Origin: Thermosulfuriphilus ammonigenes
GTDB lineage: Bacteria > Desulfobacterota > Thermodesulfobacteria > Thermodesulfobacteriales > ST65
Assembly: GCF_011207455.1 (NCBI RefSeq)
Contig: NZ_CP048877.1
Location: 736,576 to 800,575, forward strand
Reading direction: 5' to 3'
DNA: 64,000 nucleotides
The stretch's first letter is position 1. Every line of letters starts with the position of its first letter. The position numbers and the translations under genes are program-made. The notes under the pieces were generated by a model. The model was not told the DNA's origin and did no database searches. It was given only the letters and a program-made list of their open reading frames with translations. Shown here piece by piece: positions 1-64,000 of this stretch.

Positions 1-2
1 AA

Positions 3-1253
3 AAGGTGCTTGAAGAGCAGAGGACACGAAAGATCGCCCAGGAAGTGGCCAGGAAGGAAAGTACCAAGGTGGCCCTGCCCAAAGGGCTAAGGGGAGTTAA
101 ACTGGGCACTCTTACCTACATTGACTACTCCGCCGGCAAGAAAAACGGAGAATCTTACAACAAGTTCGCCATCACCAGAGGATACCTCAACTTCAAAAAG
201 AAGATAAATGACTGGTTGAGCTTTCGGATGACCCCGGATGTCCATCTAGATGATAATGGTGACCTTAATGTGCGTATCAAATATGCCTATGCCGGTTTCA
301 AGCTCCCCTCCTTCGGTTTCCTGACCGATATCAAGATGGAGGCCGGCCAGGGCCACTTCCCCTGGCTCGATTTTCAGGAGCATATCAACCCCTACCGGGC
401 TCAGGGAACCATGGCCCGGGAGCGGGCCGGAACTTTCAACTCCGCTGATGTCGGCGTCTCCATCGCCGGATACTTCGGGGGCCGGCTGGACAAGACCTAT
501 GTCCGGGAGCTCTCCAGCCACTACCCCGTCTTTAACCATTACGATGGTAAGTATGGTTCCTGGTGGTTCTCGGTGATGAATGGCGGTGGTTATCACGCCA
601 AGGAGAATAACCAGAACAAGGTCATCGAAGGCCGGATCACCCTAAGACCTTTTGGGGATTATACCCAGGGGTTTATGCCGCTGGCTGGTCTTCAGTTCAG
701 CTACTTCTTCATCCGGGGAGAGGGGAACAACACCCCGGCAGAAAACTACTCCAGCGGCTACAGCTCCGGGCTGGTCAGCGCCAACACCTCCCTTGATAGC
801 TGGAACAAGGAATATCCAGACTACAACCTGGACCTCTTTATGCTTTCCTACCAGCACACCTGGTTTGTGATCACCCTGGAGTACAGCACCTCTGAGGGCA
901 ATAATTCCGGCAAATGGGTTGGCCCCACCGGCGAGGCCCTGGACACCGAGCTCTGGTCTGTCTTTGCCGATGTCACTCTGCCGGTCTTCGGTGAGAGGCT
1001 TCACCTCTTCGGTCGTTATGACAGCTTCGATCCCGATGAAGACGATGTCTGGACTGCCGGTATCGGAGACGATGAATACGACCTCTACATGGTTGGTCTG
1101 GCCTACCAGGTCTACAAAAAGAACATGATCCTTCTGGTCAATGAGTGGGTGGACTATGAGCGCAACAACGGCGGGCTCAAAAAGCTCCCTTCGGTTAACA
1201 AGGCCCTGGACAACGACTACCGAATCCAGCTGGTCTATCAGGTGAGTTTCTGA
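3..1253 (+). CDS. Outer-membrane porin, 5'-truncated by the window edge
   Basis: The frame is open to the window's left edge, so the signal peptide and true start lie outside; the first GTG at 6 is probably not the start. About 415 residues are visible. A short charged N-terminal stretch is followed by alternating aromatic/polar beta-strand segments, and the protein ends ...YQVSF, the C-terminal aromatic signature that BAM recognises in outer-membrane beta-barrels. It resembles phosphate-selective or general porins of the OprO/P type in layout, but I cannot place it in a subfamily. pstS lies directly downstream, which makes anion or phosphate uptake an attractive but unproved role. A long GC-rich hairpin follows the stop codon. 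Confidence is high for an outer-membrane barrel and low for the substrate. Confidence 0.8.
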   Translation, partial: KVLEEQRTRKIAQEVARKESTKVALPKGLRGVKLGTLTYIDYSAGKKNGESYNKFAITRGYLNFKKKINDWLSFRMTPDVHLDDNGDLNVRIKYAYAGFKLPSFGFLTDIKMEAGQGHFPWLDFQEHINPYRAQGTMARERAGTFNSADVGVSIAGYFGGRLDKTYVRELSSHYPVFNHYDGKYGSWWFSVMNGGGYHAKENNQNKVIEGRITLRPFGDYTQGFMPLAGLQFSYFFIRGEGNNTPAENYSSGYSSGLVSANTSLDSWNKEYPDYNLDLFMLSYQHTWFVITLEYSTSEGNNSGKWVGPTGEALDTELWSVFADVTLPVFGERLHLFGRYDSFDPDEDDVWTAGIGDDEYDLYMVGLAYQVYKKNMILLVNEWVDYERNNGGLKKLPSVNKALDNDYRIQLVYQVSF

Positions 1254-1273
1254 TACCCTCTGACTCTCCTCCT

Positions 1274-1301
1274 CCCGGACGGGCTGACCGGCCCGTCCGG
1301 G
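1274..1301 (+). terminator. GC-rich hairpin after the porin gene
   Basis: CCCGGACGGGC (1274-1284) pairs perfectly with GCCCGTCCGGG (1291-1301) around a 6-base loop. No T-tract follows (CCCCAAAAGG), so it may be a transcript-stabilising or attenuating hairpin between porin and pstS rather than a classical intrinsic terminator. Confidence 0.5.
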
Positions 1302-1374
1302 CCCCAAAAGGGGGAGCTGGAAATCTAGCGAATAAAAAACTAGCTTATAGGCAGGCTTAACAAAGGAGGGCTCT

Positions 1375-2421
1375 ATGAAACGATTACTTATTCTTATGAG
1401 CGTCATAATGCTTCTGGCCCTGGGAATCTCCCCGGCAGGGGCTAAAAAGGTCCAGCTTTTAGGGGCCGGGGCCACTTTCCCCTACCCTCTTTACTCCAAG
1501 TGGTTTTCCGTCTATCACCAGAAAACCGGAGTCAAGATTAACTATCAGGCTATTGGCTCCGGTGGGGGAATACGCCAGATCATCAATCGCACCGTGGATT
1601 TTGGGGCCTCAGACGCCCCTATGAGCGACCAAGAACTGGCCAAGGCCCCGGGAAAGATTCTTCATATCCCCACGGCTTTGGGAGCAGTGGCGGTGGTTTT
1701 TAATGTTCCGGGAGTCACCGAACTTAAGCTTTCCCCGGAGGTTTTGGTCGATATCTTCCTTGGCCGGATCAAAAAGTGGAACGACCCAGCTATAAAGGCC
1801 CTAAACCCCCAGGCCAAACTCCCCAAACTTCCCATAATGGTGGCCCATCGTTCCGACGGATCCGGAACAACCTATGTTTTTACCGACTATTTAAGCAAGG
1901 TCAGTCCTGAATGGGCCAAACGCGTGGGCCGAGGGAAATCTGTCAACTGGCCAGTGGGAATCGGTGGCAAGGGCAACCAGGGAGTAGCCGGTATTGTTCT
2001 CCAGATTCCAGGAACCATCGGTTATGTAGAGGTCTCTTATGCTGAACAGAGCAAAATGGCCGTGGCTGCCCTTAAAAATAAGGCCGGGAACTTCATCAAA
2101 CCAACCCTTTCAGCGATAAGCGCTGCAGCCAAGATAGAAATTCCAGATGATACCCGGTGCTCCTTAACCGACACCGAGGCCCCCGAAGGATACCCCATCT
2201 CGGCCATGACTTGGTTGCTGGTCTATCAGGAGCAGGCTTACGGCAATCGCTCTTACGAGCGGGCCAAGACCTTGGTTGATCTTCTCTGGTGGTGTATCCA
2301 TGAGGCCCAGCAGTACAACGAACCCCTGCTCTATGGACGGCTCCCGGAAAACGTGGTCAAAAAGGCCGAAAAGATAATCGAATCCATAACCTACAAAGGA
2401 ACCCCCATCCTAAATCACTAA
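1375..2421 (+). CDS. pstS: Phosphate ABC transporter substrate-binding protein PstS
   Basis: Periplasmic phosphate-binding protein feeding the PstCAB importer. It is 348 residues, the usual family length. A clear Sec signal peptide (KRLLILMSVIMLLALG, ending near AGA-K) is followed by the PstS opening GAGATFPYPLYSKW. Further family signatures are IGSGGGIRQI, VDFGASDAPMS and the phosphate-contacting RSDGSGTTYVFTDYL near residue 160. The start ATG has a strong AAAGGAGG site. The permease and ATPase genes (pstC/A/B) are not next door: the following gene is convergent. Either pstS stands alone behind the porin here or the rest of the operon is elsewhere. A perfect hairpin after the stop probably ends transcription. 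Confidence 0.95.
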   Translation: MKRLLILMSVIMLLALGISPAGAKKVQLLGAGATFPYPLYSKWFSVYHQKTGVKINYQAIGSGGGIRQIINRTVDFGASDAPMSDQELAKAPGKILHIPTALGAVAVVFNVPGVTELKLSPEVLVDIFLGRIKKWNDPAIKALNPQAKLPKLPIMVAHRSDGSGTTYVFTDYLSKVSPEWAKRVGRGKSVNWPVGIGGKGNQGVAGIVLQIPGTIGYVEVSYAEQSKMAVAALKNKAGNFIKPTLSAISAAAKIEIPDDTRCSLTDTEAPEGYPISAMTWLLVYQEQAYGNRSYERAKTLVDLLWWCIHEAQQYNEPLLYGRLPENVVKKAEKIIESITYKGTPILNH

Positions 2422-2433
2422 GTAAACATAAGA

Positions 2434-2466
2434 GGCCAAGGAGCTGGAGTCACAAACTCCTTGGCC
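2434..2466. terminator. Bidirectional terminator hairpin between convergent pstS and the S66 peptidase gene
   Basis: GGCCAAGGAG (2434-2443) pairs perfectly with CTCCTTGGCC (2457-2466), loop 13. It sits in the 47-base gap between two convergent genes, with a short T-containing tail (CCTTATT) on the plus strand. Position and perfect stem argue for a shared terminator. Confidence 0.65.
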
Positions 2467-2468
2467 CC

Positions 2469-3338
2469 TTATTGCTCCTCAGGGATAAGAAAACCCCCCC
2501 TCCCTCGGGTTATCAATCGATAGGTATGGCCGATAAGAAGCGGAAAATTCCAGGGACCATGCCCTACAGGAAGACCAGCAATAATAGGAAGATGGGAAGG
2601 AATTGTCTCCAGGATGAGGTCCCAGGCTATCTCTCCGCAAAAGGTAAAATTACCCAAAGCCAGGCCGGAGATCTTCTCCAAGATGCCGGCGAGGTGAAGC
2701 TGTTTAAATAGACGATCCACCCGGTAAGGAGCCTCGCCGACCTCCTCTAAGAAGAGGATAGCCCCTTCGGCCCTGGGGATAAAAGGGGTACCCACAAGAC
2801 TGACAAAAGTTGTCAGGTTACCGCCAATAAGTGTCCCTCTGGCTTCGCCCTCTTGCACGGCACTCCCCTGAAGAGTGGGAAGGGCCCCGGAAAAGAGGAC
2901 CTCTCTGAGAGCCCTAAGGGTCTCAAGGGAACTAATCTCTAGGGTGGCCACCAACGGGGCATGGAGTCCTTTAAGGGAGGCCTTGGCCAAGGCCGCATTT
3001 AAAAGGGCCGTGGTGTCACTAAAGCCTATCAGCAAGGGGCCCTGGCGGGCCAAAAGCTCCCAGGGCAGGCGATCAAGGAGCCTCAGGGCCCCATAGCCTC
3101 CCCGGGCAGCCCAGAAGACAGAGATCTTCTGCCGGAGAAGAAACAGAATCTGGCCCAGACGGTCAACATCTGAGGCCGCTAGGTAGCGCCTTGGAGGCGA
3201 GGGAGGAGGAAGCAGGGGGGAGAGATCCAGGGCCTCAAGAAGCCTCAGGCCAGCCAGGAATCCCCTCCGAGGAGGAGGGCTTGAGGGGAAGAAGACCCCA
3301 AGCTGCTCCCCTGGTCTAAGAGGCTTTATTGCGCTCAT
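2469..3338 (-). CDS. S66-family LD-carboxypeptidase (LdcA/MccF-like)
   Basis: Serine peptidase of family S66, which trims the terminal D-Ala from cytosolic murein tetrapeptides during recycling; MccF relatives cleave microcin C instead. At 289 residues it is a normal length. The nucleophile motif is GFSDTT (Ser about 107). The Glu of the catalytic triad is expected in LFLEEVGEAPYRVDR (about 195-209) and the His in the IGHTYRL segment near the C-terminus. The N-terminal GEQLGVFFPSSPP matches the family opening. There is no signal peptide, consistent with a cytosolic enzyme. The start overlaps the end of coaX by 23 bases, so the two genes form one transcriptional unit. LdcA fits better than MccF because no immunity locus is nearby. 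Confidence 0.85.
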   Translation of the reverse strand: MSAIKPLRPGEQLGVFFPSSPPPRRGFLAGLRLLEALDLSPLLPPPSPPRRYLAASDVDRLGQILFLLRQKISVFWAARGGYGALRLLDRLPWELLARQGPLLIGFSDTTALLNAALAKASLKGLHAPLVATLEISSLETLRALREVLFSGALPTLQGSAVQEGEARGTLIGGNLTTFVSLVGTPFIPRAEGAILFLEEVGEAPYRVDRLFKQLHLAGILEKISGLALGNFTFCGEIAWDLILETIPSHLPIIAGLPVGHGPWNFPLLIGHTYRLITRGRGGFLIPEEQ

Positions 3339-4107
3339 AAAAGATCCGCAGGCCCTCCAGGGTAAGGTGGGGAGTGACAGTTTCGATACGCTGGCTGTAT
3401 CGGGCCATGACAGGAGCCAGGCCGCCGGTGGCCACTATCTTGGCTCTCTGCCCCATCTCTCTTTCCAGCTGTTCAATCAGACCGTCGGTCAGGGCCGCAA
3501 AGCCGAGAATAAGACCAGCCCTCATACTCTCCATGGTATTTTTGCCGATGGCCCGCTCCGGATAGGAAAAAAGTTCTACCTTGGGAAGCCGGGCGGCCTT
3601 GACGAAAAGGGCCTCAGCCGCCGGCGAAAGCCCCGGGGCAATGGCCCCTCCAAGGTATTCTCCCCTATCAGAGACACAATCAAAGGTGGTGGCAGTGCCA
3701 TAATCTACCACTATAAGTGAACGACGATAGCGCTCCCAAGCAGCCAAGGCATTGATAAGCCGGTCAGCCCCAACTTCGGCCGGATGGTCATAAAGAATAG
3801 GAATACCAATCACCCCATCCTCTCCGACAACCCTTATCGGGCAATCAAGATAACGGCGAACAAATTCCCGAAACGGCCAAAGAAGAGGGGGAACCACACA
3901 GGCTATCGCTACGGCCGAGATCTGCCGAAGGGCAATCCCCTTAAGCTCCATAAGCCCTTTTAGGGAGAGGGCTATCTCATCAGCGGTGAGCTCGTGTTCG
4001 GTCTTTAGCCGGAAATCGGCTACCAGGGTATCTCCTTTGAAAATCCCGACCACGATATTGGTATTACCGACATCTATAGCCAAGAGCATGCCCTTATGCT
4101 TAGACAT
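3316..4107 (-). CDS. coaX: Type III pantothenate kinase
   Basis: Phosphorylates pantothenate in the first step of coenzyme A synthesis; the type III enzyme is an ASKHA-fold kinase needing a monovalent cation. It is 263 residues, as usual. The phosphate-binding opening AIDVGNTNIVVGIF (about 9-22), GADRLINALAA and VDYGTATTFD (about 135) are family hallmarks, as is LGGAIAPGL. It is the upstream partner of the S66 peptidase gene, with a 23-base overlap. I see no good Shine-Dalgarno before the ATG, but no better alternative start either. Confidence 0.93.
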   Translation of the reverse strand: MSKHKGMLLAIDVGNTNIVVGIFKGDTLVADFRLKTEHELTADEIALSLKGLMELKGIALRQISAVAIACVVPPLLWPFREFVRRYLDCPIRVVGEDGVIGIPILYDHPAEVGADRLINALAAWERYRRSLIVVDYGTATTFDCVSDRGEYLGGAIAPGLSPAAEALFVKAARLPKVELFSYPERAIGKNTMESMRAGLILGFAALTDGLIEQLEREMGQRAKIVATGGLAPVMARYSQRIETVTPHLTLEGLRIFYERNKAS

Positions 4108-4215
4108 TGGCCAACTTTTTGCAAGAGTTTTTTAATAAAGAACAAAAGCGAGTCAGGATCAAATGATGCCGATAAAAAATATAAGAAAGGACTCCCAGGG
4201 AAGGGGGTAAGAGCC

Positions 4216-4368
4216 ATGGGACGCCGGATCCATAGTTTCCTCTGTCATCATTTCAACAGCCTCCACGTCTTCTGTAAACTGCGAAGGCTAAAAGTACCCA
4301 AGCCGCTGGCCTACCAAGTGGCTGTCTGGTGGGAGAAGAAGGTTCACCGGGTTCTTTATTCTCGTTGA
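4216..4368 (+). CDS. Small basic protein of unknown function (50 aa)
   Basis: A 50-residue frame on the strand opposite its neighbours, lying in the gap between coaX and comM. It has a good AAGGGGGT ribosome site seven bases before ATG. The product is rich in Arg, His and Lys and carries HHFNSLHVFCKLRRL, which to my memory resembles short conserved deltaproteobacterial hypothetical proteins with an FNPLHVYCRLR core. That is unverified. A longer in-frame extension back to 4096 exists but lacks a ribosome site and overlaps coaX. Function unknown; it could be a small regulator or nucleic-acid-binding peptide. Confidence 0.55.
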   Translation: MGRRIHSFLCHHFNSLHVFCKLRRLKVPKPLAYQVAVWWEKKVHRVLYSR

Positions 4369-4372
4369 GGCT

Positions 4373-5929
4373 CTAGGACGATAGGCCGCTGATGCGGCGG
4401 TCAAGGCTTCGGTACTGAATGGCCTCCGCGATATGAGCCGCGTCTATTTCTTCAGAGCCGGCCAGATCGGCAATAGTCCGGGAGATTTTAATCACCCGGT
4501 GATAAGCCCTGGCCGAAAACCCCAGGCGCCGGGCGGCCTTATCCAGGAGCTCCCGGGCCTTTCCTCTGAGTTTGGCAAACTTAGCTAGTTCTCTGGGACC
4601 CATCTGACAATTAAGCCAAAGACCTACCTCTTTAAGTCGGCTATTTTGACGCTCCCTGGCCTCCATGACCCTCTCTCTTATCACCTCTGAGGATTCGCCC
4701 CTTGACCAGTTAGAAAGTTCTTCCACCGGCAAGGCCGGAACCTCTATATGGATATCAATTCGATCAAGTAGGGGGCCAGAAATTCGAGAGCGGTAACGGG
4801 CAATCTCTCGAGGGCCACAGGTACAGGCATGGAGACGATCACCCAGATGGCCACAGGGACAGGGATTCATACTGGCCAGAAGCTGGACCCTGGCCGGATA
4901 GGTGATAGATATCGAGGCCCGCGAGATAGTTACCCTTCCCTCTTCCAGGGGTTGTCTTAAGGCCTCAAGGACATGACGATGAAACTCTGGTAGTTCATCC
5001 AGGTAAAGGACACCATTGTGGGCCAGAGACAGTTCTCCTGGCCTTGGAACGGTACCTCCACCAATAAGGCCGGCATCAGAGACCGTATGATGGGGGCTGC
5101 GAAAAGGACGCCTTTCTATAAGGGCACCATCTTTAAGAAGGCCGGCCACACTGTAAATTCGGCTGGTCTCCAATGACTCCTCCCGGCTCAAAGGGGGAAG
5201 AATCCCGGGCAGGCGTCGCGAAAGCATGGTTTTACCCGATCCGGGCGGGCCGATCATAAGAAGATTGTGCCCTCCCGCAGCGGCCACCTCCAAGGCCCGC
5301 TTAGCCGAAGCCTGACCAAGAATATCGGCAAAATCTTCCTCTATGTCCGGGGGAGCGGAAGGAATGGGCCGCGCCAGGGGAAGCGATTGGCGTCCTGAGA
5401 AATGTTCTACCACCTGGGCCAGAGAGGTGGCAGCATAGGTGGAGACTTCCTTTATAACGGCCGCCTCGGAAGCGTTGGCCTCCGGAGCCACCAGACCTGA
5501 CCAGCCCTTCTCTCGCGCCAGAAAGGCCATAGGCAAAAGACCACGAGCTGCCTTGAGGGCTCCATCCAGAGAAAGCTCCCCTACCAGAATCCAATCTGCA
5601 AAGGGCTCAGAGGGCAGGAGACCTTGAGCCAAAAGGATCCCTATAGCAATGGGGAGGTCAAAACCGGTGCCATCTTTTTTGAGATCTGCCGGGGCCAAGT
5701 TAATAGTGATCCGCTGGGTTGGGAAGGAATAGCCAGAATTCTTTATGGCTGCCTTGACCCGCTCCCTACTTTCTCTCACGGCCCCATCAGGAAGCCCAAC
5801 AATAGTGAAGGCGGGAAGACCGGGTGAAAGATCCACTTCCACCTCAACAGGTAGGGCCTCGATTCCTAAAACCGCAGCCGTGTTTACCTTGGCCAGCACG
5901 CATCTCTTTTCGGCCGTTTCCTGCAACAT
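4373..5929 (-). CDS. comM: YifB/ComM-family Mg-chelatase-like AAA+ ATPase
   Basis: Hexameric AAA+ helicase that promotes branch migration during natural transformation in gamma-proteobacteria; many non-competent bacteria also carry it. It is 518 residues, full length. The N-terminal Lon-protease-like fold runs from about 12 to 170 (LGIEALPVEVEVDLSPGLPAF). The Walker A motif GPPGSGKT is at 227-234, Walker B VLYLDELPEF near 300, the zinc-finger insert CPCGHLGD...CTC near 355, and a C-terminal Mg-chelatase helical domain follows. Family members usually begin M-L-A-K-V, so the GTG at 5899 (VLAKVNTAAV) is a serious alternative to the ATG at 5929. It is divergent from the flavoprotein gene. Confidence 0.92.
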   Translation of the reverse strand: MLQETAEKRCVLAKVNTAAVLGIEALPVEVEVDLSPGLPAFTIVGLPDGAVRESRERVKAAIKNSGYSFPTQRITINLAPADLKKDGTGFDLPIAIGILLAQGLLPSEPFADWILVGELSLDGALKAARGLLPMAFLAREKGWSGLVAPEANASEAAVIKEVSTYAATSLAQVVEHFSGRQSLPLARPIPSAPPDIEEDFADILGQASAKRALEVAAAGGHNLLMIGPPGSGKTMLSRRLPGILPPLSREESLETSRIYSVAGLLKDGALIERRPFRSPHHTVSDAGLIGGGTVPRPGELSLAHNGVLYLDELPEFHRHVLEALRQPLEEGRVTISRASISITYPARVQLLASMNPCPCGHLGDRLHACTCGPREIARYRSRISGPLLDRIDIHIEVPALPVEELSNWSRGESSEVIRERVMEARERQNSRLKEVGLWLNCQMGPRELAKFAKLRGKARELLDKAARRLGFSARAYHRVIKISRTIADLAGSEEIDAAHIAEAIQYRSLDRRISGLSS

Positions 5930-5994
5930 ATTGAGAAAAAATGCTCCGTGTTTATCTTTGCCTCTCGGACATCGACCAAAGAGGGGATCGAGTC

Positions 5995-6657
5995 ATGGCC
6001 AAGGTTGTAGGAATATTGGGTTCTCCCAGAAGATATGGCGACACCCAATTACTTTTAAGACTGGCCCTTCGGGCTGCCGAACACGATGGCTGTCAGACTG
6101 AACTTATCTGGCTCTATGAAGAGGAGATTAAACCCTGTTTAGGATGCGTCTCCGAAGATGTTAAAGCCTGCCGTTTTCCCTGCATCTTTGAGGACTACGG
6201 TAAGTTAATTCTCCAGAAAATAAGAGAAGCCGAGGGTATCATCCTGGCCAGTCCCATATATTGGTATAATGTCTCCGGCCCCATGAAGAACCTCCTTGAT
6301 CGCCTCACCTGCCTGGAAAACATGGCCCACATCGAGGGATACAGCTATCTGGAAGGCAAGGTGGCCGCAGCTATCGCCGTGGGTAAGGACACCGGGGCCA
6401 TGATGGCCATCTCATCCATGCTCCTGAGCCTAAACTCCATGGGAGCCATCCTGCCCGCCTGGGCTATGGCCTACTCTCAGGCGGCAGATGTCCTTAAAGA
6501 TGAAGAGGCCCTTATGGATGCCGTAAACGTAGGTCTTCTTGTAAGCGGCCTTATAAGACGACTGGCTGGTCAAGAAGGCCGAATCATGTATCTCTATGAT
6601 CCTAAACTTTGCCGTCAGCTACTAAGAGAGGTGCTTCTAGAGAGAAAAAAGGATTAA
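5995..6657 (+). CDS. Flavodoxin-fold NAD(P)H-dependent FMN reductase with cysteine cluster (iron-sulfur flavoprotein type)
   Basis: About 220 residues. The N-terminal GSPRRYGDTQLLLRLAL is the FMN-phosphate loop of the NADPH-dependent FMN reductase family. It is followed by a cysteine cluster, CLGCVSEDVKACRFPC (about 43-58 from this start), as in iron-sulfur flavoproteins that move single electrons to ferredoxin-type partners. ASPIYWYNVSGPMKNLLDR is the conserved second flavin-binding segment. I take ATG 5995 as start because it has a GAGGGG ribosome site and puts the fold at residue 1; an upstream ATG at 5941 would add 18 unlikely residues. It converges on the histidine kinase gene with a 4-base overlap. 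The natural electron partner is unknown. Confidence 0.82.
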   Translation: MAKVVGILGSPRRYGDTQLLLRLALRAAEHDGCQTELIWLYEEEIKPCLGCVSEDVKACRFPCIFEDYGKLILQKIREAEGIILASPIYWYNVSGPMKNLLDRLTCLENMAHIEGYSYLEGKVAAAIAVGKDTGAMMAISSMLLSLNSMGAILPAWAMAYSQAADVLKDEEALMDAVNVGLLVSGLIRRLAGQEGRIMYLYDPKLCRQLLREVLLERKKD

Positions 6658-7799
6658 GTAGACTTTAGGGGGAGTTGAACGAAGAATTTCGTCCCCTGAC
6701 CGCAGACGCTTTCAAACCAGATTCGCCCCCCGTGGGCTTCAACGATCTTTTTACTGCCGAAAAGGCCAAAGCCCCGGCCATTTTCTTTCCCTCTGGTGTA
6801 GCCGGGAAGAAACAGCCTGTCTCTAACTTCAGGGGGTATTCCTGGACCATTGTCAGCCACACAGATAGTAACGGTATCTTGGCTGGCCCAAGAAAGGATC
6901 GTGATCTGACCATCTAGGGTCTCGGCCAGGGCCTCATCGGCGTTTTTGATGAGGTTCCAGAGGACTTGGCGCATCTTTCCGACATCAACCGAGATCTCAT
7001 CAGGATAGTCAAGGAAGAGGGAGACCGGATGAAGGGGTCTAAAATCCTCCAGGACAGACCCAACAAGTTGATCCACCCGGATCGGAGCTATATCAAGGGG
7101 AACATCTTCCTTCCCTGAGGCCACCAGGAGGATGTTGTCAATTACCTGAAAGGCCCTATCAAGGGCCCCTTCCATTTTCTGGCAGATCTTGCGGGTGTCT
7201 TCATCAGAGAGGCGGCTCCTGAGGAGATCCAGAAAACCAGAGACACCTGTTAAAGGATTCTTTAGATCATGAATGAGGCTGGCGGCCAGAGAGCCGATAA
7301 GGGAAAGCCTTTCCATCTGCTCATAACGCTCTCTCTCCATGGCTTTGAGATCAGTAATGTCTGAAAGGGTAAGAACGGCCATCTTCTGCTCTGAAAGCTC
7401 AAAGGGAAGGCAGTTAATGAGGACATTTATAACCGAAACCGCTTCTTCTTTCTCTAGAGCCATGATGGCCTCACGGTTAAATACAGGCTCCCCGCTCTTT
7501 AGACATTCCTCCAGGGTTGTCTTAATGGAGCAAAAGGAGCAGAAGGATGAATAACCACAGCCACCAGCCCTCTTGGAATGAAGACAGGTCAGAAGCTCTC
7601 CGGTCTTAAGATTGCTTTGATGGAGGGCGGCCCCGACAAACTCTCTGGCAGCCCGGTTCGCCGCCAGAACCCGGCGCTCTGAATCGACCACCAGAACCAC
7701 TTCCGGAAGGACTTCAAACACCTGGAGGAGAAAAGAGGTCTCAAACCCCTTTTCTAGCATAAATCTTATCTTAGAAGAACTATCAAAATATTTATGCAC
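6654..7799 (-). CDS. PAS-domain sensor histidine kinase with Cys cluster
   Basis: Cytosolic two-component sensor of about 381 residues. An N-terminal PAS domain (about 20-130) carries the cluster CGYSSFCSFC, a pattern I know from many deltaproteobacterial PAS kinases and suspect to be a redox or metal site. The phospho-acceptor helix holds SLIHDLKNPLTGV. The GHKL ATPase has the N box (WNLIKNADEAL), G1 (CVADNGPGIPPEV) and G2 (GRGFGLFGSKKI). No transmembrane segment is visible. The start is chosen as GTG 7799, because GAGG lies five bases upstream; a TTG at 7802 would be too close. No response regulator is adjacent, so this is an orphan kinase. Confidence 0.85.
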   Translation of the reverse strand: MHKYFDSSSKIRFMLEKGFETSFLLQVFEVLPEVVLVVDSERRVLAANRAAREFVGAALHQSNLKTGELLTCLHSKRAGGCGYSSFCSFCSIKTTLEECLKSGEPVFNREAIMALEKEEAVSVINVLINCLPFELSEQKMAVLTLSDITDLKAMERERYEQMERLSLIGSLAASLIHDLKNPLTGVSGFLDLLRSRLSDEDTRKICQKMEGALDRAFQVIDNILLVASGKEDVPLDIAPIRVDQLVGSVLEDFRPLHPVSLFLDYPDEISVDVGKMRQVLWNLIKNADEALAETLDGQITILSWASQDTVTICVADNGPGIPPEVRDRLFLPGYTRGKENGRGFGLFGSKKIVEAHGGRIWFESVCGQGTKFFVQLPLKST

Positions 7800-7920
7800 C
7801 AAATCCTCACTAAAAACCTCAGCCCGAAGAGGAATTCTTCCATGAGAGAGACAAAAAGAAAAGAAATATTTCGGTAAAAAAATTGTTAAATCTTGGTTAA
7901 GGCGGGATTGAAGGGGTTAA

Positions 7921-8273
7921 TGGTGGAGGCGGGGGGAATCGAACCCCCGTCCGAGAGTGCTTCAGCCTAGGCCTCTACGTGCGTAGCCTGGGTTTAAACT
8001 TCAGTGGATGGCCTCCCCCAGGCGGGCCGACCAACCACCTAGCCTGCGAGACTCTCACCAAAAGGGGGCAGGCTCCCCTTTTGGCCAGCCCGCTAACCGA
8101 CGTCATATCCGGGGACGCGGGCTCTCCCCGGATAGACGGGCTGCCTTAATTCTTAGGCAGCCAGAGCGTAGTCGTAGTCGGCACTTATTTTTTCCCTGCC
8201 TTTTTAACGAGGTGGCAGGACCCCGGCACGCCAGCCTAGACCTCGACACCCCCGTCGAGCCCATATCGCCCCC
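7921..8273 (-). ncRNA. ssrA: Transfer-messenger RNA (tmRNA, ssrA)
   Basis: About 353 nt on the minus strand. The acceptor stem is formed by 5' GGGGGCG (from 8273 downward) and 3' CGCCTCC followed by ACCA, with CCA encoded at 7921. The T-arm GGGGGTTCGATTCCCCC and the 5' block ATGGGCTCGACGGGG are characteristic. The tag reading frame follows AAAAAATAAGT and begins at the resume codon GCC (8182): it encodes ADYDYALAA and TAA (8155-8153), so the full added tag including the tRNA-borne alanine would be AADYDYALAA. Several GC-rich pseudoknot stems follow. It lies 46 bases downstream of smpB on the same strand, so the RNA and its protein partner may share transcription; I see no strong promoter directly before the 5' end. 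Confidence 0.97.
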
Positions 8274-8319
8274 TCTGGGTAGGCAAGGTCTCGGCCTTGT
8301 TTTTAAAAGAACGTATTGA

Positions 8320-8781
8320 CTACTTTATTTTGCCCTTATAACGCCGACGAAGATCTCTCTCCTCTTCTCGACGTCTTATCGTCTCTCGCCGATCGTGGAG
8401 TTTTTTGCCCTTGGCCAGGGCCAGCTCCACCTTGGCCAGACCCCTTGGATTAAAGTAAATCTTCAGGGGCACCAGGGTGTAGCCCCTTTCCTTAACTTTA
8501 CCCAAAAGGCGCCGAATCTCATGCCGATGTAAAAGCAACTTCCGTGTCCGCGTAGGATCAAGAAGGGCCACATCATGAGCATGCGGATAGGGGCTTATGT
8601 GAGCATTATACAGGTAAACCTCCCCATTTACAATGCGGGCAAAGGCCTCGTTTATATTGGCCCGCCCTTCCCGAAGACTCTTTACCTCCGGGCCTCGAAG
8701 AGCAATCCCGGCCTCGAAGGTCTCTTCAATGTTGTAGGTATGGCGGGCCTTGCGGTTCTGACAAACGATCTTCTCAGCCAC
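8320..8781 (-). CDS. smpB: SsrA-binding protein SmpB
   Basis: Small beta-barrel RNA-binding protein that delivers tmRNA to stalled ribosomes. From GTG 8781 it is 153 residues, the family norm. It opens VAEKIVCQNRKARHTYNIEE, has the tmRNA-binding stretch GPEVKSLREGRANI and the H-bonding YNAHISPY, and ends in a basic tail (RRREEERDLRRRYKGK) that enters the empty mRNA channel. The open frame continues upstream to 8958 but that part overlaps the DUF3343 gene and matches nothing in the family. GTG 8781 has no Shine-Dalgarno; instead a -35/-10 pair (8816-8789) ends seven bases before it, supporting a leaderless start there. Confidence 0.95.
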   Translation of the reverse strand: MAEKIVCQNRKARHTYNIEETFEAGIALRGPEVKSLREGRANINEAFARIVNGEVYLYNAHISPYPHAHDVALLDPTRTRKLLLHRHEIRRLLGKVKERGYTLVPLKIYFNPRGLAKVELALAKGKKLHDRRETIRRREEERDLRRRYKGKIK

Positions 8782-8788
8782 GGGAAAG

Positions 8789-8816
8789 AAAATAAGATCT
8801 TTTCGGAAAAAAGCAA
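8789..8816 (-). promoter_or_regulatory. Putative leaderless promoter of smpB
   Basis: On the minus strand TTGCTT (8816-8811), a 16-base spacer, then TATTTT (8794-8789). Seven bases later is the GTG start of smpB, so transcription would begin at or next to the start codon. This explains the absence of a ribosome site. Confidence 0.5.
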
Positions 8817-8818
8817 CC

Positions 8819-9076
8819 TTATTCTTGTTTAGAATTTCTAAACAAAGGGCGCCAGGCTTCTCCCTCCCGCAGAAAATAAAGGGGGCTCTGGAGCCCGGAC
8901 TCCTTAAAGAGGGACTCGAGGCGGGATGGGTCTTCGGGAAACGCCAGGGCCATACCACAGTCGCTACTTATTTCTCGAGGAATGGGAACCAGCTCGGTAG
9001 GAATCCCCTTGGCCTTAAGGAGTTTTTCGGCCTTCAGGACATAGTGGATAGAGGGAAAGACGGCCACAAATTTCAT
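8819..9076 (-). CDS. DUF3343 protein (putative Se/S carrier)
   Basis: An 85-residue protein of the DUF3343 family. It shows a ferredoxin-like beginning (FVAVFPSIHYVLKAEKLLKAKG) and the conserved SDCGMALAF segment with a single functional cysteine near residue 40. Members co-occur with selenium metabolism genes, especially yedF and selD, and are proposed selenium or sulfur carriers; that role is inference from context. Its start overlaps the end of the cysteine desulfurase gene by 4 bases, so yedF, the desulfurase and this gene are one operon. Confidence 0.88.
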   Translation of the reverse strand: MKFVAVFPSIHYVLKAEKLLKAKGIPTELVPIPREISSDCGMALAFPEDPSRLESLFKESGLQSPLYFLREGEAWRPLFRNSKQE

Positions 9077-10224
9077 TCTCTGGCCAGCTCCTTAAGGGCG
9101 ACCAATGTCATCTCTACATCCGAAGGGCCGCTAAAGTATCCCCAAGAAAACCGTACTGTTCCTCGAGGATAGGTGCCTATGGTCTGATGGGCCAGTGGGG
9201 CACACTGAAGCCCCGGTCTTACGGCTATCCCGTAGCGACGGTCGAGCTCTAAGGCCACCCAGGCCGGATCTTTCCCGGCAATATTTAGGGAGACTACTGA
9301 GGTCTGCCTCTCGGGGTCACCAGGACCATAGACGGTTATTCCCGGAATACTGGCCAGCCCTTCTAAAAAAAGGGCCGTAAGGCCTTTTTCATGTTCTCTT
9401 ATTCGGGCCAGGCCTGTCTTCTTGATAAAATTAAGACCGGCTTTAAGACCGGCTAAGCCAACCGTATTAGGGGTGCCACTTTCAAAGCGATCGGGTAGAA
9501 AGGAAGGCTGCTCAAGTGATTCTGAGCGGCTCCCAGTTCCTCCCAGGCCCAGAGGTTCGATGAGCTCTTCAAGGCCCGGCGCTATGTATAAAGCTCCGGT
9601 GCCCGTAGGGCCCAAAAGTGACTTATGGCCGGTTAAGGCCACAAGATCCAAGCCCTGAGAGACATCTATCTCAAGGGCCCCGGCACTCTGGGCCGCATCT
9701 ACCAAAAGCAGGGCCGGCCCCTTCATTTCGGCCACTTCCGCCAGAGGGACAATGGTACCGGTGACGTTTGAAGCATGGTTGACCACCAAAAGCCGAGGGG
9801 AGACCTCGATCAGCGTCTGACGCAGACGGTCAAGATCAAGGGAGCCGTCTTCCCGGCAACGGACGTAGGTCACCGCTATTCCTCGATGTCGCTCAAGGTA
9901 ATAAAGAGGACGAGCTACAGCGTTGTGCTCCATGGTGGTGGCCACCACTCTATCTCCCGGTCGCAGAAGACCAAAAAGGGCCAGATTCAGGGCCTCGGTA
10001 GCGCATTTGGTAAAGACAATCTGTTCAGAGGAGGGAGCCGAGATGAGGGCCGCCAGCTCCTCCCTGGTCTCGAAGACGATACGGCTGGCCTCAAGGGCCA
10101 TTTTATGGGCGGCTCGGCCAGGGCTGCCTGAACAGTTGCGCAGAAACTCCCCTACCGCCTCAACCACCTCTGGAGGTTTGGGCCAGGAGGTAGCCGCATT
10201 GTCGGCATAAATGATCTCTCTCAT
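9073..10224 (-). CDS. Cysteine desulfurase / selenocysteine lyase family (TIGR01977-type)
   Basis: PLP-dependent class-V aminotransferase fold enzyme of 383 residues. It begins IIYADNAATSWPKPPEV. The PLP-binding lysine is K201 in LTGHKSLLGPTGTG, H100 (TTMEHNA) stacks on the cofactor, and the mobile active-site cysteine is C341 in VRPGLQCAPLAH. These fit the selenium-associated cysteine desulfurase subgroup rather than IscS or SufS. It lies between yedF (4-base overlap) and DUF3343 (4-base overlap), so it probably mobilises selenium or sulfur from (seleno)cysteine and hands it to those carrier proteins, ultimately toward SelD. Which substrate it prefers cannot be read from sequence. Confidence 0.92.
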   Translation of the reverse strand: MREIIYADNAATSWPKPPEVVEAVGEFLRNCSGSPGRAAHKMALEASRIVFETREELAALISAPSSEQIVFTKCATEALNLALFGLLRPGDRVVATTMEHNAVARPLYYLERHRGIAVTYVRCREDGSLDLDRLRQTLIEVSPRLLVVNHASNVTGTIVPLAEVAEMKGPALLLVDAAQSAGALEIDVSQGLDLVALTGHKSLLGPTGTGALYIAPGLEELIEPLGLGGTGSRSESLEQPSFLPDRFESGTPNTVGLAGLKAGLNFIKKTGLARIREHEKGLTALFLEGLASIPGITVYGPGDPERQTSVVSLNIAGKDPAWVALELDRRYGIAVRPGLQCAPLAHQTIGTYPRGTVRFSWGYFSGPSDVEMTLVALKELARE

Positions 10225-10823
10225 GGACGAACAACCCGGTTCTGGGCCAGAAGTTCGATGATCTCCAGCATGTTTCCTACCCGGCCTACGGCCAGACTTT
10301 CCTTGAGGCCAAAATAATCAAGACAAGTACCGCAGGCAATAATCTCTACCCCTCGTTCAGAAAGGGTCTTTAGAGGCTCGAGAACCTCAGAGCCTTCAGC
10401 GGCCAGAAAAACTCCCCGATTGTAAAAAACCACGGCCCGAGGCGGAAAGGATGTCTGCGGCAGAGTCTTGAGAAAGGCCTGGATAAGAATCCGCCCCAGG
10501 GCCTCATCGCCAGAACCCATAATATCCGAGGTTATAGTCACCACATAGTTCTCTGGAGAGGGAGCGCAGGTGATCTCTGTCTCTGAAGCCTTTCGGCCCT
10601 CGCCAGGGCGTTTTATGATCCTGATGGCCCAGATCCCGGGGGCCTTTTCAGTCACCTCTGCCTGGTGTCCCTGGCCTTCGGCGAAGCGCAAGACATTGGC
10701 CCGGCTGGAGTCATTATCCACCAAAACGATAAGTTCTCCCTCTGTTATCTCTTCAAGGGCCTCCTTGGTCTTTATAACTGGCTGGGGACAGGCCAACCCC
10801 TGGCAATCTATTACCTTGGCCAT
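10221..10823 (-). CDS. yedF: Selenium metabolism protein YedF (TusA-like plus DsrE-like domains)
   Basis: 200 residues in two parts. The N-terminal TusA/SirA-like domain (1-70) has the carrier motif CQGLACPQPVIKTKEAL, in which C12 is the expected persulfide or perselenide cysteine. The C-terminal DsrE-like domain (about 88-200) has ACGTCLDYFGL. This arrangement is the hallmark of YedF, found in selenium-using bacteria. The gene heads the operon with the desulfurase and DUF3343 and has a clear AAGGAGG ribosome site. Together with the selD group 1.4 kb away it indicates a functional selenium pathway. Confidence 0.93.
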   Translation of the reverse strand: MAKVIDCQGLACPQPVIKTKEALEEITEGELIVLVDNDSSRANVLRFAEGQGHQAEVTEKAPGIWAIRIIKRPGEGRKASETEITCAPSPENYVVTITSDIMGSGDEALGRILIQAFLKTLPQTSFPPRAVVFYNRGVFLAAEGSEVLEPLKTLSERGVEIIACGTCLDYFGLKESLAVGRVGNMLEIIELLAQNRVVRP

Positions 10824-10936
10824 AGTGCCTCCTTAGTTTTTTGAGGAGAGATTACCTATCTGGTAAGGGCCAGTCCAATCAAGGAAACCGATGAGGACAA
10901 TTTTTTGCATCGGGTAAGGCAATATTTTCTCTCTCG

Positions 10937-10965
10937 TTGACAGCCCTAAAGGGCAAAAGTAACTT
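10937..10965 (+). promoter_or_regulatory. Putative leaderless promoter with internal palindrome
   Basis: TTGACA (10937-10942, perfect -35), 17-base spacer, TAACTT (10960-10965). The ATG of the creatininase-like gene begins seven bases later, at 10973, without a ribosome site. The spacer contains the palindrome GCCCTAAAGGGC (10943-10954), which could be a repressor site. Confidence 0.5.
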
Positions 10966-10972
10966 TACTTTT

Positions 10973-11686
10973 ATGCTTCTTGAAGACATAACCATGGCCG
11001 AATTCGAAGAGGGCTTGAAGCGCACTCGAACGGTAATTATCCCTTTTGGCTCCCTTGAGGAACACGGTCTCCATCTGCCCCTCTCCACTGACACCCTGCA
11101 GATGTATGAAATTGCTAAAGAGGCCGCTCGAAGGTATCCCCTTTTTGTAGCTCCGAGCGTAAACTACGGTCTCTGTCGCTCCACCAGAAATCATCCAGGC
11201 ACGGTGGGCCTCAAAGGTCAGACCCTCTGGCATCTCACCTGGGATCTTCTGGAAGGTTTTTATCAACAGGGATTGCGCTTTTTTGCCCTGGTATCCGGCC
11301 ATGCCGGCCAGACCCACAAGGCCTTTATCCTCGATGCCGCAGAGGCCTTTATGGAGGCCCATCCCGAGATAGGGATCATGGTGGCCACCATTATTGATCT
11401 TATCAACCTCGGAGCCCGAGATCTCCTGGAAACCCCGGGTGATTCCCATGCCGGAGAGTTTGAAACCTCTCTAATGCTTCTTCTCAAGCCAGATGCTGTC
11501 AAGGGTAGCAGCCCGGCAGAGTTTCCAACCTTCCCCGGCCTCATCCTGGTAAGAGACAAGCGACGCTTCTGGCCTGGGGGAGTCTGGGGAGATCCCACTA
11601 AGGCCTCCCAAGACAAGGGACAGGCCTTATTTGAACGACTGGTCGAGATCTTGCTAACCAAAATCAAAGAAATGGAGTCGGTTTAG
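10973..11686 (+). CDS. Creatininase-family amidohydrolase
   Basis: 237-residue metal-dependent hydrolase of the creatininase family (creatininase, FAPy-deformylase ArfB, MftE). The metal-binding motif is GSLEEHGLHLPLSTDT (about 28-43). ALVSGHAGQTHKAF contains a further ligand (family form GNGGN, here GHAGQ), and SHAGEFETSLML carries the conserved HAGxxET. The start at ATG 10973 matches the usual opening LLEDITMAEFEEGL. The preceding TTG at 10937 is the -35 box of its promoter rather than a start. It is followed 11 bases later by the TlpA gene, and lies between the two selenium clusters. Substrate unknown. Confidence 0.82.
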   Translation: MLLEDITMAEFEEGLKRTRTVIIPFGSLEEHGLHLPLSTDTLQMYEIAKEAARRYPLFVAPSVNYGLCRSTRNHPGTVGLKGQTLWHLTWDLLEGFYQQGLRFFALVSGHAGQTHKAFILDAAEAFMEAHPEIGIMVATIIDLINLGARDLLETPGDSHAGEFETSLMLLLKPDAVKGSSPAEFPTFPGLILVRDKRRFWPGGVWGDPTKASQDKGQALFERLVEILLTKIKEMESV

Positions 11687-11697
11687 GAGGTTTTGGT

Positions 11698-12201
11698 ATG
11701 AAGTCCTCAAACAAATTAATCAGCCTGGTCATCCTGGCACTAGCCTTTCTCTGGACCACCTCGGTTTGGGCCTCAGTCGGGTGCCGCAAGGCCTATAATT
11801 TTAACCTGGAGACCGTAAACGGTGATCGGGTAAGTCTGGAACAGTTCCGGGGAAAGGTAATCTTGGTAAACTTTTTTGCCACCTATTGCCCCCCATGCCG
11901 GATGGAGATCCCAGGTTTTGTGGAAGTTTACCAAAAATACAAGGACAAGGGTTTTGTAGTCATTGGAGTCTCAGTTGATACCCGCCCCTATCGTATCTTG
12001 CCAGATTTTATCCGTCTGGCGGGGATAAATTACCCCGTGGTCCTGGCAGACGATAAGACTATCGCCGAGTATGACAACGTCTATCAACTGCCCACCAGCT
12101 TTTTGATTGACAGTCAGGGATGCATTGTCAAAAAGTATCTTGGCTTCATCCCCGAATCCCAGCTGGAAAGAGACATCAAACCACTCCTTATGGCCAAGTA
12201 A
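11698..12201 (+). CDS. TlpA/ResA-like thioredoxin-fold redox protein
   Basis: 167 residues with a cleavable signal peptide (ISLVILALAFLWTTSVWAS), so periplasmic. The thioredoxin fold runs from about 33; the redox motif is CPPC at 64-67 within NFFATYCPPCRMEIPGF, and the cis-Pro loop is QLPTSFLID. An extra cysteine near residue 29 falls at the start of the mature protein. Such proteins reduce disulfides in apo-cytochrome c or in other exported proteins. It has a strong TAGGAGG ribosome site and follows the creatininase-like gene closely. It ends two bases from the convergent selD. No cytochrome biogenesis genes are nearby. Confidence 0.9.
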   Translation: MKSSNKLISLVILALAFLWTTSVWASVGCRKAYNFNLETVNGDRVSLEQFRGKVILVNFFATYCPPCRMEIPGFVEVYQKYKDKGFVVIGVSVDTRPYRILPDFIRLAGINYPVVLADDKTIAEYDNVYQLPTSFLIDSQGCIVKKYLGFIPESQLERDIKPLLMAK

Positions 12202-12203
12202 CC

Positions 12204-13235
12204 CTAAGGTCTGATGACAAGCCGGGGAGGTCCTTCAAGGACCTCCCCCACCACCGCCGCCTCAAGGACCCCCTTTTCCAGTAGCCGAACCAGAAACTTT
12301 CCGGCCTTCTCCTCCGGGCAAGCGATGAGAAGGCCGCCAGAGGTCTGGGCATCGAAAAGGAGATCTAGCCTCTCCCGGGAAGGTGTCCCCTCAATTTGGA
12401 TTTTCTTTTCACAGAAACGGCGGATGGCGTAATCTCCTTCTGGAACAAGGCCCAAGCGGAGATACTCCAGGGCTTCCTCCAGGATGGGCACTTTCTGGGC
12501 GTAAAGGGCGACTGTTACTCCGCTGGCCTCAGCCATCTCCAAGGCGTGGCCAGCCAGTCCAAAACCGGTTATATCGGTGGCCGCCTGGAGAGCGAACTCC
12601 ACCATCGCCTCTGAGGCCGCCTGGTTTAAGGTCTTCATGACTGCTACCGCCCGGGCCACAGCCTTCTTGCTGGCCACTCCTCCTTTAAGGGCCGTAATGA
12701 TGACACCGGTGCCGAGAGGTTTGGTCAGAAAAAGCACGTCTCCTGGACGGGCCTTGGAGTTTGAGAGATATCGCTCCGGGTGAACAATACCGGTAACCGA
12801 AAGACCGTATTTGATCTCTGGATCATCGACGCTGTGGCCGCCCACCAGGACAGCCCCGGCCTCATGGATTTTGTCAAGCCCCCCACACAGTATCTCTTTG
12901 AGGATTTTTTTGTCTTCATCCTTGGGGAAACAGACCACATTCAGGGCACAGATAGGCCGACCACCCATCGCGTAGACATCAGATAGAGAATTAGCCGCGG
13001 CGATCTGGCCAAAGTCATAAGGGTCATCAACAATAGGAGTAAAAAAATCGAGGGTTAAGACCAGGGCCAGATCATCCCTTAAGCGATAGATTCCGGCATC
13101 AGAAGCCCCCTCCAGGCCAACCAAAAGATTCGGATGGGCCTTAAGGGGAAGATCAGCCAGGATTTCGGCCAGGTCTCCCGGACCAAGCTTGGCCGCTCAG
13201 CCAGAGGCCCGAACCTGGGTCGTCAGTCTTTTCAT
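12204..13235 (-). CDS. selD: Selenide, water dikinase SelD, itself a selenoprotein (in-frame UGA = Sec13)
   Basis: Makes selenophosphate from selenide and ATP for selenocysteine and selenouridine synthesis. Conceptual translation from ATG 13235 gives MKRLTTQVRASGUAAKLGPG, where U is the TGA at 13199-13197. Position 13 is exactly where SelD carries its catalytic Cys or Sec, followed by the essential Lys (K16) in the family pattern G-[CU]-x-x-K. Reading through yields 343 residues, the normal length, with LTLDFFTPIVDDPYDFG, DVYAMGG, VGGHSVDDPEIKYGLSVTG, TDITGFGLAGH and DAQTSGGLLIA. Standard ORF calling would start at 13124 and lose the active site. The ATG overlaps the stop of the HAD gene as ATGA, implying translational coupling. 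A SECIS-like hairpin follows the UGA. Confidence 0.96.
13167..13199 (-). promoter_or_regulatory. SECIS-like hairpin directly after the selD UGA
   Basis: Counting the UGA as bases 1-3, GGCCA (6-10) pairs with TGGCC (29-33) and GGTC (16-19) pairs with GACC (25-28), leaving an apical loop CGGGA whose G residues start 18 bases from the UGA. Bacterial SECIS elements are hairpins immediately 3' of the UGA with a small apical loop holding a conserved G and about 16-37 bases from the UGA. This fits, but is a manual fold. Confidence 0.7.
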
Positions 13236-13711
13236 CGCCTAAAGGTAGCCACCAAACGATTTGGGTTTAGGAAAAGATCCAGGGCGTCGTTTATATCCCT
13301 AAAGACGGCGTCACTGGCCATAAGGGCCTCCTTACAGGCCCCCTCATGGCCAATGATACAGATTCCCAGGGCCGCTTCCCGAAGCATGAGAACATCGTTG
13401 TAGCCGTTGCCGATGGCCGCTGTCTTTTCCCGACCAAGCTCCTCTATAAAATGGAGCTTCTGGACGTCTCCCCGGCCTGGTCCCAGAACGCGAATGACCA
13501 CCCCCAGATCTTCCTGGATCTTGGTAGCCGTCTGGTTGGTGTCGGCGGTAAGGATAAAAACATTGAGAATATCAGAGAGCCTCCTGAGGCGTTCGGCCAC
13601 CCCAGGAAGAAATTCTCCATCCAGAGAAAGAGTTCCGTTCATGTCCAGGACAAGGTTTTCGATTTCAAAGCGGACCCCGCAGGGGAGATCAAGTTCTAGC
13701 CCCTTGGTCAT
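13232..13711 (-). CDS. HAD-superfamily protein, soluble P-type-ATPase-like
   Basis: 159-residue haloacid-dehalogenase-fold protein. The nucleophile motif reads LVLDMNGTLS (D23), i.e. D-x-x-G-T as in P-type ATPases rather than D-x-D-x-T. Motif II is in FILTADTNQT and motif III/IV is AAIGNGYNDVLML. No membrane segments are present, so it is a stand-alone phosphatase or ATPase-like domain of the kind often labelled 'ATPase P'. It is sandwiched between LysR (23-base overlap) and selD (ATGA overlap), so a link to selenium metabolism is likely by context; its substrate is unknown. Confidence 0.8.
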   Translation of the reverse strand: MTKGLELDLPCGVRFEIENLVLDMNGTLSLDGEFLPGVAERLRRLSDILNVFILTADTNQTATKIQEDLGVVIRVLGPGRGDVQKLHFIEELGREKTAAIGNGYNDVLMLREAALGICIIGHEGACKEALMASDAVFRDINDALDLFLNPNRLVATFRR

Positions 13712-14603
13712 CTGGTTGCTCCTTTCTTAAAAAATCAACAAAGGCCGCTGCCGGGGGCGAAAGGCTTCGGCCCTTGTGTCTGACAAGATAAAAATGGCGA
13801 CGAATGTTTAACCCCTTAACTGGAATGATCCGGAGGCGCCGGGAAAGGAGGTCCTCCTCAATAGCCCGCAGGGAGATAAAGCTCACCCCCAGGCCAGCCT
13901 TAACCGCCTGCTTGACTGCCTCCGTGGAGCCCATCTCGGCAATAATGCGGCATTTTCCCAAGGAAAAGCCTCTTTCCCGGAGGGCCTCTTCGGTGGTAAG
14001 CCTGGTGCCAGAGCCCTGTTCTCGAATAATCAGCGGTAGCCGCTCCAAATCTTCCAGTTTGATGGCCTCGGGAAAATTCTGGTTGGTAGAGGCGGCCAAA
14101 ACCAGCTCATCATCACAGCAGGGTTGGTAAAGAAGATCATCAAAAGAAGTCAGGCGGGCCCCGATAACTCCTAACTCAATATCTCCCCGGGCCACGGCCT
14201 CAGCCACTTTTTGGGTATCTCCAATAAGAAGCTTAAGCTCCAGGCCAGGATAGTTTTCTTTAAAGGCCCCAATAAGGGCCGGTAGGAGGTACTGCCCGGG
14301 GATATTGCTTCCGCCAATCTCCAGACGCCCTTTTTCTACCCCCAGAAAGAGCCTGATTTCTCTTTCGGCCTCGGCCACCAGGGACAGGGCCTGACGGGCA
14401 TAGGGATAAAGGATTTCCCCGGCTCGGGTAGGAACCACCTCCCGCCCCAGGCGATCAAAAAGGCGAACGCCCAGGAAGTCTTCTAAGGCCTTTATGTGTC
14501 CAGAGACTGTAGGTTGGGTAAGAAAGACCTCTTCTGCAGCCCGAGAAAAACTTCTCTGTTCATAGACCTTGGCAAAGACTTGAAGCTGCCGAAAATCCAG
14601 CAC
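13689..14603 (-). CDS. LysR-family regulator, selenium-metabolism-associated type
   Basis: 304-residue LysR-type transcription factor. The N-terminal winged HTH (FRQLQVFAKVYEQRSFSRAA, 4-23, then TQPTVSGHIKALED) is followed by a periplasmic-binding-like effector domain from about 90. Best resemblance is to the CysB-like LysR regulators that sit next to selD in anaerobic bacteria, and its position upstream of the HAD and selD genes supports this. The start is GTG, overlapping the stop of the YkvA gene as TAGTG. It probably controls its own operon and perhaps the yedF operon; the inducer is unknown. Confidence 0.88.
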   Translation of the reverse strand: MLDFRQLQVFAKVYEQRSFSRAAEEVFLTQPTVSGHIKALEDFLGVRLFDRLGREVVPTRAGEILYPYARQALSLVAEAEREIRLFLGVEKGRLEIGGSNIPGQYLLPALIGAFKENYPGLELKLLIGDTQKVAEAVARGDIELGVIGARLTSFDDLLYQPCCDDELVLAASTNQNFPEAIKLEDLERLPLIIREQGSGTRLTTEEALRERGFSLGKCRIIAEMGSTEAVKQAVKAGLGVSFISLRAIEEDLLSRRLRIIPVKGLNIRRHFYLVRHKGRSLSPPAAAFVDFLRKEQPDDQGART

Positions 14604-15001
14604 TACTCCCCCTCCACCTTAGCCATCAGGGCCTGGCGAATGCGGGAAGGTAGGAACCAAACGGCAAGATCAGCCGCCTTTTTAACAAGAGGGATAATGT
14701 CCGGTTCCCCCCGCCAGTGTTCCCGCAAAATAGCTTCATCAGTCCGGTTCAGGAGACGAAGAAGGGCCAGGGCCACCAAATAGATGTCGTCTACCAGTCC
14801 CACAAAGGGGATGGCGTCAGGGATAAAATCCACCGGGTTGAGAAGGTAAACCACTGTGGCTCCCAAGATGGCCTTGTCTGCCCGAGAAATGCGGGGATCA
14901 CGCATGAGGTCGATAATAAGGGCCAAAAAACGGGGTATCAGCCGGATAATCTCTTTAAGATTCTCTTTGGAGCCCATCTTTCCTCCAGAAGTATTTTCCA
15001 T
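14603..15001 (-). CDS. YkvA-family (DUF1232) membrane-associated protein
   Basis: 132 residues. The DUF1232 core is RADKAILGATVVYLLNPVDFIPDAIPFVGLVDDI (described by key residues: conserved YL-NP-DFIPD-P--G--DD), around 41-75, with two hydrophobic helices. Function is unknown across the family; some members have been linked to membrane or stress physiology. A GGAGAGGG ribosome site precedes ATG 15001. It is the first gene of the operon that continues with LysR, HAD and selD, with one-base overlap to LysR, so its co-expression with selenium genes is worth noting. Confidence 0.85.
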   Translation of the reverse strand: MENTSGGKMGSKENLKEIIRLIPRFLALIIDLMRDPRISRADKAILGATVVYLLNPVDFIPDAIPFVGLVDDIYLVALALLRLLNRTDEAILREHWRGEPDIIPLVKKAADLAVWFLPSRIRQALMAKVEGE

Positions 15002-15074
15002 ACCCTCTCCTTTCGCCTATGACAACCATTACTTTTTTCCATAAAAATTACCAAAGGCAAGTCTGGGCCTCCGG

Positions 15075-15102
15075 TTGACAGCCCCGGGTAGCCCAGTAAT
15101 AT
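15075..15102 (+). promoter_or_regulatory. Putative leaderless promoter of ispG
   Basis: TTGACA (15075-15080), a 16-base spacer, TAATAT (15097-15102), and six bases later the ATG of ispG (15109). A consensus-quality promoter this close to the start codon, with no Shine-Dalgarno, predicts transcription beginning at or next to the A of ATG. Confidence 0.65.
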
Positions 15103-15108
15103 CGAGCC

Positions 15109-16200
15109 ATGATGTCTCTATCCCGTCGCCAAACCCGGCAAATCACCCTTGGGCCCCTGAAAATCGGGGGTGGGGCCCCTATTGTCGTCCAGTCCATGAC
15201 CAATACCGACACCCGGGATGTGCCGGCCACCCTGGCCCAGATAAAACGTTTGGCCCGGGTTGGTTGTGAGGTTATTCGAGTAGCCGTTCCAGATGAGCAG
15301 GCCGCCAGGGCCTTAAAGGAAATTGTCTCTAAGTCTCCCCTTCCGGTAATTGCTGACATCCATTTTGACTGGCGTCTGGCTATCTCCGCCATTGAGGCCG
15401 GAGCCCATGGGGTCAGGATCAACCCGGGCAACATCAAGGGCCGAGAGAACGTGGCCCGGGTCATCAAAGCCGCCAAAGAAAGGGGGGTCTGTGTCCGCAT
15501 CGGGGTTAACGCCGGCTCGCTGGAAAAAGACCTTCTCCGAACCCATGGCGGGGCCACTGCGGAGGCCTTGGTGGAGAGCGCCCTTCGTCATCTTGATTAT
15601 ATCGTTGGCGACCTGGGCTTCGAAAATCTCAAGGTATCCCTTAAGTCTTCTGATGTCTGGACAACCATCTCCGCCTATCGCCTCTTTTCGGAAAGAAGTG
15701 ATTTCCCCCTTCACCTGGGGGTAACCGAGGCCGGAGGGCTTATTCCCGGGACAGTCAAAAGCTCTGTGGCCCTGGGGATCCTCCTGGCCGAGGGGATAGG
15801 AGACACCATCCGGGTCTCTCTGACCAGAGATCCACAAGAAGAGGTTCGGGTGGCCTATGAGATTCTCCGGAGCCTTAAACTCCGGGAGCGGGGGCCAGAG
15901 ATCATTTCCTGCCCCACCTGTGGTCGGTGTGAGATAGATCTCTTTGCCATCGCCGAGGAGGTAGAACGCCGCGCTGCCCAGATGGAAGCCCCTCTAAAGC
16001 TGGCGGTCATGGGCTGTGTGGTCAACGGGCCCGGGGAGGCCAGAGAGGCCGACGTGGGTCTGGCTGGAGGAAAGGGAGTAGGGATCATCTTCCGCAAAGG
16101 GAAAATCATTCGCAAGGTCCGGGAATCCGAAATCCTTGAGGCCTTCTTTGCCGAGGTGGACCGTCTGCTAGAGGAGAGAGGAGGTTCCCATGCGTTTTAG
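15109..16200 (+). CDS. ispG: 4-hydroxy-3-methylbut-2-en-1-yl diphosphate synthase (flavodoxin)
   Basis: Penultimate enzyme of the MEP isoprenoid pathway; a [4Fe-4S] enzyme that reductively opens the cyclic diphosphate. It is 363 residues, the two-domain bacterial form. Signatures are the TIM-barrel start [35 protein letters not shown] and the C-terminal iron-sulfur site formed by CPTCGRC (about 264-270) and the Glu-containing [11 protein letters not shown]. It starts with ATGATG directly after a promoter and overlaps the start of proS by 11 bases, so the two are cotranscribed. Confidence 0.97.
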
Positions 16201-17902
16201 CCGTTACTTCCTGCCCACCCTTCGGGAAGATCCAGCTGAGGCCGAAGTAGTCAGCCATCGCCTGATGCTGCGGGCCGGCATGATCCGCAAACTGGCCTCG
16301 GGAATCTACAGTTATCTTCCTTATGGCCTAGCGGCCATCAAAAATGTCGAAAGAATAATCCGGGAGGAGATGAACCGAGCTGGAGCCCAGGAAGTCCTTC
16401 TGCCCATGGTTCAACCAGCCGAACTCTGGCAGGAGACCGAACGCTGGGAAAAATACGGCCGGGAACTTCTGCGTTTTAAAGACCGCAAAGATCATGACTT
16501 TTGTCTCTCTCCAACGGCCGAGGAGGTAATCACCGACCTTGTCCGACGGGACGTTCGCTCCTACAAACAACTTCCCCTCAACCTTTATCAAATCCAAACC
16601 AAGTTTCGCGACGAGATCAGGCCCCGCTTTGGCCTCATGCGGGCTCGGGAGTTTATTATGAAAGATGCCTATAGCTTTGATGCCGATGAGGCCGGGGCCG
16701 AGACCAGCTACCAGGCGATGTACGAGGCCTACCATCGGATTTTTCGCCGCTGTGGCCTGAGGTTTAGGGCCGTAGCCGCAGACACCGGAGCCATCGGTGG
16801 CCATGCCTCCCATGAGTTTATGGTCTTGGCCGAAACCGGCGAAGACCAAATTGCTATCTGCCCCCAGTGCGATTACGCGGCCAATGTCGAACTGGCCGAG
16901 GCCCGGCCGCCCAGCTCCTCCGCAGAGGAAGAAAGGGAACTCCCCCTTGAAAAGGTCTCCACCCCAGGGGTGCACCGAGCCGAGGAGGTAGCGGCCTTTC
17001 TGGGAGTCTCTCTGAACCGCCTGGTCAAAACCCTCATTTATGTAGCCGATGGTCGACCGGTGGCAGTCCTTATTCGAGGAGATCACGAACTGAATGAGAT
17101 CAAACTCAAAAAGGCCCTTCAAGCCGAAAGGCTGGAGATGGCCCCGGCAGAGGTAGTGGAAAAGGTCACCGGTGCTCCGGTAGGCTTTGCCGGACCAGTG
17201 GGGCTTAAAATAGATATAATTGCTGACCGGGCCGTGGCCGCCCTCAAGAACTTTGTCACCGGGGCCAATGAGGCCGAAAAGCATTATCTAAACGTCAACC
17301 TCGGACGGGATTTTCCCTCTCCTCCTACGGCAGACCTTCGAAATGTTGTCTCCGGTGACCCCTGTCCCCAGTGTGGCGGCCCCCTGGAGATCCTAAAAGG
17401 CATTGAAGTTGGACACACCTTCAAGTTAGGCACCAAGTATAGCCAGGCCATGGGGGCCACCTTCCTGGATGCCCAGGGCAAAGAGCGTCCTCTAATTATG
17501 GGCTGCTACGGGATCGGGGTTGGTCGAACAGTAGCCGCAGCCATTGAGCAGAATCACGATGAAAATGGGATTATCTTTCCGGTGCCCATTGCTCCCTTTA
17601 AGGTCATTGTTGTCCCGGTCAACACAAAGGATTCCAAGCTTCTTAAGGCCGCCGAGGACATATACCAGGACCTCTCGGCCCGGGTATCTACCCTCCTTGA
17701 TGATCGCAACGAGCGGCCAGGGGTAAAGTTTAAGGATGCCGATCTCATCGGGGTTCCCTTAAGGATTACCATCGGCAAAAAGCTAAAAGATGGTCTGGTG
17801 GAACTTAAGAAGCGCTCTACCGGAGAGACCATGACTTTGAGGGTAGAAGAGGTGGTGGCCCGAACTCAGGCCATCCTTGAAGAAGAAACCCCCAAGGGCT
17901 AA
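16190..17902 (+). CDS. proS: Prolyl-tRNA synthetase (bacterial type with editing insert)
   Basis: 570-residue class II aminoacyl-tRNA synthetase charging tRNA-Pro. The catalytic core runs 1-220 with motif 2 ([19 protein letters not shown]) and motif 3 ([18 protein letters not shown] near 440). An INS (YbaK-like) editing domain, about 235-385, clears mischarged Ala-tRNA-Pro, and an anticodon-binding domain forms the C-terminus ([13 protein letters not shown]...). Length and the insert identify the standard bacterial ProS. It has its own AGGAGG site inside the end of ispG. A hairpin with T-rich tail lies about 40 bases after the stop. Confidence 0.97.
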
Positions 17903-17938
17903 TCGCAACCTTCACTTTGAAGCTCTTCCTCAGGCCCC

Positions 17939-17968
17939 AAAGGGGGGCTTCCCCCTTTTACTCTTTTG
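17939..17968 (+). terminator. Intrinsic terminator of the ispG-proS unit
   Basis: AAAGGGGG (17939-17946), loop GCTT, CCCCCTTT (17951-17958), then TACTCTTTT. A GC-rich 8-bp stem with a T-rich tail directly downstream of proS and before the RelA/SpoT gene. Confidence 0.6.
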
Positions 17969-17991
17969 TCAATTAGAGTTAATTTTTTGAT

Positions 17992-20133
17992 ATGATTCGT
18001 CTCTCTGATATCCTGGATCAGATCCACAGCTACCTACCAGAAGCCGATACTATCCTGGTGGAGAAGGCCTATGTCTATTCGGCCAAGGTCCATCAGGGCC
18101 AGATAAGGCTCTCCGGGGAGCCTTATCTCTCCCATCCTCTGGCTGTAGCCTACACTTTAGCCAAGATGAAGCTTGATCTCCCCACTATTGCTGCTGGCCT
18201 CCTCCATGACACCATTGAAGACACTTGCGCCACGAAAGAGGAGATCCGCTCCTTATTCGGGGAGGAGGTGGCCAGTATAGTTGATGGTGTAACCAAGATC
18301 TCGACCATGCCCGTGGCCAGCCGGTTGGAGAAACAGGCGGAAAACCTGCGCAAGATGCTCCTGGCTATGGCCAAAGACATCCGGGTAATCTTAGTCAAGC
18401 TGGCTGATCGCCTCCACAATATGCGGACCCTGGAGTACCAGAAGGAGGAAAAAAGGGCCCGCATCTCCCGGGAAACACTTGATATTTATGCCCCTTTGGC
18501 TGCCAGATTGGGAATCGACTGGATGAAACGAGAGCTGGAGGATCTTTCTTTCTGCCACCTTTATCCTGAGGAGTACCGCCAGCTGCGCGATGCGGTGGAA
18601 CAGATGGTCACGGAGAGGCGCTCTTTTGTCGAAGAAGTCAAGGAGATTCTGGAGCACACTCTGGCTCTCCACGGATTAAAAGGCCGGATCCTCGGCCGAC
18701 GTAAACATCTCTACAGCATCTGGCGCAAGCTTGAGCGTCAGGGGCTGACAATAGACCAGCTGGACCAGATCTACGACATTATTGGCTTTCGAATTATCCT
18801 TAAAGAGGTAAAGGAGTGCTATGAGGCCTTGGGCATCGTCCACTCCCTCTGGAAGCCCATCCCTGGGCGCTTTAAGGATTATATCAGCCTTCCCAAGCCC
18901 AACATGTATCAATCACTTCACACCACCGTCATCGGCCCCTATGGAGAACGGATGGAGATCCAGATCCGTACCGAAGAGATGGATCGAATCGCCAATGAGG
19001 GAATCGCCTCTCATTGGCTCTACAAAGAGGGAAAGATACTCTCTGGCAAGAGCAAACAATTCGAGTGGCTAAAGCGCCTGGTGGAGCTTCAAAAGGAGCT
19101 TCAAAACCCCAAGGAATTTTTAGAATCTGTCCGGCTGGATCTTTTCCCCGACGAGGTCTATGTCTTCACCCCCAAAGGGGAGGTAAAGATCTTCCCCCAG
19201 GGGGCCACTCCCATTGACTTTGCCTACGCCATTCACACTGAAGTCGGTCATCATTGCATAGGAGCCAAGGTTAACGGTCAGATTGTCTCCCTCCGCTACC
19301 AACTTCAGACAGGGGACATGGTGGAGATCATCACCAGTGCCCAGGCCCGTCCGAGCCGAGACTGGCTCAAGTACGTAAAGACCAGCCGGGCCCGGGCCCG
19401 GATCAGACATTTCCTCAAAAAGGAAGAGGAGGCCCGGAGCCTGGCCATTGGAAAGGAGCTGTGCGAGAGAGAGTTTCGCAAACATCGTCTGGATTTTGCT
19501 CGCTTTATTGACTCTCCCGAGGCCGAAGAGGTGGCCCGGGAGTTTTCCTTCAAGAGCTTCAGGGATCTTATCATCGGAGTGGGGTTTGGTAAGATCTCTG
19601 CCTCGCAGGTAGTAGGCAAGGTTATCTCCCGAAAGGAAAAAGACGAAGAGCCGCCCAAGGCTTTAGAGAAGCCCTCCAAGAGACAGGGCAAAGGAGGGAT
19701 CCTGGTTAAGGGGACAGGAGATCTTCTGGTAAAGGTGGCCCGCTGTTGCCAGCCTGTTCCAGGGGATGAGATCATAGGTTACATCACCAGAGGCCGGGGA
19801 GTAACCGTCCATCGAGCGGACTGTCCCAACCTAAGCTATGTAGATCCGGAGAGGAAGATAGAAGTCTCCTGGGAGAGTATGGGAGACGATGGTGTCCATC
19901 CTACCAAGATCTCGGTAATTACCGTGGATCAAAAAGGAATGCTGGCCTCTGTCTCCAACGCCATCAGTTCTTCGGAGGCCAATATTGTCAAGGCTGAAGT
20001 TCACACCACACCTGACAAAAAGGCCCATTTTCTCTTTGTTGTTGAGGTTACCGGCCGAAGCCACCTCAACCAACTTCTCTCCAATGTAAGGCAGGTAAGC
20101 GGAGTCCTTAAGGCCGAAAGACGTCTTTCTTAG
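17992..20133 (+). CDS. rsh: Bifunctional RelA/SpoT (p)ppGpp synthetase-hydrolase
   Basis: 713-residue long Rsh protein controlling the stringent response. The HD hydrolase domain (about 25-180) retains HDTIEDT (residues 72-78) and LADRLHNMRTL, so hydrolysis should be active. The synthetase domain follows (RFKDYISLPKPNMYQSLHTT, about 294-313). TGS (about 385-450, VYVFTPKGEVKIFPQGATPIDFAY), a zinc-finger/helical region (CCQPVPGDEIIGYITRG) and a C-terminal ACT domain complete the family plan. The start ATG lies inside a TATGAT hexamer; I see no clear ribosome site. It converges on rpmB with a 4-base overlap. Whether it is called RelA or SpoT is convention; both activities are predicted. Confidence 0.95.
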   Translation: MIRLSDILDQIHSYLPEADTILVEKAYVYSAKVHQGQIRLSGEPYLSHPLAVAYTLAKMKLDLPTIAAGLLHDTIEDTCATKEEIRSLFGEEVASIVDGVTKISTMPVASRLEKQAENLRKMLLAMAKDIRVILVKLADRLHNMRTLEYQKEEKRARISRETLDIYAPLAARLGIDWMKRELEDLSFCHLYPEEYRQLRDAVEQMVTERRSFVEEVKEILEHTLALHGLKGRILGRRKHLYSIWRKLERQGLTIDQLDQIYDIIGFRIILKEVKECYEALGIVHSLWKPIPGRFKDYISLPKPNMYQSLHTTVIGPYGERMEIQIRTEEMDRIANEGIASHWLYKEGKILSGKSKQFEWLKRLVELQKELQNPKEFLESVRLDLFPDEVYVFTPKGEVKIFPQGATPIDFAYAIHTEVGHHCIGAKVNGQIVSLRYQLQTGDMVEIITSAQARPSRDWLKYVKTSRARARIRHFLKKEEEARSLAIGKELCEREFRKHRLDFARFIDSPEAEEVAREFSFKSFRDLIIGVGFGKISASQVVGKVISRKEKDEEPPKALEKPSKRQGKGGILVKGTGDLLVKVARCCQPVPGDEIIGYITRGRGVTVHRADCPNLSYVDPERKIEVSWESMGDDGVHPTKISVITVDQKGMLASVSNAISSSEANIVKAEVHTTPDKKAHFLFVVEVTGRSHLNQLLSNVRQVSGVLKAERRLS

Positions 20134-20321
20134 CGGACAGCCTTGACCACCTTACCGGCCTTAAGACACCTGGTGCAGACCCGAATTCTTTTAGTTCTCC
20201 CGTTGACCACCGCCCGAACCCGCTGAAGATTCGGATACCACCACCGACCAGTATGGCGATTAGAGTGACTGACGTTACAACCAGTACGGGGACGCTTGCC
20301 GCAGATCTCACAGACCTTCAT
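20130..20321 (-). CDS. rpmB: 50S ribosomal protein L28 (zinc-binding form)
   Basis: 63 residues. It starts MKVCEICGKRP and ends with IRVCTRCLKAGKVVKAV; C4, C7, C49 and C52 form the two CxxC knuckles of the zinc-containing paralogue type. NVSHSNRHTGRWWYPNLQ is the conserved L28 centre. A strong AGGAGG site precedes the ATG, and a well-formed promoter lies about 45 bases further upstream. It is a single-gene unit, and its stop overlaps the end of the Rsh gene. Confidence 0.96.
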   Translation of the reverse strand: MKVCEICGKRPRTGCNVSHSNRHTGRWWYPNLQRVRAVVNGRTKRIRVCTRCLKAGKVVKAVR

Positions 20322-20375
20322 CTTGCTCCTCCTAGACTTTTACCGGAGCTTCCTCTAAGCTTCCGGCGCGCCTGC

Positions 20376-20404
20376 TATATACCGACTAAGCCCTTTTTTG
20401 GCAA
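20376..20404 (-). promoter_or_regulatory. Promoter of rpmB
   Basis: On the minus strand TTGCCA (20404-20399), 17-base spacer, TATATA (20381-20376). The predicted start leaves a leader of about 45 bases containing the rpmB ribosome site. Confidence 0.7.
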
Positions 20405-20412
20405 GGTCTGCC

Positions 20413-20441
20413 TTGAGCTTCAGCAGGAGCAGGTATATATT
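20413..20441 (+). promoter_or_regulatory. Promoter of the DUF2760 gene
   Basis: TTGAGC (20413-20418), 17-base spacer, TATATT (20436-20441), about 60 bases before ATG 20503. It is back-to-back with the rpmB promoter, with only 8 bases between the two -35 boxes. Confidence 0.6.
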
Positions 20442-20502
20442 GGCCCCACTTTAAAGAAAAAAGAAGGCGGGAGTTAAAATTTTAAAGATTACAGGAGGTA
20501 AA

Positions 20503-21171
20503 ATGGCTAAAGAGGCTATAGGTCCCAAGATTTTCCTGGCTTTTTCTCTTTTAACGGTCATTATGGCTGGTCTTGGTTATTATTTTAAGGAACAACTTCC
20601 CCCCTGGGCCCTGGTTCTTATTGTTGCTAGCCCCCCGGCCGTTGGTTGTTTTCTTTATGCCCTGGTCCGTTCCACGCTAAAGGAGGAGGGGCCAAAGGCT
20701 CCGGCCGCCCCGCCCCCAAAAGAGGCCCCCGAAGAAGCCACACCGTCTGCCAAACCCGAACCTTCATCACCTCCGCCGGCTTCTGCGGTAGAGGCCCAGA
20801 TGGTGGTAGCCCAGGTACTTTCTCTCCTCCAAAATGAAGGACGCCTTCTTGACTTTCTGAATGAGGACCTTGACCGCTACGATGACGCCCAGATAGGAGC
20901 CGCCGTGAGGGTCATTCATAAGGGACTTAAGTCAGCGGTCTCGGAACTTGTCCGCCTCGCCCCGGTGGTAGAGGCCAAGGAGGGAACGGAGGTCACCGTG
21001 GAAGAAGGTTTTGATCCTCAGGCCATAAGGCTCACCGGCAATATCCATGGCAACCCTCCATTTAAAGGCATTCTGCGACATCGAGGCTGGCGCTATTTGG
21101 AGATAAAAGTTCCCGGGGTGCCCAGCAAATCATCTGACGTTATCACCCCGGCCGAGGTGGAAGTGGGTTGA
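20503..21171 (+). CDS. DUF2760 membrane-anchored protein
   Basis: 222 residues. Two hydrophobic helices (about 8-28 and 34-55) anchor the protein. A Pro/Ala/Glu-rich linker (about 60-95) follows, then a soluble domain that I recognise as DUF2760: LLSLLQNEGRLLDFL-like start, YDDAQIGAAVRVIHKG, EEGFDPQAIRLTGN and LRHRGWR near the C-terminus. The family is of unknown function and turns up in several proteobacterial lineages. A strong AGGAGG site and a promoter precede it. It is monocistronic. Confidence 0.82.
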   Translation: MAKEAIGPKIFLAFSLLTVIMAGLGYYFKEQLPPWALVLIVASPPAVGCFLYALVRSTLKEEGPKAPAAPPPKEAPEEATPSAKPEPSSPPPASAVEAQMVVAQVLSLLQNEGRLLDFLNEDLDRYDDAQIGAAVRVIHKGLKSAVSELVRLAPVVEAKEGTEVTVEEGFDPQAIRLTGNIHGNPPFKGILRHRGWRYLEIKVPGVPSKSSDVITPAEVEVG

Positions 21172-21250
21172 TTTTAGATTCCTTTGGCTATCTTTAAGCC
21201 CCTGGGTTCTGGAGCGAGGACTCAACCGGACCAGAAAAAGAGGATTCTTT

Positions 21251-21283
21251 AAAAACTAAAAAGGGGGGCCTTTCTTGCCCCCC
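21251..21283 (-). terminator. Intrinsic terminator of the porin gene at 21311
   Basis: Read on the minus strand: GGGGGGC (21283-21277), 7-base loop, GCCCCCC (21269-21263), then TTTTTAGTTTTT (21262-21251). A textbook hairpin plus T-tract, 28 bases after the porin stop codon. Confidence 0.85.
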
Positions 21284-21310
21284 AACCCCCTTCAAACTTT
21301 ACCTGCGGGA

Positions 21311-22486
21311 TTAGAATCCGGCCGCAATCTGAAAGGTAAAGATGACGTGGTCTTGAATACTGCCGGATTCCCTGTCTTGATCAACGAAGGTCAGATCAAG
21401 GCTGATCTTGTTGGCCAGTCCCTTGATGTAGTAGTTGAGACCAATACCATAGACGTCGGTGTCGTCTTCATTATCTACGTCAAAGTTCTGGTAGTGTACG
21501 AAGGGCTGAAGCTGACCGACACCGATCTTGCCGGGAAAAAGATAACCGGCTTTCACGGAGACAATTGAGGCATCGTCGCCAGCACTAAGGTAGGTCCAGG
21601 TTACAGCATTAGCCGAATGGTCAATATCAATATAAGCGGCCTCCAGGGTAATGGCCCCGGCTCCTAGAGGCTGATCCCAGAAAAGATCCACTGTCCAGGC
21701 GGAGTAATCATCTTTGGTTGTCGAGCTGGAGGTGGCTTTAATGTCTTCCTGATAATCAAAGCCGGCTCCAATAGAGAGAACCCGCTTTTTCCCCAGATAA
21801 GTTCCCTTGTTAAACCAGCCCGTCTCGGGATCAAAAAGGGAGACGGAAACGCGGCCGGCGAAGCGGAGGTTATCATCTGGGTTCCGAGCGCTACCCTCCA
21901 CTCCCTCACCGATCATCAGGCGGTACTGGAACTTGCCTCCCGAAATGTTTCCCCAGAGACAGACACTATCATCCCGGCCTACCTTGCTGGGGTAAAAGAT
22001 CCCGCTGCGCACGCCACCCTGACCCCAATCAAGATCAGTGGTGAGGAGGGTCTTGGTGGAGGTGGTTCCGTAGTTGCGGGTAAAGGGAACATACATCCGC
22101 CCGGCTTGAACCATAAGGGCCTCACCGGCCAGTTTCATGGTTATCCAGCCATCCCTCAAGGCCAGACCGGAGCCGAGACCGACACTGGGGTTATCAAGAT
22201 CTTGCTGACCGATACGGTCGCCGGCGTAGTGAACAAAGAAACTAAACCAAGGGTTAACGATCCCTTTGACGTAAAAATAGGCCCGCCGGGTCATGAAATC
22301 ATTGATGGACTCATCGCCGACACCATCACCGTCGGTATCGGTGTAGTCGTCAACATACTGGTACCAGGCCTGCCCCCAAAACCCCACGTGGAAAGAGGCT
22401 TCACCTTGACGATAGACCTCCACGGACCACACCATTGCTGGAAACAAGAGCAGAAAAACAAACGAAAAACAGAGCTTTTTGAACAT
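21311..22486 (-). CDS. Outer-membrane porin, 391 aa
   Basis: A Sec signal peptide (KKLCFSFVFLLLFPAMVWS, cleavage near residue 21) is followed by many amphipathic beta-strands and a C-terminal phenylalanine (...FTFQIAAGF), together typical of a monomer of a trimeric outer-membrane porin. An acidic loop DTDGDGVGDES near residue 52 looks like a calcium-binding loop. The layout (GYxxFxxxYAGDRIG..., MVQAGRMYVPF) resembles deltaproteobacterial OprO/P-like or general porins; the substrate is not predictable. A strong AAGGAGG site precedes the ATG, a terminator follows, and the upstream region is a 440-base AT-rich spacer shared with a divergent gene, suggesting strong, regulated expression. Confidence 0.88.
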   Translation of the reverse strand: MFKKLCFSFVFLLLFPAMVWSVEVYRQGEASFHVGFWGQAWYQYVDDYTDTDGDGVGDESINDFMTRRAYFYVKGIVNPWFSFFVHYAGDRIGQQDLDNPSVGLGSGLALRDGWITMKLAGEALMVQAGRMYVPFTRNYGTTSTKTLLTTDLDWGQGGVRSGIFYPSKVGRDDSVCLWGNISGGKFQYRLMIGEGVEGSARNPDDNLRFAGRVSVSLFDPETGWFNKGTYLGKKRVLSIGAGFDYQEDIKATSSSTTKDDYSAWTVDLFWDQPLGAGAITLEAAYIDIDHSANAVTWTYLSAGDDASIVSVKAGYLFPGKIGVGQLQPFVHYQNFDVDNEDDTDVYGIGLNYYIKGLANKISLDLTFVDQDRESGSIQDHVIFTFQIAAGF

Positions 22487-22927
22487 AGAAGCACCTCCTT
22501 AAAATTTGTAATGTTTTATAGGGTAAAAGATGAAATTTTTTATAATATTAGCATCCTAAAAAGTCTAGTACTTTTTTCACTTTCTTTTTTTCACATTTAA
22601 ACGCAAAATTACCAATATTTGGTTGCAACTTTAATCATTTTGATAGTCTATCTTTTCTTTTATGTTAAAAATTAAATTTAGTTGTAGAAAAATAAGGGAG
22701 GGAAATATATGGATAAAGAATTTTAACCAAATAGAAAAAATATTTTTTACATTTCTGATATTTCAAGGACAGATTGATAAAACTGCTTAAAAATTAAGAT
22801 TTAAAATAAAAACTAAAAACAAAAATGTAAAAACAGAGGGCAGAAGTTTATCGATGAGGCTTGACGGGAAAGGTCTTCTAAGTTAGTTTGATTTAAAATA
22901 AAAATACTACTTATTGTTTGCAAACGA
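22487..22927. other. AT-rich intergenic control region between divergent genes
   Basis: 441 bases with no credible gene, very AT-rich compared with its surroundings. It must hold the promoters of the porin (minus) and the histidine phosphatase (plus). A 15-base direct repeat GATTTAAAATAAAAA occurs at 22798-22812 and 22890-22904. A TTGACG at 22861-22866 could be a -35 box for the plus-strand gene with a poor -10 (TAGTTT). A/T tracts throughout suggest intrinsic curvature. Confidence 0.6.
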
Positions 22928-23539
22928 ATGAACCAGCCAACCAAGCTCTGGCTTGTACGCCATGGGTTAACCAGAGCCAACCAAGAGGGGATATTTGCCG
23001 GGTGGACCGATGAGCCTCTTACCCCAGAAGGGAGACTTCAGGCTCAGGAGGCCGGCCGGAGCCTAGCCGGTGAAGATATCGTTGCCATCTACACCAGCCC
23101 TGTGGCCAGAACAATGGAAACAGCCAGGATCATCGGAACCTTCTTCCCAAAGGCCTCTATCGTCCCGGAAGAAGGCTTAGGGGAGATCCGCATCCCTCAG
23201 TGGGAGGGGAAGGCCAAGAAAGATCTCCTCCAACACCCTGAGCTTGGCTACCCCCTCTGGAAAGAAAGCCCTCACCTCTTCCGGCTCCCCGGGGCCGAGA
23301 CCCTCGAGGCTCTCCAGCAGCGGGCCGTCTCAGCGGTGGAAAAGATAGCCTGTGCCCATCCTGGCCAGGCAGTAGCTCTGGTCTCTCATCTGGCGGTGAT
23401 CCGCTGTCTCGTCCTCCATTATCAGGGAAGGCCCCTTTCTGAATACCGCAAGGTAAAAATTGCCAATGCCTCTCCTGTTCTCCTCTACGGCCGCCCCGGT
23501 GAGATCCTCATCGATCTTCACCCCTTTGAACGCCCCTGA
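22928..23539 (+). CDS. Histidine phosphatase family protein (phosphoglycerate-mutase-like)
   Basis: 203 residues. The catalytic RHG motif is at 11-13 (LWLVRHGLTRANQEG), TSPVARTMETA holds the second phosphate-binding Arg, and the second catalytic His is in VSHLAVIRCLV near residue 156. This two-histidine branch includes CobC (alpha-ribazole phosphatase) and broad phosphatases. There are no cobalamin genes next door, so I leave the substrate open. No clear ribosome site is visible before the ATG. Confidence 0.88.
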   Translation: MNQPTKLWLVRHGLTRANQEGIFAGWTDEPLTPEGRLQAQEAGRSLAGEDIVAIYTSPVARTMETARIIGTFFPKASIVPEEGLGEIRIPQWEGKAKKDLLQHPELGYPLWKESPHLFRLPGAETLEALQQRAVSAVEKIACAHPGQAVALVSHLAVIRCLVLHYQGRPLSEYRKVKIANASPVLLYGRPGEILIDLHPFERP

Positions 23540-23549
23540 CCGGTTTTTG

Positions 23550-23578
23550 TTGCACATTGAAACAGAAGGTCGTAAATT
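23550..23578 (+). promoter_or_regulatory. Promoter of htpX
   Basis: TTGCAC (23550-23555), 17-base spacer, TAAATT (23573-23578), in the gap after the histidine phosphatase and about 44 bases before the htpX start, which has its own AGGAGGG ribosome site. It resembles the housekeeping consensus; no heat-shock-type element was recognised. Confidence 0.6.
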
Positions 23579-23621
23579 TTATTGGCAATAAATAAAACGT
23601 CTATCCAGGAGGGATCCTTCT

Positions 23622-24491
23622 ATGAGCGGGATGAACAACATCCTTAAGACCTTTATCCTTTTAGCCGCCCTAACCGGTCTATTTTTAGTGGTTGGGCAGG
23701 CCATCGGTGGTCGGCAGGGGGCCATTTTGGCCCTGGTTATCGCCGGTTTCATGAACTTCTTCGCCTACTGGTTCAGCGATCGCCTGGCCCTGGCCATGAG
23801 CGGGGCCCAGCCGGTAAGCCCCAGTCAGGCTCCGGAACTCCACGCCATCGTCGAGCGTCTGGCCCGGACCGCCGGCATTCCCAAGCCCCGGGTGTATATT
23901 ATCCCCACCCAGACTCCCAACGCCTTTGCCACCGGGCGCAATCCCTCCCATGCCGCCGTGGCCGTTACCGAGGGGATCCTACATATTCTCGACTGGAACG
24001 AACTTGAGGGAGTCTTGGCCCACGAACTGGCCCATATCAAGAATCGGGACGTGCTTATCAGCAGCGTAGCCGCCGTCATAGCAGGGGCCATCAGTTACCT
24101 GGCCCAGATGGCCCAGTGGGCCCTCATCTTTGGCGGCTTCCGCCGAGACGAAGACGATGACGTGGGAGGCACCATCGGGGCCGTGGTAATGATGATTATT
24201 GCCCCTATTGCTGCCGCCCTTATTCAGTTTGCCATCTCCCGGAGCCGGGAATACCTGGCGGACGCCACTGGAGCCAAAATATGCCGCTGTCCCATGGCCC
24301 TGGCCAGCGCTCTGAAAAAACTGGAAGAATGGAACCGTCGTGTCCCTATGCAGGTCAATCCGGCCCAGGCCCAGATGTTTATTGTCAATCCCCTCTCGGG
24401 GGAGGCTTTGATGCGTCTGTTTTCTACCCATCCCCCTATTGAAGACCGGGTCCGTCGTCTGGTAGAGATGGCTAGATCCATGGGAAGATAA
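23622..24491 (+). CDS. htpX: Membrane zinc protease HtpX (M48)
   Basis: 289-residue integral inner-membrane metalloprotease that degrades misfolded membrane proteins. Two N-terminal transmembrane helices (about 9-28 and 33-51) precede the cytosolic catalytic part, with zinc motif HELAH at 134-138 and a second zinc ligand Glu in [11 protein letters not shown] near residue 210. Two further hydrophobic segments lie at 145-170 and about 185-205. [13 protein letters not shown] is the conserved stretch upstream of the active site. Length and motifs match HtpX. Possibly cotranscribed with guaA, which starts 14 bases later. Confidence 0.95.
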
Positions 24492-24505
24492 AGGAGATCA
24501 GCCAG

Positions 24506-26056
24506 ATGGACGCCACCGGGGACCGCATCCTTGTTCTTGATTTTGGCTCCCAGACCACCCAGCTAATTGCCCGCAGGATAAGGGAGCTTCATGTTTACTC
24601 AGAGATCAGACCCTGCACTATAGGCTTAGAAGAAATAAAGGCCTTCTCCCCCAAGGGAATAGTCCTCTCCGGGGGACCGGCCAGTGTCTATGATCAAGAG
24701 GCTCCAAGGGTGGAGCGGGCCCTGTTTGATCTTGGGGTTCCTGTCCTGGGAATATGCTACGGGATGCAGCTTATGACCTATCTCCTCGGTGGCCAGGTAG
24801 AAAGGAGCCTTAAGCGCGAATATGGACCTGCCAATCTAAAAGTTCTTGATAACAGCGATCTCTTCCACGGCCTCTCTTTGGAGAGGCCCTACCGGGTCTG
24901 GATGAGCCATGGTGACCGGATCGAAAAGATGCCTCCAGGTTTTGTCTGTCTGGCCGAAAGCGAAAACTCTCCGGTAGCGGCCATGAAGGACAAAACCGGA
25001 AGACTGTTCGGGGTTCAGTTCCACCCCGAGGTGGCCCATACAGAGATAGGCAAGGATATTCTGGCCAACTTTGTCTTTAAAATTTGCGGTTGCCAGCCTA
25101 CCTGGACCATGGCCTCCTTCATCGAAGAGGCCGTGGCCAGAATCAGCCAGACAGTAGGGCCGGAAGAAAAGGTCATTTGCGCCCTGTCTGGAGGGGTTGA
25201 TTCCTCTGTTACCGCCCTTCTGGTTCACCGGGCTGTGGGGGAGAGACTGGTCTGCATATTTGTCAACAATGGCCTCCTTAGAAAGGGCGAGGCTGAAACC
25301 GTGCTTGATTTCTTCCGGCACTCCCACCTCAACGTTCGCTATGTGGATGCCTCGGATCTTTTTCTCTCCCGGTTGGCAGGGGTCACCGATCCGGAGGAAA
25401 AAAGGCGAATTATCGGCCACACCTTTATTGAGGTTTTTGAGGCCGAAGCCCAAAAGATTGGCGAGGTAAAGTATCTGGCCCAAGGAACCCTTTACCCGGA
25501 TATCATCGAGAGTGTCTCCTTCCGGGGGCCGTCGGCCACTATCAAGAGCCACCACAATGTCGGAGGGCTCCCAGAGAGAATGAAGCTTAAGCTCATCGAA
25601 CCCCTAAAGGAGCTCTTTAAAGACGAGGTCAGGGAGCTGGGACAAGAGCTCGGTATGCCCTATGAGCTTATCTGGCGTCAACCCTTTCCTGGACCGGGGC
25701 TTGCCATCCGCATAATCGGTGAAGTCACCCGGGATCGTCTTGCCATCCTCCGGGAGGCCGATGCCATTGTTACCGAGGAGATGAAGGCCAGCGGCTGGTA
25801 CTATAAAGTCTGGCAGTCTTTTGCTGTGCTCCTTCCCATTCGCACTGTTGGGGTCATGGGTGACGAGCGGACATACGAACACGTGGTGGCTTTAAGGGTG
25901 GTAGACAGCCTTGACGCTATGACTGCCGATTGGACAAGGCTCCCCTATGATCTTCTGGCCCGACTCTCCGGCCGGATCATCAACGAAGTCCAGGGAGTGA
26001 ACCGGGTGGTCTTTGATATCTCCTCAAAGCCCCCGGCCACTATTGAGTGGGAGTAG
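24506..26056 (+). CDS. guaA: GMP synthase (glutamine-hydrolysing)
   Basis: Converts XMP to GMP. 516 residues, with both modules. The class I glutamine amidotransferase has C84 in [10 protein letters not shown] and His/Glu in FHPEVAHTE. The ATP-pyrophosphatase P-loop is SGGVDSSV near residue 228. The C-terminal dimerisation domain ends with the usual ...[12 protein letters not shown] strong AAGGAG site precedes the ATG. The 3' end overlaps the convergent kdsB gene by 17 bases. Confidence 0.98.
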
Positions 26057-26789
26057 TCTCTTTGAGTAGGCCCTCCACGTAGGCCAGGTCTTCCGGGGTA
26101 TCCACCTCAGGGCACTCGTAGCGGGTAATCACCACCGCCAAAGGCCAGCCATTCTCCAGGGCCCGAAGTTGCTCCAGCTTCTCGGCAGCCTCAAGCTCCC
26201 CCTCTGCCAGGGAAACAAACTCCTCTAAGGCCCAGCGGCGGTAAGCGTAGATCCCTATATGACGCAGATATCGAGGTTTGGTCCCGGGGGGACGAAAGTA
26301 AGGGATAGGCGAACGAGAAAAATATATTGCCCGCCCCTGGCGATCAACCACTACCTTGACCCGATTGGGGTCAAAAACTTCCTCTTCTCGTCTAAAAAGG
26401 GTAGCCACCGTAGACATGGGCAAATCACCATTGAGGAGAAGGGGTTTTACCAGCTCTTCTATCACCGGAGGGGCGAGGAGAGGCTGGTCTCCCTGAATAT
26501 TGACGACAATATCTTGGTCTGCGAGCCGAAGTAGCCCGGCGGCCTCGGCAATTCTCTCTGTGCCACAGCGGTGTTCAGGGCTGGTCATAAGAACCTGGCC
26601 CCCGAAGCCCTCAACACATCGGGCGATATCTTCGCTATCGGTGGCCACCACCGCCTTGGAGATAACCGGACTTTTGAGAACCCGCTCATAGACATGCTGA
26701 ATCATAGGGCGGTCGACGAGTCTGGCCAGGGGCTTACCCGGGAACCTGGTAGAGGCATATCTGGCCGGAATGATGGCAACGATCTTCAT
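26040..26789 (-). CDS. kdsB: 3-deoxy-manno-octulosonate cytidylyltransferase (CMP-Kdo synthetase)
   Basis: Activates Kdo with CTP for lipopolysaccharide core synthesis, so the organism makes Kdo-containing LPS. 249 residues. Nucleotide-binding opening [16 protein letters not shown] (6-21), then [17 protein letters not shown]-type segment ([10 protein letters not shown], metal-binding Asp about 99), PIPYFR and [12 protein letters not shown]. An AGGAAGG ribosome site precedes the ATG. It ends convergently within guaA. Confidence 0.97.
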
Positions 26790-26902
26790 GATTCCTTCCT
26801 AAAAGGATGGTACTTTACCGCTTCTGGTAAAAAGGTGGAGAACATGTTAGCCAAAAGGCCCTTTAGCGGCAAGATCAAAGAAAAACTATCCCTTCGGCCG
26901 AG

Positions 26903-28261
26903 ATGTCTCTAACAAGGTCTGAAGACCGGCTAATCTGGCTTGTAAACCCCTGGATATACGACTTTGCGGCCTTTGACCTCTGGGCCAAACCGTTGGGGCT
27001 CCTTTGTTTAGCCACCAGACTGAGACGCCAAGGCTACCGGGTAAGGTTCATCGATCTCCTGGACCACCGCCATCCAGGGCTTCCTCGACCGGTAAGACGC
27101 AAGTCCTACGGCACGGGGCACTACTTCCGCACCCCGCTGCCCAAACCTGTCCAGCTGGCCGATGTCCCGCGAAGCTTTGCCCGCTATGGCCTACCGCACC
27201 ATCTGGCCAAAGAGGTCTTGCTGGCCGGAGCTCCTCCGGCTCTGGTGCTGGTAACCGGGCTTATGACTTACTGGTACCCCGGGGTCTGGGAGATCATCCG
27301 GATGATCAAAGGTCTGTATCCTCAGGTGCCGGTGGTCCTCGGAGGCGTCTATCCCAGCCTGCTTCCGGAACACGCCCGGGGTTCCGGAGCCGACATGGTC
27401 CTTGGCGGGCCGGCCGAAGAGGCAGTTGAGTCTCTGGTAATAGACTACCTGGGGCCACCTGAAGGCCCCGGCGAGAGGATTCCCCCCTACCCTTCTTTTG
27501 ATCTTCTGCCCGCCTTAGACTACGTCTGTCTTCTTACCAGCCGGGGGTGCCCCTTTCGCTGCCGCTATTGCGCTTCCAGGCTTCTTTTCCCCGGCTTTGA
27601 GCGCCGCGCTCCAGAAGAGGTTCTCGAAGAGATTAACTACTGGCACCGGAAGTTTGGGGTCAGGGACTTTGCCTTCTACGATGATGCCCTTCTGGTGGAT
27701 TTTGACAACCACCTGGGCCCCATTTTAGAAGGGGTTTGCCAACAGGGCTTAAAGGTTCGCTTCCATACCCCTAATGCCTTCCACATTCGTTTGGTCACCC
27801 TAGAGGTGGCTCGCCTCATGAAACGAGCCGGGTTTGTCACTTTGAGGATGGGTTTTGAAACCGTGGCCGATGGGAGGCACAGGGCCCTTGACAACAAGGT
27901 AACCGCGGCTGATCTTCCCCGAGCGGTGGCCCTTCTCAGGGAGGCCGGCTTTCACCCGGCTCAGATCGGGGTCTATGTGCTCTGGGGTCTGCCCGGACAA
28001 CCCCTTGAGGAAGTCCGCCGATCTGTGGAGTTTGTCGCCGCATGTGGGGCCAGTCCCTATCTGGCCGAGTACTCTCCTATACCAAAAACGGCCCTCTGGG
28101 AGGAGGCCTGCGCCGTGGCCCGCTATCGTCTTGACGAAGACCCCCTCTTTCACAACAACAGCCTTCTCCCCTGCCTTAATCCCATAGACTGGGAGGAGGT
28201 CTCAGAGCTCAAAAGATACGTCCGGAAACTCAGGGTTTACAGCTCAAGGGGGCTGGGGTAA
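26903..28261 (+). CDS. B12-binding-domain radical SAM protein
   Basis: 452 residues. The N-terminal half (about 10-190) has the cobalamin-binding-like Rossmann architecture seen in B12-dependent radical SAM enzymes (GLLCLATRLRRQGYRVRFID, PVVLGGVYPSLLPE). The radical SAM core holds C216, C220 and C223 in TSRGCPFRCRYCAS. The B12 base-off DxHxxG motif is not obvious, so cobalamin use is uncertain. Substrate unknown. No ribosome site is evident. It stands first in a run of six plus-strand genes leading to an envelope-glycan set, separated by 36 bases from the DegP-like gene. Confidence 0.85.
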   Translation: MSLTRSEDRLIWLVNPWIYDFAAFDLWAKPLGLLCLATRLRRQGYRVRFIDLLDHRHPGLPRPVRRKSYGTGHYFRTPLPKPVQLADVPRSFARYGLPHHLAKEVLLAGAPPALVLVTGLMTYWYPGVWEIIRMIKGLYPQVPVVLGGVYPSLLPEHARGSGADMVLGGPAEEAVESLVIDYLGPPEGPGERIPPYPSFDLLPALDYVCLLTSRGCPFRCRYCASRLLFPGFERRAPEEVLEEINYWHRKFGVRDFAFYDDALLVDFDNHLGPILEGVCQQGLKVRFHTPNAFHIRLVTLEVARLMKRAGFVTLRMGFETVADGRHRALDNKVTAADLPRAVALLREAGFHPAQIGVYVLWGLPGQPLEEVRRSVEFVAACGASPYLAEYSPIPKTALWEEACAVARYRLDEDPLFHNNSLLPCLNPIDWEEVSELKRYVRKLRVYSSRGLG

Positions 28262-28297
28262 GTCTGTGGCCTGAGATCTCCTCTGAGGAGCAAATCC

Positions 28298-29359
28298 ATG
28301 AAGACAAGGGGCATTGTAACAGTACTGGTTCTGTTTTTGATCTCCCCCCTGGCCTGGGGATTTACCGCCTATGAAGAAAACACCATCACCATTTACAAAA
28401 AGGCACGCAGTGGAGTGGTTCATATCGACTGCCTCAAAGATCCAGATCGAATGGGGGGAAAGGGCCCCCTGAGGGCCCTGGGGTCAGGTTTTTTTATTGA
28501 TCACGAAGGCCATATTGTCACCAACTTTCACGTCATTGACGCTGCCTTCACCATAAACGTCATTGATTGGGCTGGAAACCGCTATCAGGCCCAGATCGTC
28601 GGCACCGATCCGGAAACCGATCTGGCCGTCCTTAAGGTGGCCCCCAAGGGAGAGATAACCCCACTTGAATTCGGCGATTCTGACCAGCTGGTTATTGGTC
28701 AAAAGGTGCTGGCCATTGGGAACCCTTATGGTCTAGATAACACCTTGACGGTTGGAGTTATAAGTGCCCTTAATCGCTCCCTGCCGAGCCCCACCCTGGA
28801 ACTCTCCCATAATATTATCCAGACCGATGCCGCCATAAACCCGGGCTCAAGTGGAGGGCCTCTTCTTAACTCCCGGGGCGAGGTCATCGGTATTAACACG
28901 GCTATGCTGGCCCAGGGAGCAGAGAATATCGGCTTTGCCATCCCGGCCAACGTGGCCAAAAGGATCATCCCTCAGCTCATCACCAAGGGCTATGCGGTAA
29001 GGCCCTGGTTGGGATTCACGGGAATTGAACTCTCCCCCAGGCTGGCCAATCTCTTCGGACTTAAGGTCTCCCGAGGGGTGATGGTCGAACGAGTGATCCC
29101 CAGATCTCCGGCGGCCAAGGCTGGTCTCCGGGGAGGACGAAGGCTGATCAAATTCGGCACCGAAGAGATCATCCTCGGGGGTGATGTTATTGTCAAACTG
29201 GAGGGTCAGCCGGTATCCCGGATCCTGGACATTGTGGAAATTCTGACCAACAAAAAACCGGGAGATACGGTCACCTTTGAGGTAATCCGGGGAGGCCAAC
29301 GGCTTAAAATCGCCATAAAAACCGGGGCCCTTCCTCCAGGACTCAAGGGCAGACGGTAA
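28298..29359 (+). CDS. DegP/HtrA-like trypsin-type serine protease with PDZ domain
   Basis: 353 residues with a signal peptide (VLVLFLISPLAWGF), hence periplasmic. The catalytic triad is H78 (VTNFHVID), D108 (DPETDLAVLKV) and S185 in NPGSSGGPLLN. One PDZ domain follows (about 235-345), as in DegS/HtrA-type proteins, rather than the two of DegP. The mature part begins soon after the signal with no membrane anchor. It acts on misfolded exported proteins or as a signalling protease; no rseA homologue is nearby. The gap to the GT2 gene is only 5 bases, so they are cotranscribed. Confidence 0.92.
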   Translation: MKTRGIVTVLVLFLISPLAWGFTAYEENTITIYKKARSGVVHIDCLKDPDRMGGKGPLRALGSGFFIDHEGHIVTNFHVIDAAFTINVIDWAGNRYQAQIVGTDPETDLAVLKVAPKGEITPLEFGDSDQLVIGQKVLAIGNPYGLDNTLTVGVISALNRSLPSPTLELSHNIIQTDAAINPGSSGGPLLNSRGEVIGINTAMLAQGAENIGFAIPANVAKRIIPQLITKGYAVRPWLGFTGIELSPRLANLFGLKVSRGVMVERVIPRSPAAKAGLRGGRRLIKFGTEEIILGGDVIVKLEGQPVSRILDIVEILTNKKPGDTVTFEVIRGGQRLKIAIKTGALPPGLKGRR

Positions 29360-29364
29360 TTAAG

Positions 29365-30312
29365 ATGGGCAGAATAGACATCTCTGTGGTCATCCCTCTT
29401 TACAATGAGGAGGAAAACGTTCCCCTTCTTTTAGAGCGTCTTAAGGAGGTCCTGACCACCCTCGGACGGACGTTTGAAGTGGTCTGTGTGGACGATGGCT
29501 CCACAGACCGAACGGTCGAGATTCTAAAAGGGCTTAAAGAGCGCTATCCTTTCCTGCGAGTGGTTGTCTTTCGCCGCAATTTCGGCCAGAGTGCGGCCAT
29601 GGCCGCCGGCTTTGACTTTGCCCGGGGAGACATTGTTATCTCCATGGATGGCGATCTCCAGAACGACCCCAGCGACATCCCCCGCCTGATCCAGAAGCTT
29701 GAAGAAGGTTACGATGTCGTCTCCGGCTGGCGTCGACAGCGGCGGGATCCTCTCTTTACCCGGAAGATCCCCTCAATGATTGCCAACTGGATCATCGGAC
29801 GAGCCACCGGGGTAAGACTCCATGATTATGGCTGCTCTCTTAAGGCCTATCGGCGAGAGGTAGTCAAGAACATCTCTCTTTATGGGGAGCTCCATCGCTT
29901 TATTCCTGTCTTGGCCAGCTTCTACGGAGCCCGGATTGCTGAAATTCCCGTAAGACATCACCCCCGGCGTCTGGGGCAAAGCAAATATGGCCTTTCCCGG
30001 ACCTATCGGGTCATCCTTGATCTTTTACTGATGCTTTTTTTTAAGCGTTTTGCCACCAGACCGCTCCACATTTTTGGCCTTTTGGGCGGAGGGATGATCC
30101 TCTTGGGCACGGCAATAGAAGTCTATCTTTCGGTCCTCAAGATCTTCTACGGAGAGGATATTGGGGGCCGGCCCCTTTTGCTTCTTGGAATCCTGCTCAT
30201 TATCACCGGCGTAAACCTCTTTGGTACCGGTCTGCTGGCCGAGCTCCTTGTTCGCACCTACCATGAAAGCCAGGGGAAACCCATCTACACCGTCCGTGAG
30301 GTCATAGAATGA
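29365..30312 (+). CDS. Polyprenyl-phosphate glycosyltransferase (GT2, DPM1/ArnC-like)
   Basis: 315 residues. The GT2 domain (1-230) has SVVIPLYNEEENVP, VDDGSTDRTVEIL and the D-x-D-type metal motif in SMDGDLQNDPSDIPRL. Two C-terminal transmembrane helices (about 232-256 and 268-292) anchor it, the plan of ArnC, GtrB and dolichol-phosphate-mannose synthase. It would load a sugar onto undecaprenyl phosphate at the cytoplasmic face. Its end overlaps the flippase-like gene by 4 bases. With the GT39 gene downstream it forms a donor-lipid synthesis and transfer pair. Confidence 0.9.
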   Translation: MGRIDISVVIPLYNEEENVPLLLERLKEVLTTLGRTFEVVCVDDGSTDRTVEILKGLKERYPFLRVVVFRRNFGQSAAMAAGFDFARGDIVISMDGDLQNDPSDIPRLIQKLEEGYDVVSGWRRQRRDPLFTRKIPSMIANWIIGRATGVRLHDYGCSLKAYRREVVKNISLYGELHRFIPVLASFYGARIAEIPVRHHPRRLGQSKYGLSRTYRVILDLLLMLFFKRFATRPLHIFGLLGGGMILLGTAIEVYLSVLKIFYGEDIGGRPLLLLGILLIITGVNLFGTGLLAELLVRTYHESQGKPIYTVREVIE

Positions 30313-31235
30313 GGCCTGGGACCATAGCCCGTATCGCTGTTAGCCTGGGGACCGTCCTCTGGCTGGCCCACCGCATAGATCTGGGCTCTTTGGTCAGGGC
30401 CCTTAAGGGCTTTCCTCCAGGCTATTTTCTGATAGCGGCGGTTCTTTTCGCCGGGGCCCAGATCCTCTCCAGCCGGCGATGGCAGGTATTGGCCCAGGCC
30501 TTAGGGGTCAGGGCCCCCTATGGACTCTTCCTGCGTTACTACTTTATCGGCTCATACTTTAACCTCATCATGCCCGGGGCCATCGGCGGAGACGTTATCA
30601 AGGCCTGGCTTCTGGCCCGGGGGCAAGAAGGCAAATTAAGGATCAGCTATAGCATAGTCGGGGATCGAGGCTTTGGTCTGGGGGCCATCCTGACCCTTTC
30701 TCTGGTCGGTCTTATGCTCCGCCCCGAACTCATCCCCCAGGTGGCCCGCTGGCCTCTCCTGATGCTAGTTATCTCCGGGAATCTGGTCTTCTTTGCCGCG
30801 CCGCTCTTAGGCCCTGTTATTCGGCGCCTTGTCCCCGGCTTTCCCGAAGATGTCTTTGCCTTTTGGCACGATCGCCGGGCCTTTGTTGAGGCCTATCTCC
30901 TTAGCTTGGCCATTCAGCTTCTGGTGGTGGTCTTCCACTGGATCCTGGGCAAAGGGCTCAAGCTCCCCTATGGCTTTGACTTTTACCTCCTGACCGTGCC
31001 TATCATCTCGGTAGTCACCAGCCTGCCCTTTTCAGTAAGTGGAATCGGTATCCGGGAGGGAGGCTTTGCTTTCTTTATCCAGCAGCTGGGAGGAGAGCCT
31101 GAGCTGGGCGTGGCTTTAGGGATCCTGGCCTTCGGGGTCTTTCTTGTAGTCGGCGGAGTCGGTGGGCTTATTTACGCCTTGGGGGAACATGAGCGGGGCA
31201 AAGAGGCCCTTTCTGTCCAGAAGAGATGTCGCTAG
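30309..31235 (+). CDS. Flippase-like integral membrane protein (UPF0104/AglD-type)
   Basis: 308 residues and about eight hydrophobic helices. The signature lies in RYYFIGSYFNLIMPGAIGGDVIKAW (key residues: P-G-GGD--K), about 77-101, typical of the lysylphosphatidylglycerol-synthase transmembrane region family. A later PFSVSGIGIREG segment is also conserved. Members associated with glycosyltransferases are suspected lipid or glycolipid flippases. Its position between a polyprenyl-P glycosyltransferase and an ArnT-like enzyme supports that, but no direct proof is readable. Confidence 0.87.
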   Translation: MRPGTIARIAVSLGTVLWLAHRIDLGSLVRALKGFPPGYFLIAAVLFAGAQILSSRRWQVLAQALGVRAPYGLFLRYYFIGSYFNLIMPGAIGGDVIKAWLLARGQEGKLRISYSIVGDRGFGLGAILTLSLVGLMLRPELIPQVARWPLLMLVISGNLVFFAAPLLGPVIRRLVPGFPEDVFAFWHDRRAFVEAYLLSLAIQLLVVVFHWILGKGLKLPYGFDFYLLTVPIISVVTSLPFSVSGIGIREGGFAFFIQQLGGEPELGVALGILAFGVFLVVGGVGGLIYALGEHERGKEALSVQKRCR

Positions 31236-31786
31236 ACACCGAGCTTTTTTATCTCCTAAACACCAGCCGCCATCCGGTGCTCGACCGGATCATTCCCCTT
31301 TTCTCCAGTCAGGAGTTCATTATCGCCTTCTTTGTGGCCCTTTGTTCTCTGGCCGCCATTCGTTACGGTCGCCGGGCACTCCTGACAGCCTTGATAGCCG
31401 TGATATTGGTGGCGGGAGCGGATTTCATCTGTGGTCAGGTGGCCAAACCCTTCTTTAAACGCCCCAGACCTTACTATCAGCTGGATCACCTGTATTTGCG
31501 TAAGTCAGGAAATTGGCATTTTCTCAAAAAGCCTCTTCCCCTGAGACCTCGCTACTCCTTACCCTCCTGCCACGCCACAAACACCTTTGCCGCCGGTCTT
31601 TATCTGGCCCTGACGTTTCCTCGTCTGGCCCCTCTCAGCCTGGCCCTTCCTCTACTTACGGGCTACTCCCGCATATATGGTGGCCACCACTATCCGGGAG
31701 ATGTGCTGGCAGGATATCTTCTGGGAGGCCTTCTGGCCATCTTAGCCTGGCTCCTTACCAGAAATACCGGACGGAGAAGGTCATGA
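31226..31786 (+). CDS. PAP2-superfamily membrane phosphatase
   Basis: 186 residues with about five transmembrane helices. The three PAP2 phosphatase motifs are intact: KPFFKRPRP (K-x6-RP), PSCHATNTFAAG (P-S-x-H like) and RIYGGHHYPGDVLAG (R-x5-H-x3-D). Relatives dephosphorylate undecaprenyl diphosphate (PgpB) or lipid A (LpxE/F). Overlaps of 10 bases with the flippase-like gene and ATGA with the GT39 gene show tight coupling, so it may recycle the lipid carrier or remove a phosphate from lipid A before glycosylation. Confidence 0.9.
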   Translation: MSLDTELFYLLNTSRHPVLDRIIPLFSSQEFIIAFFVALCSLAAIRYGRRALLTALIAVILVAGADFICGQVAKPFFKRPRPYYQLDHLYLRKSGNWHFLKKPLPLRPRYSLPSCHATNTFAAGLYLALTFPRLAPLSLALPLLTGYSRIYGGHHYPGDVLAGYLLGGLLAILAWLLTRNTGRRRS

Positions 31787-33297
31787 GAAAGATACTCGAC
31801 GAGCTTTTCAGCCCCTTTGGACTGTTTGTCCTGGTTCTTTTTACCTTTCGATTGACCTACCTTCGATACGCCCCTTTTGATCTCTCTCCGGATGAGGCCT
31901 ACTACTGGGACTGGTCCCGCCACCTGGCCTGGGGCTATTATAGCAAGCCCCCCATGGTGGCCTGGCTTATAGGGCTGGCCACTCGGTATCTGGAAAGTTC
32001 CACCTACGCCGTCCGGCTGCCGGCAGTCTATCTGGGCACGGGAGTTGTCTTTTGCCTTTATTTTCTGGCCTTAAGGCTTTTTGGTGGTGATCGGCGGCTG
32101 GGACTCTTTGCCGCCTTTACTGCAGCCGCCATTCCCCTTTACGCCGTCTATTCTTTTATTATGACTATCGATCCCCCGCTTTTTTTCTTCTGGGCCCTTT
32201 CCCTGCTTCTGGGCTGGGTGGCCATAGATCGCGAAAGAATCCCCTGGTTTCTTTTGCTCGGTTTGGCCCTGGGAGCCGGAATCCTCTCTAAACAGACCAT
32301 GGTGGCCTTCTATCCTCTGTTTTTAGGCTACCTTTTTCTTTCGCCGGAGAAACGGCACCTTCTGCGAAGCCCCGGGCCATACCTCACCGGGGCCGTGGCC
32401 AGCCTCATGCTCTGGCCCAACATCTCTTGGAATGCGGCTCACGGCTGGGTGACTTTCTTCCATACTGCCCATCACTTCGAGGTGGAGGGGATTGACTTTC
32501 CTCAGAGCTTCCTGGCCTTCGTCGGAGGCCAGGCCCTTATCATCACTCCCCTCCTTTTCGGCCTTCTCGTCTACACCACAGCAGCCGGAATAAAAAAGGG
32601 GCTTCTGTGGCAGGAACCCCGCCTCCGGTATCTGACTATCTTCTTCGCCCCTCCCCTTCTGGGGGTCTTGATCCTTTCCCTTTTCCGAAAAATAAACGCC
32701 AACTGGCCGGCCCCCTTTTATCTCTCTGGTCTTTTGCTCCTTGCCGTCCTGGGGCTCAGAACCCGCTGGCGGGATAAGGGAGCCCGTATCCGTCGTCTTT
32801 ATCTTCTGGGGCTGACCCTGGCGGCCCTCCTCTGTGGCCTGACCTATTACCTCCCTGAGGTCATTAAAAGGCTTCCGCCAAAATACGCCCACCTTGACCC
32901 CACCCTTAAGCTCCAGGGGTGGAAGAAACTCGGCCAGAAGATAAGCCAGATCCGGCAGAAGCATCCTGAGACCTTTGTCATCTCCCTTAAGCGCCAGATA
33001 GTCAGCGAACTGGCCTTCTACATGGAGGGCCAACCGGAAGTTTATCGGTGGGCCGGCGAAAGAAGACCGGTGCGCACCCAGTATGAGCTCTGGCCCTGGC
33101 CCCGCAATCTCATAGGGAAAGAGGCCCTGATAGTCTTAAGGGAGCAAGACACCCTCCCCCAGGAGCTGGCCTCCCTTTTTGAAGAGGTGAGGTTTCTTAA
33201 AGAGGTCCAGATAGATTTGGGCCTGGGCCGGAAGAGGATCTTTAAGGTCTATTGGGGAGGAGGCTTTCGGGGGCACCCCCGCTATACAGGCCCTTAG
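31783..33297 (+). CDS. ArnT-like lipid-linked sugar transferase (GT39/PMT family)
   Basis: 504 residues from ATG 31783, which overlaps the PAP2 stop as ATGA; the frame is open further upstream to 31513, but that lies inside PAP2 and is not credible. The first periplasmic loop has DLSPDEAYYWDWSRHLAWGY, the acidic catalytic loop of GT39 enzymes, followed by YYSKPPMVAWL. About eleven membrane helices precede a soluble C-terminal domain (from about 385). By family it transfers a sugar from undecaprenyl phosphate to lipid A or another envelope acceptor in the periplasm. It converges on the response-regulator gene with a 4-base overlap. Confidence 0.9.
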   Translation: MRKILDELFSPFGLFVLVLFTFRLTYLRYAPFDLSPDEAYYWDWSRHLAWGYYSKPPMVAWLIGLATRYLESSTYAVRLPAVYLGTGVVFCLYFLALRLFGGDRRLGLFAAFTAAAIPLYAVYSFIMTIDPPLFFFWALSLLLGWVAIDRERIPWFLLLGLALGAGILSKQTMVAFYPLFLGYLFLSPEKRHLLRSPGPYLTGAVASLMLWPNISWNAAHGWVTFFHTAHHFEVEGIDFPQSFLAFVGGQALIITPLLFGLLVYTTAAGIKKGLLWQEPRLRYLTIFFAPPLLGVLILSLFRKINANWPAPFYLSGLLLLAVLGLRTRWRDKGARIRRLYLLGLTLAALLCGLTYYLPEVIKRLPPKYAHLDPTLKLQGWKKLGQKISQIRQKHPETFVISLKRQIVSELAFYMEGQPEVYRWAGERRPVRTQYELWPWPRNLIGKEALIVLREQDTLPQELASLFEEVRFLKEVQIDLGLGRKRIFKVYWGGGFRGHPRYTGP

Positions 33298-34658
33298 CCC
33301 AGGCCATATTTTTCTATCTTGTAGCGAAGAACTCTCTCGGAGAGCCCCAGGATCTCCGCTGCCCGGGTCTTGACCCCCTGGGCCTCTTTTAGGGCTCGAC
33401 GGATCCTCTCCCGCTCCAACCACTCCACTGCCTCGGGCAAAGGTAGCTCCCAGAGCTTCATCTCCTCACCAGAGCCCCTTCTCTGGCTCCCGCCCAGCTG
33501 AGGCGGAAGGTCTTCCAGGGTTACCAGAGGACCTTCGGCCAGAATAACCGCCCGCTCAATGATGTTTTCCAGTTCGCGAACATTGCCCGGAAAATCATAG
33601 ACCAGAAGGGCCCCTAAGGCCTCGCGGCTTAGACCTTCCAGGGACTTGCCGTGCTTTTGGGCAAAACGCTTAAGGAAATATCTGGCCAGAGGTTCTATAT
33701 CCTCTCGGCGCTCTCTTAAAGGCGGAATCTTGATGGAAAAGACGTTAAGACGCCAGAAGAGATCCTCCCTGAAGCGCCCTTCTTCGACCATCTTTGGGAG
33801 ATCCTGGTTGGTGGCGGCCAACACTCGAACATCAACCCTGACCTCCTGGAGACCACCAAGACGGGTAAAGCTTTTCTCCTGAAGGACACGCAAAAGCTTG
33901 GCCTGGAGAGAAAGGGGCAGATCCCCAACCTCATCGAGGAAAACGGTTCCCTTATGGGCCATCTCAAAGAGCCCGGGTTTGCTGCGGTCAGCCCCGGTGA
34001 AGGCCCCTTTTTCGTGGCCGAAAAGCTCACTCTCCAGAAGGCCCTCCGGGATAGCGGCGCAATTGATCTTAATAAAAGGCCCCTCTGCCCGGGGGGAGAG
34101 ATGATGAAGGAGGCCAGCGACTACCTCCTTGCCGGTGCCCGACTCTCCAAGGATCAGCACCGTGGCCTCGGTGGCCGCCACCTTGGAGACCAGACGGAGA
34201 ACCTCCTTCATGGCCCGGCTTTCAGCCACCACTCCGGGCACCTCTGGCTCCCCTACCTCCTCCAGCCTCTTTTTAAGAACCTCCACCTCCCGCCGAAGGC
34301 GAAGTTCCTTAAGGGCCCTGTCCAGGAGGAGGAGAAGCTCCTCCAGATTTATGGGCTTGGTAAGATAGTGAAACGCCCCCTGGCGCATGGCCTCAACGGC
34401 CTTCTCCACCGAGCCAAAGGCGGTGATGATGATCACCTGGACAAGGGGGCGCTTCTTTTTGATCTCCTGAAGGAGGGTCAAACCATCGCCATCGGGCAGA
34501 AGATAATCCAGAAGGACAATGTCTGGATCACGAGCCAGAAGCTTCAGCCCTTCTCTGGCGTCAGGGGCCGAATCTACCTCATAGCCCTTGAGGGCGAGAT
34601 ATTCAGCCAGCATCTGGCGCTGCTCAGGATCATCCTCGATGAGGAGCACTCTGGGCAT
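33294..34658 (-). CDS. Sigma-54-dependent NtrC-family response regulator
   Basis: 454 residues from ATG 34658, which has a GGAGGG ribosome site; an upstream in-frame start at 34691 is less likely. The receiver domain (1-120) has D8-D9 and the phospho-acceptor D51 in VLLDYLLPDG. The AAA+ domain (about 145-385) has GESGTGKE (Walker A), the sigma-54-contacting GAFTGAD loop, and FLDEVGDLP (Walker B). A Fis-type helix-turn-helix (TRAAEILGLSERVLRYKI) ends the protein. It overlaps its sensor kinase by 29 bases. The operon's own upstream region carries a consensus sigma-54 promoter and inverted repeats, so autoregulation is likely. Confidence 0.95.
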   Translation of the reverse strand: MPRVLLIEDDPEQRQMLAEYLALKGYEVDSAPDAREGLKLLARDPDIVLLDYLLPDGDGLTLLQEIKKKRPLVQVIIITAFGSVEKAVEAMRQGAFHYLTKPINLEELLLLLDRALKELRLRREVEVLKKRLEEVGEPEVPGVVAESRAMKEVLRLVSKVAATEATVLILGESGTGKEVVAGLLHHLSPRAEGPFIKINCAAIPEGLLESELFGHEKGAFTGADRSKPGLFEMAHKGTVFLDEVGDLPLSLQAKLLRVLQEKSFTRLGGLQEVRVDVRVLAATNQDLPKMVEEGRFREDLFWRLNVFSIKIPPLRERREDIEPLARYFLKRFAQKHGKSLEGLSREALGALLVYDFPGNVRELENIIERAVILAEGPLVTLEDLPPQLGGSQRRGSGEEMKLWELPLPEAVEWLERERIRRALKEAQGVKTRAAEILGLSERVLRYKIEKYGLG

Positions 34659-35901
34659 GATTTTTCCCTCCGCTTGGAATATGGACTTCAAAAGAAGTCC
34701 CCCGGCCAGGGTGGCTACTTAAGATGATACGACCACCATGGGCCTTAACCACCCGTTCGACAATAAAAAGCCCCAGGCCAAAGCCCTCCCTCTTACGACT
34801 GAAGAAGGGATCAAATATCCGGCGCTGGTCTTCGGAGGAGATACCAGGGCCCTGGTCTTTGATGATGAAGACGGTCTCTTCGGGGGAGACGGTAATCCTT
34901 AACTCCACAGTCTTCCCGGCCGGAGAGGCCTCAACGGCATTGCGCAAAAGGTTTTCTAGAGCCCTGACCAGCCACCGAAGATCGGCCCAAAGGACAGAGT
35001 CTTCCGGGAAGGGAGAAACCTTAATCTCCACCCCTTTCATCTCGGCCAAGGCCTTGGGGGAGGCCAGGGCCTCCCTGACCACCTCTTTTAAGGAGACCGG
35101 GCGAAGGTCCACCTTGATGCCCCGGGCCAGAGAGAGAAGCTCTTCGGCCAGGGAGGAGAGGCGGTGGATCTCCCGGCCCATTCGGTCAAGGATCTCTGGC
35201 CGCACCTCGCCCACCTCCCGAAGCATCTGGACCCCCATGCTTAGGGTGTTAAGAGGATTTCTGATCTCATGGGTCAGCATGGCGGCCATCCGGCCTACAG
35301 TGGCCAAACGCTGACTCTCGGCCAGGGTCTCCCTGAGCTTTTCTTCCTTGCGACGTAAACCTTCAAGATAAAGCCCCACCCCCAAAAGAATGGCCACCCC
35401 TCCGGCCAGAATCACCAGACCATGAAGGAGCCCCTCTCGCCAGACATCCTGCTTGAAGGACTCATCAACCCCCACAAGAATGAAGAGCCCAGGCCCTGGC
35501 CAGCCACGAACCTCCCGGCAGAGGTAAAAGACCCCGTCTTTTTCCAGCTCAAGGGGACACTTAAGGAGTTTTTTGGCCAAAGGAGATATAGCCTCGGGAA
35601 AGCTGTTAAGAAGGGGGCCTTCTTTAGTCCAGACCATCACCCCGGAGAGAAGCGGCTGACCTTGGAGCTCATCGGTCAACCAGGCCAGCCCTTTAAGATA
35701 GGCCGGAGCCGAGGGGGGCAGCAAACGCACTAACTCAAGATGCCCCAGAATCCGGGCCGTGACCAGCTGATGGATAGCCAGGGCATCAAGACGCTGATGT
35801 TCCCGAAGGTCATGATGGAGGACAAAAAGATAGGCCAGGGTGAGGATGAGAAGGCTGCCCATCCCCAGCCCCAGCCAGATTCTCTCTGGACGAACCTTCA
35901 T
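34630..35901 (-). CDS. Membrane sensor histidine kinase, ZraS/NtrB-like
   Basis: 423 residues. Transmembrane helices at about 9-28 and 157-178 flank a periplasmic sensor of roughly 125 residues, which contains two cysteines (C115 and C128 by count). The HisKA phospho-acceptor is H211 in AMLTHEIRNPLNTLSM. The ATPase has N box LLRNAVEASPAG, G1 IKDQGPGISSED and G2 GFGLGLFIVERV. It lies between the small periplasmic protein gene (9-base gap) and its regulator (29-base overlap). The combination of periplasmic protein, sensor and NtrC-type regulator resembles ZraP-ZraS-ZraR envelope-stress systems, although the small protein is not ZraP. Confidence 0.92.
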   Translation of the reverse strand: MKVRPERIWLGLGMGSLLILTLAYLFVLHHDLREHQRLDALAIHQLVTARILGHLELVRLLPPSAPAYLKGLAWLTDELQGQPLLSGVMVWTKEGPLLNSFPEAISPLAKKLLKCPLELEKDGVFYLCREVRGWPGPGLFILVGVDESFKQDVWREGLLHGLVILAGGVAILLGVGLYLEGLRRKEEKLRETLAESQRLATVGRMAAMLTHEIRNPLNTLSMGVQMLREVGEVRPEILDRMGREIHRLSSLAEELLSLARGIKVDLRPVSLKEVVREALASPKALAEMKGVEIKVSPFPEDSVLWADLRWLVRALENLLRNAVEASPAGKTVELRITVSPEETVFIIKDQGPGISSEDQRRIFDPFFSRKREGFGLGLFIVERVVKAHGGRIILSSHPGRGTSFEVHIPSGGKNHAQSAPHRG

Positions 35902-35910
35902 GGAGAAGGG

Positions 35911-36474
35911 CTATCTCCAACCACCCCAGCCTCTTCCACCTTGACTCCAGTTTCCATGGTCATCATAAGGGCAATTGTAGGGATCATGATCATCGTGAGG
36001 GCAGTCGTGTCGGCCGCAGCAGGGGCCATGTCCCCGCCAGAGGGGGAAGCCGTTTTGATCCCTCAGGGTGATTTCCCGGCCGTTGGCCCTTATGAGCCGG
36101 GGGAAGATCAGATTGCCCTGACGATAGCCGATGATCTCCACCTGCTCGCCGGTGCTCAGGCTATAGTTATTATCGCGCCAGTACCAGATGGGCCCCAGCC
36201 GGACATTATAGACCTGACCGTCTTCTCCCTGGACCCGGGCCACAGGGGGGTTAATATCCAGCACCCGACCTCTGATGGTGGCCTGACCACCCTGAACCGG
36301 CTGATTCATCATGTTCGGATTCATCATGTTCCCTTGAGGGCCGGAGTTATAGGTTGGGCCATAGTTATAATTATAGGTTGGCGGGTAGGTCTTGGCCCCG
36401 TTTTCACTTTTGGCAGAATTGATAACCCCCAGAACAAACAGGGCAACCAGAAACAAAAGGCTCAATCTCTTCAT
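35911..36474 (-). CDS. Periplasmic protein of unknown function, first gene of a sigma-54 operon
   Basis: 187 residues with a signal peptide (KRLSLLFLVALFVLGVINSA). After it comes a Tyr/Asn/Met-rich low-complexity stretch (NYNYGPTYNSGPQGNMMNP, about 35-56). A small beta-rich core follows (about 62-145: ATIRGRVLDINPPVARVQGE...), which looks like an OB-type or DUF5666-like fold. The C-terminus is rich in Cys, His and Asp (PCCGRHDCPHDDHDPYNCPY), likely able to bind metal. The His/Cys/Met content suggests a periplasmic metal-handling protein, as inference only. It has a GGAGG ribosome site and is expressed from the sigma-54 promoter at 36534-36549. Confidence 0.7.
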   Translation of the reverse strand: MKRLSLLFLVALFVLGVINSAKSENGAKTYPPTYNYNYGPTYNSGPQGNMMNPNMMNQPVQGGQATIRGRVLDINPPVARVQGEDGQVYNVRLGPIWYWRDNNYSLSTGEQVEIIGYRQGNLIFPRLIRANGREITLRDQNGFPLWRGHGPCCGRHDCPHDDHDPYNCPYDDHGNWSQGGRGWGGWR

Positions 36475-36503
36475 GGCAAAACCTCCTAAAAGTTTTTTTC
36501 TTT

Positions 36504-36519
36504 AATGGTCCGGACCATT
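36504..36519. promoter_or_regulatory. 16-bp perfect palindrome in the sigma-54 operon leader
   Basis: AATGGTCCGGACCATT, a perfect palindrome located just downstream of the predicted transcription start and about 30 bases before the gene. It could be an operator for a repressor or a transcript hairpin. Confidence 0.5.
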
Positions 36520-36533
36520 TGTTATCCCATAAA

Positions 36534-36549
36534 AGCAACGCTCGTGCCA
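36534..36549 (-). promoter_or_regulatory. Consensus sigma-54 promoter of the periplasmic protein / sensor / regulator operon
   Basis: Minus-strand TGGCACGAGCGTTGCT matches the -24/-12 consensus TGGCAC-N5-TTGCW at every defined base: TGGCAC at 36549-36544 and TTGCT at 36538-36534. The predicted start is near 36523, giving a leader of about 50 bases. The third gene of the operon encodes a sigma-54 activator. Confidence 0.85.
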
Positions 36550-36591
36550 GAACGTAAAATGAAAAAAATGGGCCTGATTTAGTCCTTATCT

Positions 36592-36606
36592 GTCCCTAAG
36601 TGGGAC
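36592..36606. promoter_or_regulatory. Inverted repeat upstream of the sigma-54 promoter (candidate activator site)
   Basis: GTCCC-TAAGT-GGGAC (36592-36606) lies about 43 bp upstream of the -24 element, where NtrC-type activators bind. It is the best dyad I see in the 36550-36736 interval. Confidence 0.45.
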
Positions 36607-36736
36607 CTTTTCTCCCCAGAGAAGTAAAGGCTCAAGGATCCTTTTTGTCGCCAGCTCGACAAGATCGTCGCCCCCTCTTTTTTGAGAACTCAAGTCTGCC
36701 GAAAAGAAGTAAAGATCCTTTAAAGGAGGCAGTCCT

Positions 36737-38488
36737 ATGGACTCCTGGCGTCGTCTTCCCCTTACGGTCAAACTGCTACTAGGAACCGTTATCGTTGTGG
36801 TCGCCTCGGTGGCAGGTTTGGTGGCCTTCTCTACCTATCAGCACTGGCAAACCATTCTTGAGGGATACCGACTCTCAGCCAGACAACTGGTCATCCAGGC
36901 CGAAAATGTCCGCAAGCACGTGGCCAAGGCCCATGAAAAGGGCATCTACCGGAAGTACGTTGAGGGCCTCAAGCAGGAGGCCCTGGCCGCCCGAAAGCAG
37001 GGTGATGAGAAGCGCCTCCGGGAAATCGCTGAGAAATTTGTCGATATCGTTCCGGTAATAAATGCCATCCGGGTGCTGGATCAGGGGGCCAAGGAAGGAG
37101 GATACATCCTTCGGGTGCCTAAATTTCAGCCCCGCAATCCCGCCAACGCCCCTGACCCTGTAGAGGCCAGGGTTCTCAAGAGCCTTATGGCCGGAGAAAA
37201 GGAAGAAATAGTCATTCGGGGGGATTATCCCGACCCCACCACTGGAAGGCTGAGGCCGGCGTTGCGATATTTTCGCCCCATTCGTCTTACTCAAGACTGC
37301 CTTATCTGCCACGGAGATCCACAGCGTTCCTATGAGCTCTGGGGGAACAGAGATGGTCTTGATCTCACCGGGGCCCGGATGGAGGGCTGGAAGGCCGGGG
37401 AGGTCCACGGGGCCTTTGAGATCATATACTTTCTTGACGGGGCCATAGCGGCCCTGAAGAAGAATGCCCTAATTATGGCCGTCGGAACCCTGGTGGCTAT
37501 CTTCCTCATTGCCCTCCTTGTCCATTTTATAGTTTCTCGAATTGTAGGTCGTCCTATAGGCCAGTTTATCTTGGCCGCCGAGAAAATCGCCGATGGTGAC
37601 TTAAGCGTGACCTTTACCACCAGAAGCCGGGATGAAATCGGACGCCTGGCCCAGGCCCTTGAGAAAATGAAAGAGGGCCTCCGGCGGCTGATTGGCCTTA
37701 TCTTTAAGGAAACCCAGACCCTGGGAGACGAGGCCCAGAGGTTCAAAGAAACGGGCAATCTTTTGAGTCAAGAGGCCCGCACCATGAGGGATCGGGCCGA
37801 ATCAATGGTTGAGGGGATCCAGAACATCGCCCACCAGGTAGAGGAAATTGCCGGAGCCGCTGAACAGATGAGCGAGGCCGTCCGGGAAGTGACTCAAAAC
37901 ATCATTAAAACCACGGAGATCACCCGAGGCGCCAGGGAAAGGGCCGAAGAGGCCAGCCAGGTCATCCATCGCCTGGGGGAAGGGAGCCAGAGGATTGGCG
38001 AAGTGGTTAAGGTGATCAACGAGATCTCCGAACAGACCAATCTTCTGGCCTTAAACGCCACCATTGAGGCCGCCCGGGCCGGGGAGGCCGGCAAGGGCTT
38101 TGCCGTGGTGGCCAATGAAGTCAAGGAGCTGGCCCGTCAGACGGCCAAGGCTACCGAGGAGATAGCCGAGATCGTCTCCAGAATCCAGACAGACACCGAG
38201 GCTGCTGTTTCGGCCATCAATAACATCAGCCAGACCGTAGGCGAGATAGACGATATCTCTAACTCCATCGCCGGAGCCGCCGAAGAACAGAGCGTAACGA
38301 TAAATGAGATCACCCAGAATATCCGGGAGACGGCCGATTCGAGTAGCAAGGTCAAGGAGGGGGCCCTTTCTATGAACCAGACCGTAGCCAAAGTTTCCCA
38401 GGTGGCTGAAGAGACTCGAGAGGCCTCAGAGAGGCTAAATGAGCTGGCCAAGAATCTGACTCAGGCCGTTGAAAAGTTTAAGACCTGA
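36737..38488 (+). CDS. Methyl-accepting chemotaxis protein with c-type-haem DUF3365 sensor domain
   Basis: 583 residues. Transmembrane helix 1 is at about 11-32 and helix 2 at about 237-262. The periplasmic part (about 35-235) is a DUF3365 (Tll0287-like) domain containing C188-L-I-C191-H192, a covalent haem c site. A HAMP domain (about 263-320) and the methyl-accepting signalling region follow, with the conserved hairpin tip [20 protein letters not shown] (about 430-449). It would sense redox state, a gas or a small ligand through haem and report to CheA/CheW, which are not in this window. An AAAGGAGG site precedes ATG 36737; it is divergent from the sigma-54 operon. Confidence 0.93.
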
Positions 38489-38500
38489 TACCCATAAGGC

Positions 38501-39409
38501 ATGAAAATCGTCTATTCTCAAGACTATGCCATGGAGTGGGGGGAACACGTCTTCCCGGCAGAAAAATACCACCTTCTCTACCGGCGTCTTTTAAAGGAAG
38601 GTCTGGTTCGGGAAGAAGACGTCATCAGCCCCCCGGTCCCCTCCTGGCAGGAGCTGGCTCTTATTCATGAGCCAGAGTATTTAGAAGAACTTCAGACCCT
38701 TCGGGCGAGCCCCAGAACTCTTTCCTCAGAGATTCCCCTCAACCCCTCTTTAATAAGGGGCACCAGAGTCATGTGTGGAGGCACATATCTGGCCGCTATT
38801 TTGGCCCTCAAAGAGGGGATAGGGTTTCATCTGGGGGGAGGGCTTCACCACGCCTACCCGGACCACGCCGAGGGTTTTTGCTACCTCAATGACCTGGGTT
38901 TTGCTTTAGCCAAGCTCAAAAATGAGGGGCAAATCCGCCGAGCCGCCGTGGTGGACTGTGATCTCCATCAGGGAAACGGCACAGCTTTCATCTTTCGGCA
39001 TGATCCGGAGATCTTCACCTTCTCCATTCATCAAGAATTCTTATATCCCTTCCCCAAAGAACAGAGTGATCTAGACATCGGTCTTGCGGTGGGCACCGGT
39101 GATGAAGAGTATCTCTTGGCCCTTGAAGGGGCCCTGGAGAGGGTTATAGGGCACAGCCCGGAGCTGGTTATTTATCAGGCCGGGGTTGACCCCTACAGGG
39201 GAGATCTGCTGGGCGACCTGGCCCTTTCTGAGGAGGGGCTTAGGCGGCGGGACGAAATGGTCATCGGCCACCTACGCAAAGCAGGGATTCCCGTGGCTAT
39301 TACCCTTGGGGGTGGGTATCCTGCCGAGGTGGAAAAGGTGGTCGAGCTCCACCTTCAGACCTTTCTTGTGGCCCGGAGCTACTCTGAGGGGGCTTCTCCA
39401 GCCAGATAA
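38501..39409 (+). CDS. Histone-deacetylase-superfamily protein (AcuC/acetylpolyamine-hydrolase-like)
   Basis: 302-residue zinc deacetylase fold. The conserved core is GGLHHAYPDHAEGFCYLNDL (about 109-128, tandem catalytic His), VDCDLHQGNGTAF (zinc Asp/His, about 150-162), FTFSIHQ, and YQAGVDPYRGDLLGDLALSEEGL (third zinc Asp; motif given by key residues D-P-GD--G). Bacterial members deacetylate small molecules or acetyl-lysine; the substrate is not readable. It starts 12 bases after the chemoreceptor gene. Its 3' end overlaps the convergent antiporter gene by 110 bases, an unusually long coding overlap. Confidence 0.9.
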   Translation: MKIVYSQDYAMEWGEHVFPAEKYHLLYRRLLKEGLVREEDVISPPVPSWQELALIHEPEYLEELQTLRASPRTLSSEIPLNPSLIRGTRVMCGGTYLAAILALKEGIGFHLGGGLHHAYPDHAEGFCYLNDLGFALAKLKNEGQIRRAAVVDCDLHQGNGTAFIFRHDPEIFTFSIHQEFLYPFPKEQSDLDIGLAVGTGDEEYLLALEGALERVIGHSPELVIYQAGVDPYRGDLLGDLALSEEGLRRRDEMVIGHLRKAGIPVAITLGGGYPAEVEKVVELHLQTFLVARSYSEGASPAR

Positions 39410-41153
39410 CAGTCTGGCCTGGCCTGGGCTCCAGACGAGAGTCGGCGGTAAAGACCCGTAACTTGCGTCCCTCGGTGACCAACAAAAGAGGCCAGGCCTC
39501 TTCCGGAAGGCGGAAGCCCTTCTCCACCCTGGTCTTTCTTATCTTGGCCCCAGCCCTTATTCGGGCCATGATTCGCGAATAGGTCGCCTGGGGACCAAAC
39601 AGAATTCTGCCCCTGAGGTTAATAGATACCGGCTCGGGGCAGCCAAAACCGCGGCCTTCTGGAGGAAGCTGATAGACCTCAGATCGACCAAAGGTATCGA
39701 CAAAGTGAATGACCGCCAGGGAGTTAACCTCATCGTTTGAGGTTAAGGCGAAAAGCCGACCGATACCTTCAAGACCGATCTCGTCTAGAACACAGCCCGA
39801 GAGAATACTGCTGTAGAAGGTAGGGAGCCCCAGGCGGCGGGCCTCAACAATATTGGCCCAGTTAGTATCCACCAGGAGGGTTTTGAAACCCTCCTCCTCG
39901 ACGGCCAGGGCCAACTGCCTGGAGAAGGCATGGGCCCCCACCAAAAGGACCCCCTGAGGATCGGGCTGGACCACCTTAAGGGCTCGGGCCACCCAAGGGG
40001 CCAGAAGCCCATAAATGGCCACGGTGACCGCGATCACCTGAAAGACCACCGGGGCCAGGAGGGCCCCCTGGGGCTGACCGATGTGCTGGAGCTCCAGAGA
40101 GAAGATAGAGGCGACAGCGGCGGCCACAATCCCCCGGGGGGCCATAAAGGCCATAAAGGCCCTCTCCCGCCAAGAAAGGGGCGAAAAGATGGTAGAGATA
40201 AAGACCGACACGGGACGGGCCACCAGGACCACTACGGCCAAAAAGAGGGCCCTCTGGGGAGTGATTTTGAGCAGGTCGTCCAAGTTCAAGCGGGCCGAAA
40301 GAATAATAAAAAGGCCAGATATAAGAAGAATCCTTAAGTTTTCTTTGAATTCAATTATATGGCGGATACTAACCGCCCCCTGATTGGCCAAAAAGATACC
40401 CATGATGGTCACCGCCAGAAGCCCTGACTCCGGCTGGAGGTAATTAGAGAGGACAAAGGCCAGAAGGACCATCATCAAGATGAGGGCGTTTTCTAGAAAA
40501 TCCGGCACCCAGTAGCGGCGCAGGATGACCACCAGGGCTGCGGCACAGGCCGCCCCCACTGAGCCTCCGAGGAGAATGGTCTTAGCCACTCCCAGCATAG
40601 CCCCCCAGGTGGCGGCCTTGGCCCCGGCCGCAGCGGCGGCTTGAAAGACAAGCACCGCCAACATCGCTCCCACCGGGTCAATAATGATGCCCTCCCACTT
40701 GATCACCGAGGCTACCTCGGCGGTGGGCCGAATATGTTTAAGCAAGGGTTGGATTACTGTAGGGCCCGTAACCACCAAGATGGCCCCCAACAAAAGGGCG
40801 ACAGAAGGAGAAAAGCCTAGAAGAATGAGGGCTGCCAGGGAAACCACCACCCAGGAGATGAAAACCCCCAAGGTGACCAGGCGACCTATCACCCTGGCCG
40901 TCTGGCGGATTTCAGGAAGTCGGAGGGTCAGCCCCCCCTCAAAGAGAATGACGGCCACCGAAAGGGAGACCAGCGGCAGAAGGGTGTCCTTAAAGAGGTC
41001 ATCTGGATTAAGAAGGCCCAGGCCAGGGCCGGCCAGAAGGCCAGCCCCCAGAAGAATAAGAATAGAAGGAAGGTGAAACCGCCAGGAAAGCCACTGAGCG
41101 GCCACCCCTAAGGCAACAATGGCCGTAAGACCGGTGAGGATATGAGCACTCAA
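39300..41153 (-). CDS. CPA1/NhaP-type cation:proton antiporter with C-terminal regulatory (TrkA-like) domain
   Basis: 617 residues. Twelve or so membrane helices fill residues 1-395. KWEGIIIDPVGAMLAVLVF holds the ND/DP-type acidic transport site, and LLGAILVVTGPTVIQPLL is typical of the family. A cytosolic Rossmann-like TrkA-N domain (about 400-510, VLLVGAHAFSRQLALAVEEEG) and a further C-terminal domain suggest nucleotide or ion control. Start is TTG 41153 (no in-frame ATG works). A weak TGGTCA-17-TATTTA promoter lies just upstream. The last 30 or so residues, Pro/Ser/Arg-rich, are encoded inside the overlap with the deacetylase gene and look like a non-conserved tail. Confidence 0.9.
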   Translation of the reverse strand: MSAHILTGLTAIVALGVAAQWLSWRFHLPSILILLGAGLLAGPGLGLLNPDDLFKDTLLPLVSLSVAVILFEGGLTLRLPEIRQTARVIGRLVTLGVFISWVVVSLAALILLGFSPSVALLLGAILVVTGPTVIQPLLKHIRPTAEVASVIKWEGIIIDPVGAMLAVLVFQAAAAAGAKAATWGAMLGVAKTILLGGSVGAACAAALVVILRRYWVPDFLENALILMMVLLAFVLSNYLQPESGLLAVTIMGIFLANQGAVSIRHIIEFKENLRILLISGLFIILSARLNLDDLLKITPQRALFLAVVVLVARPVSVFISTIFSPLSWRERAFMAFMAPRGIVAAAVASIFSLELQHIGQPQGALLAPVVFQVIAVTVAIYGLLAPWVARALKVVQPDPQGVLLVGAHAFSRQLALAVEEEGFKTLLVDTNWANIVEARRLGLPTFYSSILSGCVLDEIGLEGIGRLFALTSNDEVNSLAVIHFVDTFGRSEVYQLPPEGRGFGCPEPVSINLRGRILFGPQATYSRIMARIRAGAKIRKTRVEKGFRLPEEAWPLLLVTEGRKLRVFTADSRLEPRPGQTVIWLEKPPQSSSGPQERSEGGARPPFPPRQDTHPQG

Positions 41154-41198
41154 AACACCATTTAAATAGCCCCACCAGCCCTAAATGACCAGAAAAAA

Positions 41199-41642
41199 CT
41201 AAATGGCTTGAGCCTTGCGCCAGCCTTCTGCCTTAAGACGCTCCATACGGGCGTTGGCCCAGGAGCGAATTTCGCAAAAATACCGCTGGGGATCAACCTT
41301 AAGAAGGGCAACGATGGCGGCCTTCTCCTCCTGAATATCCTCCAGCTCCCCTGGATAAAACTCCTTCCAGGTAGCGTATCCTTGATCAAAGAGAAACTCC
41401 GGGGTGACCTCCTCAGGAGGGATACCCAGCTTGGAGACAGCCATAAAACGGGCCAGATCCATATCGTATTCAATGATCCAGCCGTTGTCCCAGAGCATTC
41501 GCTGGGAGTCAAATTCCACCTTACTGGAGCAGGTCGGACAATAGACCCTGGTCACGACCTCTTTGGTCATGATGTTGTCTCGCAGGTTAAATGAAGCCTC
41601 TCGGTCTCCACAAAAACACCGAAGACTTATTTCCATACACAT
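41199..41642 (-). CDS. Uncharacterised zinc-ribbon-like protein (147 aa)
   Basis: Not recognised as a named family. The N-terminus has CFCG (9-12) and YCPTCSS (33-39), a likely zinc-binding pair of knuckles. The rest is soluble and mostly helical with conserved-looking aromatics (DNGWIIEYDMDLARFM, GYATWKEFYPGELEDIQEEK). Two possible starts, M1 and M3; the AGGAGG site favours the first. It sits between the antiporter gene and divergent xth, with its own short AT-rich upstream region (41643-41776). Possibly a deltaproteobacterial orphan family; no function proposed. Confidence 0.75.
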   Translation of the reverse strand: MCMEISLRCFCGDREASFNLRDNIMTKEVVTRVYCPTCSSKVEFDSQRMLWDNGWIIEYDMDLARFMAVSKLGIPPEEVTPEFLFDQGYATWKEFYPGELEDIQEEKAAIVALLKVDPQRYFCEIRSWANARMERLKAEGWRKAQAI

Positions 41643-41776
41643 CCTCAGAGACCTCCTTTTCCAGATAATAGATAATAAAGATTACTTACTCTTAAAATGA
41701 ATATTTGTAAAGAATTTTTATAAGTTTCTTTTGACCTACGAAATAAATCTATCTAATATCTAGCCAAGGAGGAGGT

Positions 41777-42556
41777 ATGGCGGGGATAAAGCTGGCCACA
41801 TGGAACGTAAATTCCGTTCGTATGCGCAAAGATCATCTTCTCCGGTGGCTTGAGGTCCAAAGGCCGGAGATAGTCTGTCTTCAGGAGACCAAAGTAGAAG
41901 ACCAAGACTTTCCCTTTGAGGATTTAAAAAGAGCCGGCTACTTTGCCGCCCATGCCGGCGGTAAAGGAAGAAACGGGGTGGCCATTATCAGCCGCGAAGA
42001 GCCCGGTGATGTTGTGGTTGGCTTCCCCCAAACCGAAGATCCAGAGGCCGCCGAAAGAATAATCGCCGCTACTGTCTTGGGGATAAGGGTCATCTCTGTC
42101 TATATTCCCAACGGAGGCAAAGTGGGTTCAGATTATTTTCTTTACAAGCTGGAGTTCATCTATCGCCTAAGGGAGTACCTGGAAGAAAAACACAGCCCCC
42201 AAGAGCCTCTGGTCTTGGCCGGAGATTTTAACGTCGCCCCGGAGGAAAAGGATGTTTATGATCCAGAGCTCCTGGCGGGTCAGATATGTTTTCACCCCCG
42301 AGAGCGTTCGGCCATCGCCACGTTAAAGGATTGGGGGCTCATTGATGCCTTAAGGCTCAAACATCCCGAAGAGGGGATCTTTACCTGGTGGGACTATCAG
42401 TTCCAGGCCTTCAAAGCCAACCGGGGGATGCGACTTGATCATATCTGGATCACCTCACCCCTGGCAGAGAGGCTGATCGACTGTTTCGTCGATAAAGAGC
42501 CCCGGGCCTGGAAGAGGCCATCAGACCACACTCCCCTGGTGGCCGTTTTCCGTTAA
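41777..42556 (+). CDS. xth: Exodeoxyribonuclease III (AP endonuclease)
   Basis: 259 residues, the usual length. Base-excision-repair enzyme cutting at abasic sites. Motifs: LATWNVNSVRMR, IVCLQETKVED (metal Glu), GRNGVAIISR, LAGDFNVAPEEKDVYD (catalytic Asp/Asn), MRLDHIW and the terminal SDHTPLVAVF with the catalytic Asp-His. A strong AAGGAGGAGG site precedes ATG. It converges on the DUF3786 gene with a 4-base overlap. Confidence 0.97.
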   Translation: MAGIKLATWNVNSVRMRKDHLLRWLEVQRPEIVCLQETKVEDQDFPFEDLKRAGYFAAHAGGKGRNGVAIISREEPGDVVVGFPQTEDPEAAERIIAATVLGIRVISVYIPNGGKVGSDYFLYKLEFIYRLREYLEEKHSPQEPLVLAGDFNVAPEEKDVYDPELLAGQICFHPRERSAIATLKDWGLIDALRLKHPEEGIFTWWDYQFQAFKANRGMRLDHIWITSPLAERLIDCFVDKEPRAWKRPSDHTPLVAVFR

Positions 42557-43323
42557 GAACCAGTCAACCTCTCGGCGGCCCTTTCGGCCAGAAAGACCAG
42601 GGACTCAAGGTCAAGGTAATCGAGGGCCACCTGATCAAAGAGAATTTTGACCTGAGCAGAGAATCCCTCTTCCTGATCTTCATCCCAGAAGAGAATCACC
42701 AGAGGCACCCGGGGAAGGGCCGGAAGGATGGCGGAGATATCAGCTTGCCCCTCAGGCCAGTCTCTAGCCCCCAGGGCCCGAAGGGCCTTTTTAAGAACCC
42801 CGGGAGCCCCGGCAAATCTTTGGGCCAGGAGATCTTCGGCATAGCGCTTAAGGGTGGCTACTTTTGCCACCGAGTTGGGGAAGGCCTCAAGGCCCACGAA
42901 ATGATGCGAGAGGGGCGTTCCCCGGGCAAAACGAAGATAATTGTAGAGAAGGATCTGATCCCGGGGGTCAAGCTCCAGACCGGAGGAAACCCGGACAGCT
43001 TCCCTGCCCAGGCAGACCTCTTCTCCCAGATAGGAAAGACAAAGCCAGCCTTCCTTCATCTCCCCTCCAACCAGAGGAGCCACCTGTGAGAGGTCAAGGC
43101 GGGCCACTTCAGCCCGGACATGCTCCAGAATGGCCAGGACCTGGTCGTGGGGCTCCCTGGTCGAGGCCAATTCTGGAAACCGGCTCACCTCAAAGAAGGG
43201 GCACCTCTCTGGCAAAGTGGCTCCCGAGGCCAGAGCGGTGGCAAAGGCCAAACAGGTAGGGAAACCACACTGGCCGCAATTGGTGCGGGGCAAGGCTTTG
43301 AATATCTCTAAGGCCGTAGGCAT
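42553..43323 (-). CDS. DUF3786 protein with N-terminal 4Fe-4S motif
   Basis: 256 residues from ATG 43323. The N-terminal LPRTNCGQCGFPTCLAFATAL (key Cys at 14, 17, 22, plus a later C near 40) is the four-cysteine iron-sulfur motif found in the corrinoid/CODH-ACS gamma subunit and related proteins. The remainder matches DUF3786 (PNSVAKVATLKRYAEDL, LVILFWDEDQEEGFSAQVKILFD). Family members occur in anaerobes and may be corrinoid- or one-carbon-related, but function is unknown. The upstream TTG (43359) that would extend it belongs to a TTGACA -35 box. A leaderless promoter ends six bases before the ATG. Confidence 0.82.
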   Translation of the reverse strand: MPTALEIFKALPRTNCGQCGFPTCLAFATALASGATLPERCPFFEVSRFPELASTREPHDQVLAILEHVRAEVARLDLSQVAPLVGGEMKEGWLCLSYLGEEVCLGREAVRVSSGLELDPRDQILLYNYLRFARGTPLSHHFVGLEAFPNSVAKVATLKRYAEDLLAQRFAGAPGVLKKALRALGARDWPEGQADISAILPALPRVPLVILFWDEDQEEGFSAQVKILFDQVALDYLDLESLVFLAERAAERLTGS

Positions 43324-43329
43324 TTTAAA

Positions 43330-43359
43330 AATAGACCGTCTTTTCCCAGGGCCTGTCAA
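43330..43359 (-). promoter_or_regulatory. Putative leaderless promoter of the DUF3786 gene
   Basis: Minus-strand TTGACA (43359-43354), 18-base spacer, TCTATT (43335-43330), then six bases to ATG 43323. The whole 39-base gap after the DUF481 gene is occupied by this promoter; no ribosome site is present. Confidence 0.5.
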
Positions 43360-43362
43360 GAA

Positions 43363-44226
43363 TCACCATTCAAAAAGCCAGTCCAGGGTAGATAGGATTT
43401 TGAGATCGTTCTTCTCTGTCCCCTCAGGAACCCGACTACGATAGAGATCTTCCAGACGCAGGGAGAACTGGAGGTTTTTGAGAAGAGGCAGCCCCAGGCG
43501 GACCTTGCCTTCAAACTGATAGTCCTCTGGCTGGCTAAATTTGGGTTGATAGGTGGCCTCAGCCTCAAGGTTTAGCTGGGCCAGTCGTTTAGCCCCCTTG
43601 AGCCCTAAAAGGGCTCTGGTGACCAGATAGGCCCCTTTTCGTCGGTAGTCCTCATAGTCAAAGCTGAGTCCAAACAGGAGTTGGAGATGGCTTTCATCAG
43701 GACCGTAAAGATAGTAGCTAAGGCCTGTTCCTCCCTGGAGTCTGAGGTCAAGATCGGCCTCCTTGTCCACCTCAAAGAGATCTTTGGTAAAGAAGGAGAG
43801 CCGAGGGGCCAAAGAATAATCATAAAAGAAATCTCCCCGGAGCCTATCCTTGTCTGTCGCCCCTTCAGAGAGGGCGTATTCATAGAAAACATCTGTCTCC
43901 AGACGCCCCCGGGGCCACTTCTTTTTCGCCGCCACCATGGCCCGATAGCTTTGATAATCTGTGTTCCCTGAATCATGCTCAAGGCCCACAGAAACTCTAA
44001 TCCTCCAGGGTTCTTTAGGTGAAGCGGCCGGGGGTAAAGACTTGGCCGGCAGGATATCCTCCTTGGGAATCCGGAGAGTTCCGTAGGGGGTGGCCAGGAT
44101 GACTACCCCCGATTCCTCTTTGAGGATTTCACCCGTCAGGCGATCTCCATTTTTGAGATGAAGCTCAACCCCTGCGGCAGGAGCCACCCCCAAAAACAAC
44201 AGGCCCACGATAAGAATCAGGATCAT
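43363..44226 (-). CDS. DUF481 outer-membrane beta-barrel protein
   Basis: 287 residues from ATG 44226, chosen for its GGAGG site and because it starts the signal peptide (ILILIVGLLFLGVAPAAG). After cleavage comes an LSm-like strand set (VELHLKNGDRLTGEILKEESG, key residues H-KNGDRLTG-I) typical of DUF481/YdiY proteins. A beta-barrel of alternating strands follows (about 75-287), ending LDWLFEW. The barrel segments (YDYSLAPRLSFFTKDLFEVD, LLFGLSFDYEDY) fit a salt-induced or alkaline-inducible outer-membrane type. Specific role unknown. Possibly transcribed into the DUF3786 gene, although that has its own promoter. Confidence 0.85.
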   Translation of the reverse strand: MILILIVGLLFLGVAPAAGVELHLKNGDRLTGEILKEESGVVILATPYGTLRIPKEDILPAKSLPPAASPKEPWRIRVSVGLEHDSGNTDYQSYRAMVAAKKKWPRGRLETDVFYEYALSEGATDKDRLRGDFFYDYSLAPRLSFFTKDLFEVDKEADLDLRLQGGTGLSYYLYGPDESHLQLLFGLSFDYEDYRRKGAYLVTRALLGLKGAKRLAQLNLEAEATYQPKFSQPEDYQFEGKVRLGLPLLKNLQFSLRLEDLYRSRVPEGTEKNDLKILSTLDWLFEW

Positions 44227-44315
44227 CTTTCCTCCGTAATCATTTGGCCACATTTGGCCTTTAGGATTATGCTTTCTAAAGAAGGCTACCAAGTTTTGCC
44301 AAGGAGAAAGAGGGA

Positions 44316-45770
44316 ATGAAACTTCCCCGTCAGAAAACCAAGATAGTGGCCACCATAGGCCCGGCTTCAGATTCTGTAAAGACCATCAAGAAGATGATTC
44401 GCGAGGGGATGAATATCGCCCGTATCAACCTGGCCCACGGAGATAAAGAAAGTCATCGGAGGACCATCCAAAGGATTCGGGAGGCCGCCCGGGCTGCGGG
44501 AGGAGAGGTGACCATTATGGCCGATCTTCCCGGCCCCAAGCTTCGAATCGGACGCCTGGCAAAGGAACCACTTCAACTGGAAAAAGGAGAAGAGGTTATT
44601 CTCAGCACCGGCCCGGCAACCGGCTACAGGAAAGTCATTCCGGTAGATTTCGCCGAACTTCCCCGGGTCGTTCGTCCGGGAAAGACCATCTTCTTAAACG
44701 ACGGCTTTGTCCAGCTGCGGGTGGAAAAAGTCCAAGGGGCGGAAGTCCACTGCCGGGTCGTTGTCGGTGGATCTCTTCGCTCCCACAAGGGAATAAACAT
44801 TCCCGGAGTGGATCTGGGCATAAGTGCTGTTACCCAACAGGACCTGGAGCTCCTATCTTTTGCCCTAAAAGAAGCCGTTGAGGCCATCAGCGTCTCCTTT
44901 GTCGAAAAGCCAGAAGACATCCAACAGGTACGCCAATTTGCCCAAGATCTGGGTTATCAGCCCTTCATCATTGCCAAAATAGAACGGGCCGCGGCGGTAA
45001 AAAACATAGCCTCCATCCTCTCAGTGGCTGACGGTATTATGGTGGCCCGGGGTGATCTAGGGGTAGAGATGCCCATTGAGGAGATTGCCGTGGTCCAGAA
45101 GAGATTAATCCACCTGGCCAACCAGGCAGCCAAGCCGGTAATCACCGCCACCCAGATGCTGGAGTCCATGACCGAAAACAGTCGCCCCACCAGGGCTGAA
45201 GTAACCGACGTAACTAATGCTATCCTGGATGGCACGGACTGCCTGATGTTATCAGAGGAGACGGCTACCGGAAACTACCCGGTGGAAGCAGTAGCCATGA
45301 TGGCCCGAATCGCCAGGGCCGCCGAGGCGGCTTCAAATAGGCTCCCACTGTGGAGGGAGCACTTTGAGCCTCCTGTGGGCAAAAAGGTTGCCGTGGAGGA
45401 CATCATTGCCCTGGATATCTACCTTACTGTAAACCGCCTCCCGGCCAGCCTGGTCATCACCCCCACCGAAAGCGGAGCCACCGCCCGGCGGGTGGCCCGG
45501 TTCAGGCTTCCAGTCTGGATAGCCGCCTTTACCCCCTCGCTGGCTACCTGCCGTCAACTTCAGTTTAGCTACGGCGTCCTGGCCATTCAGGTAACCTCTC
45601 GTCCCCAAAGCTGGCGCCGCCTGGCCCAAAGCTGGGCCCAGAGGGCCGGATTCCGTCGGGGATACGCCGTTATTGTCCAGGGGCCATCACCGGATCACCC
45701 TCAGGCCCCCCATCGCCTGGAAATATTAGACTTGACCCACAAGGAGCTTGAAACCCTCTCAGAGAGCTGA
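44316..45770 (+). CDS. pyk: Pyruvate kinase
   Basis: Final step of glycolysis (PEP + ADP to pyruvate + ATP). 484 residues. KIVATIGPASDS (8-19), MNIARINLAHGDKESH (substrate and K+/Mg2+ site, with Leu-Ala-His-Gly in place of the usual N-F-S-H-G), ADLPGPKLRIG, IIAKIERAAAVKN (catalytic Lys), MVARGDLGVE and TATQMLESM are all present, followed by the C-terminal domain. The change NFSHG to NLAHG is seen in one subgroup of bacterial enzymes but is worth noting. An AAGGAGA site precedes ATG. FmdB follows 38 bases later. Confidence 0.94.
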   Translation: MKLPRQKTKIVATIGPASDSVKTIKKMIREGMNIARINLAHGDKESHRRTIQRIREAARAAGGEVTIMADLPGPKLRIGRLAKEPLQLEKGEEVILSTGPATGYRKVIPVDFAELPRVVRPGKTIFLNDGFVQLRVEKVQGAEVHCRVVVGGSLRSHKGINIPGVDLGISAVTQQDLELLSFALKEAVEAISVSFVEKPEDIQQVRQFAQDLGYQPFIIAKIERAAAVKNIASILSVADGIMVARGDLGVEMPIEEIAVVQKRLIHLANQAAKPVITATQMLESMTENSRPTRAEVTDVTNAILDGTDCLMLSEETATGNYPVEAVAMMARIARAAEAASNRLPLWREHFEPPVGKKVAVEDIIALDIYLTVNRLPASLVITPTESGATARRVARFRLPVWIAAFTPSLATCRQLQFSYGVLAIQVTSRPQSWRRLAQSWAQRAGFRRGYAVIVQGPSPDHPQAPHRLEILDLTHKELETLSES

Positions 45771-45808
45771 AAAGTTCAAGATAAAAAGAGGCCAGGGGAG
45801 GGACCAGA

Positions 45809-46174
45809 ATGCCCATATATGAGTTTTGCTGTCTGGAGTGCGGGGAAGTCTTTGAGACCTTGCAGCGCCTAGGGGATTCACCCCCTGTCTGTCCTCTCTG
45901 TCAATCAGGGCGGGTAGAAAAACTGATCTCCGCCCCGGGAGCCGTCATTGACCGGGGGGCTTCCGTCAGACAACGAGAAACAAGCATCCTGAGGAGGGCT
46001 GGAGAATACCTCCGGGACGGAAAAGTCGCTGAGGCCCGACGTTTTCTCAAGGAGGCCCAGGAACACGTGCGCACCGACTCCATAAAACGTCTTTCGGATC
46101 GCCTCCAGCAACAGCCTCGGGGAGGCTACCTGGTCTCAAAACCGGCAGCCGTGATCACCAAGAAGAAGTCTTAA
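45809..46174 (+). CDS. FmdB-family zinc-ribbon protein with C-terminal extension
   Basis: 121 residues. The N-terminal zinc ribbon MPIYEFCCLECGEVFETLQ...CPLCQSG (Cys at 8 and 11, then 28 and 31) is the FmdB 'putative regulatory protein' domain. A helical, basic C-terminus of about 75 residues (RREYLRDGKVAEARRFLKEA-type) is longer than in minimal members. Function is unproved; it was first noted near amidase/formamidase genes. Its last 20 bases overlap the convergent radical SAM gene. Confidence 0.85.
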   Translation: MPIYEFCCLECGEVFETLQRLGDSPPVCPLCQSGRVEKLISAPGAVIDRGASVRQRETSILRRAGEYLRDGKVAEARRFLKEAQEHVRTDSIKRLSDRLQQQPRGGYLVSKPAAVITKKKS

Positions 46175-48623
46175 CCACCCTTGAGGCCAGAATCTCCCTG
46201 GCCTCAAGCCCCAAAATTGCCGAAAGGGCCTCATCTATCCGCACCCCTCCCTGCTCTGGAGTGCGAAGGGTAATGGTGAGGCCCTGGGGAGAGAGAGCTT
46301 CAAGGGCAAGGACATAGTCCTTAAGATCAATCGTCTTTTTCTTACCTTTTCGCAGCCGGGAAAAAGGCCAGCTCTCTCGGGCCTTAAAGTTATTGACGAT
46401 CTCGGAGAGATCCTGAGGGGCCGGAAGCTCCACCACGAAAGTCATCTTTGCCTCATGGGGAGGCTCACGGCCTACCTGCCAGGGCTGGACAGCCAGGAGG
46501 CCGATGCCGGCGGGCATGGTAGCCGAAAGGCGCCGCTTTATCTCTTCCTCCGGCAAAGGGCGGACAAGTTCAACAACGAAATGTTCCCTTTCGCTGGCCA
46601 CTCCTACCGGTAAGGCCCGGGGAAAGGAGACTCTAGGCAGGGGATGGAAGCCCTGACTGAAGGAAAGGGGGAGGCCGGCCCGCCTGAGAGCCCGATGAAC
46701 GACCCGCATAAGCTCAAGCTGGCTCAAAAAACGGGCTGGACCATCCTTGCTGTAGGCCACCAGATAGGCGAAACGGCCCTCAGGCTGGGAGGGCGGAGGC
46801 GGTGGAGGAGGAAGCTTACAGTCCTTCTTAAGGCTCAAGGCCACCTTCTTTCCACAAACTCCGCACTTAAGACAGCGACTGAAGCGGCAGTCCGGACTAA
46901 ACTGGGCTTCAAGGGCCAGCCGGCGCTCCTGACGCAGAAACTCCTGGCTAACTCCCATATCCAGATGCTCCCAGGCAAGGGGGGCCTCAAGGGACCTGGC
47001 GGAAAGATAACCCTCAAGGTTAATTCCCACCCTTTGAGCAGCTTTTTGCCAAAGAGAAAGACGGAAGTGATCACTCCAGCCATCAAGGCGGGCTCCCAAA
47101 CGCCAGGCCTCTTCAATAAGGGAGGCCAGAGAGCGATCCCCGCGAGAGAAAACCCCTTCAAGGAGGCTCATCTCAGGCTGGTGCCACTTAACCCGAAAAC
47201 CCCGCCCCCGAAGGGCCTGCTTGAGGATCCCAAGCCTAAAGGTGGCTTCGTCTGGAAGAAGCTGGGCCTCCCACTGAAACGGGGTATGGGGTTTGGGGAC
47301 AAAAGTGGCCACACTCACCGTGACCTGCCCTCCCCGACCGGAGGGGGCCATCTTCCGAACCTCCCGGGCCAGACGGATTATCTCCTTGACGTCTTCCTCC
47401 GTTTCAGAGGGAAGCCCGACCATGAAATAAAGCTTGATGTGCCCCCACCCCAGACGGAAGGCCGCCTCAGCACAGGCCAGAAGATCTTCCTCCCGGATAT
47501 CCTTATTGATTACCTGACGCAGCCTCTGGCTTCCGGCCTCAGGGGCCAGGGTAAAACCAGTCTTACGGACCCGGCGGATCTCCTCCATGATGGCCAGAGT
47601 CAGGGTGCCTACCCGAAGAGAGGGCAAAGAGATAGCCACCCGTCGGGGGCAGTAAACGGCCATGAGGTATTCCACCAGAGGCTCAAGGCAACTGTAGTCT
47701 CCGGTGGAGAGAGAAAGGAGAGAGACTTCGTCCCAGCCAGTGGCCTCAAGCCCCTCCTGGATAAGCTCCAGCACCCGTTTGGGAGATCTTTCCCTCACCG
47801 GCCGATAGGTAACCCCGGCCTGACAGAAGCGGCAGCCCCGGGTGCACCCCCTGGAGACCTCAATGGCCAGACGATCGTGGGCTGTTTCGGCAAAGGGCAC
47901 CAGTGGTCGGTAGGGGTAGGGAACGGCATCCAGATCAGCCACAATGCGTCGTCTCACCTTGGCCTTAAGCCGAGACCTCATCCCCCTGAATCTTCCATCT
48001 TTATCATAGAGGGGCTGGAAGTGATCCGGCACATAGAGGCCTTCTATATCCGAGAGGGCCCGGAGAAGATCGGCTTTCTCCCCTCCCTCACGCTTCAAGC
48101 GGCCACAGACCTCGGCCACCTCCAGGATAGCTTCTTCAGCGTCCCCGATGATGATGGCGTCATAAAAGGGGGCGACCGGCTCTGGATTAACCGCCGCTGA
48201 TCCTCCGCCAAGGATGAGGGGGAAAGGCTTCGGCCTTTCCTGCGAACGAAAGGGAAGACCAGCCAAAGAAAGAATGGTGAGGATATTGCTGTAGCACAGT
48301 TCGTAGGGAAGACTTATACCCAGAACGTCAAAGTCCACCAGGGGGCGACGATGCTCCCAAGAAACCAGAGGACGACCCCGCTCAAGCAAGAGAGCTTCCA
48401 GGTCTCTGTCCGGACAATAGGCCCGATCAGCCAGCCAGTCTCGACGGCTGTTGAGAATAAGATAAAGAATTTGGCTTCCTAGATGGGACATCCCCAGTTC
48501 ATAAAGGTCGGGGAAAACCAGACAAAAACGCACCCTGGCCTCATCCCAGGGTTTATGCCAGGAGTTGACTTCAGTGCCCAGATAGCGGCTGGGCCGACGG
48601 ATGAGAGGCAAAAGATCGTCCAT
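46155..48623 (-). CDS. TIGR03960-type radical SAM protein fused to DUF2344 domain
   Basis: 822 residues. An N-terminal B12-binding-like region (about 25-190), then the radical SAM site with three cysteines in VSRGCTRGCRFCQAG (about 258-272), an extended TIM-barrel, and a Cys cluster near 590 (CRFSRCLKCGVCGKK). From about 620 a C-terminal DUF2344 domain follows (YSKDGPARFLSQLELMRVVHRAL, SFSQGFHPLPRVSFPRALP). The two parts occur as one chain or two adjacent genes in many bacteria, often near rne/rng or ribosomal genes; the reaction is unknown but tRNA or rRNA modification has been suspected. Here it is last in the Mla operon. A 518-codon open frame on the opposite strand is a shadow. Confidence 0.88.
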   Translation of the reverse strand: MDDLLPLIRRPSRYLGTEVNSWHKPWDEARVRFCLVFPDLYELGMSHLGSQILYLILNSRRDWLADRAYCPDRDLEALLLERGRPLVSWEHRRPLVDFDVLGISLPYELCYSNILTILSLAGLPFRSQERPKPFPLILGGGSAAVNPEPVAPFYDAIIIGDAEEAILEVAEVCGRLKREGGEKADLLRALSDIEGLYVPDHFQPLYDKDGRFRGMRSRLKAKVRRRIVADLDAVPYPYRPLVPFAETAHDRLAIEVSRGCTRGCRFCQAGVTYRPVRERSPKRVLELIQEGLEATGWDEVSLLSLSTGDYSCLEPLVEYLMAVYCPRRVAISLPSLRVGTLTLAIMEEIRRVRKTGFTLAPEAGSQRLRQVINKDIREEDLLACAEAAFRLGWGHIKLYFMVGLPSETEEDVKEIIRLAREVRKMAPSGRGGQVTVSVATFVPKPHTPFQWEAQLLPDEATFRLGILKQALRGRGFRVKWHQPEMSLLEGVFSRGDRSLASLIEEAWRLGARLDGWSDHFRLSLWQKAAQRVGINLEGYLSARSLEAPLAWEHLDMGVSQEFLRQERRLALEAQFSPDCRFSRCLKCGVCGKKVALSLKKDCKLPPPPPPPSQPEGRFAYLVAYSKDGPARFLSQLELMRVVHRALRRAGLPLSFSQGFHPLPRVSFPRALPVGVASEREHFVVELVRPLPEEEIKRRLSATMPAGIGLLAVQPWQVGREPPHEAKMTFVVELPAPQDLSEIVNNFKARESWPFSRLRKGKKKTIDLKDYVLALEALSPQGLTITLRTPEQGGVRIDEALSAILGLEAREILASRVVKTSSW

Positions 48624-48631
48624 GGGAAAAA

Positions 48632-50032
48632 CTAAAAAACCGGAAGATAAAAAAGTTTCAAGTGGAGACGGCCTCTGTCCTTTTTGATCTCAAAAAGGCC
48701 CGAGAGCAGAGAAAGCCCCCCGCCCTGAGGGCGTTTCTCCAGGCGAAGGAGAAAGGAGAGCTCAGAGAGGCTCCAGCCAGGACCGCTTTCGTAACGAATA
48801 ATTCCCCAAAGGATCTTGGTCCGGCTGTAGCCCCGAGGATCCTTAATCCACTCAAAGAGCCTGAAAAACGGACCCCAGTTGCGCTCAAACCCTTCGTCAT
48901 CAAAAGGGAACAGGGCAGGAAAATACAAATACTCCAGACCGCTGGCTTGACGCTCATAGCGGAAGAGAGGCCAGAGCCGATTGCTCGTCCGCACAAAGTG
49001 GCCGTAATCATCCCACTGGCGATGGAAGCGGGAGAAGAGCAAAAAGCGCCTGATCTCCTTACCCCCGGTCTCATCCTCTACGAAATAATAGGTGTAAAGG
49101 GGCCAGAGAAAGAAATAACTGCTGCTTTCTTCGGTCTCTGTCCGACCAATAAGGGGCCAGAGACGTCGGCTGCTTCTTTCCGGACCCTCAGCATACTGGA
49201 AAAAAGGCCAAGGAATATCCCATTGGCGGTAGCCGGTACTTAAGTCCTGATAGCGATTAAAAAAGGGCCACAGGAGAATGGTTGTCCTGGTGTTAGCCGT
49301 GCGCTCCCGAATATAAAAGGGGAAAAACATCTGCCGCTCACTGGGAACCTTCTCATAGAGGTCTGTCCTTTCAAAAAAGAAAAAGGGCCAGAGGAAAAAA
49401 CTCTTTTCGTATTCTCCCTCCCGGGCATAGTAGCCGTAAAGGGGCCAAAGACGACGTCCTTTCTCGGTGGGCCCCTCAGTCTTGCCAAAGAAGGGCCACA
49501 GCCAGGTAGTGGTGATGTTTCCCTCATCTACCGAACGGGTATAAAGGGGCCAGAGGATAAAGAGGATTTCATCTTTCCCCGCCCGGGAATACATCCGTCC
49601 ATAAAAGGGGAAGACCCCCCAGTAGCTACGCCCCTTGGCGTCTTGCCCCCAAAATATGGGAAAATAAGATCGATGCCGGGGTGGGTTCTCCTCACCCTCC
49701 AGATCTAGATCCGTAGCAAACAAGGGGATGAGAACGAAACGGTGACGATCGGGGCTTTTCCAGTACCTACCAAGAGGATAAAGGAACTGAAATTCCTTCC
49801 TCTGGGGAAGCCTCCAGAAGGAGGCCAGGGGCCTTAAGGCCCACCCCGAGGCTTCCCTGGTGCGAAAGGAATACCAAAAGGGTCCTAAAATCTCCGTCTC
49901 CTCGACCCCGGTTTCTGGATTCTTTTGATGGAAATAAAAGGGAGAGAGGTTAATCCTTTCCAGCCCCCCTGCCCAGAGGAAGCGAGGAAACAGGAATAAA
50001 AAGGCTAGGAGTCCTAGGAGAACACCTCGCAC
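48632..50032 (-). CDS. W-P-[L/F] repeat protein in the Mla operon (probable outer-envelope protein)
   Basis: 466 residues with a signal peptide (RGVLLGLLAFLFLFPRFLWA). The mature chain is a long series of units of about 25-35 residues whose cores read [FIL]-L-W-P-[LF]-[YF] followed by a charged turn: ILWPLYTRS, WLWPFFGKTE, LWPLYGYYARE, FLWPFFFFER, LLWPFFNRYQ, IPWPFFQYAE, LWPLIGRTE, FLWPLYTYY, LWPLFRYER (nine W-P motifs), plus degenerate copies such as FFPFYIRER. Aromatic-ended alternating strands suggest a beta-barrel or beta-solenoid in the outer membrane. I know similar uncharacterised proteins only from deltaproteobacteria. It starts two bases after mlaD, so a role in lipid traffic is inferred from context. 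Confidence 0.72.
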   Translation of the reverse strand: MRGVLLGLLAFLFLFPRFLWAGGLERINLSPFYFHQKNPETGVEETEILGPFWYSFRTREASGWALRPLASFWRLPQRKEFQFLYPLGRYWKSPDRHRFVLIPLFATDLDLEGEENPPRHRSYFPIFWGQDAKGRSYWGVFPFYGRMYSRAGKDEILFILWPLYTRSVDEGNITTTWLWPFFGKTEGPTEKGRRLWPLYGYYAREGEYEKSFFLWPFFFFERTDLYEKVPSERQMFFPFYIRERTANTRTTILLWPFFNRYQDLSTGYRQWDIPWPFFQYAEGPERSSRRLWPLIGRTETEESSSYFFLWPLYTYYFVEDETGGKEIRRFLLFSRFHRQWDDYGHFVRTSNRLWPLFRYERQASGLEYLYFPALFPFDDEGFERNWGPFFRLFEWIKDPRGYSRTKILWGIIRYESGPGWSLSELSFLLRLEKRPQGGGLSLLSGLFEIKKDRGRLHLKLFYLPVF

Positions 50033-50034
50033 TA

Positions 50035-51096
50035 CTATCTCACCGCCGTCCCCACCAGGGTACCGAGAATGGTCACGGGAATCTGTTCTTGGAGATTAGC
50101 GCTGGCCTTGTTTATATTGCGCATGGTCTTCTTGGCCTCATAGTAGAGGGAATCATCCGTGAGGAGCTTGCCCAAAGTCCCCTGGCCGGCCTTAAGGTTT
50201 TTGGCAATCTGGTTGAGGTTTTTAACTAGCTCATTGGCTTCGTTGTAAAGGGAATCATCGCTGACCAGTTTACCCAAGGTCCCCTGGCCGGATTCAATCT
50301 TGGCCGCCAGATCCTGAATGGTCTGGGCCGCCTCCTGAAGGCTGGAGAAGGTCTCCTTGGTCTGATTGTAGAGCTCCTCATCTGTTAGAAGCTTGCCCAA
50401 GGTCCCCTGGCCAGATTCAATCTTGGCCGCCACGTTGTCCAGCCGGGTCATCAATTTATTGGCCTTCTGGTAGAGCTCGTCGTCCACAATGAGCTTGCCT
50501 AAAGTCCCCTCCCCTTGGGTAATCTTTTCTCCCATAAGCTTAAAAGAGGCCGAGGCCTCTTTGAGGTTGAGCACCAGCTCCTTGAGGTTGTTCTTCCCCT
50601 CCTCACTACCCAAAAGCTCTCTGAGACCGGCCGTGATAGCCCGGATATCATCTATGGCTGGAGCCACCTGGGTAAGTATCTGATCTAAGTCCTTGGTAGA
50701 GGTGGTCTTGGCGATGAGATCACCGGGGGCCAGGACAGGGGCCTCAGAGCTACCAGGCATGATCTGAACATACTTATCCCCCAGGGCCCCCTTAGTCCGG
50801 ACCATGGCCGTAGCATCCCGATGAATCTTGACGCCAGAGTAGATGTTCATCAGCACCTCGGCCTTAGAGTCCTTGAGACGGATCTCCTTAACCCGGCCGA
50901 TTTCCACTCCAGCCATCTCCACCCTGGCTCCCTTAACCAAACCAGAGACGTCATCAAAGAGGGCCCGAAGCTCGTAGCCCTTTTTGGGGGAAATAGTCTC
51001 CTCGCCCAGTTTAAGGCTCAAATATCCCAGCAGTAAAAGGGCAATGAGAACGAAGATGCCCACTTTTATCTCGGCACCACAGCCCGAACCTCTCAT
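50035..51096 (-). CDS. mlaD: MlaD/MCE-domain lipid-binding protein
   Basis: 353 residues. One N-terminal transmembrane helix (EIKVGIFVLIALLLLGYLSL) is followed by the MCE domain (about 35-115, GYELRALFDDVSGLVKGARVEMAGVEIG, key residues F-DV-GL--G--V---G---G), which forms hexameric rings binding phospholipid. The C-terminal 200 residues are unusual: a helical region with four copies of a G-x-G-T-L-G-K-L-x-x-D-x-x-L-Y module spaced 45-50 residues. It overlaps mlaF by 4 bases and is followed by the W-P repeat gene after 2 bases. It should shuttle lipids between the membranes with MlaE/MlaF. Confidence 0.92.
   Translation of the reverse strand: MRGSGCGAEIKVGIFVLIALLLLGYLSLKLGEETISPKKGYELRALFDDVSGLVKGARVEMAGVEIGRVKEIRLKDSKAEVLMNIYSGVKIHRDATAMVRTKGALGDKYVQIMPGSSEAPVLAPGDLIAKTTSTKDLDQILTQVAPAIDDIRAITAGLRELLGSEEGKNNLKELVLNLKEASASFKLMGEKITQGEGTLGKLIVDDELYQKANKLMTRLDNVAAKIESGQGTLGKLLTDEELYNQTKETFSSLQEAAQTIQDLAAKIESGQGTLGKLVSDDSLYNEANELVKNLNQIAKNLKAGQGTLGKLLTDDSLYYEAKKTMRNINKASANLQEQIPVTILGTLVGTAVR
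50150..50520 (-). repeat. Four tandem GTLGKL coding repeats in mlaD
   Basis: Four diverged copies of a coding unit centred on the minus-strand sequence for G-Q-G-T-L-G-K-L, at roughly 50160-50200, 50255-50300, 50380-50425 and 50485-50520. The plus-strand string GTCCCCTGGCC is identical in three of them. Spacing is about 110-140 bases. Confidence 0.7.
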
Positions 51097-51839
51097 GATA
51101 TCCCTCCTTCTTCCTCGGCCACCCCCTCAAAGAAGCGTCTGACAAAGGGATGGGAGGAACTCTTGATACTTTCCGGATCCCCTTCTTCGATGATAACCCC
51201 CTGGTGAAGCATGGCAATCTTGTCGGCAATGGTAAGGGCGCTGGGGATATCGTGGCTGATAACCACACAGGTGAGCTGATGTCGTTGCTGGCTCTCCTTG
51301 ATAAGCCGGTTAATGGAGGCCGTCATGATGGGATCAAGCCCGGTAGTGGGTTCATCAAAGAGAATGATTTCCGGATCAAGGGCCAGGGCCCTGGCCAGAC
51401 CGGCTCGCTTCCTCATTCCGCCAGAGAGCTCTGAAGGAAGCTTATCCGCCGCCTCAAGAAGCCCCACCAGGGCCAGCTTTTCCTCTACTTTTTTCGCGAT
51501 CTCCGTCTCGGAGAGCCGGGTATGCTCCCTCAGGGGAAAGGCCACGTTCTCAGCCACGGTCATGGAGTCAAAGAGGGCGGCATCCTGGAAAAGCATACCG
51601 AAACGCTTCCGCACTCTGTAAAGTTCTTTGAGGGAAAGGCCGGTTATATCTAGGCCGTCTACCAAAATCTGGCCCGAATCCGGCCTTATAAGGCCAATGA
51701 TATGTTTAAGAAGGACACTTTTCCCCTGCCCGCTCTGCCCCATGATGAAGGTAATCTTCCCCTTGGGGATCTCCAGATTAACCCCCCGTAAAACCTCTTG
51801 GGCCCCAAAGGACTTATGGAGATCAATGATCTTAATCAT
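51093..51839 (-). CDS. mlaF: ABC transporter ATPase MlaF
   Basis: 248 residues, cytosolic ATPase of the MlaFEDB-type phospholipid transporter. Walker A GQSGQGKSVLL (about 34-44), Q-loop MLFQDAALFDSM, signature LSGGMRKRAGLARAL (about 137-151), Walker B EIILFDEPTTGLDP and H-switch CVVISHDI are all intact. The GMRKR form of the signature is characteristic of the MlaF/Ttg2A group. ATG is four bases after the mlaE stop and the end overlaps mlaD by 4 bases. Confidence 0.95.
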   Translation of the reverse strand: MIKIIDLHKSFGAQEVLRGVNLEIPKGKITFIMGQSGQGKSVLLKHIIGLIRPDSGQILVDGLDITGLSLKELYRVRKRFGMLFQDAALFDSMTVAENVAFPLREHTRLSETEIAKKVEEKLALVGLLEAADKLPSELSGGMRKRAGLARALALDPEIILFDEPTTGLDPIMTASINRLIKESQQRHQLTCVVISHDIPSALTIADKIAMLHQGVIIEEGDPESIKSSSHPFVRRFFEGVAEEEGGIS

Positions 51840-51843
51840 CAGC

Positions 51844-52617
51844 CTAAAAAAGGAGAGAGGTGAGGATGTAGTCTAAAATAAGGATCCCCACCGAAGAGAT
51901 AACCACGGCCTCAGTGGTGGCCTTACCCACTCCCTCAGCCCCGCCCCGAGCGTGGTAGCCCTTGTAACAGCCGACCAGGGCCAGAAGCCCTCCGAAGACC
52001 ACCGCCTTGTAGAGGCCATTTGTAATATCACTAAGCTCCACCAGCTCAACCATCTTATTAATAAAGACCCCGGGGTCAATGTTAAGGAGAACAACGCCGA
52101 TCAAGTAACCGCCGGCAATTCCCACCACATTGGCCACCACCGTAAGCAGAGGAACCATTAAAAAACCGGCCCACAGCCTCGGAGTAACCAAGTAATGTAG
52201 GGGATTCACCGCCATGGATTCTAAGGCATCGATCTGCTCGGTAACCCTCATGGTGCCTATTTCTGCGGCAATGGCCGAACCGGCCCGGGCAGTAACCATA
52301 AGACTGGTGAGAACCGGCCCCAGCTCTCGAGTAAGAGAAAGAGCCACCGTGGCCCCGAGGAGGCTTTCGCCTCCAAATTTGCGAAAGCCATAGTAGCCCT
52401 GCAGGGCCAGAACCATACCCGAAAAAAGGGCCGTTAAAACCACCACCAGAATGGAGTTAACCCCAATAAACTCCATTTGTTTGAAGAAATTCTTGACCCT
52501 AAGCGGGGGAGAAAAGGTCAAAAGAAGGCCCTGGACCAACATCAGGGCCATTCCGCCCAGATGTTCAACCAGCTTGATACAGAAATCTCCCACTCGGGCA
52601 ACAATGTTCACTGGCAT
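51844..52617 (-). CDS. mlaE: ABC transporter permease MlaE
   Basis: 257-residue inner-membrane permease of the Mla lipid transporter, with an N-terminal interfacial helix and about five membrane helices. Family features: ALFSGMVLALQGYYGFRKFG, LVTARAGSAIAAEIGTMRVTEQIDAL (key residues E-G-M-V-EQIDAL, about 110-135), NPLHYLVTPRLWAGFLMVPLLT. First gene of a five-gene operon (mlaE, mlaF, mlaD, W-P repeat gene, radical SAM gene). An AAGGGGA ribosome site precedes ATG. No MlaA, MlaB or MlaC homologue is visible in the window. Confidence 0.95.
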   Translation of the reverse strand: MPVNIVARVGDFCIKLVEHLGGMALMLVQGLLLTFSPPLRVKNFFKQMEFIGVNSILVVVLTALFSGMVLALQGYYGFRKFGGESLLGATVALSLTRELGPVLTSLMVTARAGSAIAAEIGTMRVTEQIDALESMAVNPLHYLVTPRLWAGFLMVPLLTVVANVVGIAGGYLIGVVLLNIDPGVFINKMVELVELSDITNGLYKAVVFGGLLALVGCYKGYHARGGAEGVGKATTEAVVISSVGILILDYILTSLLF

Positions 52618-52824
52618 TCCCCTTGCATAATAGGATTCGGGGTATTTTACCTGGCTAAAAATATTAAGATTGGTTACCTATTGCCGCCAGTACAGTCAAT
52701 GGTAATTTAAACTAGTTAAATAAATCACCAAATCTGCCAGGGCATCTGGCCGTAGCGTTTCGCTTTAAAAGAAGCTTTTTGAAGATTATCGTATTGGTTC
52801 TCAGAATCTTGAAAACAATGGGAG

Positions 52825-53094
52825 ATGGAATTCCGGGCCTCCTTCGTTATCAACAATAAACTGGGACTCCATGCTCGACCGGCAGCCAAGCTGGCCAAGC
52901 TAGCCTGTGCTTATAAGGCCCAGGTGTTCCTTGTCCGGGCCGGCCAGATGGCCGATGCCAAGAGTGTACTCGATATACTCACTCTGGCCTGCCCTCCGGG
53001 AACAAACTTAGAGGTAGTAGCCAAGGGGCCAGATGCCGAAGAGGCCATAGAGGCCATACTTAAACTGGTCAAAGAAAAGTTCGGTGAAGAATAA
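52825..53094 (+). CDS. ptsH: Phosphocarrier protein HPr
   Basis: 89 residues. The phosphorylated His is H16 in KLGLHARPAAKLA. The regulatory Ser region is DAKSVLDILTLA, with S47 corresponding to the HPr-kinase Ser46, so regulation by HprK is possible though no hprK is seen here. It overlaps ptsI as TAATG. GGGAG directly abuts the ATG, an unusually short spacing for a ribosome site. Confidence 0.94.
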   Translation: MEFRASFVINNKLGLHARPAAKLAKLACAYKAQVFLVRAGQMADAKSVLDILTLACPPGTNLEVVAKGPDAEEAIEAILKLVKEKFGEE

Positions 53095-54869
53095 TGAAAC
53101 AAGAGAGCATCAAACTCAAGGGCATCGGGGCCTCACCGGGGATTGCCATTGGTGAGGTCTTCCTCATTGATCGGGGAAGGATAAAAGTCACCCAGCGCCC
53201 ACTCCTGCGCCCAGAAGAGATAGAACTCGAAGTGGCCCGACTAAGAGGGGCGGTCTCCCAGGCCTTAAGCGAGCTTAAGGCCATAAAAAATAAGATTCCC
53301 GACGAAATTCTGGGGCAGTCTTCCATAATAGATGCCCATCTTCTTATTCTCAATGACCCTCTGCTTATTGAACGGACTATCTCCTTCATCCGACAGGAGA
53401 AGGTCAACGCCGAGTGGGCCCTGGTAATGGCCCTGAGGGAAATCGAGCGGGCATTTAGCAACATTGAGGATGAATATCTCCGCAACCGCTTCCAAGATGT
53501 CCAGCACGTAGTAGACCGCATCCTCGGTATCTTGACGGGGACCAGACCGGCTGATCCCGCCGCCATACCCAATCAGGCCATTGTGGTCGCCCACGATTTA
53601 TCTCCGGCGGATACCATCCAGATGAGGCCCAATCGAGTCCTGGCCCTTCTCACCAACATGGGTAGCCGGACATCCCACACGGCCATTGTTGCCAGATCCC
53701 TGGGTATACCGGCCGTAGTCGGCCTAGAAAAAATAACTGATCTGGTCTCCAGCGGTAGTTTTGTCATTGTCGATGGTCTCGAAGGGCTGGTGATCATCGA
53801 GCCTACCCAAGAAGAGATTGCCCGCTATGAAGGTCTGCGGGATGAGTTTGAACGCTTTCGACTGGAGATTGTCCGGGCGGCCCATCTGCCGGCAGAAACC
53901 CTTGATGGACACCAGATCAAGGTCAAAGCCAACATCGAGCTCCTGGAAGAAGTTCCGGTAATTCTGGAGCACGGAGCCGAGGGAGTAGGTCTTTTCCGAA
54001 CCGAATTTCTCTATCTCAACCGGAGCACCCCGCCTGGGGAGGAAGAGCTCTATCAAGTCTATCGGGAGGTGGTGGAAAGGCTGGCCCCCTTTCCGGTTAC
54101 CATTCGCACCCTGGACATCGGGGGCGACAAACTGGCCCGAGGGATCCATCATCCTCGAGAGACCAACCCGGCCCTTGGCCTAAGGTCTATAAGACTCTGC
54201 CTTAAAGAACCGGAGATTTTCCGTAGCCAGTTGCGAGCCATCCTGCGGGCCAGCCTCTATGGCCGGCTTCGGATTATGTTCCCCATGGTCTCTGGCCTCC
54301 AGGAGCTTTTAGAGGCCAAAGCTCTGCTGGCCGAGGTTATTGAGGAACTCCGAAGCGAAGGCATAAATATCCCCTCCATCCCCATAGGGGCGATGATAGA
54401 AGTCCCCACAGCCGTGGCCATTGCCGACATCCTGGCCCAGGAAGTGGATTTTTTCAGCATCGGTACCAATGATCTTATTCAGTACAGCCTGGCCATTGAC
54501 CGGGTCAACGAACATGTCGCTCACTTATATGAACCACTTCATCCGGGAATCCTGAGGATGATTAAACAGGTAACAGAGGTGGGTCATGAGGCCGGTATCG
54601 AGGTAGGGATGTGTGGAGAGATGGCCGGTGAGCTGCTCTATGTTCCCTTACTCCTCGGACTTGGCCTTGATGAGCTCTCCATGAACGCTCTTTCTATTCC
54701 CCGGGTCAAAAAACTAATCCGTTGCCTTAAGGTTTCTGAATGCCAGGAGCTCGCTAGAGAGATACTAAAGCTGGCCACCCCCGAGGCGATTAAAGAACTG
54801 CTCCTTCAGCGTCTCCCCAAGATATTACCGGAGAGTTTTGCCGACCTCCTAGAGAAGGTGGCCGCCTAG
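53094..54869 (+). CDS. ptsI: PTS enzyme I (phosphoenolpyruvate-protein phosphotransferase)
   Basis: 591 residues, full length. It phosphorylates HPr from PEP. The N-terminal half has the active-site His H195 in GSRTSHTAIVARSLGIPAVVG. The PEP-binding TIM barrel has FRTEFLYLNRSTPPGEEE, ALGLRSIRLCL and the metal/catalytic C-terminal signature with Cys in EVGMCGEMAGE and the DFFSIGTNDLIQY motif. No EII genes are in the window, so the phosphorelay may serve regulation or a single EIIA elsewhere. Its last 4 bases overlap the convergent 71-aa gene. Confidence 0.96.
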   Translation: MKQESIKLKGIGASPGIAIGEVFLIDRGRIKVTQRPLLRPEEIELEVARLRGAVSQALSELKAIKNKIPDEILGQSSIIDAHLLILNDPLLIERTISFIRQEKVNAEWALVMALREIERAFSNIEDEYLRNRFQDVQHVVDRILGILTGTRPADPAAIPNQAIVVAHDLSPADTIQMRPNRVLALLTNMGSRTSHTAIVARSLGIPAVVGLEKITDLVSSGSFVIVDGLEGLVIIEPTQEEIARYEGLRDEFERFRLEIVRAAHLPAETLDGHQIKVKANIELLEEVPVILEHGAEGVGLFRTEFLYLNRSTPPGEEELYQVYREVVERLAPFPVTIRTLDIGGDKLARGIHHPRETNPALGLRSIRLCLKEPEIFRSQLRAILRASLYGRLRIMFPMVSGLQELLEAKALLAEVIEELRSEGINIPSIPIGAMIEVPTAVAIADILAQEVDFFSIGTNDLIQYSLAIDRVNEHVAHLYEPLHPGILRMIKQVTEVGHEAGIEVGMCGEMAGELLYVPLLLGLGLDELSMNALSIPRVKKLIRCLKVSECQELAREILKLATPEAIKELLLQRLPKILPESFADLLEKVAA

Positions 54870-55081
54870 AGGCGTCCGGCCTTAATGGTTCGAACACGGG
54901 TTTTCATCTTCTCCATAAGCCGACGGATTTCCTCTCTCAAGGCGTCAAGGGTTAAGTTGCGTTTGGCGTAGATCTTATTAAGCTCTTCTAGCCAGAACTC
55001 GGTAACCTGGATCTCCCTGGCGGCCAGCTCCTCCTGAACCTTTTTTTTGAGTTGCTCCATGAGCTTTTTATCTGGAACCAT
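54866..55081 (-). CDS. Small coiled-coil protein of unknown function (71 aa)
   Basis: 71 residues, highly charged and predicted fully helical (QLKKKVQEELAAREIQVTEF, LTLDALREEIRRLMEKMK). No signal or membrane segment. A run of G residues (GAGGGGGGG) ends about nine bases before the ATG and could serve as ribosome site. Its ATG shares the tetranucleotide CATG with the start of hemW on the other strand if hemW begins at 55080. Unrecognised; it may be a small regulator or a structural peptide. Confidence 0.62.
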   Translation of the reverse strand: MVPDKKLMEQLKKKVQEELAAREIQVTEFWLEELNKIYAKRNLTLDALREEIRRLMEKMKTRVRTIKAGRL

Positions 55082-56228
55082 GCCTCAAGCCCCCCCCTCA
55101 CAAAAGGCTGGAATCTATATACACATCCCCTTCTGTCGCCACAAGTGTCCATACTGCGACTTTTATAGTCTGCCCCTAAAGGAGGCCTCTATAAATTTAG
55201 ACGAATATGTTCAGGCACTCCTTAAGGAATGGGAACTAAGGCGCCCGGAGACCGAGGGGCTACAGTTTCACTCGCTTTATCTGGGCGGAGGGACTCCCAG
55301 CCTTCTTTCCCTTCGGCAGATAGCCCTCATCATTGACTCCCTTGGGCCGGCATTGACCCCGAAGGCGGAAATCACCCTGGAGGCCAACCCGGAAACCATT
55401 GATGATATCTGGCTTAAGGGAATCCGGTCTTTGGGGGTCAATCGCATCAGTCTGGGCATCCAGAGCCTTTCAGCCCGGGGTCTTGAGATCCTCCGTCGTC
55501 ACCACGGACGCAGGCAGGCCCTGATGGCCATAGAAGCTGCCCGCCTAGCAGGGTTTACAAATATCTCCGTGGACATAATCTTTGGCTGGCCAGGCCAACG
55601 CCCCCAAGACCTGGAGGCCGAACTTCATGAGCTATTAGGGCTCAACCCTGAGCATATTTCTTGTTATGAGCTGACCATCGAAGAAGGAACTTTATTCGCC
55701 AGCTGGGTAAAAGAAGGCCGGATTCAGCCCCTGGGGGAGGAGTCGCTGACTTTTTTTCACCTGCTGGTGGAAGAGATCCTAACTTCAGGGGGGTTCAAGC
55801 GCTATGAGATATCAAACTATGCCCTAAAAGGGCGAGAGTGTCGACACAACCTCATCTATTGGGAAAACCGCCCTTATCTTGGGCTTGGAGCTTGGGCGGT
55901 CTCCTACCTTAAAGGAACAAGAAGCCAGAACCCCAAGCTCCCCCTTTACCTCCATTATCTGGCCTCTGGGCATTCTCCACCGAGGATAGAAGAGCGTCTC
56001 GACCTCGAGGCCACTTTTCGGGAGACTACAGTCCTGGGGTTAAGGTTGATTAAGGGAATATCCATTTCGGAACTTAAAGGCCGTTTTGGGATAGATCCGA
56101 TCCACTATTATAAAACGGAGCTGGAACATCTAATGGCCGCAGGGCTCATTGAGATCAAAAGGGGCCGGTTGCGGCTCACCAAACAAGGTAGATTGTTGGC
56201 TGATGAGGTCGGGGCCTATCTGGTCTAG
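55080..56228 (+). CDS. hemW: HemW-like radical SAM haem chaperone
   Basis: 382 residues from ATG 55080; earlier in-frame starts exist at 55059 (ATG) and 55047 (TTG). GIYIHIPFCRHKCPYCDFYS carries the radical SAM cysteines at 19, 23 and 26 plus the HemW-type CDF. SLYLGGGTPSLLS, ISLGIQSLSARGLEILRRHH, SVDIIFGWPGQ and the C-terminal HemN domain (RYEISNYALKGRECRHNL) follow. Formerly called oxygen-independent coproporphyrinogen oxidase-like; HemW binds haem for insertion into target proteins. HemN proper has C-x3-C-x2-C-x-C, absent here. It is followed by a small unknown gene 38 bases later. Confidence 0.92.
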   Translation: MPQAPPSQKAGIYIHIPFCRHKCPYCDFYSLPLKEASINLDEYVQALLKEWELRRPETEGLQFHSLYLGGGTPSLLSLRQIALIIDSLGPALTPKAEITLEANPETIDDIWLKGIRSLGVNRISLGIQSLSARGLEILRRHHGRRQALMAIEAARLAGFTNISVDIIFGWPGQRPQDLEAELHELLGLNPEHISCYELTIEEGTLFASWVKEGRIQPLGEESLTFFHLLVEEILTSGGFKRYEISNYALKGRECRHNLIYWENRPYLGLGAWAVSYLKGTRSQNPKLPLYLHYLASGHSPPRIEERLDLEATFRETTVLGLRLIKGISISELKGRFGIDPIHYYKTELEHLMAAGLIEIKRGRLRLTKQGRLLADEVGAYLV

Positions 56229-56266
56229 CCCTTGTCCTCTAGAAGATAAGGGGCTACATTTAGGGT

Positions 56267-56569
56267 ATGTCCAAGGTCGTCTCTATCACGGATAAAGAAA
56301 GGGCGCGTCGAGGCCGTGTGCGCCGCCTGGAGCAGATCAAGGAAGAGTTGCTCCGCTTCCACGGGATAGATCTCGATAAACTCCTTTCTGAAGAACCAGC
56401 TCAGAGCCTCACCGTTGAGCAATTTGAGGATCTCACCGAACGCATCCTGATGACCATCGATGAATTCTGTGAAGAATTCCCTCAGGCCACCGTCCATGAT
56501 GTTCTCTACACCCTGGAAAATGTAAAAGAGATCATCCGAGACAATTCCGTAGAGTTTGACTCCGAGTAA
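56267..56569 (+). CDS. Uncharacterised acidic helical protein (100 aa)
   Basis: 100 residues. It starts SKVVSITDKERARRGRVRRL and is mostly helical and acidic, with two blocks, LTVEQFEDLTERILMTIDEF and FPQATVHDVLYTLENVKEII. No signal peptide, metal site or recognised domain. A TTTAGGG stretch precedes ATG as a fair ribosome site. It may be in the hemW transcript. Convergent with the SDR gene, 5 bases apart. Confidence 0.75.
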   Translation: MSKVVSITDKERARRGRVRRLEQIKEELLRFHGIDLDKLLSEEPAQSLTVEQFEDLTERILMTIDEFCEEFPQATVHDVLYTLENVKEIIRDNSVEFDSE

Positions 56570-56574
56570 CGCGG

Positions 56575-57468
56575 TTATTTGCCAAGGTAGCGGGCGATTC
56601 CCTCCCGGAAATCCACCCTAGGAAGGTCAAAGGTCTGATAGAAAACCTCCGTATTCTGGCAGACATTCTCCTCAAGGAGCATGGTTATCTGATCCGTTGT
56701 CAGGGGGAAAAAGGCAAAGCCTCCCAGAAGGGAGGCCGCAAGGCGCATCAGGGATACAGGTAAATGGATGAGGACCACTCGCCGAGAAAGGGCTTGGGCC
56801 ACAGCCCTGACGATTTCGTTGTAGGTAAGAGGGCTTGGGCCACAGACTTCAAAGGTTTTACCTATTGTCTCGGGCAGATTAAGGGCCTTAACAAAGGCCT
56901 GGGCCACCACCTCCACGGCTACCGGCTGAAGTCGATAGTTCCCATCGCCAATAACCGGCAAAAAGGGACTTTTGCGGATCAGATCAGCCAAAAGATTGAC
57001 AAAAGAATCTTCTGGCCCGAAGATTACCGAGGGGCGAAAAATGGTCCAGTCAAGCCCGGAGTCTCTTACTATCTCTTCCGCAGCCCATTTACTTTGATGA
57101 TAGGCCGAAGTGGCTCCAGGCCTTGTCCCCAGGGAGGCCATGTGAAGATACCTCTGAATACCGGCTTCCTTGGCAGCAGCTACAATATTTCTGGTAGCCT
57201 GAGGGTGCAGTCTTTCAAAGGTGATCCCTTTTCGGGGAAATTCCCGGATGATACCCACCAGATGAATCACGGCTTGGCACCCGGCCATCTTAAGGGCCAA
57301 AACGGACGAATCCTCCAGAACGTCTCCAGAGACGATCTCCACCCCTGGAGGCACTTTAGCCTCTGAACCAGCTCGGACTAGAGCCACCGCTTGATGTCCA
57401 GAGCTTTTTAGGATTCTAAGAAGGGTCCGGCCGACAAATCCTGTACCCCCGGTCACGAAGACTTTCAC
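56575..57468 (-). CDS. NAD(P)-binding atypical SDR protein (NDUFA9-like / complex I 39-kDa-like)
   Basis: 297 residues. Rossmann nucleotide-binding motif GGTGFVGRTL (7-16) and a second block IFRPSVIFGPEDSFVN with YHQSKWAAEE (Y-x3-K) place it in the extended/atypical SDR group often annotated as NDUFA9-like or UbiH-associated sugar epimerase-like. The C-terminal part (FFPLTTDQITMLLEENVC) is typical of that subgroup. Start is GTG, overlapping the end of the THEP1-Tmk gene as GTGA. Substrate unknown. Third gene of the smr operon. Confidence 0.85.
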   Translation of the reverse strand: MKVFVTGGTGFVGRTLLRILKSSGHQAVALVRAGSEAKVPPGVEIVSGDVLEDSSVLALKMAGCQAVIHLVGIIREFPRKGITFERLHPQATRNIVAAAKEAGIQRYLHMASLGTRPGATSAYHQSKWAAEEIVRDSGLDWTIFRPSVIFGPEDSFVNLLADLIRKSPFLPVIGDGNYRLQPVAVEVVAQAFVKALNLPETIGKTFEVCGPSPLTYNEIVRAVAQALSRRVVLIHLPVSLMRLAASLLGGFAFFPLTTDQITMLLEENVCQNTEVFYQTFDLPRVDFREGIARYLGK

Positions 57469-58580
57469 AGAATTCCTCCTGCTTTTAGCTCTGCCAGCAC
57501 CCGGGCCAAAAGCTCATCTGGTGATTGGCTAGCCGCTAAGTGAACAATATAGTCACCTTTTATTCGAGAAAAGATTCTTTCCACCTGATGGAGAAAGCCC
57601 TGATCTTTTTCAAAGCTCTCCAGGCGTTGCCGGTGCCTTATTCTTAAGGGAACCTTTTCTAAAGGCAGGTGAAGGACAAAGACCAAATCCGGACAGGGGG
57701 CGATGGCCTGGTTGATGAGGGTCAGGTCTTCAAGGCTGAATCCCTGGGCCCCCTGATAGGCCAAGGTAGAAAAGTAGTAACGGTCGGTAATAACTATCTT
57801 TCCGGCCCAAAGGGCCGGCAGGATGGTCTCTTTCACATGTTCTTGGCGATCTTTGAGGAAAAGAAAAAGCAGCTCCTCCGCCGAAGCCCTGCCCTCGCCC
57901 AGGAGTTGTCTAAGCTTCTGACCATATATTCCGGTGGTAGGCTCTTGAGTGAGAACAACATCCTTCCCTCTGGCGATCAGATGTTCCGCCAGGGCCCGGG
58001 CCAAAGTAGTTTTACCAGAACCATCTATTCCCTCCAGGGCCACCAGGACTCCTGGCCGCTCAAACTCGGCCACCAGCCTTTGGGGAAGCCCATCTCGAGT
58101 GAACTCATCTACCAGCAGGTAAAGGCTCTGCGGAAGTTGACGCCAGGCCTTAAGAAGGGAGAGCCTGCCCTGCCCCAAAGTGGCAAGCAAGGGGCGGTTA
58201 GAGGCCAAAATAGCCTCTACCGCCCCGATGAACTCCCGACTTTTAAGCTCCATCTTCCCTAGTTCATCAATTACCAAAAGGGCTTTGACTGGAGCTTGTC
58301 TTAAAAGGGGAGCGACTACCTCGTTGAGGGCAGAGATATCGACTCCATAGGGGCCAACCTTGGGCCCCGGAGCCCCCCGGCGGGCCAAAGGAACTCGCTG
58401 CCCCTCCGTGGTGACAACATCAAATCCTAACCGTCTCCCCGACTCACAGACCTCTTCGGTATAAAACCCCCAGAGTCTGCCCGGATAAAGGTGCAGGAAG
58501 GATTTTATAACCGTGGTCTTTCCAGAACGGGGGCGTCCCAACAGAAAGACTCGACGGAGGCCATGGCGGGGCAGTCTCAA
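57465..58580 (-). CDS. tmk: Fusion of THEP1-type NTPase and thymidylate kinase
   Basis: 371 residues with two P-loops. The N-terminal half (about 8-165) resembles THEP1 (NTPase_1): Walker A GRPRSGKT (15-22), GFYTEEVCESGRRLGFDV and Walker B LLVIDELGKMELKS (101-114). The C-terminal half (about 177-371) is thymidylate kinase: VLVALEGIDGSGKTTLARAL (Walker A 184-191), TQEPTTGIYGQKLRQLL, and the catalytic DRYYFSTLAYQGA. dTMP kinase is essential, so this is probably the cell's Tmk. The joining of the two modules in one chain with no gap is unusual. Start is TTG, overlapping smr as TTGA. Confidence 0.9.
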   Translation of the reverse strand: MRLPRHGLRRVFLLGRPRSGKTTVIKSFLHLYPGRLWGFYTEEVCESGRRLGFDVVTTEGQRVPLARRGAPGPKVGPYGVDISALNEVVAPLLRQAPVKALLVIDELGKMELKSREFIGAVEAILASNRPLLATLGQGRLSLLKAWRQLPQSLYLLVDEFTRDGLPQRLVAEFERPGVLVALEGIDGSGKTTLARALAEHLIARGKDVVLTQEPTTGIYGQKLRQLLGEGRASAEELLFLFLKDRQEHVKETILPALWAGKIVITDRYYFSTLAYQGAQGFSLEDLTLINQAIAPCPDLVFVLHLPLEKVPLRIRHRQRLESFEKDQGFLHQVERIFSRIKGDYIVHLAASQSPDELLARVLAELKAGGIL

Positions 58581-59239
58581 CGTCTCCTCCGCCGCCGGTG
58601 TTTCTTTCCCGCGGGCCTTTGCCTCAAAAGCACATAGGTGGCCCCAGGACCACCGTCATAAGGAGGAGCACTAGCAAAGGCCACGACATAACGACGCCAG
58701 AAACTTCGGCTGAGCCACCTTTGAACCAGACCCTTCAGAACAGGTCCTCGAGGAGAAGAGAGGCCACGGCCGTGGATAATGAGGATACAATGGCATCCGG
58801 CCGCCACGGACTCCCGAAGGAATGTCTCCAGAGCCGCCTGGGCTTGATCTACCGAGAGGCCATGGAGATCAAGATGCCGCTGAGGAGAAACCAAACCCTC
58901 CCGAAGATAAGTAAGAATAAGGGGGTTGGTGCCACAAACCAGCTCCTCCATATATTCTGGAAGATCCTCCACCCTGAGGGAAACATCTGAAAGGTTAAGC
59001 TCTTTGCAAGAATCATCCTTTCTTTTCAGAGCCAGAGAGCTGCCAAAGGGCCAGCCCACAATCCGCCGGTGCCCCGAAAGCGGCTTTACCCCGGCCATGG
59101 CGGCCTTAAAGCAGGCCTCATCTTCAGCCTCATCTCGAGCCGGTTCTGGAAGAAGGCGGTCCAAAGAGGGCAGAGAATCTTTATCCACCAAATCCTTCAA
59201 GGCCGAGAAAGGAGAAAAAAGAGGCTTTTTTTCTGACAT
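58577..59239 (-). CDS. Smr-domain (MutS2 C-terminal-like) protein
   Basis: 220 residues. A low-complexity, charged N-terminus (1-110) is followed by an Smr domain (about 120-205) with DLHGLSVDQAQAAL, the catalytic-type HGRGLSSPRGPVLK (H-G-[RK]-G motif) and YVVAFASAPPYDGGPGATYVLL. Stand-alone Smr proteins are DNA or RNA endonucleases implicated in recombination control or ribosome rescue. The C-terminus is a basic tail (GKKHRRRRRR). First gene of a three-gene operon with overlapping starts (TTGA and GTGA). A promoter lies at 59266-59294. Confidence 0.88.
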   Translation of the reverse strand: MSEKKPLFSPFSALKDLVDKDSLPSLDRLLPEPARDEAEDEACFKAAMAGVKPLSGHRRIVGWPFGSSLALKRKDDSCKELNLSDVSLRVEDLPEYMEELVCGTNPLILTYLREGLVSPQRHLDLHGLSVDQAQAALETFLRESVAAGCHCILIIHGRGLSSPRGPVLKGLVQRWLSRSFWRRYVVAFASAPPYDGGPGATYVLLRQRPAGKKHRRRRRR

Positions 59240-59265
59240 AATCTCACCCGGGGGCCTTTGTCAGG

Positions 59266-59294
59266 ATTTAAGGTAAAAAAGTCGATTTAGTCAA
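59266..59294 (-). promoter_or_regulatory. Promoter of the smr / THEP1-tmk / SDR operon
   Basis: Minus-strand TTGACT (59294-59289), 17-base spacer, TTAAAT (59271-59266), 27 bases before ATG 59239. The inverted repeat CTAGCC-ACCA-GGCTAG (59295-59310) abuts the -35 box and could be an operator or the end of an inserted element. Confidence 0.55.
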
Positions 59295-59423
59295 CTAGCC
59301 ACCAGGCTAGATACCCCCCAGAAATCTTCTGCAAAGCCCTAAAAGCTCTCTCCAGATTTTACACCTCTTCACGGCACCCAGCACAATAGTGAAGTGCCCC
59401 CGTTTTTGTACTTTTTAGTACTT

Positions 59424-59840
59424 CTACTTCTTTACTTTTTGCTTCGCGTGCGCGTGAGCGCGGTACGGCATAGAATAGTAAGGCTCTTTTAGCTCAAAAG
59501 CACTTCTTTGGATCTCTTCCCTGGTGAGGACTACCGGAAGCCTCCGTCTCTCCCTGGCCTTGACGGCCTCAATGTAGGGACCTACTTCCCGCTCAAGCCC
59601 TTTTAAGAAGAAAACCAGGGCGTTTAGGGCCTGATTCTGTGTGGAGGGCGCCACGTGTCTTTCCACGGCAAGATGGGTGAGAAAGTCCTGAAAGTCTTCT
59701 CCGGTAAGGGCTTCCGGGGGCTTAAATTCGGTGAACTCCCCAAAACGGCGCACCCAGCCTAGATAAGTCTTTTCCGTTCGGTAAGAATAGTGTGCCTCCG
59801 CCGGAAGACTTTTTGGGGCTTTTCGAGCAATTCTTGCCAA
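59424..59840 (-). pseudogene. intI: Truncated integron integrase (IntI) remnant
   Basis: 138 residues from TTG 59840. Residues about 10-112 match the N-terminal SAM-like domain of integron integrases very closely: HYSYRTEKTYLGWVRRF, FLTHLAVERHVAPSTQNQAL, RRLPVVLTREEI. IntI proteins are about 320-340 aa; here the similarity stops after LTREEI and about 26 unrelated residues (ending HAHAKQKVKK) follow. The whole catalytic half with the R-H-R-Y residues and the IntI-specific additional domain is missing, so it cannot recombine. Its position (divergent from attC-bearing cassettes to the right) is the standard integron layout. A GGCGGAGG ribosome site remains. Confidence 0.9.
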
Positions 59841-60387
59841 GAAGCCTCCGCCTCATTTAAACCCTTCCCGCCTTTCGACCGATTTAGAAAATAATTCTAG
59901 GTCCTTATGGCTCGGTCGGCCCATTTCACTTGCCATGACTAAAATTTTTGCGCTAATTTTGCGAGAAGGTCCTTTTTCGCTGGTAAAAGACAGTCTCTCC
60001 GGGGGATAGATTGTTTTCCTGTAACAGCTATGTAACCCACCGCATCATGAAGGGGATGGTCTTTTCCCGCTCCCCTATTTTCTTCAAGAACCGCGCGGAC
60101 TTTTTCATATTCTGTTTTGGTTCTTTCATGATTTCTCAACCAACAGGACTTCTTGGGCTTATATTAGACATCAGCGTTTTGCCAAACAAAAGACAAATAA
60201 CTTATGAAAGACTTTCTCGAAAAACAAAAATTAAAAGGAGCTTTTAAAGTGTATTTGAGATTTATACTAATTTATAGTAGCAAAATATCGGGTAACCTAA
60301 GAATTTTGCTTACGAGCTAATAATGAATGTGTTAAAAAAATTTAATATTGTTCCTTTTGTAAGGAAAGTCATCTAATTAAAAGAGAT
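59841..60387. other. Spacer between the intI remnant and the first cassette (attI region)
   Basis: About 550 bases whose composition changes from mixed (to about 60200) to strongly AT-rich. Ancestral attI and the Pc and PintI promoters should lie here; I cannot point to convincing IntI-binding sites apart from the GTTAGAC core at its right end. A small minus-strand ORF (59939-60139) is treated separately. Confidence 0.55.
59939..60139 (-). CDS. Doubtful 66-aa ORF in the attI region
   Basis: An ATG-started frame encoding a charged peptide (RNHERTKTEYEKVRAVLEEN, then GKDHPLHDAVGYIAV and a basic C-terminus). It could be the 3' end of a decayed mobile-element gene, since the C-terminal composition looks protein-like, but no family was recognised and the ribosome site is weak. 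Kept only as a low-confidence candidate. Confidence 0.3.
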   Translation of the reverse strand: MRNHERTKTEYEKVRAVLEENRGAGKDHPLHDAVGYIAVTGKQSIPRRDCLLPAKKDLLAKLAQKF

Positions 60388-60394
60388 GTTAGAC
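60388..60394 (+). other. Integron core site at the start of the first cassette (attI/attC boundary)
   Basis: GTTAGAC fits the GTTRRRY recombination core exactly and lies 15 bases before the first cassette's ATG, on the same strand as the three downstream attC cores. It is therefore the left boundary of cassette 1, either attI or a hybrid. Confidence 0.65.
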
Positions 60395-60408
60395 GGAGAA
60401 AAATACAC

Positions 60409-61134
60409 ATGCGATTTTCACGACGAACACTTGCTGAACTTTCTCGTTCATTGGCAAATGTTCAGGCAAAAGAGGACATTAGGACTCTAGCATACGAAAT
60501 CAATATTGAAAATGAAATTAGTGGTACCACACTTAAGGAATTAGCCGGTAGTCTTATACGTTTAGCGGAACAATTGAGGCCTGAAGAAGAAGCTGAAGAA
60601 GCAATCTTACGGATCATTGAATATGTGTTTAGACATACATTTATTGACTCGGAATCTCCTTTAGCATTTTCACTAAAAATAGATGGTTTCGAATGGGATG
60701 GTTCAAAATTGATACCCACTACACCATCCCCCGCTACTCTTGGCCGAGAAATTACAACATTGGAGGCAAGAATAGATGAGTTTGGGTTTGATGTAGCAAG
60801 GCGACATTATGATCAATGCTATGAATCATTTGTAGCTGGACGGTGGGAGGCCTGTAATGGACAACTAAGATCATTCATGGAGGACTTTTTAATTCAACTC
60901 GGGAAATCCCAGAGTGGACAGCTTCGGTCTGATCCAAACGCTGCATTAACTGATTTGCGGGGTAACTTACTAGATGACAAAGAATGGAATTTAGGACGTT
61001 CGATATGGGCGATACTTCATGAAAGTGGCGCACATGCAGGAATTAGTGACTACGATGAATCTCTATTTCGGCTTCATATAGTAACATCGTATGCACAGTA
61101 TTTGCTCAACAAGGTTAAGAAAAAGAAATCTTAA
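60409..61134 (+). CDS. Integron cassette 1: Abi_C-like protein, possible phage-defence factor
   Basis: 241 residues. An N-terminal helical region (1-70) precedes a middle domain and a C-terminal helical part with DQCYESFVAGRWEACNGQLRSFMEDF (key residues in a HEPN-like helix pair) and LHESGAHAGISDYDESLFRL, which resembles the G-x-H-x-G-x-S-D end of the abortive-infection C-terminal domain (Abi_C). That similarity is from memory and moderate. The gene starts 15 bases after the GTTAGAC core and ends 6 bases before attC1, the compact organisation of a cassette. AT-rich codon use is unlike the upstream chromosome. Confidence 0.75.
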   Translation: MRFSRRTLAELSRSLANVQAKEDIRTLAYEINIENEISGTTLKELAGSLIRLAEQLRPEEEAEEAILRIIEYVFRHTFIDSESPLAFSLKIDGFEWDGSKLIPTTPSPATLGREITTLEARIDEFGFDVARRHYDQCYESFVAGRWEACNGQLRSFMEDFLIQLGKSQSGQLRSDPNAALTDLRGNLLDDKEWNLGRSIWAILHESGAHAGISDYDESLFRLHIVTSYAQYLLNKVKKKKS

Positions 61135-61140
61135 GTTGTC

Positions 61141-61212
61141 GTCTAACAAGGCGCTGCACCGGACGGCAATTCCGCTGCGCTCCATTGCCGCCGGTGAGCT
61201 TGGACGTTAGAA
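61141..61212 (+). repeat. attC site 1 (59-base element)
   Basis: R'' GTCTAAC (61141-61147) and R' GTTAGAA (61206-61212) bracket an imperfect palindrome: AAG-gcg-CT-g-CACCGG-a-CGGCAA pairs with TTGCCGCCGGTGAGCTT, the lower-case bases being extrahelical, as is characteristic of attC bottom-strand folding. The last base of R' deviates from GTTRRRY. It separates cassettes 1 and 2. Confidence 0.88.
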
Positions 61213-61214
61213 TA

Positions 61215-62018
61215 ATGAACAAGGCTATTAGTGGACTTTTATTGATAGTCCTTTTTGTAATACCAGGCTATTTTGCTTTTATTCGCAAAAGAATTATAGA
61301 TGAAGTATCGAAAAAAATACTTATATATTTAGCATCTGAATGTGCTTTTGCTCCGAAAAAGTGGAATTCTGTTTTATATCAACTTAAAAACAGAGGAAGA
61401 ATAAAAATTCCTTTAAGTGTTACATTAAACGGAATGTTAAAACCAATTTTAGACGATTTTAGTTCTATTGTAACAATATGGTTTGCTTTGTTAATTCTAA
61501 TTGCAATTATAGGAGCTTATCTAGAAATATCGTTGACAAATACATTATTATTTTTTAATATGTTAGTAATAATAGCAAGTTTATTTTTATTTTATTGTCG
61601 TTCTGTAACTTATGATCTTAAAGAAATAGAAGAGAAGGTAAATATTGCTTCAACATTACTTTTTACTTTTGAATGGTGGAAAGATATTAATCTTGAAATG
61701 ATTGATATTTTGTACAACGAAATAAAATTGGACTTTGATTTATATAAAAAAGAAACAGAAATTGGCAGTTTATTTCTTTTGATTGGTTCTTCTGTAACCA
61801 TTTATCTAGGCAAACAAGCTTCATTGTTTTCAGGCTCCATATCTATTCTTTTATTTTTGGCAGTATTAACAATTACAATAACAAAATGGTTATATGAAGC
61901 GTATCGTACAAAAATTATTCGGATAAGTTTAGGTGCTCTTCTAGAAATAAAAAAGATACTTCTAACAAACCGCTTCAGCGGACACGCTATACAGCGGGCC
62001 GCTGAGTTTGAGCGTTAG
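61215..62018 (+). CDS. Integron cassette 2: multi-pass membrane protein of unknown function
   Basis: 267 residues from ATG 61215, three bases after attC1. About five hydrophobic helices: 4-23, 83-103, 107-127, 183-199 and 207-224, with a soluble stretch (about 130-182) between. LLLIVLFVIPGYFAFIRKR at the N-terminus vaguely recalls membrane proteins of the DUF6338 kind, without confidence. The stop TAG is inside the R' core of attC2, so the last 19 residues (TNRFSGHAIQRAAEFER end) are encoded by the recombination site itself. No ribosome site is evident; the AATA leader is typical of cassettes. Confidence 0.75.
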   Translation: MNKAISGLLLIVLFVIPGYFAFIRKRIIDEVSKKILIYLASECAFAPKKWNSVLYQLKNRGRIKIPLSVTLNGMLKPILDDFSSIVTIWFALLILIAIIGAYLEISLTNTLLFFNMLVIIASLFLFYCRSVTYDLKEIEEKVNIASTLLFTFEWWKDINLEMIDILYNEIKLDFDLYKKETEIGSLFLLIGSSVTIYLGKQASLFSGSISILLFLAVLTITITKWLYEAYRTKIIRISLGALLEIKKILLTNRFSGHAIQRAAEFER

Positions 62019-62020
62019 GA
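61960..62020 (+). repeat. attC site 2
   Basis: R'' TTCTAAC (61960-61966), R' GTTAGGA (62014-62020). The arms AAAC-cgct-TCAGCGG and CCGCTGAGTTT pair with four extrahelical bases. Loop bases ACACGCTATACAG separate the arms. It contains the end of cassette 2's reading frame. Confidence 0.87.
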
Positions 62021-62028
62021 GGAAAATT

Positions 62029-62973
62029 GTGGGACAAATAGGATCTATTGCACATCATTTTCACCAGGGAGCAAGGTCAGAATATTTAGCTCAGTATGTG
62101 TTATCTGCTTTTGGAATCGCAATTCCAGTACCAAGACCAGAAGATGCCGGAATTGACTTATATTGTGCTATTGGAGAAGAAGTTGGGAAACGATTATTGA
62201 TAGAAAATTATTTTGTCGTACAAGTTAAAAGCAACAAAAATGATATAATACATGAACCAGAAGAAAGCGTAAAGTGGATTTTGTCTCAAAAATATCCCTT
62301 TATCATTTGTGTAGTAAATAAATATGAAGGAATAATAGAACTTTACCAAACATTACAATTAGCAAAATTCTTTCCCGAAGAAGATATTAAAAGACTAATT
62401 TTTAGTTTTTCTCCTTCAAAAGAAGGAAATTTTGTTGAACAGGAAGAAGATAAAAAGGAAGTTAAAATATTATTAGATCGCCCTATTTTGAAGATAAAGA
62501 TACCAGATATTGATAAAAAGGAAATATTGTCTCAATATAAAAGAATTCTCAAATCTTGGATTGAATTGGACCAGGAAAATATTGATAGAAAAAATGCCGG
62601 AATAAATGTTGTGATTTTTCCACCTAAAATTATTACAAATTCTGAGATTGTTCAAGAAAGAAAGTTGGAAGGTAACTTTTTTAAACATAAGCTTAATCAA
62701 ATAATTGCAAATAAATATTATGAAAACCTGTTTTTCTTTTTAGCTCATGAAATTCATAATGCAGTTGCACAAGAAGATCAGGATCGATTTGTAGCTATTT
62801 CTGATCTTTGTTGGGAACTTATTAAAGTTTTATCTTTGAAAGATAATTATGGAATTCGGATGTTGCAAGTTGCTATTAATAAAGGTTCTGAAAAATTATG
62901 CTGTGATAGACATTTAAATTTATATATAAATGGTAAATTAATCCGAACTAATGGTGTCAAAATAGTCAAATAA
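62029..62973 (+). CDS. Integron cassette 3: DUF4365-like putative PD-(D/E)xK nuclease
   Basis: 314 residues from GTG 62029, chosen because AGGAGG (62017-62022) lies six bases upstream. The N-terminal domain resembles DUF4365: GARSEYLAQYVLSAFGI with E18, EDAGIDLYCA with D43 and FVVQVKSNK with Q65-x-K67, i.e. a likely E-D-QxK nuclease core. The C-terminal 200 residues (helical, LKSWIELDQENIDRKNAGIN) are unrecognised. DUF4365-like proteins often occur in defence islands and integron cassettes, so an anti-phage or anti-plasmid role is plausible but inferred. Very AT-rich codon use. Confidence 0.8.
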   Translation: MGQIGSIAHHFHQGARSEYLAQYVLSAFGIAIPVPRPEDAGIDLYCAIGEEVGKRLLIENYFVVQVKSNKNDIIHEPEESVKWILSQKYPFIICVVNKYEGIIELYQTLQLAKFFPEEDIKRLIFSFSPSKEGNFVEQEEDKKEVKILLDRPILKIKIPDIDKKEILSQYKRILKSWIELDQENIDRKNAGINVVIFPPKIITNSEIVQERKLEGNFFKHKLNQIIANKYYENLFFFLAHEIHNAVAQEDQDRFVAISDLCWELIKVLSLKDNYGIRMLQVAINKGSEKLCCDRHLNLYINGKLIRTNGVKIVK

Positions 62974-63026
62974 AAAGGGAGCTTGTTTGCAGAATTTAGA
63001 TTTTTAGGGCCAGAAAAAGTTAAAAA

Positions 63027-63087
63027 TCCTAACAATTCATTTCAACGGACGGGCTATATAGCCCGCCGCTGAGTTTAAGCGTTAGGA
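63027..63087 (+). repeat. attC site 3
   Basis: R'' TCCTAAC (63027-63033), R' GTTAGGA (63081-63087). Central arms CGG-a-CGGGC and GCCCGCCG with loop TATATA; outer sequence AATTCATTTCAACGG ... CCGCTGAGTTTAAGC. The 3' half CCGCTGAGTTT-AGCGTTAGGA is nearly identical to attC2, so the two sites are closely related. Confidence 0.9.
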
Positions 63088-63764
63088 TGAGATTTAATTT
63101 AAGAATAACGAATAAAAACGATAGTCTCATTGATATTATCCATAAGATCTGTACTGTAATTGGTGTGCTATTTGGTATTTGGTATTTGGGCATATTTTCA
63201 CACCATTCATCCTGTATTTGAGAAGGAACTAGAACTTCAAAAGTTGCGAGGCGAAAAAGAAAAATTAATTAAGTCAATAAAAGAAGTTACATATAGTTTA
63301 AATAAAGTCAAAAAGGAAAAAATATATTAGCGAAAAATATGCAGCAACTTCGGTTTGAAAAACAGCAGATCATTAATCAAATTTCCACATTGAAGGCCGA
63401 TTTAGATGCAAAAGAGAATGAATTAGGGAAATTAAATAGACAATTACAATTTGCATCTAAGGCTGCTATTTTGAATAGACTTTACTATTTTTCTGATAAA
63501 CTTATAAATGCATATTTATTACACATTACTACACATAAATCAGAAGAATTTGATGTAATTGAAGTTGCTAAGAAGATTCTTCATACTCATAAAAAGGACT
63601 CTGAAAATATTTATGAAAAACAAGCGTATGTTTTTTATTCTTATGTAAATAAACACGAAGATGAAAAATTCTTTGGAGATAAAATTATCGAGTTTGCTAT
63701 AATGTTGCCTTTTGAGTATAAATTTCAAAAAATCAAAACTTATAAAAAAAACAACAAATATTAA
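63087..63764 (+). pseudogene. Integron cassette 4: frameshifted gene for a membrane-anchored coiled-coil protein
   Basis: ATG 63087 opens a frame with an N-terminal hydrophobic helix (CTVIGVLFGIW), but a 7-bp tandem duplication (GGTATTT at 63174-63180 and 63181-63187) shifts it so that it stops after 45 codons. In the next frame it continues as AYFHTIHPVFEKELELQKLR to a stop at 63328-63330. A second shift in an A-rich stretch (about 63311-63322) leads to the intact C-terminal frame, ATG 63339 to 63764, rich in coiled coil (EKQQIINQISTLKADLDAKE). Restoring frame at both points gives one protein of about 225 residues, membrane helix plus coiled coil. Either real decay or sequencing error in AT-rich DNA. 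The 141-aa part could still be translated alone. Confidence 0.6.
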
Positions 63765-63830
63765 ATAGGTAATTATCATGTAGATGATCTTATAGCTAGG
63801 CCTTTTGACATTAGCACTAGGGGGGCAAAA

Positions 63831-64000
63831 ATGGTAAAATTCTGGAACTACTTGGGAATTAAAGAGTTTTTTTTGAGACATATTGTAAGTTAATACAAAC
63901 TGCTAAGTCAAACGACATTATAAACTATGGAGATATTGCAAGAATTATAAATCTACGAACATCGAGTAGCCATATGGCTAGAGAAGTTGGTGAAATGTTG
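63831..64000 (+). pseudogene. Cassette-region gene, frameshifted at a T8 run and cut by the window end
   Basis: ATG 63831 encodes VKFWNYLGIKEFF, then the frame runs through eight T residues (63867-63874) and stops at 63891. With nine (or six) T residues it continues ETYCKLIQTAKSNDIINYGD IARIINLRTSSSHMAREVGE to the window edge (spaces mine). NYGDIARIINL looks like a helix-turn-helix and the pattern resembles a family I remember from integron and defence contexts, but I cannot name it. No attC was found between this and cassette 4, so it may be a second gene in that cassette or lie behind a degenerate site. Confidence 0.5.

Follow-up and report, generated by a model that had tools for sequence, protein, structure and literature searches.

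What connects an MlaEFD lipid transporter with the outer membrane when the genome encodes neither MlaA nor MlaC and MlaD has no C-terminal barrel? The question is raised by a locus of Thermosulfuriphilus ammonigenes, located in a 64,000 nucleotide stretch of DNA (the window, in which all positions below are numbered), where mlaE, mlaF and mlaD are followed by a gene for a protein rich in W-P-[LF] repeats, hereafter called RP. In the minimal MlaEFD system of Veillonella parvula, MlaD carries its own C-terminal barrel (PMC10665443). A 2023 survey found that most long MlaD proteins are barrel-less and that none in the PVC and FCB groups has a barrel, and it left open how the barrel-less forms are connected with the outer membrane (PMC10665443). 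The original prediction, made from the sequence alone, was that RP could be an outer-membrane or bridging partner that takes the place of MlaA and MlaC. Our results support a partner role and do not exclude a bridging one; the outer-membrane location is inferred.

The operon and its genomic setting

The genes mlaE, mlaF, mlaD, RP and a radical SAM gene form a tight operon, all five on the minus strand, with intergenic gaps of +4 (E-F), -4 (F-D), +2 (D-RP) and +8 bases (RP-radical SAM), as had been predicted. The mlaE gene (51844..52617) encodes a lipid ABC permease of 257 aa (PF02405, E=3.6e-87; TIGR00056 above cut-off), and mlaF (51093..51839) an ABC ATPase of 248 aa (PF00005, E=2e-35) for which the best NCBIfam model is MlaF, with a score under that model's cut-off. 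The product of mlaD (50035..51096), an elongated barrel-less MCE protein of 353 aa, matches PF02470 above the cut-off (E=3.7e-21) and falls under those of TIGR04430 (118.8 vs 135 bits) and NF033619 (271.6 vs 315 bits). MlaE and MlaF are firmly assigned to their families, as is the MCE domain of MlaD.

The genome is complete, in a single contig of 2.29 Mb, and a genome-wide search found only one MCE protein in it, which carries one MCE domain. Neither MlaA nor MlaC gave any match in this complete genome (0 each), with positive search controls. Their predicted absence from the locus thus extends to the whole genome, and the possibility that copies encoded elsewhere serve this operon, which would have refuted the original prediction, was not borne out. 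A gene for MlaB, a STAS domain protein, is absent from the operon, to which this last observation is restricted. About 2 kb past the operon end, at 43363-44292, the window encodes a DUF481 (PF04338) protein that is likely an outer-membrane barrel.

Sequence and predicted structure of RP

RP (48632..50032, minus strand; 466 aa) starts with a GTG codon at 50032 and has the predicted signal peptide at about residues 1-21 (49970..50032, minus strand), with the hydrophobic sequence MRGVLLGLLAFLFLFPRFLWA and a helix at residues 2-13 in the AlphaFold2 model. The protein of the window is without any cysteine; of 111 homologues, 25 matched a loose lipobox pattern, and a small number of these matches look like chance occurrences inside signal peptides. 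No relative of RP, singly or as a family, was found in Pfam, NCBIfam or the PDB sequences, even though the family search in Pfam and NCBIfam was taken as far as E = 1, where a lone stray match (E = 0.015) concerned one family member. The WP[LF] motif occurs nine times, eight times as LWP[LF] and once as PWPF; composition shuffles lead one to expect 0.39 occurrences, and none of 5000 shuffles had more than 4. The nine modules of the original prediction are the clearest among 22 hairpin units.

Structure prediction of RP alone, which had been suggested as a check, used 67 natural sequences as AlphaFold2 input and gave a confident beta-ribbon with a mean pLDDT of 93.4 and a pTM of 0.80. The model consists of about 45 strands, mostly of 5-8 residues each, arranged in 22 beta-hairpins (48695..49945, minus strand) that are delimited by the model and by the alternation of its turns: 22 turns are mostly polar and poorly conserved (e.g. 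EG, PQ, GPT, EGE) and 22 mostly hydrophobic and conserved (e.g. LWPL, LWPF, FPF, LGPF). Since the two types alternate, the predicted ribbon would have one hydrophobic edge and one polar edge, and the model places all W-P-[LF] turns along the former. Stretched at 4.8 Å per strand, the ribbon would be about 21 nm long, a value that is arithmetic and not a measurement.

Foldseek found resemblance, locally only, to single-layer sheets (OspA, CPAP G-box, MORN) and to other beta-repeat proteins, as well as weak local matches to ApoB100 and LptD. The probabilities were 1.00 for 4bxr (TMt 0.45) and 0.98 for 3cka, but the global TM-scores were low, not exceeding 0.23 of query length for any listed match. 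OspA, the CPAP G-box and MORN repeats are free-standing antiparallel beta-meanders of short strands, which RP may be too; RP differs from them by having no Pfam match, by its W-P-[LF] turns on one edge and by these low global scores. A global fold relative in the PDB or among viral models was therefore rejected, the matches being local repeat similarity. RP would have an unusual repeat fold, so far only predicted by the model, without any solved sequence relative. We also rejected a transmembrane beta-barrel, on the prediction only, since strands of 5-8 residues are too short compared with the approximately 9-11 residues of membrane-spanning ones; given such short strands, a docking or monotopic partner fits better than an outer-membrane channel.

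Distribution and gene neighbourhood of RP

Homologues of RP were found in 47 of 60 near relatives of the source genome, in 94 of 297 genomes sampled from its phylum and, by profile, in 54 of the 59 genomes that make up a second group, the relatives of rumen genome L165; this group goes under the label Verrucomicrobia, which is that of a MAG (L163) found alongside L165. Among named species, RP occurs in Thermodesulfobacterium thermophilum, T. hveragerdense and T. hydrogeniphilum. RP is an old and conserved family whose range covers at least two groups of bacteria. It is undescribed: we did not find any description in the open-access literature searched, subscription papers and preprints being outside the search. 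Four second-group genomes (G326, G344, G360 and G369) contain long open frames with additional matches to RP, weak and only partial, and these frames might encode further WP-repeat proteins.

Had RP occurred mostly away from MCE genes, the original prediction would have been refuted; instead, 56 of the 80 named loci have it adjacent to a gene of the MlaD type. Among the remaining ones, 14 are of the Thermodesulfobacteriaceae type and several lie at contig ends. At least 47 of the 94 RP genomes have mlaE no more than 6 kb away from RP. The usual order in the phylum is E-F-D-RP, across many families, with RP placed first in some loci (L053, L217, L218, L225); in the second group RP adjoins mlaE, in the order RP-E-F-D, in 14 of 20 loci. 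The mlaD-RP pairing is kept where mlaE and mlaF are not adjacent (L142, L144, L161). Across 70 loci, the pairwise distances of RP correlate with those of MlaD at r = 0.92 and with those of MlaE at 0.80; for MlaD and MlaE the value is 0.87. Linkage and co-divergence both tie RP to MlaEFD, and most closely to MlaD.

The neighbourhoods themselves show some peculiarities. In L142 and L220, branched-chain amino-acid ABC genes (livH/M/G/F-like) stand directly ahead of mlaD-RP, replacing mlaE and mlaF. In L144, L161 and similar loci, where mlaE and mlaF are not adjacent, the pair is preceded by genes for a TPR-repeat lipoprotein and by housekeeping (fmt-, rpe-like) genes. In genomes of the Thermodesulfobacteriaceae type (loci L043, L044, L048, L055 and L062), a coaD-like gene consistently follows RP, in the place of mla neighbours. 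An apparent MlaD-RP fusion, an 808 aa open frame in L219 (G269:C14), was discarded as an artefact because the frame crosses assembly gaps (N runs).

Three MlaEFD designs and the MlaD tip

When we compared MlaEFD systems by reading 60 operons, we found three designs in the phylum and no mixing among them in the operons read. The first has a short MlaD of 146-192 aa and occurs in operons of MlaA-bearing genomes and some others. The second, found in most operons without MlaA and RP, has a long MlaD (463-628 aa) whose C-terminus resembles a barrel; that this is a barrel of the Veillonella type is inferred only from length and C-terminal sequence. In the third, RP is combined with a long, barrel-less MlaD, which in most cases measures 320-370 aa and has a conserved tip at its C-terminus.

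The AlphaFold2 model of the window MlaD contains a TM helix, the MCE strands, helices at residues 137-335 and a low-confidence tip, without any C-terminal barrel. Its helical part consists of repeated units, each about 43 residues long and bearing the motif GxGTLGKLxxDxxLYxEA; their copy number varies among species and might set the length of the tube. The tip, LQEQIPVTILGTLVGTAVR (50038..50094, minus strand), was delimited by alignment and by the pattern E-x-x-P-[IV]-[ST]-x-[LF]-G..., in which E337 and P340 are invariant in 50 aligned MlaD proteins. It was found in 85 of 91 RP-linked MlaD proteins and in none of 37 others. As the pattern was derived from RP-linked MlaD, the former proportion is not an independent test, but the latter is. 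The six misses among the RP-linked proteins correspond to two broken frames and four near variants. In all nine tested genomes where RP is unlinked (Thermodesulfobacteriaceae-like), a tip-bearing MlaD has been retained. The pairing of RP with this form of MlaD is conserved across the two groups. We had considered a loss of MCE genes from the unlinked-RP genomes, which is excluded, each of them having one MlaE and one tip-bearing MlaD.

RP versus MlaA and MlaC

RP and MlaA avoid each other across the phylum: 14 genomes have both, 80 RP only, 137 MlaA only and 66 neither (Fisher p = 5e-18). When the genomes are collapsed to 95 families, the corresponding numbers are 7, 18, 54 and 16 (p = 2e-5). 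Part of this avoidance is inherited from common ancestors, and shared ancestry inflates both statistics, the family-level test merely softening the problem; we therefore take them as support and not as proof. Nine of the 14 genomes with both proteins were read at the RP locus, and these have their own MlaEFD beside RP and MlaA on a different contig. MlaC was missing in 36 of 40 genomes that have RP and lack MlaA.

A putative outer-membrane partner of MlaD

We hypothesize that RP is the partner to which the MlaD tip docks on the outer-membrane side, and that it replaces MlaA and MlaC, a reading to which we assign a probability of about 0.66 in the absence of any experiment or complex prediction. 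It is likewise likely that RP is a dedicated part of the third MlaEFD design and represents a new component family. According to this hypothesis, lipid movement would be powered at the inner membrane by MlaE and MlaF, and six MlaD subunits, a number inferred by analogy with known MCE proteins, would form an MCE ring and a long helical tube ending in the conserved hydrophobic tip, without a barrel. RP would be exported, as a soluble protein or a lipoprotein, to the periplasmic face of the outer membrane, where its W-P-[LF] edge would dip into the inner leaflet. There it would receive or complete the MlaD tip so that lipids may pass between tube and membrane, thereby filling the job of MlaA plus MlaC, or that of the C-terminal barrel of the Veillonella MlaD. 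The location of RP, its contact with the tip, its binding to MlaD and the transport of lipids are all inferred.

Several observations speak against the docking reading. One whole family has RP beside coaD and not mlaD, the tip of MlaD is modelled with low confidence, and the RP and MlaA systems co-occur in 14 genomes. Moreover, some long MlaD proteins elsewhere may form a small hexameric barrel unaided (PMC10665443), and an MlaD that does so would need no partner.

A bolder reading, which we consider as likely to be wrong as right, is that RP founds a new class of envelope proteins, a long beta-ribbon whose W-P-[LF] edge faces the membrane and which provides barrel-less MlaD tubes with their outer-membrane terminus or with part of their lipid path. 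If true, this would account for the way in which some, at least, of the barrel-less long MlaD proteins reach the outer membrane. RP is in any case a concrete candidate for the missing outer-membrane link in at least two lineages, and since some of the species that carry it are in culture, for example Thermodesulfobacterium thermophilum (L103), the question can be directly tested.

Alternative explanations

The main rival to the docking reading is that RP is itself the lipid path, the ribbon curving into a hydrophobic groove or a closed collar that would carry acyl chains across part of the periplasm, in the manner of AsmA/TamB or LptA, alongside or around the MlaD tube. The single meander of about 45 short strands, the weak local matches to OspA, CPAP G-box, ApoB100 and LptD and the calculated length of an extended RP all agree with it. 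However, there is no global fold match, given the TM-scores reported above, the hydrophobic residues lie on an edge and not clearly on one face, and a long helical part is already present in MlaD, and we regard this rival as unlikely. Less likely still is that RP is an accessory envelope protein (an assembly factor, a regulator or a cell-wall/LPS tether) that is co-expressed with MlaEFD and stays outside the lipid path. The absence of linkage with mla genes in one family and the frequency of additional weak RP-like matches in second-group genomes could be taken in its favour, but the co-divergence of RP and MlaD exceeds that of MlaE and MlaD, RP accompanies the MlaD tip even if unlinked, and it avoids both MlaA and the barrel-bearing MlaD. 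Finally, RP could be a chance neighbour unrelated to Mla, in an operon that is a local accident, and the radical SAM gene of the same operon is such a case. A linkage conserved in two groups and in two gene orders all but excludes this for RP.

Comparison with known systems

Like the canonical Mla system of E. coli (MlaA-MlaC-MlaFEDB), the locus has an operon that encodes MlaE, MlaF and an MlaD with an MCE domain; it differs from that system in that MlaA and MlaC are lacking in the source genome, MlaD is elongated with a conserved tip and RP is added. Veillonella-type MlaEFD also lacks MlaA and MlaC and has an elongated MlaD proposed to span the periplasm (PMC10665443); here, by contrast, MlaD is barrel-less, and a separate protein with another predicted fold is proposed at the outer-membrane end. 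PqiC is the outer-membrane lipoprotein collar of PqiABC (PMC10897342), which RP would resemble if, as proposed, it receives the C-terminal end of an MCE tube on the outer-membrane side, and some RPs have a lipobox-like Cys. No sequence relation between RP and PqiC was found (no Pfam or NCBIfam match at E up to 1); RP is longer (466 vs about 187 aa) and is predicted to be a single long beta-meander, and its system has MlaE, MlaF and a single MCE domain in place of PqiA and PqiB. Another lineage-specific variant of MCE transport, likewise proposed to bridge both membranes, is Brucella Mpc, a chimeric Mla-Pqi bridge of the Hyphomicrobiales that is homologous to Mla and Pqi components (PMC12436622).

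The radical SAM gene

The original prediction listed the radical SAM gene inside the Mla operon, under the coordinates 48632-52617. The gene lies just outside these, at 46155..48623 (minus strand), and it is not part of the system. All 14 genomes tested have it, whether they encode RP or not, and at unrelated positions. It is beside RP in the source operon only, and at none of the other RP loci read. Its RP-independent presence and unrelated positions rule out the protein as a component of the system, and the gene is very probably a bystander sharing the operon. Its product, a fusion with NCBIfam matches to TIGR03960 and TIGR03936, is of unknown function, and a shorter paralogue often occurs in the same genomes.
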